Part shown: positions 1 through 32,173 of the stretch, piece after piece | How the letters are laid out: each line of letters starts with the position of its first letter | Position numbering within the stretch: position 1 is the first letter of the stretch | DNA from: Thermoanaerobaculales bacterium | GTDB lineage: Bacteria > Acidobacteriota > Thermoanaerobaculia > Thermoanaerobaculales > Sulfomarinibacteraceae | Assembly (NCBI GenBank): GCA_021107705.1 | Contig: JAIOSJ010000145.1 | Location: forward strand, 1-32,173 | Length of the DNA: 32,173 bases | Direction of reading: 5' to 3' | Notes under the pieces: model-generated | Told to the model about the DNA's origin: nothing | Database searches by the model: none | What the model saw: the letters and a program-made list of their open reading frames with translations, nothing else | Position numbers and translations under genes: made by a program

Positions 1-113
1 AGATATCTTGCCCACGATGTGCGGAATGTAGGCCTCGTCGCCTCATTACTCAAAAAACCACGCTGCACAGCAGCTTCGCAACCCTCGCGACGAAACCCGG
101 TGAGAAGTGCGGG
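1..113 (+). repeat. Dispersed inverted-end element, copy A (right part only; left part lies outside the window)
   Basis: Right end CCTCGCGACGAAACCCGGTGAGAAGTGCGGG; core CTCGTCGCCTCAT..CAAAAAMCCACGCTGC is shared with copy D (17747-17922). Confidence 0.8.
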
Positions 114-207
114 TTAGGGGAATGTACCGCATTGGCCCTTAACCCCAATACTGTTCATTTAACTGTGCAGCCGAGACGGCTACACCCACAATATCGCCCC
201 CATCCAT

Positions 208-286
208 TAGGATCCTGTATGGCAGAGGCCCCGAAACGGACCCAACGGCAAAATGCGTAACAGGACCTATGCCCTACAGGATCCTA
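208..286. repeat. Inverted repeat or terminator-like hairpin at the 3' end of mglA
   Basis: 24-nt arms (208-231 and 263-286) match at 21/24 positions: TAGGATCCTGTA-GGCA-AGG-CC. The right arm contains the mglA stop codon. Confidence 0.65.
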
Positions 287-1987
287 CCGAACATTCTCCA
301 GGTCGATCGTCAACTGGAGGATGAGGTTTTTGAACGAGGCGGCATCTTCGACGGAGAGGGACACGGGGTCGAGAGTGTGAATGGTCTCTCCATCTTCATT
401 CTGGATCCTGAAGGCCAGTTGCAAGCTGTGCATTCTCCGGAAGATATTGGAGTTCAGTCTCTGTTCGATACGGCGTTTCAGATCCCGTGTGTTGCTGCTA
501 CGGCCCGTGAGGAGACTGTCGAGGTCCAGATCGGATGCTGCTGAGGCATCTTTTTGTCGAGCACCGGCGACTTCGGTGGTCATTCTGCGTAAACCGTCAA
601 GCTCGGACAAGACGTCCATCTCATTCGAAAGTCGGACTCTCTTGATTGGAGGTGGTTCGATTTCATCCTCTTGAGTGCCGGCGCTGGTATCAAACTCGAC
701 CTGGACCTCAGTCGGATCCTGGCTTTGGACTCCCCCTTCTTCGAACCGACCCTCGTCATCAATCGGCTGATCGTCAATGTCGTCAGACGGGGCCTCGATC
801 TCGATATCCTGGTCTTCGATCTCAACCGGGACATCCTCGATTTCGATGTCCTGGTCCTCGATCTCAACCGGGACATCTTCGATCTCAACGGGGACATCTT
901 CGATCTCGGTGGGCTGGTCCTCGAGTTCCACAAACTCGATTTCGATGACTTCGTCGATCGGTTCTGAAGTGGTCTCCTCCCCCGGTAGATCAGTGGGGAA
1001 GGTCTCCTCAGAGGTCTCCTCGGCGTGGGACTCCGCCATGGAGGGCGCCGTGGTTTCCTCAGGGGAAGGGGTTTCCGGGATGTCTCCGGAAATTTCTTGG
1101 GCTTGGTGATCGGCTCTCGAATCGGTCTCGTCGGGAGTGGTGGAGAATGGAGGCTGGTTCTCGAGTGGGGCCTCGATTGGTGGTTCCGGCGGTGTGGCGA
1201 CAGCGATAGGTTCAACGGGTGATTCCGCGGCGAGTTCAGGGCCCGCAAAAACGGGGGCGTCTCCAACACCCTCTTCCGCCGCCCTCGCGAGGGAGGCCGC
1301 TGAGATTGGGCTGGGTTTCTTGTCCGATACGGCGGCTTTCGGAGGTGGTTCCGGGGGCCTGCGCGGGACACGCGTTGGTGCCTCATCCTGAGGCGAGGCC
1401 ATGCGTCTTCGCAGCTTTTTCAAAGTGATTTTCGTGATTTCCTTCAAGGTCTCGAAGACCCCGTCGCCGTTGATGGCCGAAGCCATATGAAAGGGATATT
1501 GCCCCTCCGGGTTCAGGTCGGCATTGAGTTCTTCGAGGGTGAGGGTGTGTTTCAGGTCGCGCTTGTTGTACTGGAGCACGAGCGGGACGTCATCTGTATC
1601 CATCCCAAGATCAGCGATATTCTCCATCAAACTGCGGAGGCTCTCGATATTGGCCTCACGCATCGGTCTTTGAGAATCGGCGACGAAAACCAGACCGTCG
1701 ACGCCCTTGAGCACCAGCTTTCGGGTGGTGTTGTAAAACACCTGTCCCGGCACAGTGTAGAGTTGGAGTCTCGTCTTGAAACCGCCGACGGTTCCTACCT
1801 CGATGGGCAGCAGGTCGAAAAAGAGCGTCCGGTCGCTTTCGGTTTCCAGAGAGACCATTTCACCCCGGCTCTTGGGTGAAGTTCTGGCATAAATGAAGCT
1901 CAAATTGGAGGTCTTACCGCACAGACCAGGACCGTAATACACGATCTTGGCCGCCATCTGCATCGTAGCCCAATTGAAGAAAACCAT
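284..1987 (-). CDS. mglA: MglA-type small Ras-like GTPase with long low-complexity acidic extension and a C-terminal conserved-looking segment
   Basis: N-terminus AAKIVYYGPGLCGKTSNLSFIY (P-loop), TVPGQVFYNTTRKLVLKGVDGLVFVADSQ, QYNKRDL; typical of the MglA family. About 360 aa follow the GTPase domain. Confidence 0.9.
   Translation of the reverse strand: MVFFNWATMQMAAKIVYYGPGLCGKTSNLSFIYARTSPKSRGEMVSLETESDRTLFFDLLPIEVGTVGGFKTRLQLYTVPGQVFYNTTRKLVLKGVDGLVFVADSQRPMREANIESLRSLMENIADLGMDTDDVPLVLQYNKRDLKHTLTLEELNADLNPEGQYPFHMASAINGDGVFETLKEITKITLKKLRRRMASPQDEAPTRVPRRPPEPPPKAAVSDKKPSPISAASLARAAEEGVGDAPVFAGPELAAESPVEPIAVATPPEPPIEAPLENQPPFSTTPDETDSRADHQAQEISGDIPETPSPEETTAPSMAESHAEETSEETFPTDLPGEETTSEPIDEVIEIEFVELEDQPTEIEDVPVEIEDVPVEIEDQDIEIEDVPVEIEDQDIEIEAPSDDIDDQPIDDEGRFEEGGVQSQDPTEVQVEFDTSAGTQEDEIEPPPIKRVRLSNEMDVLSELDGLRRMTTEVAGARQKDASAASDLDLDSLLTGRSSNTRDLKRRIEQRLNSNIFRRMHSLQLAFRIQNEDGETIHTLDPVSLSVEDAASFKNLILQLTIDLENVR
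793..950. repeat. 21-bp tandem repeat (minisatellite) encoding (EIEDVPV/EIEDQDI)n inside mglA
   Basis: Translated minus strand: EIEDVPV EIEDVPV EIEDQDI EIEDVPV EIEDQDI EIEAPSD DIDDQPI. Confidence 0.85.
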
Positions 1988-2233
1988 TGCTTAATATACA
2001 CCTTCACACGCTGATCCACGCTAGCACAGCGCCTGTTGGTGGTCAATTCGTCTAGAGGTTGAGATTCCGCGGTTGATGGTGTCAAAAGGAGGGGGCAGTG
2101 AGGAGGGGACGGGATGGTACTCCTGAGTAGGGATCCCATCGTCTGATGCTACAATGCAATCGAAAATGGCGCTTCTGCCCGACCTGGTACCGATTGTCTA
2201 AAGGTTGATCTCCGGACATTTTGGGAATTATTG

Positions 2234-3268
2234 ATGGAACTGAGCAAAAGAGAGCATTTCGTTCTGGCGGCTGTGGTAGGGGTTTTCCTACGAACCGGCC
2301 AGGCGGTTGCATCGCGGCAGATTGCGGAACGCCCCGGACAAAGGCTCTCGGCGGCGTCAATTCGTAACGTGATGGCTCGGCTCGAAGAGCGTGGCATGTT
2401 GTCGCGGCCTCATCCATCTTCCGGATGCGTCCCGACCGATCCGGGACTACGGTCCTTTCTTGACGCTTATCTTCCCCAAAGACGTCCATCCGCGGCGTTG
2501 CGGCGGGATGTTGAGGATCGGTTTCAAGCCGCAAACCCGGAACTCATCGAGGACATGGAGTGGGTCGCCCGTTTGACGGCGGACCTGACGCGCGAGGCCG
2601 GGGTTGTGGTTCGTCCTATGGGAGAAGCCCCCGTGATGGAAGCGATGACCCTGGTGGCCCTCGGTGGCGCCCGGGTCTTGGGAATCGTCGTGACCATCGA
2701 CGGGTGGGTCGGAAAGCGCGTTGCAACCCTTTCCATGCCTGGTCGGAGCGTAGATCTCCAGGCTCTGTCCCAACGCGCAACAAGCCGATTTCGGGGGCTG
2801 GATTTTGTTCAGGCATGCGATCTCCTGAATGACCGGACGGAGGGGATCGGCGATTTTGCCGGCTGGGAACGAGAGTTGCTGTTGGACCTTTTCTCCCACG
2901 AGAAAGACGGTGAGGTTCTGGTGATAGGCGCCGAGAACCTCATTGAACACGAGGCCTTTGCGGAGGTTGGGCGCATCAGGTCCGTGGTGAGGGTCCTCGA
3001 GGACCGTCCGGGTCTCGCGATCGAATGGCGTCGCGTACTGCGCTCAGAATCCACTCGGGTTCTTCTCGGAAGTGAATCGACTCTTACCGCCGGTGGGAAT
3101 CTGGGAATGGTAGCAACGTTGTTTTATCAGGGAGAACGAGCGGCGGGAGCGGTTGGGATCGTTGGGCCGAGACGGATGGACTATGGGCGCATCGTCCAGG
3201 TTGTCGAGTGTATCGGGGAAACGCTGTCGAAGTATCTCGAGCCTCAGAGGAGCGAGGTGGCGCAATGA
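2234..3268 (+). CDS. hrcA: Heat-inducible transcription repressor HrcA
   Basis: HrcA-like HTH (SAASIRNVMARLEERGMLSRPHPSSGCVPTDPGLRSFLD) and location directly upstream of grpE-dnaK-dnaJ. ORF track begins at a TTG (2231); ATG at 2234 is preferred. Confidence 0.88.
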   Translation: MELSKREHFVLAAVVGVFLRTGQAVASRQIAERPGQRLSAASIRNVMARLEERGMLSRPHPSSGCVPTDPGLRSFLDAYLPQRRPSAALRRDVEDRFQAANPELIEDMEWVARLTADLTREAGVVVRPMGEAPVMEAMTLVALGGARVLGIVVTIDGWVGKRVATLSMPGRSVDLQALSQRATSRFRGLDFVQACDLLNDRTEGIGDFAGWERELLLDLFSHEKDGEVLVIGAENLIEHEAFAEVGRIRSVVRVLEDRPGLAIEWRRVLRSESTRVLLGSESTLTAGGNLGMVATLFYQGERAAGAVGIVGPRRMDYGRIVQVVECIGETLSKYLEPQRSEVAQ

Positions 3269-3333
3269 AGACCCGGCCGGAGGAGGTTGGTTTTGTGGGA
3301 GGAAGACAATGACCGCCAAGGAGTATCGAAATA

Positions 3334-4005
3334 ATGCATGATGAGACCACCGTGTCAGCTGAAGATCGCGAAGGGCAGAGTGAGGTGATCGAGATCGAAA
3401 TCATTGAGGACGATCCAGCGCTTTCGGATGCCGGCGATGAGATTACTGTTGAGGGGGCCGAAGGGGATGTTGTCGTCGACGGCATCGAGGAAGCCGGCGA
3501 CGATGTGGTAGCTCTCAAGGATGAAGTAGAACACCTGCGTGAAATGTATCTTCGAAAGTTGGCGGAATTCGACAACTTTCGTAAGAGAATCGAGAGGGAG
3601 CGAGTCGAGATGGTCAAGACTGCAGGAAGTGAGGTCGTCCTCGATCTCATTCCGGTCCTCGACAATTTTGAGCGGGCGCTGGAACATTCCGGTGATTCAA
3701 GCCCGGAGTCGATTCTGCAGGGTGTGAATATGATCTCCAAACAATTCTTGGAAGTGTTGGAGCGTCGCGGGCTCGAGCAGTTCGACCCTACGGGTGAGCC
3801 CTTCCAGCCTGAAATTCATGATGCCATTCAACGAGTCGATGATCCGAATCTGCCGCCGGGAACTGTGGCCTGGGTTTTGGCGAGGGGTTACCGCTACGGT
3901 GGCCGCCTCCTCCGTCCGGCGATGGTTGGCGTCACGGCTGAAGAAACAACGATCGTGAATGCGTCTAAACCCGCGGATGCGGGAGGCGGGGAGACCGAGT
4001 CGTGA
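3334..4005 (+). CDS. grpE: Nucleotide exchange factor GrpE
   Basis: YLRKLAEFDNFRKRIERE, VLDLIPVLDNFERALEH, YRYGGRLLRPAMVGV; immediately upstream of dnaK. Confidence 0.95.
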   Translation: MHDETTVSAEDREGQSEVIEIEIIEDDPALSDAGDEITVEGAEGDVVVDGIEEAGDDVVALKDEVEHLREMYLRKLAEFDNFRKRIERERVEMVKTAGSEVVLDLIPVLDNFERALEHSGDSSPESILQGVNMISKQFLEVLERRGLEQFDPTGEPFQPEIHDAIQRVDDPNLPPGTVAWVLARGYRYGGRLLRPAMVGVTAEETTIVNASKPADAGGGETES

Positions 4006-5864
4006 GCAAGATCATCGGTATTGATCTCGGTACTACTAATTCCTGTGCGGCGGTCGTGGATGTCACCAATCCGGTTGTGATTCCGAATCGCGAAGGGGCG
4101 CGTACGACACCATCTGTGGTTGCCTTCACCGCATCCGGCGACCGGTTGGTCGGACAGATCGCTCGGCGTCAGGCCATGACCAATCCGGAAAACACAGCCT
4201 ATTCGGTGAAACGCTTGATCGGGCGCAAATTCGATGCTGAGGAGGTTCGATGGGCACGGTCCCTGGTGCCGTACGCGATCGTTGAATCCGAAAACGGTGA
4301 TGCGTGGGTGAGGATCCATGGCCGGGATATGAGTCCGCAAGAAATCTCCGCTGCGGTGTTGCGGGAGATCAAGGAGTTCGCCGAGGAGTTCGTTGGTGAA
4401 GAGGTAACTCAGGCAATTATCACCGTTCCGGCCTATTTCGACGACAGCCAGCGCCAGGCAACCAAGGACGCCGGAGCAATCGCAGGATTGGACGTGCTGC
4501 GCATCATCAACGAGCCGACTGCAGCCTCTCTCGCCTATGGTTTCGGCAAGGACAGAAATGAAATCCTCGCGGTGTATGACCTCGGCGGAGGTACGTTCGA
4601 TATTTCCATCCTCGAGATCGGGGAGGGGATTCTTGAGGTCAAGTCAACTGCGGGCGATACCTTTTTGGGGGGTGAGGATTTTGACGCCAGGGTCATGAAA
4701 CGCCTTCTCAAACAGTTCACACAGGACACCGGGATCGACATGTCCGACGATACGATGGCCATGCAGCGGATCAAGGAGGCTGCCGAAAGTGCAAAATGTG
4801 ATCTTTCGAATGCCGAGGTAACTGAGATCTCCCTGCCCTTCATCGCCGCAGATCATACTGGACCCAAACACCTTCAGGCGCGCCTGACCCGGAGTCAGCT
4901 CGAGGAACTGGTCAGGGATCTTGTCGAGCGCACCCTTGAACCCTGCCGCAATGCCCTTGAGGCGGCTCGCTTGACGGCAAAGGACATCGACCAGGTCATC
5001 TTGGTCGGCGGCCAGACGCGGATGCCGTTGGTGGTTGAGAAGGTGAGCGAGTTCTTCGGCCGTGAGCCGTACCAGGAGATCAACCCGGATGAAGTTGTGG
5101 GTATCGGGGCAGCGATCCAGGGGGGAATCTTGCGAGGAGAGGTCAAGGACCTCATCCTGCTGGATGTGACACCACTGTCTCTCGGTATCGAGACTCACGG
5201 TGGCCTCTTCACGAAGATCATCGAACGAAACTCAACGATCCCCACCAAGAAATCGATGGTCTTCACGACCGTGGCCGACAATCAGACGACGGTTGATGTT
5301 CACGTTCTGCAGGGTGAGCTGGGAATTGCAAACGAGAATCGTTCCCTCGGTCGATTCGATCTGGTGGGTGTGCCTTCCGCTCCGCGTGGAGTGCCACAGA
5401 TCGAAGTGACGTTCTCGATCGACTCCAATGGGATTGTCCATGTAGGCGCCCAGGATCTCGCAACCGGCAAAGAACAGAGCATTGAGGTCAACCCAGCGGG
5501 TGGTCTGTCGAAGGCCGAGATTGACAGCCTCATCTCAGAGGCCGACAAATTCCGTCAGGAGGACCATGGTCGGCGCGAGATTCGGCACCTCCAGAACCGG
5601 CTTGAAGGCTTGCTCTACACCAATGACAGAGTCGTTCGAGAATTCGGCGGCAGCCTCAATTCCGAGGATCGGGAAGAGGTCCGGTCGACTCTGAACCGAG
5701 CTCGCAAAGCGGTTACCGTCGAAGAGCGATCGGTCCTCGAGGAGGCCATCTTGGCGGTGCAGCAGGCTTCCAGAATTCTTACCGAGGTCATCATGATGGA
5801 TCCATTGACTGCACTGGGGATGGTGGGGTTAAGCGATTCCTCAGACGACGGATCGGACGCGTAA
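4002..5864 (+). CDS. dnaK: Molecular chaperone DnaK (Hsp70)
   Basis: [65 protein letters not shown] start overlaps the grpE stop by 4 bp. Confidence 0.98.
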
Positions 5865-5869
5865 GATTC

Positions 5870-7012
5870 ATGACGCCAACCACTCAGCGTGATTATTACG
5901 AAATATTGGGCGTTGACCGCGGGGCCTCGGTCGATGATATCAAGAAGGCCTACCGTATCTTGGCGGTGAGGTACCACCCGGACAAGAACCCAGGTGATTC
6001 GGAATCGGAAGAACGGTTCAAAGAGGCGTCCGAAGCCTATGCCGTGTTGTCTGACTCGAAGAAGAGAGATCGTTACGACCGATTCGGTCACCAGGGCATC
6101 GGCGGCCAGGACTTCTCCGGTTTTGACCCCTCCTCTTTTGGGGATTTTTCGGACATCCTCGGCGATCTTTTCGGCTTTGGGTTCGGTGACATTTTCGGTG
6201 GCCGCAGGCAGGCCAGATCCGGACCGAGGCGGGGAAGAGACCTTCAATACACCTTGCGGCTGTCGCTCGAAGAGGCCGCGACCGGCACCGAGAAGTCGAT
6301 TCGAATTCCCAGGGCTGAGGACTGCGAGACCTGTGGTGGCGGCGGTTCGGAGCCGGGGACGTCGCCCGAAACTTGTACCTCCTGCGGCGGCTCCGGTCAG
6401 GTCATGTTTCGCAGGGGCTTTCTCTCTGTGGCGCAGACCTGTCCCAGTTGCGGCGGCGCCGGGCGGGTCAACCGTACGCCCTGTTCGGCCTGCCGGGGCA
6501 ACGGCCAGGTCGAGAACGAAGCCAATTTGCAGGTGAAGGTTCCGGCCGGGATCGACAACGGTATGCGTCTCCGTTTGGCTGGGGAGGGGGAGCGTGGGCG
6601 TGGTGGTGGCCCCGCCGGTGATCTCTACGTGGTGATGGCGGTCAAGGTCCACGATCTCTTCGAGCGGGAGGGATCGAGCCTTCATTTCGAATTGCCCATT
6701 TCCGCCTTTCAGGCAATGTTGGGCGCAACCGTTCCGATCACAACCATTCTTGGGGAGGATCAGGATGTCGTCGTCGGCGCCGGCGCACAGCCGGGTGAGG
6801 TCATTCGCCTCAGGTCCGCAGGCATGCCCGATGTCAATTCCCAACGCAGGGGTGATCTCTTCGTTCACCTAAAAGTGGTGGTTCCTCAGAGGCTCTCCAC
6901 CGAGGAGAAAAAACTCGTAGAAGTTGCCGCCAATGCGGTTGGAGAGGTTGTTGATCCCGCCGGCCACGAGGGCCTGTTCGAAAAGCTGAAAAGGGCTCTC
7001 GGGAGCGAGTGA
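5870..7012 (+). CDS. dnaJ: Chaperone DnaJ
   Basis: DYYEILGV J-domain with HPD motif; four CxxCxGxG-type zinc motifs. Confidence 0.97.
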
Positions 7013-7028
7013 GCCTAATCAAGGACCG

Positions 7029-7883
7029 ATGACGGGGACCGAGTTCACGACCGTAAATCTTTGGATCGCAGAAGATCGCGAACCTAATTTGGCCGAAGTC
7101 CTTGGGTCTCATGCCACTCTCGGCTCGATGCTTGGATCGGTCTTTGAAGGTCGGGTCGAAGCGACGATCTACCTGGACTCCTCTCAGGAGCCGGTCATTC
7201 CCTCTCTGCTTCAGGATCTGGAAGGATTGGCCTGTTCTGAGTTAAGGGTCGGTACTCTTCCCGGCCAGGATTGGTTGAAGGCTTATCGTGAAAGGGTCAA
7301 ACCCTTCTCGTTGGGACGGACCTGGTGGATCGATCCCCACCCGCAGATGCCGAGTCAAGCTCCGAAAGGCCGTTTGAGGTTAGTGATCGAGCCCCGGATG
7401 GCCTTTGGAACAGGGTCCCACGAATCGACCCATCTCGTCCTTCTCGAACTCGAGGATGATCCACCGGAAGGGCTTTCGGTCATGGACATCGGCACCGGAT
7501 CGGGCATCCTGGCCCTCGCGGCGGAGCGACTGGGAGCGGTCAGAACGGTTGGGCTTGACATTGACCTCCAAGCCGTCATTGTGGCCCGACAGATCGTCGC
7601 GGACCAGGATTTCGCATGTTCGCCAGGATACCTGGCTGGTCCGCTGGCGGCCGTGGGCCGAGGTGAATTCAGCCTGGTTCTGTGCAATATGATCTCAGAG
7701 CATTTTCGGCCGTTGATCGCCGGCATCCGCAGGATCATGACTGCCGAAGGAACAGCGGTTTTCTCCGGGGTTCTCGCGAAGGAGGCCGAGGAGGTTTCCC
7801 TGGCCCTCGAAAAAGGGGGCTTGAGAGTCGAGAAAACCAGACATCTTCATGACTGGGTTGCGCTGAGGGTCCGTCGTGGCTAG
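7029..7883 (+). CDS. prmA: Ribosomal protein L11 methyltransferase
   Basis: RLVIEPRMAFGTGSHESTHL, VMDIGTGSGILALAAERLGA; placed after dnaJ as is common. Confidence 0.9.
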   Translation: MTGTEFTTVNLWIAEDREPNLAEVLGSHATLGSMLGSVFEGRVEATIYLDSSQEPVIPSLLQDLEGLACSELRVGTLPGQDWLKAYRERVKPFSLGRTWWIDPHPQMPSQAPKGRLRLVIEPRMAFGTGSHESTHLVLLELEDDPPEGLSVMDIGTGSGILALAAERLGAVRTVGLDIDLQAVIVARQIVADQDFACSPGYLAGPLAAVGRGEFSLVLCNMISEHFRPLIAGIRRIMTAEGTAVFSGVLAKEAEEVSLALEKGGLRVEKTRHLHDWVALRVRRG

Positions 7884-8058
7884 CCCGCATATCTCACCAG
7901 GTATCTACTGCGGGCGGCGTATGGCAGCCATCTGTCGTGCTTTTCGCAAATCGTTCTCCTCGAAGGAGCGCTACTCCAACTGCGTCGCCCGATTTCCGAA
8001 AAACTCAACACCTAACGACCCTTCGCAGCCCTCGTTACGAAAAGGGTGAGAGATGCGG
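7884..8058 (+). repeat. Dispersed inverted-end element, copy B (complete, about 175 bp)
   Basis: Left end CCCGCATATCTCACC starts 1 nt after the prmA stop; right end GGTGAGAGATGCGG contains the rsmE ATG. Core shared with copy E. Confidence 0.85.
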
Positions 8059-8772
8059 ACTGATCCGTGGTTGCTGGTGTCGCCGGGTTCCCTCAAGGTA
8101 GGGGTGGATATTCTATTGGATGAAGAGGAGGCGCGCCACGCTTCGGGAGTGCTTCGGTGTCGGGTGGGGGATCGCGTTGTGTTGGCCGATGGGGCAGGGG
8201 TTGTTGCCCATGCCGAATTCATCGAGTGCGCCCGGTCACGGGCCGTGGTGCGGATAACCGGTGTCGAGAGGACCGAAGAAACCACCGGCGGGGTTCAGCT
8301 TGTGTTGGCCGTTCTCCACACCAAGGCGATGGACTGGGCGGTTCAGAAGGCCGTGGAAGTCGGAGCACAGTCACTGTTTCCGGTTGTATGTGGGCGTTCC
8401 CAAGGGGATGTTCACGGCGCCGGGCGCCGTCTCGATCATTGGCGGCGAGTCTCGCGTCAGGCCCTCAAACAGTGTCACCGGCCATGGATGATGAAAGTAT
8501 TCGAGCCGGAGGACCTGGAAACGGCGATCGGTAGGATCGCTTCCGGCGTAGTCGCCGACCCTGAGGGAGGACAATTGGAGAGTCTTCCTCTCGAGGTGTG
8601 CCGAACTCTGCTTGTGGGTCCCGAGGGTGGCTTCACACCTCGAGAGATCATGAGACTGGACGAGACCGATTGGCTTCGGCTCAACCTCGGGCCTCATGTT
8701 CTGCGGGCCGAGACTGCCGCCATTGTCGGTGCTGCAATTCTCGGAATGAGGTTCGGCCGAAATTCGTCCTGA
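8053..8772 (+). CDS. rsmE: 16S rRNA (uracil(1498)-N(3))-methyltransferase RsmE
   Basis: EEARHASGVLRCRVGDRVVLADG, KAVEVGAQSLFPVVCGRS, LLVGPEGGFTPREI, LGPHVLRAETAAI. Confidence 0.93.
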   Translation: MRTDPWLLVSPGSLKVGVDILLDEEEARHASGVLRCRVGDRVVLADGAGVVAHAEFIECARSRAVVRITGVERTEETTGGVQLVLAVLHTKAMDWAVQKAVEVGAQSLFPVVCGRSQGDVHGAGRRLDHWRRVSRQALKQCHRPWMMKVFEPEDLETAIGRIASGVVADPEGGQLESLPLEVCRTLLVGPEGGFTPREIMRLDETDWLRLNLGPHVLRAETAAIVGAAILGMRFGRNSS

Positions 8773-8805
8773 CCGGCGGTGCTACACTCCCGCGCCATGG
8801 TTAAT

Positions 8806-9054
8806 CCCCATATCTCACCAGTTTTCTACTGCGGCCGGCGGTGTACTGCACCCAGTGTCGTTTTCTCGCTTCGGGATGCTCGCCGAGCCCACGCTGGCCC
8901 CTTCCGGGGCCTCGCGCCTTCGGCATGGCCGCCCTTTCGGGCGGTGCGCGAGGTCCCTACTGTCGAGTACAAGCCGCGCCCGATAATCGGGTCGAAAACA
9001 CCGCTGAGCACGGTGCCTCCCCGCCCTCGCGACGAAACCCGGTGAGAAATGGGG
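8806..9054 (+). repeat. Dispersed inverted-end element, copy C (complete, about 249 bp, distinct core)
   Basis: Left end CCCCATATCTCACC; right end GGTGAGAAATGGGG. Core contains additional small palindromes (GGCCCC-TTCC-GGGGCC, CCGCCC-TTTC-GGGCGG). Confidence 0.82.
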
Positions 9055-9843
9055 ACCATAACCGAATCTTGTTGGATTGACTCCCACGCTCACCTCACGA
9101 TGTTCGAGCCGGACGAAGTGGTTGCAACCTTGGATCGAGCGGCGGATGCAGGAGTCGTCGGCGTTCTGATTCCGGCGACGGGGCCGGACGACCTTGAGCG
9201 AACCCTGGCTCTTGGTCGAGAACACGGGTCACGAGTGTCGATCGCCGTCGGTACCCACCCTCACGATGCCTCCTCTTTGGATCGAGCGTCCAAGCAGAGG
9301 CTCACCAGAGTTTTGGATGAGCCCGGAGTGGTTGCTGTGGGGGAAATTGGTTTGGATTACCACTATATGAATTCGCCACGAGAAGACCAGCTTCAGGCCC
9401 TCGAGTGGCAACTGGATCTGGCCCTTGAGGCGAATCTTCCGGTTATTCTCCATAATCGCGATTCTTGGGAAGACCTGGAATCTCTGTTGGTTCGCCGTAC
9501 CGGTCTCCTCCGTGGCGTCTGTCATTCGTTTACGGAGGGACCCGATCGGGTTCGAAAGGTCATGAAACTCGGTTTGTATGTGGGTGTTTCCGGGATGGTG
9601 ACTTTTCGCCAGGCGCACAACATTCGGGAGATGGCTGCGGCGGTGGATATTGACCGCTTACTGGTCGAGACCGATAGTCCTTTTCTCGCCCCTGTGCCCC
9701 ACCGTGGGAAACGAAACGAACCTTCGTTTATCCCGTTCGTCGGCCGGGCAGTGGCACAGGAACTCGGTCTCTCGGTTGATGAAGTTGCCGCCGGAACCAC
9801 GGCGAATGTTGAACGTCTCTTTGGTTTTCGTCCGGAACTCTAA
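9049..9843 (+). CDS. tatD: TatD family metal-dependent hydrolase (DNase)
   Basis: WIDSHAHLTMFEPDEV, VGEIGLDYHY, LPVILHNRDS, LLVETDSPFLAPVPHRGKRNEP. Confidence 0.95.
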   Translation: MGTITESCWIDSHAHLTMFEPDEVVATLDRAADAGVVGVLIPATGPDDLERTLALGREHGSRVSIAVGTHPHDASSLDRASKQRLTRVLDEPGVVAVGEIGLDYHYMNSPREDQLQALEWQLDLALEANLPVILHNRDSWEDLESLLVRRTGLLRGVCHSFTEGPDRVRKVMKLGLYVGVSGMVTFRQAHNIREMAAAVDIDRLLVETDSPFLAPVPHRGKRNEPSFIPFVGRAVAQELGLSVDEVAAGTTANVERLFGFRPEL

Positions 9844-10025
9844 AAGCCCTGTGCCCTTCGTCCGCGAAGCGAAAGGCCCGAGAGGCTGTGAGATGTGTCT
9901 TTCTCGCGAAGTCGTAACTCGAAGGCGTATCAAGAGATACGTTGAGTGTGGCGACGAGCGAAAATCGTGCAGATTGCTGTCTATCGGGCATTGTAGCCGC
10001 GAGAGGGCTTGGCACAGGGCTTTTA
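9841..10025. repeat. Second inverted-repeat element (185 bp) with perfect 15-bp inverted ends
   Basis: TAAAAGCCCTGTGCC (9841-9855) and GGCACAGGGCTTTTA (10011-10025) are exact reverse complements. Internal hairpins CTTCG-TCCG-CGAAG and CGTATC-AAGA-GATACG. Confidence 0.85.
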
Positions 10026-10029
10026 ACCT

Positions 10030-10413
10030 TCAGGATGTCTTCGGGCGGCGACCACGACGCCTCTTCACTGATTTGAGATCCAACAGAAGCTTGCCGTCAC
10101 GATGTTGACTCACGGGGAACACCATTGGTTTGTCGATGACAAGGTTGAAGGCAAAAAAGAAATCCGGAGCCTTTATCGTCATCGAATTTCGGCGTTTTGA
10201 GATCATTAACGCACCCTCTTCGGCTCCGTTATTCATCAGTTGAACGCCGAGGATTTTCCTGGGCTTATCAAAGAACAGGACGGCGTGGGTCGCTTCTTTG
10301 ACCGCGAATTTTTCGACAGAATCACCATCAAGAGAGATGAGCCCTGATGGTCGGATTCGCGCCATAGGTTGTTTTACCTTTTTCTCGGTTGGGATGTATT
10401 TTTCGAAAGCCAT
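10030..10413 (-). CDS. Conserved hypothetical protein, basic C-terminus
   Basis: 127 aa, ATG start, lies between tatD and alr; no family firmly recognised. Confidence 0.6.
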   Translation of the reverse strand: MAFEKYIPTEKKVKQPMARIRPSGLISLDGDSVEKFAVKEATHAVLFFDKPRKILGVQLMNNGAEEGALMISKRRNSMTIKAPDFFFAFNLVIDKPMVFPVSQHRDGKLLLDLKSVKRRRGRRPKTS

Positions 10414-10491
10414 TTTTCCTCCAATTTATGGAACAGTTTATGGCCGATAATTTACGCTGTCAAATTCTTTTCGGAGGCAGGGGTGTACACT

Positions 10492-11646
10492 ATGGGCGTC
10501 ATGACGAAGGATATTCTTCTTTCGCAGTGGATGGAGGTGAGGTCCTCGGCCTTGCGTTCAAATCTGGCATTGTTCAGAAGCATCATTGGCGACTCGACCC
10601 AGTTGGCCGCAGTGGTGAAGGCGAATGCTTATGGTCATGGCCTGGCCGCAGTGGTGCCGGTGGCGGCGCCTCATGTCGATTGGTTCGCCGTACACACCGC
10701 TTCCGAGGCGAGGGCAATTCGGGATCTGGGTTTTGGCCATCGTATTTTGGTGATGGGATACGTTTCTGCGGCCGACACATATCTGCTGGATGCCGACACC
10801 CATATTTTTGTCTCCAACTCGGAAGTGGCTCGAAACCTCGGGGAGTTGAAGAGAAATTCTGGAGTTTCCGTTCCGGTTCACGTGAAGGTGGATACGGGGA
10901 CAAATAGGCAGGGAATTAACCCGGATGAGCTATTGGGTCTTTGCGGGGAAGTAGTGGACCAGGGCCTCGATGTGGTTGGTTTGGCGACTCATTTTGCGAA
11001 TATCGAGGACACACTCGAACACGAATTTGCTCGCAGTCAAATGGAGAGATTTCGTGAGTGCATTGTGAGGGTACGCGAGAACGGCATCAACCCGCCATGG
11101 ATCCATGCCGCATGTTCTGCGGCGGCTCTACTCTTCCGTGAGGCTGATTTCACACTGGTCCGGGTTGGGATTTCAATGTACGGTCATTGGCCCTCGCGCG
11201 AGACTCAACTTTCATGGCGAATGGGGCATCCCAAAGGCAGCCTTCAGTTGGAACCTATGCTTTCTTGGAAGACCGTCGTCGGGCAGATTCAAAAGCTCGA
11301 AGCAGGTGAGACGGTCGGATATGGGCGGACCTGGACAGCTCTTCGGGAGACTCGCCTGGCCGTCTTGCCCGTGGGGTATTCGGATGGATACCCAAGGGCT
11401 CTTGGCGGCCGCGGGAGGGTGCTGGTGCACGGCCGTCCTGCTCCGGTTGTGGGACGAGTGTGCATGAATATCTCCTTGGTCGATGTGACTGATGTTCCCG
11501 AGGTCGAGGTTGGCGATGAAGTCATCCTCTTGGGCCGAGATGGAGAACTCGAAATCTCGGCGGAGGAACTCGCCGGTCTCGCTGGGACGATCAACTACGA
11601 GTTCCTGTCGAGACTTCCCCCACATGTCATTCGAAAAGTTGTCTGA
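10492..11646 (+). CDS. alr: Alanine racemase
   Basis: AVVKANAYGHGL, HVKVDTGTNRQGI, LPVGYSDGYPRALG, VVGRVCMNISLVDV. Start trimmed from the ORF track's 10369 to ATG 10492 (or 10501). Confidence 0.93.
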   Translation: MGVMTKDILLSQWMEVRSSALRSNLALFRSIIGDSTQLAAVVKANAYGHGLAAVVPVAAPHVDWFAVHTASEARAIRDLGFGHRILVMGYVSAADTYLLDADTHIFVSNSEVARNLGELKRNSGVSVPVHVKVDTGTNRQGINPDELLGLCGEVVDQGLDVVGLATHFANIEDTLEHEFARSQMERFRECIVRVRENGINPPWIHAACSAAALLFREADFTLVRVGISMYGHWPSRETQLSWRMGHPKGSLQLEPMLSWKTVVGQIQKLEAGETVGYGRTWTALRETRLAVLPVGYSDGYPRALGGRGRVLVHGRPAPVVGRVCMNISLVDVTDVPEVEVGDEVILLGRDGELEISAEELAGLAGTINYEFLSRLPPHVIRKVV

Positions 11647-11674
11647 CAAAATCCCTGCTTGAACCCCGTTGGAA

Positions 11675-11703
11675 TGGACTTTTCTTCAGGAAAGAAGTAT
11701 AAT
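11675..11703 (+). promoter_or_regulatory. Sigma-70-like promoter of an orphan transcription unit
   Basis: TGGACT (11675-11680), 17-bp spacer, perfect TATAAT (11698-11703). Confidence 0.6.
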
Positions 11704-11708
11704 CGTCT

Positions 11709-11875
11709 TAATTGTTAACCGGGGGGGATACGGGAAGGCGAACCACTTTTGAGCCTGCCTATTTAGGCCAACCTTCGAGGCCAACCACATTTCCTATCTT
11801 TTTTCCTTCCTTACGAGCCGAACCGCCCCCCCCAACCCGATGACAGCCCGGCGTTCGCGCCGGGCTCTTTCGTGC
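11709..11875 (+). ncRNA. Candidate small RNA, about 160-170 nt, family unknown
   Basis: Promoter upstream, intrinsic terminator at the end, no ORF in the track. Nested complementarity: G-run 11721-11727 with C-run 11826-11833, and GGAAGG 11733-11738 with CCTTCC 11805-11810. Confidence 0.5.
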
Positions 11876-11880
11876 CTTTT
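11845..11880 (+). terminator. Rho-independent-type terminator
   Basis: Perfect 9-bp stem AGCCCGGCG-TTCG-CGCCGGGCT followed by CTTTCGTGCCTTTT. Confidence 0.7.
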
Positions 11881-11930
11881 TGTGGTTATTCCTGGAGGCT
11901 TGCAAACAGCTAAGCTGATAGCTGAGAGCA

Positions 11931-12497
11931 CTAAGACGGTTCACCGTGGCCGAGATCCACCAGGGTTCCAGGATCGACACCGATTGATCTCAGGGCCGCG
12001 GTCCAACGATCCTCGAAGGGGGTATGAAACAGGATCCGACCGGTTGCGGGCGCCACCAGCCAGGAATTTTCCTCGATTTCGCGTTCGAGTTGGCCCGGGG
12101 ACCATCCTGAATATCCAAGACAGAGATTGAAGGCTCTTTCGAGGTTTCCAAGAGCAAGTGTTTCCAGGAATTCGGTTCTTCCCGAGATCGTGAAATTTCC
12201 GGCCTCGAGGTCCGGCTCGCCTGGTTGAAGGGAGGAACCTTCTACGATGACAAATCCCTGATCGGGTTGGACAGGTCCGCCGGTCAGCACGCTGGGAGAG
12301 CGGACAGGTGGATCGGTGATGCCGAGCTGCTCGAGAACCACCACCAGAGGAATCTCCGACGGCCGGTTCATGATCAGACCGAAGGCGCCTTCTTCATTCG
12401 AATGGGTGCCCAGGAGAATCACCGTCCTGAAAAAATTAGGATCAGCAAGGGAGGGCATCGCGATCAACAGTTTTCCGCCGAGGGTGGTTTCGCCCAT
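11931..12497 (-). CDS. YqgE/AlgH family protein (UPF0301)
   Basis: GKLLIAMPSLADPNFFRTVILLGTHSNEEGAFGLIMNRP, VLTGGPV, GYSGWSPGQLEREIEENSW. Confidence 0.92.
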   Translation of the reverse strand: MGETTLGGKLLIAMPSLADPNFFRTVILLGTHSNEEGAFGLIMNRPSEIPLVVVLEQLGITDPPVRSPSVLTGGPVQPDQGFVIVEGSSLQPGEPDLEAGNFTISGRTEFLETLALGNLERAFNLCLGYSGWSPGQLEREIEENSWLVAPATGRILFHTPFEDRWTAALRSIGVDPGTLVDLGHGEPS

Positions 12498-12506
12498 ATT
12501 GGTATC

Positions 12507-13421
12507 CTAACCCGGCGGCCTGTAGAGGCGAACCAATTCCAATTGGGGTTGTCCATCCTGACTCTCAGAGCCGGCGCTGAAAATTAGGTCGAGGGCCACT
12601 CGCCTCCTGGTCCACCCAAGGATCACGGATTCGTCGTCAGCCTTGATTCGCCGGTCTGTAGGGCCGAGGGTGTCGTGGGCTGCCGCCGGCGTCACCCCAA
12701 CGCCAAGAGTATTTTGAATCAAGATCCGGTAGGGTGTGTAGCGTCGAAGATTGTCGGCGTGAAGGACGACCTCCTCGAGGATCCCGTGGTCGTCGAAATT
12801 CCAGATCCAAATCAGGTGGGGGCCGGCCCTGGCCGCCAGACTTCCCTCACCGGTCGTTGCACCGAGGGCTGCGCTGACCTCGGCCCGAGGCTGACCGAGC
12901 AGAAGACCCAGGCAACTTCCACTGTCGATATTCACCGGAAGGACCTTCGAGTATTGTTCAAGAAGCTTCTGAACGTCCGGATCCGCCAGAAACACACTCT
13001 CTCCGGGCAATGTCACGGCAAGATAAAGGTCACGCATTTCACTTTTGAGAAGGGCTTCGAGAATCAGGAGCGCCTGATCGCGTTCGCCGAGAATGAATGA
13101 ACTCGCCCCGAGGTAGAGCGCAGGTTCGAGCACGATAGGCCTGGCGGCCACAACGTTTCGGAGGATCGACAATGCCTCCCGATACCGGCCGAGGTGGAAG
13201 GCTGCTCGACCGGCTTCGGCCGCGATTTCCCAGGACGTCTCATCGGTCAATGATGTTCTGAGGTGTGGCGATAGAAGGTCGAACGCGTCGGCATAGCGGT
13301 TCTCGGCCGCCAGCGCTCGAGCCCTGTCGAGTGCATCTTCCGAGGGAAGCCTTTCTTGGGCTTCGGGGTACGGCACGAGAGCCAGGACGGCAATAACGGA
13401 AAGGATGGCTGCTCGGTACAT
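12507..13421 (-). CDS. Secreted TPR-like repeat protein
   Basis: Signal-peptide-like MYRAAILSVIAVLALVPYPEAQE, then helical repeats (AFDLLSPHLRTSL.., GRYREALSILRNVVAARP). Longer ORF start at 13952 rejected because it is antisense to 13534-13983. Confidence 0.7.
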   Translation of the reverse strand: MYRAAILSVIAVLALVPYPEAQERLPSEDALDRARALAAENRYADAFDLLSPHLRTSLTDETSWEIAAEAGRAAFHLGRYREALSILRNVVAARPIVLEPALYLGASSFILGERDQALLILEALLKSEMRDLYLAVTLPGESVFLADPDVQKLLEQYSKVLPVNIDSGSCLGLLLGQPRAEVSAALGATTGEGSLAARAGPHLIWIWNFDDHGILEEVVLHADNLRRYTPYRILIQNTLGVGVTPAAAHDTLGPTDRRIKADDESVILGWTRRRVALDLIFSAGSESQDGQPQLELVRLYRPPG

Positions 13422-13533
13422 CCTGGCCACAGTATCACTGTCCCGCCGTCGCACCATCGCAAAGAGACCCGGCGGACTCGGACCCTCTTTGGCTTCGGCT
13501 CTGCCGGGTCGGGAATATGGAGTAGGATAAACC

Positions 13534-13983
13534 ATGACCAAGACGCCGATCGAACCGGAGATGAAGTTCACCGCGCCACGCTTTCCCCTGTCTGAGGAAG
13601 TGCAACAGAAACTCGGTGATGCTTTGGAAATGTGCCCGGACGTGGCCTTTGCCCACCTCGTAGAGGTTGATGTCCCGGTCCGGGGAGAGAGTGGTCCTGC
13701 ACTCTTTGTCTGGTTGCGAGGAGGATCCTTGCGGTCCCTGCGAGCCGCCTTGAACTTGGTATCAGAAGCTGTTTCCCGGGTCTTGCCCAAGGATCGTTTC
13801 ATCGACGTAGTGATCCTCAATTCGGCGCCGGAACTTTTGCTCCCGGTCGAAGCGGCCGAGTGCCTGCTGGTTGAACCCTGCCCAGAGGAACGCAGGAGAG
13901 CTTTGTCGGCAGCCCGATCTCCCGAGGCCGAAACCGAGTCGTTGGAGGACACAGTTAAGCGTTGGTGGTGGCCGTTTGATTAG
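13534..13983 (+). CDS. Hypothetical protein, possibly SseB C-terminal-domain-like
   Basis: 149 aa; ALFVWLRGGSLRSLRAALNLVSEAV...DRFIDVVILNSAPELL resembles SseB_C-type proteins (from memory). Confidence 0.55.
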   Translation: MTKTPIEPEMKFTAPRFPLSEEVQQKLGDALEMCPDVAFAHLVEVDVPVRGESGPALFVWLRGGSLRSLRAALNLVSEAVSRVLPKDRFIDVVILNSAPELLLPVEAAECLLVEPCPEERRRALSAARSPEAETESLEDTVKRWWWPFD

Positions 13984-14395
13984 CCGTACTTCTTCTGTTG
14001 TTTCTTGAGCCAGGAGGCGCTGCGAAGATAGGTGGGCTCGACCTGGGACGCGCAGTATCGGGTGAGCATCTCGGAGATTCCGTAGCGATAGAGATTGACG
14101 GCAAGGTCTTCGGGCAGGAGCAGTTGAACTTCGTCCACGATTTGGAGGAAATCTTCGTTTTTTGCGGAAAAAAGACCAGACTTGATGGCGAGGGCAATGC
14201 TTGTCTGCGCCTCTTGACCCTCAGAATGGAGAGAAAAAATAAACACCGCCTGGATTCGCGTGTCACCGTGAGCGTATTCCCGAATCCGGGCCAGGAAATC
14301 CTCGGGGAGGCTGGATTCGTCCACCTTCTTGAGTTTGACTCGGGCTCCGGTATGAATCCTGACTTCTTCCATGAAAAGCTCCTGTACTGGTATCA
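13980..14395 (-). CDS. Hypothetical protein, possibly SseB-like, convergent with the preceding gene
   Basis: FSLHSEGQEAQTSIALAIKSGLFSAKNEDFLQIVDEVQLLLPEDLAVNLYRYGISEML; likely start MIPVQELFMEE. Stops overlap: TTAG at 13980-13983 encodes both. Confidence 0.6.
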
Positions 14396-14466
14396 TAATT
14401 CTACTCCTAAAGTGTTGAGGCGTCCACAAGGTAATGGGGTACCATATTGGGGTGTGACGGGGAGGA

Positions 14467-15204
14467 GTGTTGGAGAGGACCATAGTTGTCATTGCCGCTC
14501 ATGCATTTGAGGCCCGTGCGGTCGCGGGTGTTGGACGGGGCATGACCAAGGAACCGTGGGGACGGTGGATGCTGTACCGCGGTGAGATGTGGGATCAGCC
14601 CTTGGCCGTCATTCGCTGTGGGCCGGGCAAGGTTTCGGCCGCCGCCGCGGCTCAAGCGGCAGTTCAATACCTCGAACCGGCCCTGTTGCTCAGCTTCGGT
14701 GTCGCAGGGTGTGCCGACTCGGCCGTCAAGGTGGGTACCATGGTAATTGCCCGGACGGTTGTTGACGTCGCCCTCTCTCAGCTGGAAGATCTCCCCGTGG
14801 AGATTCCCTCCCGGTTTGAATCCTCAGTGGGTCTTCTAAGGTGTTTCAACGAGGTACCCGGGCCCGTCGAAGGGGTTGTTCTGTGTTGGGAGGGCCACCA
14901 GGCCTCGCCGGAGACGATGCCTCCGGGCATGCCGTTCCGAGAAGGTCCGGTTGCAGTAGATTGGGAGAGTTCGGCGGTGGCTGAAGTGGCTGAAATGTGG
15001 GACGTGCCCTGGGCAGTGCTGAAATTGATATCGGATCATGGAGAAAAGGATCGGCTTCGGCGGGTTGCTGTCATCGCCAAGCGACCACTACAATGGAGCG
15101 CAGAGGTTCTCAGGAGAGCGTGTACAGCTTTCCTCGGAGCAGAAGAAGCGGCCGGGGAAGACGTGGCCGCCAAAACCCCGCTGGTGAAGGAGAGTGCCCG
15201 ATGA
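14467..15204 (+). CDS. Nucleoside phosphorylase/nucleosidase superfamily protein
   Basis: RCGPGKVSAAAAAQAAVQYLEPALLLSFGVAGCADSAVKVGTMVIA and AVDWESSAVAEVAEMWDVPWAVLKLISD. Confidence 0.8.
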   Translation: MLERTIVVIAAHAFEARAVAGVGRGMTKEPWGRWMLYRGEMWDQPLAVIRCGPGKVSAAAAAQAAVQYLEPALLLSFGVAGCADSAVKVGTMVIARTVVDVALSQLEDLPVEIPSRFESSVGLLRCFNEVPGPVEGVVLCWEGHQASPETMPPGMPFREGPVAVDWESSAVAEVAEMWDVPWAVLKLISDHGEKDRLRRVAVIAKRPLQWSAEVLRRACTAFLGAEEAAGEDVAAKTPLVKESAR

Positions 15205-15515
15205 AAGTTGAGAGTAGAGAGCGAGACGGTGTGACGGTAGTGAAGATGGAAGGTATGATTAAACTCGGTGAGTCCGCCCGTTCCTTTTCCGAGTATCTTC
15301 AGAAGTTGCTTGATGACGGGACTTCGTCGGTGTTGGTGGATATGTCCGAGATTGATTACGTCGACTCAACGGGGCTCGGGGAACTCGTGGGATATCTCCA
15401 ACGTTTCTCAGCCGAAGGACGTCGTTTGGCCTTGCTGCGACCTCATACTCGAATTCTCAATCTTCTGAAGTTGACCAAACTGTTGCCGAAGAATCAGAAG
15501 GAATCGCTGCGCTGA
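15201..15515 (+). CDS. STAS-domain anti-sigma factor antagonist
   Basis: LVDMSEIDYVDSTGLGELVGYLQRF (phosphorylatable Ser motif). ATGA overlap with the upstream stop. Confidence 0.9.
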   Translation: MKVESRERDGVTVVKMEGMIKLGESARSFSEYLQKLLDDGTSSVLVDMSEIDYVDSTGLGELVGYLQRFSAEGRRLALLRPHTRILNLLKLTKLLPKNQKESLR

Positions 15516-15531
15516 GCGAGTGACCGGCTAA

Positions 15532-15559
15532 CCCGACCTTCTCACCCTATTTCGTGACG
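15532..15559 (-). repeat. Possible solo right end of the dispersed element family
   Basis: Minus-strand CGTCACGAAATAGGGTGAGAAGGTCGGG matches the right-end consensus CGCGACGAAACCCGGTGAGAAGTGCGGG at 21/28 positions. Confidence 0.35.
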
Positions 15560-16591
15560 CCAGCCGAAGGGATCCTCGATCTCCGCGGTCTGAATACCCA
15601 GTAAATTGTCGTAGAGTTTTTGCCACCGCTGATCGAAGGGGAAGGTCCAACGGCGATCGGCGTCGGCGATTTCCTTGATCCATGTAATGACTGCAGCGGT
15701 GCCGCAGGCTGCTGCGGCATCAATTTCGTCCAATTCGTTGAGTTCGATCAGTCGCTCTTCGACCGGCCAACCAAAGATGTCGGTCGCGATCTGCAACAGG
15801 GATCTCCGCGTGATCGAGGGCAAGACGCTGGGAGATTTCGGGGTCAGCAGTGTTTCACCTTTGAAGGCGAGAAAGTTGGCGGCCCCGATCTCCTCGATGT
15901 ATTTGTGTTCCGCCGGGTCGAGATAAATTGCTTCGGCAAAGCCGGCGTTCTTGGCTTCGACGCCCGGTTGGAACGAACAGGCATAGTTTCCACCCGCCTT
16001 GATGTGGCCGGTGCCCATCGGGGCGGCTCGATCATAGGCGCTGACCATGAAGGATTTCCCCTGGTCGGGGCCGAACCCGCCTTTGAAGTACGGCCCAACC
16101 GGGGTGACGAGAATTCGAAAGACAAACCGCGAGGCCGGTTTCACTCCTACGTTGTTGTCGATCCCGAGGTAAAAGGGGCGTACGTAGAGAGAGGCGCCGC
16201 TGCCGTAGGGTGGAACGTAGGGTAGATTGGCCAGGGCGACCTCTTCGACTCCGCGAATGAAGAGTTCCTCAGGAACTTCGGCGCCCTGAAGGTATCGGGC
16301 GCCTTCGTTCATACGACGCGCGTTCTCTCGTGGCCTGAAGGCATAGATCTTGCCGTCGATGCCGGTCTGCACCTTCATGCCTTCAAAGAGCTGTTGTCCG
16401 TAATGAAGGCACTGACTCCCCTCCGGAATTGCCATCGAAGTCTCTTCCACAACACCTCTGGACCGCCAGACACCGAGTTCGTACACGGCCTCGAAGCGAT
16501 AGGGGCAGGGGTGATAATCGAAACCGAGCTTGGCAAAGTCCAAATTCACCTTTTCGGTATCGCCGGGGAAATAGTAACGCGGTTGAGTCAT
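15542..16591 (-). CDS. ilvE: Branched-chain amino acid aminotransferase
   Basis: CLHYGQQLFEGMKVQTGIDGKIYAFRP, IKAGGNYACSF, EEIGAANFLAFKGETLLTP, SVLPSITRRSLL. Confidence 0.92.
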   Translation of the reverse strand: MTQPRYYFPGDTEKVNLDFAKLGFDYHPCPYRFEAVYELGVWRSRGVVEETSMAIPEGSQCLHYGQQLFEGMKVQTGIDGKIYAFRPRENARRMNEGARYLQGAEVPEELFIRGVEEVALANLPYVPPYGSGASLYVRPFYLGIDNNVGVKPASRFVFRILVTPVGPYFKGGFGPDQGKSFMVSAYDRAAPMGTGHIKAGGNYACSFQPGVEAKNAGFAEAIYLDPAEHKYIEEIGAANFLAFKGETLLTPKSPSVLPSITRRSLLQIATDIFGWPVEERLIELNELDEIDAAAACGTAAVITWIKEIADADRRWTFPFDQRWQKLYDNLLGIQTAEIEDPFGWRHEIG

Positions 16592-16697
16592 TGTTGCTCC
16601 CTGCGGTCGTGTAAATTAATCAGGAACCCGGTTAAATCAAGGACGGCGTCGACCCTGCGCCGGCCCTTCAGGATACCCGAGCTTTGTACTGGGTCAA

Positions 16698-17726
16698 TCA
16701 GGCCGGGAGTTTCTCCCAATCCGATCGTGGTGCGTCCATCGCCAGGGCCAGGCCCCCGTCCGCACCCTGAAAAATCGGATCCTCCGCTACCTGGACGTTT
16801 CCACCGCCGTAGGGGGCCATGGCCTTTTCGAGGGCTTGGGCCAGTCCGCTCATCGGAGCAATTCCGCCGGCAAGGATGACGTTGTTACGGACCCTTTCCT
16901 GAAATTCCGGCTCGATTGAAGTGATCAGGTCGAGCATGGTCTCGGCAACCGGCGGCACGAGAGCCTCGCACGCCTGTTTGAGTGCGGCGGTTATGTCGAT
17001 CTCCGTCGGTTTGCCGCTAATCGGTGTCGTGACCTCGACGACCTTTTTGGAGTGTCCGACGAAGCCGAATTCCTCTTTCCATGCCCTTGCGGTGTGGATG
17101 GACGCCTTGAGGTCGGGGTTTGTCTCTTCCAGGATCTTCAGTATCTGGTCGTCAATCCAATCACCGGCGTTTGGCAGCGTGCGCTGGTCTTCGTCTGTGG
17201 GATAGCGCCCCTGCATGACGCAGAAATCGGATGTGCCCGCGCCGATGTCAACCACAAGGGCGTGCAGGAGAGCGTCGAGCCCATAGGCTACGGCAAATGG
17301 TTCAGAGACGATAATGAGGTGATCGACGAATCCGCGCATCGCCTCACGAAGGTGTTGACGATTGACTCGAAGCGCCTCTGCCGGGACACCGATCACACTG
17401 CGCACCTTGGCACCGCCCTTGCGCGCTTGTGAAACGCCTGAGACTTCCATCAGGTAGGAGACCAATTCTCTGACGGCTTGTTGATCTTTGTCGGACCCCT
17501 CTTTGAGCAGGCCGCGTTCGAGCGGCCGGTGAAGGTCGAGCATCGTCCGGTTCTCGAGAGCATCTCGGCCGACCAGGACCTTCTGTTTGAGGACTTTTCG
17601 CGCCACCATGTCGAGAGGCCACCCAACGAAACTCTCCACCATGTGATGCTCGCCGTCGGAGGTGGAAATGGAACTCCTCGAAGTTCCCAGGTCGATACCA
17701 ACGAACACATTCTTGCTTTCAGTCAT
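16698..17726 (-). CDS. MamK-like bacterial actin ATPase (Hsp70/actin superfamily)
   Basis: VGIDLGTSRSSIS, RDALENRTMLDLHRPLERG, VIGVPAEALRVNRQ, IIVSEPFAVAYGLDALLHALVVDIGAGTSDFCVMQG, EDQRTLPNAGDWID, EEFGFVG, ILAGGIAPMSGL; order and wording closely recall MamK. Confidence 0.8.
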   Translation of the reverse strand: MTESKNVFVGIDLGTSRSSISTSDGEHHMVESFVGWPLDMVARKVLKQKVLVGRDALENRTMLDLHRPLERGLLKEGSDKDQQAVRELVSYLMEVSGVSQARKGGAKVRSVIGVPAEALRVNRQHLREAMRGFVDHLIIVSEPFAVAYGLDALLHALVVDIGAGTSDFCVMQGRYPTDEDQRTLPNAGDWIDDQILKILEETNPDLKASIHTARAWKEEFGFVGHSKKVVEVTTPISGKPTEIDITAALKQACEALVPPVAETMLDLITSIEPEFQERVRNNVILAGGIAPMSGLAQALEKAMAPYGGGNVQVAEDPIFQGADGGLALAMDAPRSDWEKLPA

Positions 17727-17746
17727 CCCAGTTCTCCTTGCTCTTG

Positions 17747-17922
17747 CCCGCGTTTCTCACCGGTTTTCTGCTCCGACCGCAGATCTGGCGCACTGCGTGG
17801 TCCTTTTCACGATTCGTCTCCTGCGACGTGCCGTTGAGTACGACTCGTCGCCTCATCGGTCAAAAACCCACGCTGCGCACCATCTTTGTGGTCTCGCGAC
17901 GAGACCCGGTGAGAAGTGCGGG
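17747..17922 (+). repeat. Dispersed inverted-end element, copy D (complete, about 176 bp)
   Basis: Left end CCCGCGTTTCTCACCGG; right end CCGGTGAGAAGTGCGGG. Core shared with copy A. Confidence 0.85.
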
Positions 17923-19042
17923 CCAGGGAATTTCGTTCTTTTTGTGTCGCAAAGCGAAAGACACCTTCAGCCAAAGCGTCTGCGATTTTCTGGCGATACG
18001 CCGGAATGGCGAGCAACCGAGCTTCACGATCATTCGAAAGACAGGCCACTTCGGCCAGAATGGCGGGCATTTCGGTTGCCACCAGTACGGCGAACGGCGC
18101 CGACATCACACCTCGACTGACGATGTCGGGATTCTCCGTACGAAGAACCTCGAAGAGTGAGTCCTGGACTGATCTGGCGAGACGTCGCGACTCTTCTCGT
18201 CGGACATCTGCGTAGATGACCTCCAAGAGTCGACGGGTATCGGCAAGAGTGAAACCTGATGCGCGGTTTTCCGAAGCGGCCAAGCGGTTCAGGAACGGAT
18301 CATCGGACGGGCCGAGGTAGTAGGTTTCAACTCCGCGAGCCGATCGGTCGGGCAGCCAATTGATGTGGATCGAAATAAATAGGTCGGCCCTCTCAATGTT
18401 GGCGACGGCCACACGCTCGGGGAGTGATATTTCCACGTCCTGCGATCGAGTGAGAATCGGTGAGAGGCCCGCCTCCTCGAGTCGCCGTGCCAAGCGAATT
18501 CCGATGTCCAGAGTGAGGTCTTTTTCCAAGAGCCCGAAATTCAACGAGGTTCCCCCGTCTCGACCGCCGTGGCCGGGATCGATAACCACAGTGCGGATCG
18601 TGAGGGGAATCGCCTCGGCAATCAGAATGGCGCCTTCAAGCGAAGGAAGAGCAGGGTCGGGGTCGTTGACATCAATCTGATAAGCGGGGCTGGAGATAAG
18701 GCGAAAGCTTCCGCTGTTCGGGACAGCCTCGCCTGTGGCAAGAGTGGGCCGCATTGTGAGAACGATTGATGTGCCGATGAGAACAAGGCCCGCCATTGCC
18801 GAACCGAACAGCCATCTCCGGATCCGGCGTCGTTGTCGTTCCCGGTCCTTGGTGGTGGATCCGAGTGGGCGGTCGGCCAACAGATCAAGGTTCTCGTCGA
18901 TCGCGCCCTGAAGTAATTTCTTCCTGAACCGCCGATCGACCTTCTTCGGCGGAGTATGTGTGGCGCGCTTTCGTTTCACAGGCACCGAGAGATTCGGCGC
19001 CTCGGTTGGTCTTTCCGGGGCAGGTACGGTCTTAAAAGACAC
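17807..19042 (-). CDS. N-acetylmuramoyl-L-alanine amidase (Amidase_3 type), membrane-anchored
   Basis: TVVIDPGHGGRDGGTS, LTRSQDVEISLPERVAVAN, DLFISIHINWLPDRSARGVETYYL, AILAEVACLSNDREARLL. C-terminal ~39 aa come from element copy D. Confidence 0.92.
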   Translation of the reverse strand: MSFKTVPAPERPTEAPNLSVPVKRKRATHTPPKKVDRRFRKKLLQGAIDENLDLLADRPLGSTTKDRERQRRRIRRWLFGSAMAGLVLIGTSIVLTMRPTLATGEAVPNSGSFRLISSPAYQIDVNDPDPALPSLEGAILIAEAIPLTIRTVVIDPGHGGRDGGTSLNFGLLEKDLTLDIGIRLARRLEEAGLSPILTRSQDVEISLPERVAVANIERADLFISIHINWLPDRSARGVETYYLGPSDDPFLNRLAASENRASGFTLADTRRLLEVIYADVRREESRRLARSVQDSLFEVLRTENPDIVSRGVMSAPFAVLVATEMPAILAEVACLSNDREARLLAIPAYRQKIADALAEGVFRFATQKERNSLARTSHRVSSRDHKDGAQRGFLTDEATSRTQRHVAGDES

Positions 19043-19131
19043 TACAAATATCGTAGCATGGGCCTCCTCGATGATGGGGAGTTATGATGATAAGTCTGAA
19101 TATTGTTTTACCTGTGGCACGGGAGGTCACG

Positions 19132-19725
19132 ATGAGACGAATTTTTGGAATTTCCGGACTTTTGGTGCTGGCCCTCGCAACATCGATGAATACAACCTCG
19201 TGTAAGAGCGGGATCCCCACCGATACTCCAGGAGTCGATGAACTCGGCCAGTATGTTCTCCGCCAAAAAGGACCCGAAATCGAGATTGTTCTCGGCTATC
19301 GATTTGCGGCCGGTTCTATCGCAGATGACTGGATGATTCTCGAGGTGGCGATGACGGCCCCTCCCACAGCCTCAACCACGGTTCACCGAGAGAGCGTGTG
19401 GGTGAAGAAGCCGGATGGAACCAAGATTCCGGTGGCGTCCCAGACGCTCTTCGGTCAGGCATATGGTGAGATGCGCAGGGTCATCAGCAAGGCAAACATC
19501 AACCGAGATCCGCTGGATTACTTTCCCCCGAGTCGGCAGCCGTGCAATCTGGATTTCTTCGTGGCGCCCGGCCGGGGGGTCTCGCATGATCAAGTATCGT
19601 TCAACAATCGAAGAGTCTGTCAAGGCAGGTTGTTTTTCAGGGTGCCGGGCGGTATCACCCCTGGACGCTGGGTCTTCGGTATCGATCTCGAGGAGACGAC
19701 AGTCCGTATTCCTTTTGGTCTTTGA
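19132..19725 (+). CDS. Hypothetical exported protein or possible lipoprotein
   Basis: MRRIFGISGLLVLALATSMNTTSCKS signal-like N-terminus; start moved from 19084 to the ATG at 19132. Confidence 0.6.
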   Translation: MRRIFGISGLLVLALATSMNTTSCKSGIPTDTPGVDELGQYVLRQKGPEIEIVLGYRFAAGSIADDWMILEVAMTAPPTASTTVHRESVWVKKPDGTKIPVASQTLFGQAYGEMRRVISKANINRDPLDYFPPSRQPCNLDFFVAPGRGVSHDQVSFNNRRVCQGRLFFRVPGGITPGRWVFGIDLEETTVRIPFGL

Positions 19726-19728
19726 GGA

Positions 19729-20445
19729 CTAAGACAACCGAGCGAGGTAGCTGCCCCGGCTTCCGTGAGCGAGAACTTCACATACCAGATTCTGTTCTGA
19801 GGCGTAAAGGCTGAGTTTTCGCCAATCAACGAAGAGCCACGGGTAGGTCGCCCCTTCGAGGCGGCCGAAGCTCAGGCGGAAGGTCACCTCTCCCGGATAG
19901 CCCGATCTTCTCTTGAGTCCGACCAGTGAGCGCATGGCCTCCGGATCAAAGGCGTCTCCGAGATCGGCGGAATCGCAGAGAATCTGTCCACCCGGCGCGA
20001 GCAAGGGTCGTAGTTCCGTCAATAGATCACGTAATCCTCGGAGGTCACCCGCCAGCCCAATACCGTTCATCAGCATCAGTACCGTGTCAAAGGTCTCGCC
20101 CACGAGATCCGAGTGCCTGCCGAGCCGAGCGTCTCTCACCCCGCGGCACCGCATGACTTTAACGGCATCTTCAGCGACGTCGAGCGCCAAGACGTTGTGG
20201 CCTTTGCCCTGCAATTCCAGAGCGTGTCTGCCGGCCCCGGCCCCGAGATCGAGCACCCGATCGTGACAGCGACGGAGGGCGTGGATCTCCAACTCCGGGA
20301 GGACCTCGTCGTCGGGTCGATAGTAAGAACGCGCCGCCACCCTCTCGTCGGCAAAGTAGTCGCTGGAGACCAAGATCTCCGCCTGATGGTCACCCTCGTG
20401 AAACGCCAGCAACGCCGCGCCGAGAGGGACCCAGGCGTTCACCAT
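19729..20445 (-). CDS. Class I SAM-dependent methyltransferase
   Basis: VLDLGAGAGRHALELQGKGHNVLALDVAEDAVKVMRCRGV; FDTVLMLMNGIGLAGDLRGLRDLL. Confidence 0.88.
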   Translation of the reverse strand: MVNAWVPLGAALLAFHEGDHQAEILVSSDYFADERVAARSYYRPDDEVLPELEIHALRRCHDRVLDLGAGAGRHALELQGKGHNVLALDVAEDAVKVMRCRGVRDARLGRHSDLVGETFDTVLMLMNGIGLAGDLRGLRDLLTELRPLLAPGGQILCDSADLGDAFDPEAMRSLVGLKRRSGYPGEVTFRLSFGRLEGATYPWLFVDWRKLSLYASEQNLVCEVLAHGSRGSYLARLS

Positions 20446-20506
20446 TTTTCAGACATCGTCAAAAACAAAAGGCAAGCTACGTTGGGTTGCATCATCGTCG
20501 GAGACT

Positions 20507-20542
20507 AGCATTCCCACCCGGAGTTTCCGGGTGGGATATGCT
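20507..20542. repeat. Strong hairpin
   Basis: AGCAT-TCCCACCCGGA-GTT-TCCGGGTGGGA-(T/A bulge)-ATGCT; 16-bp stem with a single-nt bulge and 3-nt loop. Confidence 0.7.
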
Positions 20543-20568
20543 GGGTCCTGCCGGAGGTTTCGGCAATA

Positions 20569-20730
20569 ATGGTGGTGGAGGCCGGACTTTACCTGAAAAA
20601 TCGCGCCCGATTTCAGGGGGCCTTCTCGGGTCTACGCCTGGTGGTGAATGATGAAGCGGGCTTCGAGATCACCGAGGTCATCGCCGGGGTTCAGGAGTCC
20701 GACATCGGTGCCCCGGTCCCGGTTCGATAA
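20569..20730 (+). pseudogene. Short ORF (53 aa), probable remnant of a PDZ-domain protein
   Basis: My translation: MVVEAGLYLKNRARFQGAFSGLRLVVNDEAGFEITEVIAGVQESDIGAPVPVR*. Resembles the start of a PDZ domain; absent from the ORF track because it is short. Confidence 0.5.
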
Positions 20731-20822
20731 CCGCCAAATAGGCGTATGCAAACCCCAGGAATAGCCACAAAAGAGGCACAAAAACGAGAAAAGAAGTAGT
20801 CAACCCTTTCATTCAAAGTGAA

Positions 20823-21677
20823 CTACTGGTTCCCGGTTTGTAAGTGTCGGGGTATCGTCCACCGATCATGTAGCCACAGCCATCCATGGGGCCGCTCTCG
20901 GATGCAAGACTCGTAAAAGCTCTGGATGGTCATGGTGTCTCTTTCGACGTCGCCGATCATCTCCAACGGGCCGGTGAAGCGTGCGCGGTGCTTGCCGACC
21001 CCTTCGCGCCAGTAGTCGAGACCGAAAACCGGGACCCCGCTTCGCTGAACCGCGACCGCCACTGCCGGAGAGGTCCAGGCCGGCCGTCCGAAAAACGGGA
21101 CAGGAATTCCCTTTCTATAGCGTTGATCGAGTAGAAAAACGATTACCCGTCCGCTCGCAAGCTCCTCCATGATCTCCGAAAAAGAGTTCTTTGGTGGCAG
21201 CAGCCCCATACCAAATTTGCGCCTGATTTCATCGATGAAGTCGGCCGCCGGCTTCCACTTCGTCGTTTTCACGACCACAGTAGCCGGCAACGCCTCCTGG
21301 CGGCAGACCATCGGCCCGAGGAGGTCCCAGGAGCCGAAATGACCGGCAACAAGGATCATCCCCTGGCCCCGATCGACGTGCTCCTGGATCACGTCGGCAC
21401 CTTCGATTGTCAGGTCAATGCACGGTTGGCGGGTCTCTCGAAACAACTCGAGATAGCCCATCACAAACCCGGCTGTCGCTCGACGCAAGTTGGGCCCAGC
21501 AGGTAGCTCGGGGAAGGCACGCGAGAAGCCATCGACCGCAACGGCCTTGCGGACCGGAGCGACCACCCACCAGAGCCAGGCGATGGTCCAGGAGAAGCAC
21601 CATGCGACTGGGAAAGGCGTTCGAGACAAGATCCCGACGATGAGCTTGAACACGGACACTCCTGTAAACGACGCCAC
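20823..21677 (-). CDS. LpxL/HtrB-type lysophospholipid acyltransferase
   Basis: GQGMILVAGHFGSWDLLGPMV, RVIVFLLDQRYRKGIPVPFFGRPAWTSPAVAVA, RERPHGWLWLHDRW. Confidence 0.88.
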   Translation of the reverse strand: MASFTGVSVFKLIVGILSRTPFPVAWCFSWTIAWLWWVVAPVRKAVAVDGFSRAFPELPAGPNLRRATAGFVMGYLELFRETRQPCIDLTIEGADVIQEHVDRGQGMILVAGHFGSWDLLGPMVCRQEALPATVVVKTTKWKPAADFIDEIRRKFGMGLLPPKNSFSEIMEELASGRVIVFLLDQRYRKGIPVPFFGRPAWTSPAVAVAVQRSGVPVFGLDYWREGVGKHRARFTGPLEMIGDVERDTMTIQSFYESCIRERPHGWLWLHDRWTIPRHLQTGNQ

Positions 21678-21891
21678 ACCAGGGTTGTTTGGTGTCGGTC
21701 AGGACACGATGCCCAGCCGTTCCCCCGGTTCGAGAAATGGGTCGTACCGGTCACACTATCACGGTTTGGGAACTCCGAATTTCCGATTCAGAAAACCCAG
21801 TCAATAAGGGGTTCTGTGCTCTTCCACGCCGGCGCCGACCTCTTGATCATTGTCGGAATCTACGAGACCTATGGCGCGAGTTGACCCTTCA

Positions 21892-22284
21892 TCATTCCGT
21901 ATTCATCCTCTTCCACACCAGGCGTCCGGCGCGGGCCGTTTCTCCGTCGACGATCACCAGGAGGGGCCCGATGGTTGACCAATGGCCGTCCTTGTACTTG
22001 ACGTAGGCATTGATGATCTGGCCGAAGAGGGAAACGCCCGGGATATCGCTTCGATAGGCAATGTCGCCTACCGTTTCCAGCAGCTTAAAGAGACCGCCGA
22101 TCTTTCCCCGATGGTCCTTCGCATGGCAGCCATCTGTCGTGCTTTTCGCAAATTGTTCTCCTCGACGGAGTGCAACTACGACTGCGTCGCCCAATTTCCG
22201 AAAAACCCAACATCTAACTAACCTTCGCAGTCCTCGCGACGAAAACTGGTGAGAGGTGCGGGCAAAAGGATCGGGTTTCGCCAC
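21892..22284 (-). pseudogene. Chimeric ORF: gene 3' fragment fused to element copy E
   Basis: First ~55 aa read through copy E; the remainder (DHRGKIGGLFKLLETVGDIAYRSDIPGVSLFGQIINAYVKYKDGHWS...) looks protein-like but has no start of its own. Confidence 0.45.
22123..22262 (+). repeat. Dispersed inverted-end element, copy E (left end missing)
   Basis: ATGGCAGCCATCTGTCGTGCTTTTCGCAAAT..GACGAAAACTGGTGAGAGGTGCGGG; near-identical core to copy B (7921-8058). Confidence 0.83.
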
Positions 22285-22691
22285 CGAACATCCGGGAAGC
22301 GGTTGAAATCGGTGTCGGCGGTGTGGACGGTGGCTCGATGTCGGTAGGCGATAGCGGCAATCTGTGCGTCTGTTGTGAGATTACCGCCCGAGCCTGCCGC
22401 TTCCAGCCATTGCAGGGCCTGAAGCACGTCGGCTTCTTGCGTTACGAGAAAGTCAGTTACCGGACGATCGAGCCAGGATCGAACGTGTTCGGCAGCCTCG
22501 TCGATCGTCATCGGATTTTCGAATGCCCTCCGGCTCGTACCAATCCGCAGGAAGGCGAAGAGGACGACTGCGCACAATCCGATGGGTTCTGCGCCGCCCA
22601 GACACTGCTTCCACCAGGCTGCCGCAGGCCGGTGGAAACGGCTGGTCGAGTCATAGGCGTAGAGCAGGAGATTGGCGTCCGGTACGATCAC
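22218..22691 (-). CDS. PIN-domain toxin, VapC-like
   Basis: MIVPDANLLLYAYD, LTTDAQIAAIAYRHRATVHTADTDFNRFPDVRWRNP; 4-bp overlap with the upstream antitoxin. Last ~15 aa derive from copy E. Confidence 0.9.
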   Translation of the reverse strand: MIVPDANLLLYAYDSTSRFHRPAAAWWKQCLGGAEPIGLCAVVLFAFLRIGTSRRAFENPMTIDEAAEHVRSWLDRPVTDFLVTQEADVLQALQWLEAAGSGGNLTTDAQIAAIAYRHRATVHTADTDFNRFPDVRWRNPILLPAPLTSFRREDCEG

Positions 22692-22963
22692 TTTGCCGCA
22701 GCCTCGAGCTTTTGGCCTTTATCCAGAAACTCTTGAATTTCCAGCTCGTTGTCAAGATCGCGGAGTCGCGCCGGATCGATGCCGGATCGTAGCCCCATGG
22801 CCTTGGCTTTGACCACGAAGGGGGGCATTTGTTCGCCTCCATCACCCTTGAGCCCGCGCCGAACGGCCTCGTTCAAAACCTGCTTGAAACTCGTGCGTCC
22901 GCGTTCCATGGCACCACGAATCAGCAATTCCACATCGGCGTCGAGTGTGACCGTCGTTCTCAT
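22688..22963 (-). CDS. VapB-like antitoxin (ribbon-helix-helix type)
   Basis: MRTTVTLDADVELLIRGAMERGRTSFKQVLNEAVRRGL, directly upstream of the PIN toxin. Confidence 0.85.
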   Translation of the reverse strand: MRTTVTLDADVELLIRGAMERGRTSFKQVLNEAVRRGLKGDGGEQMPPFVVKAKAMGLRSGIDPARLRDLDNELEIQEFLDKGQKLEAAAK

Positions 22964-23216
22964 ATATGCATCATGACATCAAGGAAATTTGCTGTCAAGG
23001 CATCACAATATGTGGCTTGCCATTTTGCTGTTCGCAGAACACAAAAACTGGAAAGATGGACCTGGTGCGGGAGTCGTACCGATCCGTTCCACGGAAAGAC
23101 TGTTCGAGCCTTGAATCAGACTGTTTCTTCCTCTGGCGGACTGTTGAGGGTGTGATCAGCGCGCCGATGTTTTGAACGATCTCCCCGTGTGTCGCCCGGT
23201 TCGAATCACCGGCCTT

Positions 23217-23241
23217 CTGGTGCACCTGGTGGGTGCACCAG
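23217..23241. repeat. Perfect hairpin
   Basis: CTGGTGCACC-TGGTG-GGTGCACCAG, 10-bp stem. Confidence 0.7.
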
Positions 23242-23498
23242 CGTCGCATTGTCTGCGGGGCCGGAAAGCGGGTGTAATTGGAACGAATACCCGACCCCGC
23301 ACAAAAAGCGAGCGGCGGCCTGCCCAACTACCGGGAGAACTGTTTTTGAACGACCTGCCCGTGAGTTGCCAGGTCGGACCTGTTGCACCCACTCAAACTA
23401 AACGCGAATCTCCCGCCTTCCGCACAATGACCTGGCCTGGCTCTCCACGGGAAGCGCTCTCCGACCTTGGTCCTCCCGGAAACGAGGTAGGCCGCCGC

Positions 23499-23563
23499 TC
23501 GCCTGAGCAGCGTGGTCGCAGACGCCTCGACCATTTTCCTTCGCGACCGCGCTGCTCGGGCGA
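23499..23563 (+). repeat. Long hairpin in non-coding region (21-bp stem, 23-nt loop)
   Basis: TCGCCTGAGCAGCGTGGTCGC pairs with GCGACCGCGCTGCTCGGGCGA; 19 Watson-Crick pairs plus 2 G-U pairs if transcribed on the plus strand. Confidence 0.7.
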
Positions 23564-23807
23564 CGCTGGGGTGGCGAAAGCCGCACCAGAAGGCCGGGGA
23601 TGAAAGAATCCACAGCAACGCCCGTGGGGATGACCAACTTCGGGTGATTTATCCGCGGGGAGTCACGCCTGGTTTTGATTGATTTCCCGAGAGGGGCCGG
23701 GATTCCAATCTCAGGTTCACGGGTCGTTTCGCTTACTCGGGCCGGTCCGTCAGCCGAGTGAGAGAAGCCGCGTTACAATGCCCGGCAGAACTTGCTGAGG
23801 AGGATCC

Positions 23808-25769
23808 ATGGCTGATAAGGACTTCCGTCCGTTCGTTCCCGCAAATACTACGATGCCCGAGTTCACCTTCAGAGCTCTGCTGCTGGGGGTGTTGATGGCA
23901 ATCGTGCTTGGCGGCGCCAATGCCTACCTTGGAATGAAGGTCGGCTTGACAGTGGCGGCCACTTTTCCGGCGGCGGTGGTGGCGATGGCGGTTTTGCGCA
24001 TGTTCAAGGCAAACATTCTCGAGGAGAATCTCGCCCGTACGACGGCTTCGGTTGGTGAAAGCCTGGTCGCCGGCGCCATCTTTACGATTCCGGCATTCAT
24101 TCTCACCGGCGCTTGGGACGAATTCCGCTTCCTCGAGGCCTCCCTGATCATGGGAATCGGCGGTGTTCTGGGGGTGCTTTTCGTCATCGTCCTTCGGCGC
24201 ACGCTGGTGGTTGAAAGCAACCTTCCGTTTCCGGAAAGTGTGGCGGCGGCTGAAATCGTCAAGGCGGGCCAGAAGGGTCAGACCGGTGCCGGCCTGGTGT
24301 TCGGCTCGATGGCCATTGCCGCAGCCTGGGAGCTGATCAAGAACTCATACGGGGTGCAGATTATTCGGGACAGCACGAGCACCTTCGTTCATTTCGGTCG
24401 TTCGGTGATCGAGGTGGCCGGAGAGAAGATCACCTACAGGGGCGGAATTCTTTTTTCGACTCCGGAAGCTTCTCCGATGGTGATGGGCGTCGGCTTCATC
24501 GTCGGCCTCCGCATTTCCGCCGTGCTCTTCTGTGGCGCAGTGATTGGATGGTTGGTATTGGTGCCCCTGGCTCTGTTCCTCAACCCGTCTTTGTTTGCCG
24601 GTGTTTCGGGCGAGGCGGGTTACATCGATCTGGCGAACGACGTTTGGTTCACACAGATCCGACCTTTGGCGGTCGGAACGATGATTGTCTCGGCTTTCTA
24701 CACTCTGTTCACCCTTCGGGGTTCTCTGGTGAACGGTGTGCGTCAGGCCCTGTCAGGGCTCTCGATTGCTGGTGGAGAGAGCGAAATCCTTCGCACCGAC
24801 CGAGACCTGAGTGTTCCAAAAGTCTTTGTGGCGATTGCCTTCATGGCGATTCCCATGTTCTTGCTTTATCGCTACTTTTCGGCCTCGAATATGGGCGCCA
24901 TGGTGCTCACAGCCGTGATGTTGGTGTTGGGTCTTTTGTTTGCGGCGGTCGCAGGTTACCTCGTCGGCTTGGTCGGCAACTCCAATAATCCGATCTCCGG
25001 TTTGACCTTGAGTTCCCTCGTCATTGCAGCTCTTTTGATGGTGATGATGGGCGTGACCGGGGTGCACGGCGTGGCCGGTGTTCTCGGTGTGGCCGGTGTG
25101 GTGTGTTGTGCCGCGGGCGTTGCCGGCGACATGATTCAGGATCTCAAGGTCGGTCATATTCTCGGCGGCACGCCGTGGCGCATGGAGTTGGCCGAGATCA
25201 TAGGCGTCATCGGCGCCGCCATGGCTCTGCCGGTAGTTCTGGCAGTTTTGGACAAGGTCTACACCATCGGATCTTCGGAGTTGCCCGCCCCCCAGGCCGG
25301 TTTGATGGCTCTGATGTCCCAGGGTATTGTCGGTGGGGAGATGGCGTGGCCCTTGGTGATCGCCGGTATCTTCTTCGGTGTGGCCCTCATTCTGATTGGT
25401 GCACCGGCGCCGATGCTGATCGCGGTAGGGATGTATCTGCCCTTCCAAACAACTTCAGCGGTGTTCGCGGGCGGTCTCATCAAGAAGGTTTTGGAGTGGT
25501 TCATGGACCGACGTGAGGCGGGGGTGGATGAGCGCAAGAGAGGTGAGAATGCCGGTATTCTGGTCGCCTCGGGGCTCATCGCCGGCCAGAGTCTTATGGC
25601 ATTGATCTTGGCTTTCGTCGTCCTTTACGGCAGCCTGGTGATGAAGCTTCCCGACGGAGAGAGGGTGTTGCCGCGGCTGATGGAAAATTTCTGGCTCGGA
25701 CTGGCTGTTTATCCCTTGTTGTTGGTGTTGTTGGTGGGGATACCGCTGATGCGAGCGAAAAAGGTCTGA
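23808..25769 (+). CDS. OPT family oligopeptide transporter
   Basis: GGANAYLGMKVGLTVAATFPAAVVAMAVLR, NLPFPESVAAAEIVKAGQ, SNNPISGLTLSSLVIAALL, AAGVAGDMIQDLKVGHILGGTPWRME; many TM helices. Confidence 0.95.
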   Translation: MADKDFRPFVPANTTMPEFTFRALLLGVLMAIVLGGANAYLGMKVGLTVAATFPAAVVAMAVLRMFKANILEENLARTTASVGESLVAGAIFTIPAFILTGAWDEFRFLEASLIMGIGGVLGVLFVIVLRRTLVVESNLPFPESVAAAEIVKAGQKGQTGAGLVFGSMAIAAAWELIKNSYGVQIIRDSTSTFVHFGRSVIEVAGEKITYRGGILFSTPEASPMVMGVGFIVGLRISAVLFCGAVIGWLVLVPLALFLNPSLFAGVSGEAGYIDLANDVWFTQIRPLAVGTMIVSAFYTLFTLRGSLVNGVRQALSGLSIAGGESEILRTDRDLSVPKVFVAIAFMAIPMFLLYRYFSASNMGAMVLTAVMLVLGLLFAAVAGYLVGLVGNSNNPISGLTLSSLVIAALLMVMMGVTGVHGVAGVLGVAGVVCCAAGVAGDMIQDLKVGHILGGTPWRMELAEIIGVIGAAMALPVVLAVLDKVYTIGSSELPAPQAGLMALMSQGIVGGEMAWPLVIAGIFFGVALILIGAPAPMLIAVGMYLPFQTTSAVFAGGLIKKVLEWFMDRREAGVDERKRGENAGILVASGLIAGQSLMALILAFVVLYGSLVMKLPDGERVLPRLMENFWLGLAVYPLLLVLLVGIPLMRAKKV

Positions 25770-25812
25770 TTACGGTAGAATTGCGACGATGATAAGCAGG
25801 TGGAGGGTTGAG

Positions 25813-27441
25813 ATGACGAGTTTGGGACGTGCGTGTGGGTTTGGCTGGGTATTTTTCTTGGGGATGCTGGTAATCGGTGCATCTGGAGTTGTCGTGGCCG
25901 AAGATCTCTGTCAGGGGTTTGAAAAAGAGGGCCTCGTGACGCGACTCGACGGGCCACATGGCGTGATCGACGGGACCCTGGCGTCGGCCGATGATCTTAG
26001 GGCTCTGATTGAAGGCCAGAATGATGCTTTCTCCGCTGTTTTGGCCGAAAGGGGGCTCGCGGGGATAACTGAGGCGCTCTTCCATGCCCTTGCCGCCGGT
26101 CAGGTCGTGGAGACTCAACTCGAAAAAGGTGACATCCTCGAGTGGATGACGACGCGCAAGAAAGGCCGTGTGACATCGTTCGGGCCGGTTTGCATGGCGG
26201 CCAATAAGACCTATGAAGCGTTCGAGCTGGAGGTCAAGGAGGAGGGCCTCCTCGAAGATAAGATCCACACCTTTGTTGTTCCCAGGGTGTGCGGTAACTT
26301 GGCTCTCGTCTCGACCAGAACGGTGGTGAAGCCGCTGCCGCCAATTCCGGCGCCGATTGTGCTGTTGGCGATCGACAGAAACTGTGAGAGCGGCATGATC
26401 AAAGTGGACCCAGGCGGTTCATCCGAGGGCGTTCGGATCACGATGAAGACCCAGGATGGGATTGAGAAGGAAGTGGCGCCAGGCGAATTTGAGGATCTCT
26501 ATCGTTACTCCACGCCTCTCATTTTCACTGCTGTGGCGGAGAACACGTCACGCGAAGGCGCTGTTCAGAGAACTGAGAAAACGGTGACGGTGGATGCCTG
26601 TCCGGCGCCGGCGCCGGCCTGTAACTTGACCCTGAGCGGAGGTGACCTCTGGGTTCGGGATGAATTTGTCGTCAATGCCGACGGCCATTGGGCGAAGGAT
26701 GGGCTCGCCCTGCGTATTCTGGACGGCAAGGGTGATGAGGTGGAGCGGCTGGTCCCTGCACCGGCGCTGCCCTACACCACGTCGATCAGCAAGCCGGGTT
26801 TCTACCGGGTTCAGGGTGGGGCCACAAATGAGGTCGGTGAAACGGCGGGGTGCGAGGCCATGGTCTACGTTCGGCCGCGCTGGAACGTCAGGGCGCAGGC
26901 GGTGAACATCAGCCCGACCGACAGGGAACAGACTTTTGTTCTTCCGGGTAGCGATGTCCGGACCGTCGGCTTCGACAGCGGCCTCGGAGCGGAAGTGGGT
27001 CTCGAGTACCGTGCGACCCGAAGACTCGGCATCGAGGTTGGCGTGATGGCCGGTAGCGTTGACAGCCACTTGCGGCGCGATGTTTTCGGTCTGAATGCTG
27101 CCGACAGCGATTCGCTGGGTCTGACGACCTTCATCGGCGCCTTGAATTTCCACCTGACGAAGCAACCTGGGGTCGATTTCTACCTCGGTCCGGTGGTGGC
27201 CCTGATGGATGTCGGTGATGCCTCTTTCGAACTGCTTGGAGATACGGTCGACTTCGAGGGTGGGTCCGATTTCGGCTGGGGAGGTCAAATTGGTATCGAT
27301 GTGCCTTTGAGTCGGGCAACGGCGTGGGGTCTTCATCTCGGACTGCGTTTCCTCGATATCGACCTGGATGATGACGCGGACGCAGGATCGGTGAGATTGG
27401 ATCCTTTCATCGCCGGTCTGGGTCTGTCCTACGGCTTCTGA
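25813..27441 (+). CDS. Exported protein with C-terminal outer-membrane beta-barrel
   Basis: Signal peptide MTSLGRACGFGWVFFLGMLVIGASGVVVAE; C-terminal alternating strands ending LDPFIAGLGLSYGF. Confidence 0.75.
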   Translation: MTSLGRACGFGWVFFLGMLVIGASGVVVAEDLCQGFEKEGLVTRLDGPHGVIDGTLASADDLRALIEGQNDAFSAVLAERGLAGITEALFHALAAGQVVETQLEKGDILEWMTTRKKGRVTSFGPVCMAANKTYEAFELEVKEEGLLEDKIHTFVVPRVCGNLALVSTRTVVKPLPPIPAPIVLLAIDRNCESGMIKVDPGGSSEGVRITMKTQDGIEKEVAPGEFEDLYRYSTPLIFTAVAENTSREGAVQRTEKTVTVDACPAPAPACNLTLSGGDLWVRDEFVVNADGHWAKDGLALRILDGKGDEVERLVPAPALPYTTSISKPGFYRVQGGATNEVGETAGCEAMVYVRPRWNVRAQAVNISPTDREQTFVLPGSDVRTVGFDSGLGAEVGLEYRATRRLGIEVGVMAGSVDSHLRRDVFGLNAADSDSLGLTTFIGALNFHLTKQPGVDFYLGPVVALMDVGDASFELLGDTVDFEGGSDFGWGGQIGIDVPLSRATAWGLHLGLRFLDIDLDDDADAGSVRLDPFIAGLGLSYGF

Positions 27442-27465
27442 GCCGATGGTCGAACGGTAGCCCCA

Positions 27466-27489
27466 AAGGGGTGACTTTGGTCACCCTTT
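27466..27489 (+). terminator. Terminator-like hairpin after the beta-barrel gene
   Basis: AAGGGGTGAC-TTTG-GTCACCCTTT stem (10 bp, one G-U); no long T-run. Confidence 0.45.
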
Positions 27490-27533
27490 CAAGGGGGGGC
27501 GCCCATACGCCCATAAGGAATGCGGGTTAAGTC

Positions 27534-27872
27534 GTGGTTGCTCAATGGGAACTCGGCGAATTGTTGCCGATCCGTCTGGCGGAGTGGGTCGAAAAGGATG
27601 GTGTCGTCGTCGTGCGATGCCCCCGACCCACCGGGCGCGGCTTCCGAGATCTTCAGGCGTGGTTTAGCTGGTGGACCGGTCCGCAGCGGATTCGGCTGGA
27701 CGAAATCGGTAGTGCCGCGTGGCGGCTCTTCGACGGTGAGACCACCCTCGGCCGGGTTACCGAGGTCCTCGAGAACGAAATGAATGCCTGTGATGGCGAA
27801 GCGATGGAGGACCGAGTCGATCTCTTCGTTCGAGTTCTCCTACGCGAGCGAATGCTCGAGCTGAGAGCGTGA
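27534..27872 (+). CDS. PqqD-family protein (stand-alone)
   Basis: IRLDEIGSAAWRLFDGETTLGRVTEVLENEM...RVDLFVRVLLRERMLEL; GTG start. Confidence 0.7.
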   Translation: MVAQWELGELLPIRLAEWVEKDGVVVVRCPRPTGRGFRDLQAWFSWWTGPQRIRLDEIGSAAWRLFDGETTLGRVTEVLENEMNACDGEAMEDRVDLFVRVLLRERMLELRA

Positions 27873-27910
27873 GAAGCTAAAGGTTCAGTCGTCCGCAAAA
27901 ACCCGGAAGA

Positions 27911-28095
27911 AAAAACACAGAGACACAGAGAACACAGAGCCGCACAGAGATTGTTTTCAACGGAACCGCCGGTCCGTGCCCGGCATGCGGACTTCGTCCG
28001 CGAGCGGCAAATGGAGGAACAGATGTCAAGAACGAGTTCTTGTCATCCGTTGCTCCTTTGCCTCAGTGCTCTCTGTGTTCTCTGTGTTGGTTTTT
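27911..28095. repeat. CACAGAG-type palindromic repeat element
   Basis: ACACAGAGAACACAGAG (27923-27939) is an exact inverted match of CTCTGTGTTCTCTGTGT (28071-28087); inner hairpin CAAGAAC-GA-GTTCTTG. Confidence 0.8.
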
Positions 28096-28126
28096 GCGCG
28101 TGGCTCAGAATTTGGTCGACAGCTTC

Positions 28127-29557
28127 CTACGATGCGCCACGGCCGAAGAGGACGGCCGGGATGGTTTTGAGGATGATTTTGAGGTCCGACCACAGGGACC
28201 ACTGGTCGATGTACTTGAGGTCCAGCCTCGTCCAGTGGTCGAAGTCGTCGATTGCGGCCCTCCCCGAGACCTGCCACAGACCGGTGAGTCCGGGCTTCAT
28301 CGAAAGGCGTCGTCTCTGCCAGCGGGAGTAGTGCATGACCTCATCAGGTATGGGCGGGCGTGGTCCGACCAAGGACATATGGCCGAGGAAGATGTTCACC
28401 AACTGAGGAAGTTCATCCAGTGAGAATCTCCTGAGCAGCCGTCCGATTCGGGTGATACGTGGGTCATTCCGGGCCTTGAAGGCGTGTCCGTTCACCTGGT
28501 TGAGGTGAGCAACTTCGTCGCGGCGAGCTTCGGCGTCCTGCACCATGGTGCGAAATTTGAATAGCTTGAACCGACGCCCGTTGAGGCCGCATCGTTCCTG
28601 GACGAAAAATACGGGACCGCGGGAGGTGACCTTATTTGCCATGCCAAGCAGGAGGAACAGGGGTGAGAGCACAATCAGGCCCGTGAAAGAAACCACCACG
28701 TCGGCAAGCCTCTTGAGGAACAGGGGGAAGGGAGATGCCGGCGTTGTCGTGAAGGTGAGCAGGGGAATGCCCTCGAGTTCTTCGAGCAGGACCCGTGCCT
28801 TGAGGTGGGGGAAGAACAGGGCGACGCGAGCCCTGATTCCAAGCTCCGAGCACAAGAGGACGGCGTCCTCAAACTCGTCCAGCCGGCGTCGGGAGAGAAT
28901 GAAGAAGACCTCGTCAACCACCTCTTCCTGAAGAATACGGGGCAAATCGTCGGCGCCTCCAAGAACCTCAAAATCGGCGAATTTCTCGGGAATCTCTCCG
29001 TTTGGGGCGACGAAACCGATCATCTTGAGACCCCAGTGAGGATGGGAATTGATGATGCGTGCGACCTCGGCTGAGCGGGAGTTCAGGCCGACGATGAGCA
29101 GGGTTCGAAAGTTGAATCCGCGGCGCCGCACCTGTTGTGCCAGGGTACGGAGGGCGAGCTTCTCGGCGAGGAGGAAAAGGAGGTTGAGCCCGGCGAAGAG
29201 ACCGAGAAAAGGCCGCGAGAGAAAATCCAACCGAAGCAGCCAACCGGCGGCCGCCAAGCTGAGGACTCCAAGAGCTACGACCTGAAGAACGTGCCATGCC
29301 TCTGCCGAGAGTGAAACCATGCGGCGAGATGTGTAGGCCTCCTGGGTGAGCAGAAGAATCGTCCAGATCGGAACGACCAGGGCCAACAGACCGAGATATC
29401 GGGACAGAGGATAGAGTTCGGTGGGGAAGATTCCCGGAAAGAGCTGCGGAGCAAGGTGAGAGCGCACCACCCAGGCAAGCAGAAAGGCCGCGACGGTGAG
29501 AACAACGTCGGTCAACCACACCCAGTAGGCGACGGTTTTGGCTCTTTCCTTCAGCAC
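28127..29557 (-). CDS. Exopolysaccharide biosynthesis polyprenyl glycosylphosphotransferase (WbaP/sugar transferase type)
   Basis: C-terminal KRLADVVVSFTGLIVLSPLF, GRRFKLFKFRTMVQDAE, RRFSLDELPQLVNIFLGHMSLVGPRPP, KPGLTGLWQVSGR. Confidence 0.93.
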   Translation of the reverse strand: MLKERAKTVAYWVWLTDVVLTVAAFLLAWVVRSHLAPQLFPGIFPTELYPLSRYLGLLALVVPIWTILLLTQEAYTSRRMVSLSAEAWHVLQVVALGVLSLAAAGWLLRLDFLSRPFLGLFAGLNLLFLLAEKLALRTLAQQVRRRGFNFRTLLIVGLNSRSAEVARIINSHPHWGLKMIGFVAPNGEIPEKFADFEVLGGADDLPRILQEEVVDEVFFILSRRRLDEFEDAVLLCSELGIRARVALFFPHLKARVLLEELEGIPLLTFTTTPASPFPLFLKRLADVVVSFTGLIVLSPLFLLLGMANKVTSRGPVFFVQERCGLNGRRFKLFKFRTMVQDAEARRDEVAHLNQVNGHAFKARNDPRITRIGRLLRRFSLDELPQLVNIFLGHMSLVGPRPPIPDEVMHYSRWQRRRLSMKPGLTGLWQVSGRAAIDDFDHWTRLDLKYIDQWSLWSDLKIILKTIPAVLFGRGAS

Positions 29558-30642
29558 AGCGACTCCAACAGTTTCTCATACGCGTCGGTTACGGACTCCC
29601 AACTGTAGCCGGCCCGAGCGCGTTTCGTCGAAGCGGCGCTGAGTTCCTTCAGACGCGGGGTGTCTTCCAGCAGTTCTGAGAGTCGTTGCGTCAGGTTGTT
29701 CTGTTCCTCAAAAGTAAAGAAGAGGCCGGCCGTGCGGGCCACTTCGCGGTTTTCGGGCGTGTCATACACAAAAATCGGCCTGCCGGCGCCCATGGCTTCA
29801 ACCAGCGCCGGATGGGTTCCCCCAACTTCGGTGGCGTGGATGTAGGCTCGGCAGTTGAACAATAACTCACGATATCCCTCGCCGTAGATCGGTCCCGGCA
29901 GAAGGACTCTCTCGTCGGCCGCCTCTCGGATACGGTGAGCCAATTCAGGAGCGTATGGCGCCCCGCCGACCATCACGAGTTTGCGCTCAGTTTCAAGATT
30001 TGCCCAGGCTGCGGCGACGCGATCGGGGTTGTTCTCCGGTTCGAAGCGGGAGACGTAGAGTCCGTATTCGCCCTTTTCAAGCCCAAGCGAATCCAGGGCT
30101 TGGGTCCCGACAGGTCGTTCGAGGTCGGATCCATAGGCGATCATCGTGGTTTCGGTCTTGTAGGTCTGGCGGTAATAGCTCTGGATGACCTCGGCATCGG
30201 TGATGACCCTGTCAGGCAGAAGGGCGGCGAGGCGCTCACAGAGACGATAGTAGGTTCGACCGGCCCATCCCCACTTGCGCCGGTTGCGTTCCAAGCCGTC
30301 CACGTTCAGAGCCACCGGTATTCCACCGAGTTGGAGAATGCGCACGAAGGGGGCATTGGCGGCGTTACACATGAGTACCGCATCGTAGCCTCGACGAAGG
30401 GCGTGAAAGGCGGAAAAAAAAGTGTGGCTGACGGTTTCGAGGTGTTTGCTGCGAATCGCGGGGATTACCACAATGTTCATGCCGCGGTAGGTCTTCAGAT
30501 CCGGGTCAACGAAGGCAGAACGACCGTAAACCCAGACCTCGTGACCCCGCTCGACGAGCCTGCGACCGAGTTCCTCCGCGAAGGTTTCGAACCCACCGTA
30601 GGACGCGGGCACACCTCGGGTTCCGAGAATCGCCAGTTTCAC
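29551..30642 (-). CDS. Glycosyltransferase with DUF1972-type N-terminus (GT4-like)
   Basis: MKLAILGTRGVPASYGGFETFAEELGRRLVERGHEVWVYGR; C-terminal GGTHPALVEAMGAGRPIFVYDTPENREV. Confidence 0.9.
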   Translation of the reverse strand: MKLAILGTRGVPASYGGFETFAEELGRRLVERGHEVWVYGRSAFVDPDLKTYRGMNIVVIPAIRSKHLETVSHTFFSAFHALRRGYDAVLMCNAANAPFVRILQLGGIPVALNVDGLERNRRKWGWAGRTYYRLCERLAALLPDRVITDAEVIQSYYRQTYKTETTMIAYGSDLERPVGTQALDSLGLEKGEYGLYVSRFEPENNPDRVAAAWANLETERKLVMVGGAPYAPELAHRIREAADERVLLPGPIYGEGYRELLFNCRAYIHATEVGGTHPALVEAMGAGRPIFVYDTPENREVARTAGLFFTFEEQNNLTQRLSELLEDTPRLKELSAASTKRARAGYSWESVTDAYEKLLESLC

Positions 30643-31724
30643 GAAGCATCGACCTCCTTTGTCCGTCCTGTCGGTCTACGGAACCAATGCGAAACCTGTC
30701 GGGACGATGCCTTGGACCTGCTCAGAACCCACCGGCGTCGTTTCCATGCATCGCTGCGCAGGCGCCAGGCCTCGAGGAGGGCCGGGAAAGACTGTCGCTC
30801 GATCGTCAGGCAGGCGCCGACGACCACGAGATCCCTCATTAGCCACCAAGGAAAACAGCGAAGGTGCCATGCAAGATCAGCGCAGTGGACGCGCAGGAGG
30901 AATCGATTCCTCACCGAGAGCCGATTGATATTCGCCTGATCCCGGCGGCCGAGTTCCAGGCGGAAGCCGCGTCCGTGGTGGGCCAGGGCCTCGGGTACGA
31001 ACAGGCAGCGCCAAGCCCTCCACTGGAGCCGCCAGGCGAGTTCGGCATCCTCTCGATAGGCAAAGAACGAAGAGGGAAAGACCTCACCGTCGGGGTAGGC
31101 CACGTCTTCGAGTGCGGTGCGACGAAAAAGGGTTGCCGCCCCGGTCCCACCAAAGACCCAGGCTCGATCCTTGGGGGCGTGGTCGAGTCCCGCTCCGGCC
31201 AGCCGATCGAAGTGACGGCCTTGAGGAGTGACCACCATGGCGGCGGCGTCGATGATATCCGTAGGTTCGAGATTTGGGCCCGCAGCACGCACCAGGAGTC
31301 CCGTGACCGATCCGATCTCGATGCTTTCAGGACTCTCCAGAGCGGCGTCGAAGAGACGTGCGACATAATCCGGTTGTGGGGCGCAGTCGGGATTGAGCAG
31401 CAAGACCCAGGGGGAGTCGGTTCGGGTCAGGGCGCGATTCATGCCGCCGGTAAAGCCGGTGTTGTGCTCCAGTCTTACGACTTCGGCGCCCGCCCTTTCG
31501 GCCATGAGGCAAGAGTCGTCGGTCGAACAGTTGCCGAGGACGACAAGCCGGTCATGAGATGGTTCCATGCTGCGAACTGCCCCAAGACAGGCGGCGCGGA
31601 CCTCAGCACTGCTGAAGGGGACTATCACAACGTCAAAGTGGGGTTGTTCAAGCACAACCGGCATGGTGGCACAGTTGTCCGGGAGGTTCCACTGTTGGGG
31701 TCCTGCGCCGGTCGTATTGGACAC
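30639..31724 (-). CDS. Family 2 glycosyltransferase (rhamnosyltransferase-like)
   Basis: FDVVIVPFSSAEVRAACLGAV, LEHNTGFTGGMNRALTRTDSPWVLLLNPDCAP, GGTGAATLFRRTALEDV. Confidence 0.88.
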   Translation of the reverse strand: MSNTTGAGPQQWNLPDNCATMPVVLEQPHFDVVIVPFSSAEVRAACLGAVRSMEPSHDRLVVLGNCSTDDSCLMAERAGAEVVRLEHNTGFTGGMNRALTRTDSPWVLLLNPDCAPQPDYVARLFDAALESPESIEIGSVTGLLVRAAGPNLEPTDIIDAAAMVVTPQGRHFDRLAGAGLDHAPKDRAWVFGGTGAATLFRRTALEDVAYPDGEVFPSSFFAYREDAELAWRLQWRAWRCLFVPEALAHHGRGFRLELGRRDQANINRLSVRNRFLLRVHCADLAWHLRCFPWWLMRDLVVVGACLTIERQSFPALLEAWRLRSDAWKRRRWVLSRSKASSRQVSHWFRRPTGRTKEVDAS

Positions 31725-31778
31725 CTGGGTAGAAGTCCCAGGTTACAGGTTCAGAAAACACAACGCGCTCCTCGAACT

Positions 31779-31824
31779 GAGACCTGAGACCTGCAGCCTG
31801 AGACCCGAGACCCGAGACCTGAGG
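31779..31824. repeat. 7-bp tandem repeat (GAGACCY)n
   Basis: GAGACCT GAGACCT GCAGCCT GAGACCC GAGACCC GAGACCT GAGG. Confidence 0.85.
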
Positions 31825-31954
31825 TTTTGCCTCGCCTTTCGAAGTTGTTGGAGTGGGAGTTGCTATGAGGTCGCAATTGGGACGCGGAGCTCTTATCCGC
31901 AACGGGTGCCCATGAGAAAGGGCCATCGTATTCCTGGAACAACACAGGAGAAGA

Positions 31955-32053
31955 TCTCGCAGAGAACGCTGAGAACGCAGAGAGAATGTCTTTACGAGAA
32001 ACCCCTCTTCCTTGTCTCCCCCCCCCTGCGACCTCTGTGCTCTTTGCGAGAGA
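31955..32053. repeat. Second, diverged CAGAG-type palindromic repeat element
   Basis: TCTCGCAGAGAACGCTGAGAACGCAGAGAG (left) and CTCTGTGCTCTTTGCGAGAGA (right, inverted). Confidence 0.6.
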
Positions 32054-32173
32054 ATAGTCTTCCTTTTTGTGCATTTTTGCTCCTTTTTGTGGCTATTTCC
32101 CCCTCTTCGTGGCGTTGCCCTGGGATATTTCTGAAGACTCAGTCGTATACTGTTCGACCATGACGGCCGTGCG

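Follow-up and report, generated by a model that had tools for sequence, protein, structure and literature searches.

A dispersed family of hairpin-forming miniature elements, probably of IS1380 type, whose ends appear to provide start codons to neighbouring genes

The stretch of DNA analysed here, 32,173 nucleotides long and called the window below, contains several dispersed sequences with shared inverted ends. The question is what these sequences are, how they are moved and what their insertion does to the adjoining genes. The window is the complete contig C349 of a draft assembly (444 contigs, 4.3 Mb) of a Thermoanaerobaculales bacterium. The original prediction, made from the window alone, described five copies (A to E) of an element family with exchangeable cores, resembling MITEs or palindromic repeats and belonging to no named family that was recognised. 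It proposed a genome-wide model search, also of relatives, a measurement of core swapping, and a search for target-site duplications and for a transposase gene with matching ends. All five copies are real and lie where they were placed, but a sixth, with different ends, had been overlooked, and the boundaries of copies B, C and E have been redrawn (Table 1). Copy A is incomplete, because the window starts at base 1 of the contig. Copy D has an Amidase_3 gene and an MreB-like gene as neighbours, both on the minus strand, and copy E is 87-88% identical to copy B over positions 22120-22261. The window contains other repeats as well: a long inverted repeat at 23292-23518, with 49-nt arms that are 71% complementary, possibly of another palindromic element family; a region at 31950-32150 rich in CACAGAGGACACAGAG/CTCTGTGT-type repeats, apparently of another dispersed repeat family; a 31-nt inverted repeat at 208-286, at the 3' end of an MglA-like gene, perhaps a terminator; and a repeat of 21-nt period at 750-952, encoding the acidic repeat VEIEDVPVEIEDQDIEIED in the MglA-like protein.

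Table 1. Element copies and neighbouring genes in the window. R1 is the covariance model described in the text.
Feature	Position	Strand	Description
Copy A	1..113	-	D-like subfamily; terminal repeat 97-113; R1 51 bits, E=8.8e-14
prmA	7029..7883	+	PF06325, E=1.4e-42; stop TAG 7881-7883 lies inside left target CTAG 7880-7883 of copy B
Copy B	7884..8059	-	B subfamily, 176 nt; flanks CTAG, CTGA; R1 141 bits, E=2.2e-39
rsmE	8053..8772	+	PF04452; start ATG 8053-8055 within right end of copy B, GGTGAGAGATGCGGA
Native tatD start codon	8797..8799	+	Separated from the gene by copy C; GCTACACTCCCGCGCCATG identical upstream of tatD in L357 and L358
Copy C	8805..9055	-	C subfamily with tip extension, 251 nt; left target TTAA 8801-8804; R1 101 bits, E=5e-28
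Copy C tip extension	8886..8958	-	73 nt; same place in some B-subfamily copies
tatD	9049..9843	+	PF01026, E=4.5e-71; present start ATG 9049-9051 within right end of copy C, GGTGAGAAATGGGGA
Sixth copy	9844..10022	+	Sister family, homologous hairpin, ends AAGCCCTGTGCC..GGCACAGGGCTT; R1 73 bits, E=4.5e-20
Copy D	17747..17922	-	D subfamily, 176 nt; R1 168 bits, E=6.3e-47
Copy E	22093..22262	-	B subfamily, decayed left end; R1 88 bits, E=2.7e-24

The shared inverted ends go beyond chance, as had been supposed. A 31-mer from the right end occurs four times in the window with three or fewer mismatches and in none of 100 shuffles, and the left-end motif occurs nine times, with 0.8 expected. Genome-wide, 108 end matches with at most two mismatches are present, against a single match to the reversed pattern. 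When copies B, C and D are used as queries, 46, 62 and 40 matching pieces are found in the genome, respectively. A structure-sequence (covariance) model, R1, was built from 28 element copies and gives 140 matches at E<=0.001 in the draft genome, most of them spanning the whole model, which bears out a dispersed palindromic family that is dense in its genome. No Rfam covariance model matches the element at E<=1, and the end sequence is absent from the open-access literature searched, in keeping with the failure to recognise a named family. The elements also break the assembly, since contigs C2, C18, C185, C209, C369, C415, C120 and C398 begin or end inside one.

The anatomy of the family was derived from 85 paired elements, with 84 flank pairs and 168 flanks scored. 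The typical element is a MITE of about 176 nt (173-180 nt) with inverted ends CCCGCAYTTCTCACC..GGTGAGAARTGCGGG; the terminal repeats measure 15-17 nt. End variants are CCCGCA(C/T)TTCTCACC, CCCGCATATCTCACC and CCCGACCTTCTCACC, with their complements. Longer forms measure about 227 nt, with a fixed 50-nt insert, or 247-255 nt, with a 73-nt extension of the hairpin tip. The 4-bp sequence YTAR (CTAG, CTAA, TTAG or TTAA) is found at 117 of the 168 flanks. Both flanks are identical in 32 of the 84 pairs, while random re-pairing of the same flanks gives 10.6 on average and no more than 21 in 5000 shuffles; the identical pairs include the non-consensus ATAG, CTAC and CTAT. A 4-bp target-site duplication, which the original prediction had left to be sought, is thus present. 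Together with terminal inverted repeats, a length of 173-255 nt in typical copies, below the 500 bp customary for MITEs, and the lack of coding capacity (lengths from 173 to 180 nt and inserts disrupt any common frame, and there is covariation with no codon pattern), this places the elements among the MITEs. Like REP/BIME-type repeats, which are moved by the RAYT (TnpA-REP) transposase, they are palindromic, intergenic and abundant. That they are such repeats is nevertheless highly improbable: in place of a palindrome of 20-40 bp with a GTAG or CGTC tag, elements of 176 nt with true terminal inverted repeats of 15 nt are found, IS1380 transposons have matching ends, and the target duplications refute this assignment.

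Among copies of normal length, 28 belong to subfamily B, 25 to C and 13 to D. The three align over their full length with a mean column identity of 74%, and since they align end to end, the cores are one homologous sequence and not swappable modules. On this alignment, a single structured sequence has diverged into three subfamilies, the core types A/D, B/E and C, and the claim of exchangeable cores does not hold; copy C differs mainly by its 73-nt tip extension, which sits at an identical place in subfamily C and in some B copies. Genome-wide, about a dozen further copies form a sister family together with the sixth copy of the window; they have AAGCCCTGTGCC as ends and YTAR as flanks, and R1 recognises their hairpin. 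The sixth copy itself is flanked by CTAA at 9840-9843, which includes the tatD stop codon TAA, and by TTAA at 10023-10026. Because the same core occurs with different ends, this suggests that cores can change their ends and perhaps their transposase too. As far as the sequences go, exchange affects the hairpin tip and, among sister-family copies, the terminal repeats.

All copies fold as one long imperfect hairpin with strong covariation support. Compared with shuffled sequence, the folding z-scores of window copies B, C, D and the sixth copy are -5.4, -5.25, -6.6 and -5.6. In the mixed alignment of subfamilies B, C and D, 95.3% of cells are paired and double changes occur at 25 of 46 pairs, with slid controls pairing at 32-50%. 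In an alignment to which L144, a Thiohalobacter MAG, and L140, an Actinomycetota MAG, contribute copies, 94.8% of cells are paired and a double change is seen at 33 of 61 pairs; slid controls pair at 36-47%, and none of 500 shuffles reaches the pairing or the double-change value. The shuffles are the more telling control, because the structure was derived from these same alignments. Mismatches and bulges keep their places in the different subfamilies and phyla, and the internal loops and a tip hairpin, CGTACTCGACAGTACG, are conserved also in L144, L140, L168 and L188.

Pairing of this kind could result from a functionless DNA process, in which the arms of a palindrome correct each other through template switching or repair. 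Palindromes are known substrates for such arm-to-arm events, and copying between arms would hold them complementary while the sequence drifts. We consider this unlikely, as the mismatches and bulges at fixed places have been conserved and not corrected, and a symmetric correction is not expected to favour a strand: in all 66 copies, the strand modelled by R1 is the better-folding one, with a mean of -92.8 against -71.7 kcal/mol. Subfamily C moreover contains 93 G-U cells against 16 A-C cells. The strand asymmetry and the G-U excess hint at selection on RNA, without being proof of it. The elements may then primarily be a structured, conserved RNA, or a regulator at the RNA level, with transposition as the means of spread; the hairpin would act in mRNA, for instance in transcript protection, termination or processing, and would be maintained because selection on the host or the element favours it. 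The compensatory changes far in excess of controls, the conserved loops and tip hairpin, and the favoured strand and G-U excess, which fit RNA better than double-stranded DNA, speak for this. The orientation of elements relative to neighbouring genes is only weakly biased, however (72 sides sense, 49 antisense), subfamilies B and D show no significant G-U excess, and there is no Rfam family, so that we regard a primarily regulatory nature as possible but somewhat doubtful.

The most likely movers of the elements, judged by their ends, are transposases of the IS1380 family. These were sought in carriers and relatives. L306, from the host's own family, is cut at one contig end and has one matching end, GTGAGAAATGCGGG followed by CTAG. 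The best match is a complete transposon of 1740 bp in a genome of the host's phylum, Acidobacteriota (L388), whose transposase is 59% identical to that of L306, used as the query. It is bounded by CTAG and CCCGGATTTCTCACC on the left and by CCTGGTGAGAAATGCGGG and CTAG on the right; its left end can also be given as CCCGGATTTCTCACCGTAG, and one end contains an exact CCCGCATTTCTCACCAGG. Both ends match in L390 and L407 and one end in L389, L391, L392, L393 and L408. In L216, which comes from a carrier among the Gammaproteobacteria, the CCTGGATTTCTCACCG ends are perfect and each is flanked by CTAG. A Rhizobium plasmid contains an annotated IS1380 transposon, with TTAG before CCCGAATCTCTCAAAG and after CCCGCATTTCTCACAGC. 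All transposase proteins tested match NF033539 and/or PF13701. Relatives of L306 at 52% identity or more have the same end type, invariably so in the clade at 52-66% identity; transposases with matching ends are 58-66% identical to that of L388, and IS1380 members with other ends 37-39%. The fold predicted for the L388 transposase (pLDDT 78) matches Tn5 (E=5e-7) and piggyBac 6x67 (E=7e-5); a search of PDB sequences with the IS1380 profile gave no match. A point against the assignment is that IS1247, of the IS1380 family, has been listed with a 5-bp repeat (PMC3281130), whereas 4 bp are measured here.

A transposase with matching ends, as the original prediction envisaged, therefore exists in other genomes but was not found in the element's own draft. 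There, the sole IS1380 gene, C388, has other ends and is rejected as a direct partner. L119, considered as a 1.2-kb transposon, is really two small elements flanking a host gene. Since the own genome holds no transposon with matching ends, we infer that the MITEs are mobilised in trans; a partner transposon may have been lost or have remained unassembled. The matching transposons and the MITEs have only their ends in common, about 15-18 nt, and as elements of 176 nt without a transposase gene the latter are IS1380 derivatives, not members.

The outward end, GGTGAGAAATG/GTG, contains a Shine-Dalgarno-like motif (GGTGAG) and a start codon. In 15 of 21 other family members in which both genes were found, prmA and rsmE overlap or lie no more than 2 nt apart; in the host they are separated by a 169-nt gap that copy B fills, and the first methionine of RsmE aligns with that of relatives. 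The comparison is one between species, the nearest relatives being about 52-55% identical in RsmE. In the sister genus (L357-L359), prmA and rsmE are likewise separated, and the sequence leading into rsmE is GGTGAGAG-ATG or GGTGAGAA-ATG; the sequence CAGCAGGAAGGTGGTGAGAAATG, kept in L359, looks like a decayed element end. Copy C is inserted just behind the native start of tatD, as ATGGTTAA followed by the element. In relatives tatD starts at GCTACACTCCCGCGCCATG, which the host retains before copy C, while its TatD frame now runs from the ATG in the element end. Other genes have a similar arrangement: a sigma-70 factor starts in an end, with region 1.2 from residue 12, and an NtrC-type response regulator, MRAR-ILVVDD, has its start four codons inside another copy, with the receiver domain from residue 5. 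The genes rsmE and tatD, like those of the sigma factor and the NtrC-type regulator, appear to start within a transposon end.

Simple counts of open reading frames around ends are uninformative in a genome of 59% GC, and a codon-frame caller was used instead, whose 84 confident calls on known genes of the window were all correct. Genome-wide, 20 ends abut an outward gene that is in frame with, and open to, the start codon of the end. ATG stands there in 13 of the 20, compared with 41 of 138 other ends (p=0.004), or in 17 of 24 compared with 68 of 241 when unpaired ends are included. Taken alone, the preference for the frame does not reach significance (23 genes in frame with the start of the end against 11, p=0.06), so that the evidence lies in the retention of ATG and in the individual genes. 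Eleven confident inward genes terminate exactly at the TAR of the target. An insertion should do limited damage, because YTAR often holds the upstream stop codon and the outward end offers a Shine-Dalgarno-like motif and a start codon. More tentatively, selection may have shaped the terminal repeats into a portable cassette for translation initiation, in which GGTGAG-AAATG and the stop-bearing YTAR let an element drop between, or just inside, the genes of an operon, with the upstream stop kept and the downstream gene newly provided with a ribosome-binding site and start. The hairpin, with its covariation, would then act in mRNA, the element would be adapted to tolerance by translated neighbours, and its ends would be exchangeable so as to recruit new transposases.

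To trace the family outside its own genome, 85,488 species genomes were scanned for a single 18-mer of the element end. The matches listed are labelled as Gammaproteobacteria, Alphaproteobacteria, Acidobacteria, Nitrospira, Actinomycetota, Planctomycetota and others. MAG labels may be wrong for individual contigs; Thiohalobacter and Nitrospira are each backed by more than one contig. Single-end matches mean little, since such a scan would yield an estimated 46 or so by chance. That the end similarity as a whole is due to chance or to faulty assembly can hardly be maintained, as among the matches listed at least 63 intervals have both ends within 360 nt, mostly flanked by YTAR, R1 finds its 140 genome matches, and the copies sit in coherent gene neighbourhoods. 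Beyond the ends, R1 finds the core in L140 (E=4e-32), Thiohalobacter L146 and L144 (1e-31), L188 (3e-21), Thermoanaerobaculales L107 (1e-20), Nitrospira L174 (1.5e-17) and L203 (1e-14); some other carriers contain a different core of about 240 nt. In the host's order, end matches are present in 32 of 39 genomes, with bursts in the own genome (229), G040 (224) and G041 (180). A plasmid collection contained no element. Two contigs labelled viral in IMG/VR, L386 (4317-4334) and L387 (7239-7256), contain an exact end with a TTAA flank, possibly carried by a phage or prophage.

The dispersed hairpin elements are a MITE family of a known kind, most probably moved by IS1380 transposases; what is surprising about them is the portable start codon, together with the conservation of the structure. 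In the reading that we prefer, an IS1380 transposase would recognise CCCGCAYTTCTCACC/GGTGAGAARTGCGGG and insert the elements, supplied in trans, at 4-bp YTAR sites that it duplicates; the long imperfect hairpin between the ends would keep its pairing through compensatory changes, in the own genome and in distant MAGs, and the element end could take over initiation of the downstream gene, which would then be translated from it. We give this reading, with mobilisation in trans and translation from the ends as its conditional parts, a probability of about 0.88. If it is correct, a family of structured MITEs sharing one end sequence has gone unnoticed in many MAGs of several phyla, IS1380 transposases have been the force behind it, and the insertions alter the positions at which proteins start. 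The elements would allow a direct test of whether the end of a transposon can act as ribosome-binding site and start codon, and they would be a case of a single hairpin core with two unrelated sets of ends. Their insertions would also explain the misassembly of such MAGs, in which many contigs finish inside an element.

When the elements are compared with known systems, they share terminal repeats and the YTAR target duplication with IS1380 insertion sequences, which differ in carrying a transposase and have nothing but the ends in common with them. The piggyBac superfamily also has a 4-bp, T/A-centred target duplication: piggyBac duplicates TTAA via a 4-nt hairpin (PMC7351741), and some piggyBac elements use TTAG, CTAA or TCAA (PMC10813416). 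A match to the predicted IS1380 fold adds to the likeness, although piggyBac is eukaryotic and, in the profile search of the PDB, the likeness does not extend to sequence. Bacterial MITEs such as ERIC, Correia and RUP are short, non-autonomous, palindromic intergenic repeats with hairpin transcripts (PMC10969869); they differ from our elements in ends, mobiliser and hosts, and the accounts consulted make no mention of a start codon in the end that is used by downstream genes. The pneumococcal BOX repeats are modular, have a conserved secondary structure and in some cases supply the start codons of new reading frames (PMC3049150). The BOX-derived frames are novel and do not have a good Shine-Dalgarno sequence, whereas here old housekeeping genes appear to start in the element end, behind a Shine-Dalgarno-like GGTGAG.

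Follow-up and report, generated by a model that had tools for sequence, protein, structure and literature searches.

Does the rsmE gene of this Thermoanaerobaculales bacterium take its start codon from a mobile element? We analysed a window of 32,173 nt (the whole stretch of DNA under study), which belongs to a 4.32-Mb genome designated G000. Positions 8040–8060, aaaagggtgagagATGCGGac, contain both the rsmE ATG and the right end of a short repeated element, copy B. An earlier note had suggested that the element end acts as a portable ribosome-binding site plus start codon. This turned out to be the best reading of the genome-wide pattern, because the native starts of tatD and miaA appear to have been displaced and in further genes no alternative start is usable; translation itself is inferred. 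From sequence comparison we consider it very probable that the terminal inverted repeat (TIR) doubles as a translation-start cassette and supplies the start of rsmE, with ribosome use of the ATG at 8053, and of GGTGA as a Shine–Dalgarno (SD) sequence, being inferred.

Copy B at the prmA–rsmE junction

The features discussed here are collected in Table 1. As the earlier note had it, the rsmE ORF begins at the ATG of the right TIR, and GGTGA ahead of it is an SD match, with a duplex energy of −10.2 kcal/mol when a universal 16S tail is assumed. The left TIR of copy B (CCGCATATCTCACC, 7885–7898) starts 1 nt past the prmA stop TAG (7881–7883), which itself lies inside the left target duplication, while the right TIR (GGTGAGAGATGCGG, 8045–8058) overlaps rsmE by 6 nt (ATG CGG). 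The further statement that copy B fills the gap between the two genes is thus correct on the left, but on the right the element runs 6 nt into rsmE instead of stopping at the start codon. Since an in-frame TGA stands directly before the ATG, the rsmE frame cannot start further upstream.

Table 1. Coordinates of the features found in the window
Feature	Positions	Strand	Basis or remark
Copy A, right part only, near contig edge	28..112	+	Right-end GTG opens only 11 codons
prmA (ribosomal protein L11 methyltransferase)	7029..7883	+	ORF; orthologues adjoin rsmE in relatives
Probable displaced native rsmE start, GTG GCT AGC	7876..7878	+	Joined flanks; frame open through copy B to TGA 8047–8049
Left target duplication CTAG (holds prmA TAG)	7880..7883	.	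Family-wide YTAR duplication
Copy B, IS1380-type MITE, 174 nt	7885..8058	+	TIRs and BLAST matches
GGTGA, SD-like; its TGA (8047–8049) is the in-frame stop before rsmE	8045..8049	+	
rsmE, 239 aa	8053..8772	+	ORF; PF20260 and PF04452; ATG CGG 8053–8058 is element sequence
Right target duplication CTGA	8060..8063	.	2/4 bases unlike left CTAG
Displaced native tatD promoter-like box and start, TACACT-N8-ATG	8783..8799	+	Same string before tatD ATG in G014 and G018
82-codon frame from displaced tatD ATG through copy C	8797..9045	+	Ends at TGA 9043–9045, 3 nt before new ATG
Copy C, 249-nt MITE variant	8806..9054	+	Left duplication TTAA 8801–8804
tatD	9049..9843	+	ATG GGG 9049–9054 is element sequence; PF01026 matched from residue 10
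Copy D, between two minus-strand ORFs	17748..17921	+	Left end has ACG in place of RTG
Copy E, left end missing	22120..22261	+	Right-end GTG opens only 16 codons

When the flanks of copy B are joined, they read GTG GCT GAT CCG TGG (MADPW), overlapping a prmA TGA, and the same arrangement is present in the genome G003 (ATGGCTGACCCCTGG). Most likely the element inserted into such an overlapping junction of the prmA stop and the rsmE start. The left duplication would have retained a stop for prmA, the native rsmE start (probably the GTG at 7876) would have been cut off, and the right end would have provided rsmE with a new SD and an in-frame ATG. Copy B is 90% identical to its nearest sibling copy, and by this measure the insertion does not look ancient. 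Two details count against a start cassette: the duplications of copy B differ at two of their four bases, and the right one of copy C is unmatched.

Two repeats of other kinds were seen elsewhere in the window. A direct repeat array with 21-nt spacing (750–952), an imperfect coding tandem repeat, lies in a minus-strand ORF (284–1987), and an inverted repeat (208–286; 31-nt arms, 81% complementary, 17 nt apart) sits between copy A and the start of this repeat-bearing ORF region.

A family of IS1380-type MITEs

A BLAST search with copy B in the G000 genome gave 46 matches, itself included, and the TIR-end pattern GGTGAGARRTGSGG (up to one mismatch) occurred 229 times, compared with 11 for the reversed control. 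The retrieved regions hold 49 candidate paired copies, mostly 173–176 nt long, with variants of 225–249 nt; the copies were gathered by searches and region retrieval, so the coverage of ends is partial. The target duplication is a 4-bp YTAR. Its identity was scored only for the 30 pairs in which both flanks were YTAR, and 21 of them were identical (8.5 among shuffled pairs, maximum 16).

The same TIR and YTAR duplication surround intact IS1380 transposase genes in a gammaproteobacterial MAG (L192, 352–2083) and a spirochaete MAG (L212, 456–2213); the transposases match PF13701 (DDE_Tnp_1_4) with E-values of about 1e-147 and 1e-152. Because these ends bound full IS1380 transposase genes, we assign the window copies to IS1380-type MITEs. 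They are short, multicopy and without a transposase gene, as a MITE should be. Judged by its ends, the copy B family is a non-autonomous IS1380-type MITE, its mobility by an IS1380 transposase being inferred. No autonomous partner with these TIRs was found in the incomplete G000 assembly, where the sole PF13701 locus found (contig C388) lacks them. A MITE needs no autonomous partner in the same genome, as the partner may be lost. The C388 transposase is on a short contig beside sugar-transferase-like and acyl-carrier-like genes and possibly comes from another organism.

The strict end GGTGAGAARTGCGGGYTAR is present in 16 of 152 genomes of the class and, across many phyla, in at least 120 contig stretches. 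An Rfam search of the window gave no match at the gathering threshold. At two further loci (L061, 4424–4619, and the left flank of L077, 2397) the element is inserted beside another element's end, in tandem, at the duplicated target.

Frame preference at the element ends

Read outward from either end, the TIR and the duplication together give GG-TGA-GAA-RTG-CGG-GYT-AR. The order is that of a cassette: the SD match GGTGA, within which lies an in-frame stop, is followed after a 3-nt spacer by a start codon, an Arg codon and target-site codons free of stops in that frame. The predicted duplex between GGTGA and the anti-SD (16S tail assumed) has a median of −9.1 kcal/mol at 117 RTG ends; only 10% of random RTG sites in the window reach this value. 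The YTAR duplication brings no stop into the RTG frame, while its TAR is always a stop in the +2 frame.

The ends could nevertheless fall beside gene starts at random, the in-frame cases being merely the third expected by chance and without functional meaning. The simple count of long runs agrees with this outside G000: it shows no bias in the sister genomes (10 vs 9) or in the sample from other phyla (5 vs 6). At 149 ends in G000, however, runs of at least 300 codons fell 19 times in the RTG frame, three times in the +1 frame and never in the +2 frame (19/22 in the RTG frame, one-sided p 0.0004). A codon-usage classifier, which is independent of run length, placed 13 of 21 same-strand coding ends of G000 in the RTG frame and 11 of 20 (p 0.038) in the sister genomes; pooled, 24/41 coding ends are in the RTG frame against an expected one-third (p about 0.0008). 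The classifier thresholds were set without tuning data, and some of its calls are not confirmed genes. The in-frame bias rests on G000 and on the classifier, since the simple count is even in sisters and other phyla. Even if frames were random, the in-frame genes would keep the element RTG as their only plausible start, and on balance we regard chance placement as unlikely.

Genes predicted to begin at element ends

By the sequence criterion for a start-supplying MITE end, a TIR that encodes the first residues of the neighbouring gene, rsmE, tatD, miaA and others qualify, initiation at that codon being inferred. A response regulator of the NtrC type begins at an element (MRARILVVDDS), with its receiver domain matched from residue 5. 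The miaA gene also begins there (VRATTSILVILGPTASGKS) and has no alternative start before codon 45. For an MMPL exporter that begins at the element RTG there is none within 50 codons, and for a PAS histidine kinase the next start is codon 44. A CysT-like permease and an ABC transporter also begin at the element RTG. The MMPL gene and the acyltransferase downstream of it form a second operon-like row with one element before each gene. Not every in-frame end is a gene start, because in some long frames an ordinary native ATG follows within a few codons, as in an epimerase (L081, 2744) and in the HSP70-like gene adjoining copy D.

Two proteins of the sister genomes, one prepilin-like (VRARRRQRGFSLLEAVTALAIFG) and one RelE/ParE-like, begin at an element end. 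Genes like those for PabC, ThyX, hydantoinase and Nudix proteins apparently begin at the TIR in other phyla; these last names were given by eye, without a profile search.

The strongest evidence, comparative as it is, comes from the displaced starts of tatD and miaA, where the element seems to have inserted in the 5′ end of the gene and its own start to have replaced the native one. In G014 and G018, CTACACTCCCGCGCC-ATG precedes tatD. In the window this string lies to the left of copy C and is followed by G-TTAA and then by the element. Joining the flanks of copy C with one target copy gives MAITESCWIDS, of the same length as MTDTSVHWIDS of the relatives. The right duplication of copy C is CCAT, its match to the left TTAA having been lost. 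After the element ATG the next possible tatD start is codon 18. At miaA the displaced ATG GAC C|CTGC comes into frame on joining (MDPTTSILVILGPTASG), as does a displaced ATG of a third gene, in L093 (MASRDLLLAAS).

Two side observations concern these genes. In the tatD family (window 8783–8799; L102, L103 and L104) a −10-like box (TACACT or a similar sequence) stands some 8 nt ahead of the ATG, as a leaderless mRNA would lead one to expect. Three MiaA-like genes are present in G000 (C254:18555–19481, C376:10871–11755 and C313:17828–18724), the second and third being only 32–34% identical to the first.

The rsmE start in relatives

Outside genus g9, the scorable family members have overlapping prmA and rsmE genes. 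Codons 5–6 of rsmE encode a PW motif, and its W (codon 6) is found in 20 of 21 family members. This bears on the possibility that rsmE is translated from a downstream codon, with the element ATG only incidental; the earlier note had named a downstream GTG start as a finding that would refute it. In-frame TTG/GTG candidates do exist (codon 7 or 9), the first being a TTG at codon 7. The PW motif is upstream of all of them and would be lost, and with comparable later starts TatD would lack its DSHAHL motif and MiaA its P-loop; a downstream start is therefore highly improbable.

A second objection that the note had foreseen, relatives with the same ATG context and no element, applies in part. In three genomes of the closest genus, g9, the prmA–rsmE gap ends in GGTGAGAR-ATG-AAR without an element body. 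One could suppose from this that the SD and ATG of rsmE are native and ancestral, and that the element inserted just upstream and merely resembles them. In G000, however, copy B is homologous to the other copies along its body and as far as ATGCGG, and the g9 genomes have AAR as codon 2 where G000 has CGG. The 11-mer GGTGAGARATG is rare in g9 (7–9 per genome), from which we infer that its chance occurrence at rsmE would be of the order of 1 in 1000. At the same point in G014 (a g9 genome), TTGA flanks the site left and right and a displaced ATG remains; joining the flanks gives MQIDPW, overlapping the prmA stop. With identical duplications and a displaced ATG kept, the G014 junction looks like a decayed copy. 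The context thus exists without an element body, but the rarity of the 11-mer and, in G014, the insertion marks suggest decay. A native start also cannot explain tatD and miaA, and we hold it to be quite improbable. From these comparisons the g9 junction looks like a decayed insertion whose end survives as a putative ribosome-binding site, and it may or may not share its origin with the insertion in G000. A likeness of the prmA 3′ end to the TIR in the genome G020 was judged coincidental, as it follows prmA codons that vary in other g9 genomes.

Open frames and predicted folding

No stop interrupts the frame of the displaced native start across the element at rsmE, tatD and miaA; it ends only 3 nt before the new start. 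Counting both orientations of 39 full-length copies, this frame is uninterrupted in 53 of 78, compared with 23 and 33 in the other frames and 17% in shuffled sequences. This is suggestive only, because the copies share ancestry. Translation that begins at the displaced start and runs to the terminal TGA may, we infer, be coupled to the new start. As a tentative extension, about which we remain doubtful, the MITE might act as a translational relay, so that its insertion into operons and gene starts does no harm: the target site keeps or supplies the upstream stop, a frame as long as the element leads ribosomes on to the terminal TGA, and translation restarts at the adjacent RTG. In this view the end could also persist once the element is gone, serving as a domesticated ribosome-binding site (as suggested at rsmE in g9).

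In the predicted fold much of the SD is base-paired inside the element, which counts against the start-cassette reading. Freeing of the SD by a ribosome that masks the left arm was modelled; masking left the SD unfreed in copy B, so this simple unblocking is not supported there, and it is only partly supported for copy C.

Comparison with known systems

An insertion into the opening codons of a conserved gene would normally be expected to disrupt it. Ends that carry a stop, an SD and a start in the right order would explain the spread of the element through operons; such ends would also alter the N-termini of core proteins and be a natural source of new start sites. The idea is testable in culturable hosts, as the same TIR occurs in many phyla with genes apparently starting there.

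The window copies share the TIR and YTAR duplication with the insertion sequences of the IS1380 family (PF13701), from which they differ in being 174–249 nt long and lacking a transposase. The Chunjie MITE of Geobacter uraniireducens, said to have been described by Chen et al. in 2008, reportedly sits in an operon and leaves the operon structure undisturbed; in this it is similar, and we know of no supply of start codons by it. Rickettsia palindromic elements and enterobacterial RU repeats are likewise small mobile repeats that add coding sequence, but by internal ORFs fused to proteins; an SD and start in the end are not described in the parts of the sources available to us (PMC10969869, PMC2759123). 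The terms start codon, ribosome and IS1380 do not occur in PMC10969869, a 2024 review of MITEs in prokaryotes.

In the open-licence literature nothing closer than MITEAba12 was found for a MITE or IS end acting as SD plus start, and an earlier report elsewhere is possible. According to the portion of the source available, the TIR of this element of Acinetobacter/Moraxellaceae, read outward, gives the first four residues (MQQS) at three loci (PMC6382973). As in G000, a MITE TIR there encodes the start of neighbouring genes. MITEAba12 is, however, another element, with three loci only and start codons in some frames of its ends, and that portion describes no SD, in-frame stop or displaced native start (PMC6382973). 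Against this small precedent, what appears new here is the scale, the involvement of core genes and the built-in series of stop, SD and start.

Follow-up and report, generated by a model that had tools for sequence, protein, structure and literature searches.

Start codons supplied by terminal inverted repeats (TIRs) have been described for MITEAba12 of Acinetobacter, where the TIR of three copies, read outward, encodes the four residues MQQS with which the adjacent gene begins (PMC6382973). MITEAba12 is 113 bp long, is flanked by 9-bp duplications and carries stop codons in all six frames; its authors stressed the promoters of the element (PMC6382973). Rickettsia palindromic elements (RPEs) are repeats of about 150 bp inserted into protein genes in a manner compatible with expression (PMC10969869), and the Coxiella MITE families QMITE1 and QMITE2 overlap annotated gene ends (PMC5896051). 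A text search of the Coxiella account found no start replacement there (PMC5896051), and in the literature that we searched MITEAba12 was the sole case of MITE-supplied starts. A gene normally does not survive an insertion just inside it.

In our analysis of a window of 32,173 nucleotides (the whole stretch of DNA analysed, from a Thermoanaerobaculales bacterium) the ATG of tatD at 9049-9051 lies within the right terminal inverted repeat of a MITE-like element, here called copy C. We consider it very probable that the AUG of the element has captured tatD, most likely through leader-coupled reinitiation. The features of the locus are the following:

8783-8799, plus strand: stranded ancestral tatD start, with TACACT (−10-like), the spacer CCCGCGCC and the old ATG at 8797-8799
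8797-9045, plus strand: tatD leader ORF of 82 codons, from the old ATG through copy C, ending with TGA (9043-9045) 6 nt before the new ATG
8801-8804, plus strand: left target-site copy TTAA, of the 4-bp YTAR type that flanks the element family-wide
8805-9055, plus strand: MITE-like element copy C, 251 bp, assigned by its terminal repeats and family size
8805-8819, plus strand: left terminal inverted repeat of copy C, TCCCCATATCTCACC, pairing with the right repeat at 14/15 positions
9041-9055, plus strand: right terminal inverted repeat of copy C, GGTGAGAAATGGGGA, with SD-like GGTGA, stop TGA and start ATG
9049-9843, plus strand: tatD (TatD family DNase, PF01026), start within the element; tatD homologues present in 40/41 genomes searched
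9056-9059, plus strand: right target-site copy position, now CCAT (degenerate); taken as the duplicate, it gives a codon count equal to that of the relatives

An earlier note on this DNA had placed the tatD start inside the right end of an element and had seen no other start ahead of the WIDSHAHL motif. The sequence at 9041-9055 is as described there, and when the frame was checked back to the in-frame TGA at 9043-9045, ATG 9049 was the sole ATG, GTG or TTG before WIDSHAHL. The same note read GTG at the equivalent position of copies A, D and E, and this was found again at 99-113, 17908-17922 and 22248-22262. The ORF is intact over 264 codons, its match to PF01026 is full-length (E 4.5e-71), DSHAHL is the metal-binding motif of TatD, and the predicted new N-terminus is MGTITESCW.

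The ancestral tatD ATG at 8797, directly left of copy C, had been overlooked in the earlier note. Positions 8783-8804 read TACACTCCCGCGCC-ATG-G-TTAA, and the end of this string abuts the start of copy C. In relatives of genus g9 that lack an element at this site tatD begins with TACACTCCCGCGCC-ATG (L090 and L093) or, with one change (TATACT), with TATACTCCCGCGCC-ATG (L092), followed in all three by 6 codons and TGG. In-silico excision of the 251-bp copy C together with one 4-bp target copy gives ATG GTT AAA ACC GAA TCT TGT TGG, i.e. 6 codons between ATG and TGG as in the g9 relatives. Since excision restores the codon count of the relatives, the insertion point of copy C in tatD is 4 nt past the A of the ATG, after codon 1. 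Start-codon capture, which the earlier note had held to be strongly implied, is thus supported by the empty-site comparison. Judged by the sequences compared, the old tatD ATG is replaced by that of the element, and the captured TatD is by the same comparison one residue longer than its ancestor.

The match of the tatD start to an element end is not due to chance, because GGTGAGANRTGCGGG with at most one mismatch has 240 matches in the 4.3-Mb genome and its reversed control has 4, and the counts for outward-facing pairs of the form TCTCACC-N(130-160)-GGTGAGA are 65 and 0, respectively. Aligned copies show the anatomy of a MITE. More specifically, there are 15-bp terminal inverted repeats, CCCGCAYNTCTCACC and GGTGAGANRTGCGGG, at both ends, the usual length is 175-178 bp (copy C has 251 bp), about 240 ends occur genome-wide, and the elements are without a transposase gene. 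Direct 4-bp YTAR copies (TTAG/TTAG, CTAG/CTAG, ATAG/ATAG) stand outside both ends in many copies and are degenerate at tatD. The genome has about 100 copies or more of this short non-autonomous element, and at least two more genera of the taxonomic family, g9 and g5, carry elements with these ends. Our sample consisted of about 65 stretches around exact ends, from contigs up to C361 of the genome. Among named genomes, Thermoanaerobaculales/Holophagae MAGs of the Acidobacteriota, with Candidatus Sulfomarinibacter among them, are the nearest to it. The window holds three further copies besides copy C and copy B (described below with rsmE):

1-113: copy A, right end at 99-113, cut by the contig edge
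17747-17922: copy D, without capture, since the adjacent gene on the minus strand starts at an ATG of its own (17726)
22120-22262: copy E, right end at 22248-22262, left part truncated

The family is not uniform. At 15532-15546 (minus strand) there is a variant end, GGTGAGAAGGTCGGG, with the target copy TTAG and lacking an RTG; the GGTCGGG form is seen at other places too, and a single copy often has it at its two ends. At the locus L010 (contig C6, about 3360-4177) two element ends at a distance of 818 bp enclose unrelated sequence, which may represent a composite or a MITE carrying cargo. Both ends of copy C share two changes from the consensus (TCCCCA/TGGGGA; 8805-8819 and 9041-9055), and among the loci fetched from the same genome this variant is restricted to these two ends. 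The paired change may be compensatory or may have been inherited from a variant copy or a rare subfamily. When the two positions were compared over the family, identical dinucleotides were found in 22 of 95 pairs while 29.6 were expected, therefore there is no general covariation of element ends. Searches of the window for Rfam families and tRNAs found none.

Other repeats were noticed in the same DNA. A second family with the ends ATCACCGGCCTTCTGGTGC and GCACCAGAAGGCCGG and a length of about 400-530 bp is present at 23205-23601 of the window and at 2113-2650 of L170, at least two copies in the genome. Just 3' of tatD, at 9831-10035, an inverted repeat (AAAAGCCCTGTGCC and GGCACAGGGCTTTT) surrounds about 155 nt and is perhaps a further small repeat element, and at 750-952 an imperfect array of 21-bp repeats lies within the minus-strand ORF 284-1987.

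The gene upstream of tatD offers a second case, in which copy B separates rsmE from the end of prmA:

7029-7883, plus strand: prmA (PF06325), its stop TAG within the left target-site copy of copy B
7876-7878, plus strand: putative ancestral rsmE start GTG, overlapping the prmA end, from the joined site compared with relative L100
7876-8049, plus strand: rsmE leader ORF of 57 codons through copy B, ending with TGA 6 nt before the rsmE ATG
7884-8059, plus strand: MITE-like copy B, 176 bp, target copies CTAG and CTGA
8053-8772, plus strand: rsmE (16S rRNA methyltransferase family; PF04452, PF20260), start within copy B, N-terminus of the same length as in relatives

The joined site reads GTG GCT (AGT or GAT) CCG TGG, i.e. 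M-A-S/D-P-W, and the relative L100 has MADPW. Relatives of genus g9 carry GGTGAGA(G/A)ATG ahead of rsmE with no clear element, so part of the rsmE match could be an ordinary SD; the g9 string may be such an SD or a remnant of an older insertion. In L090, L091 and L092 the rsmE start has GGTGAGAGATG or GGTGAGAAATG, and the intergenic region is long and differs between genomes.

Judging from sequence comparison, rsmE and about eight further genes besides tatD seem to have been captured alike, which makes about ten genes with the start and first codons in the repeat. This set was assembled partly by inspection. Joined sites at the eight loci besides tatD and rsmE recover a start to the left of the element, at a distance of 4-13 nt. 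Specifically, the reconstructed and relatives' N-termini are MTRGRV and MTRGRH for a HisKA/HATPase histidine kinase (C180), MGKIANILVVEV and MGIKANILVVEV for a PilZ protein (C279), MSEGSSSLTSDERKEL and MSNEPQQLSSDEREEL for a PAS kinase (C106), and MTEV and MKEV for a PPDK_N protein (C202), and an NFACT-R protein (C18) has equal length up to the PPPSD shared with its relatives. Empty-site support is less exact for an MMPL protein, a YceG protein, an ORF of C361 and rsmE. The old starts lie at offsets of 4 nt (six genes), 7, 10, 13 and 13 nt, all of them 1 mod 3, which is what restoration of the frame demands. At a sigma-54 regulator (L053), a Na+/H+ antiporter (L064), a symporter (L032), an ABC transporter (L011) and a Kdo-type kinase (L054) the old start is not visible, and the element RTG coincides with the start used in relatives or lies no more than about a dozen codons from it. 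At 1392-1410 of L085, uvrB appears to start at a GTG that a mutated element end, AATGTGGG, provides in a different frame.

The earlier note had offered a refutation of its own reading, namely that the terminal RTG would show no enrichment at gene starts. The enrichment was found: strongly coding ORFs (coding score at least 0.2) occur 21 times in the RTG frame and 3 times in the next, in a hand count over RTG-bearing ends whose 21 ORFs include a few that have a closer ATG themselves (L026, L046, L057) or lie on the minus strand and look antisense (L013, L053). The TAR of the target copy puts a stop into the third frame, and YTAR never stops the RTG frame. We also counted pre-insertion ORFs of at least 90 codons that have an ATG or GTG within 19 nt left of the element. 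The RTG frame is the one occupied by 11 of 15 such ORFs of the same genome (p 0.002 against one third) and by 15 of 21 when genus g5 is added (p 0.0004 against one third). In 9 of the 15 in-frame cases the old start is exactly 4 nt before the target copy, a position at which the new protein retains the entire old sequence plus one residue. The plain count of coding ORFs in g5 shows no frame-0 excess (18 ORFs in frame 0, 19 in frame 1), probably owing to antisense shadow ORFs at higher GC. As the plain count is unbiased there, the g5 replicate rests on few cases, 4 in frame 0 against 2 by the empty-site count.

How could ribosomes reach the new start? In every RTG-type end the terminus reads outward GG-TGA-GAN-RTG, continuing in the transcript as GGUGA-GAN-RUG-CGGG. 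GGUGA is complementary to the anti-SD sequence. Each such end therefore combines an SD-like GGUGA with a UGA stop and an RUG start, and the spacing is workable. In each of the ten captured genes an open leader runs from the old start across the whole length of the element and stops at the new start, with TGA at −6 in six genes (tatD and rsmE included) and the TAR of the right target copy at +8 in four. A leader stop at −6 or +8 is present at 50 of the 108 ends having both termini, which gives a hypergeometric probability of about 3e-4 for the 10/10. Among the likely captures in g5 it is 6/6, compared with 47/80 in the g5 background. This pattern suggests termination-reinitiation. The fold predicted for copy C has its SD and AUG base-paired with the left repeat (MFE −131.3, z −3.4). 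The predicted minimum-energy fold of copy B at rsmE leaves the two ends unpaired, so hairpin masking is not general.

The main alternative is that the start was replaced with no coupling, i.e. that GGUGA and RUG of the terminal repeat initiate TatD alone and the open leader is a by-product. GGUGA does fit the anti-SD at normal spacing, and the entering frame is open regardless of position in 51 of 81 full-length copies. Against direct initiation stand the excess of leaders that end at the new start among captures of both genera and the predicted pairing of SD and AUG in the tatD copy. We regard this alternative as possible, though not as the probable one. It is very improbable that the element merely sits in a promoter or leader region and that the ATG match is coincidental, with TatD starting elsewhere or tatD dead. 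Many copies are indeed intergenic and supply no start, copy D beside a gene with its own ATG being an example; at tatD, however, the frame offers no alternative start before DSHAHL, the full-length ORF is intact and the empty-site comparison agrees to the codon. That reads of different copies were joined at the repeat is hardly credible: the genome is a draft of 444 contigs and several contig ends lie at or near element copies, but copy C is flanked by both halves of the same ancestral tatD locus with the order rsmE-tatD kept, which makes a random join unlikely.

Our preferred explanation, capture with leader-coupled reinitiation, would proceed as follows. Copy C went into a YTAR site that lies 4 nt inside tatD (ATGG|TTAA), with a 4-bp duplication, and severed the gene from its own start. 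As the phase of the insertion set the element AUG in frame, this AUG is now very probably the TatD start. The old AUG is most likely still used: ribosomes would translate the 82-codon leader through copy C, stop at the UGA 6 nt ahead of the new AUG and reinitiate there. Translation of the leader might open the TIR-TIR hairpin that would otherwise bury the new SD and AUG, and reinitiating leader ribosomes may also protect the transcript. An insertion behind a start would survive mainly where translation of its leader terminates at the new start. That the cell uses the new start, translates the leader and reinitiates is what we infer from these patterns. It is a more doubtful proposal that the terminal repeat has evolved into a portable stop-SD-start module, in which end, target site and interior frame jointly rebuild expression by termination-reinitiation. 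If this is true, a MITE can colonise gene starts and leave the gene alive.

The results matter because one repeat family has seemingly cut host genes from their own starts repeatedly and replaced them while the ancestral starts are still legible. This is a natural matched series of genes before and after insertion for studying translational coupling, the evolution of start codons and the avoidance of harm by mobile elements. Gene callers may miss or misplace starts that lie in repeats.

With regard to transposition, the YTAR-type 4-bp target found here is of the kind expected of an IS5-family derivative. IS5 makes a 4-bp duplication with the consensus C(A/T)A(G/A) (PMC11677980), which is close to the YTAR site, and it is the site that would point to the mechanism. 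The difference from IS5-type insertion sequences is that no PF13586 or PF13359 transposase was found in the genome itself or in three related genomes (four draft genomes). A search of the draft assemblies by PF01609, PF13586 and PF13359 found no autonomous partner; two PF01609 genes were seen, both lacking the ends of the family.

The gene overlaps of QMITE1 and QMITE2 are, as described, mostly at 3' ends or comprise small ORFs as a whole; the element here supplies starts. RPEs are translated as internal in-frame peptides, whereas the present element adds 1-2 N-terminal residues; internal translation of the RPE kind was not found, as the old-start frame is stopped at the new start by UGA or by the UAR that the target copy provides. 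MITEAba12 resembles our family in being non-autonomous and in having terminal inverted repeats that supply a start. It differs in that three cases were reported with no empty-site comparison, compared with about ten genes with empty sites here, and in that the present family has a 4-bp YTAR site, an SD-like motif, stop and start together in the repeat, and an open leader. TIR-supplied starts as such are already known from MITEAba12; the scale, the empty sites and the stop-start architecture look new.
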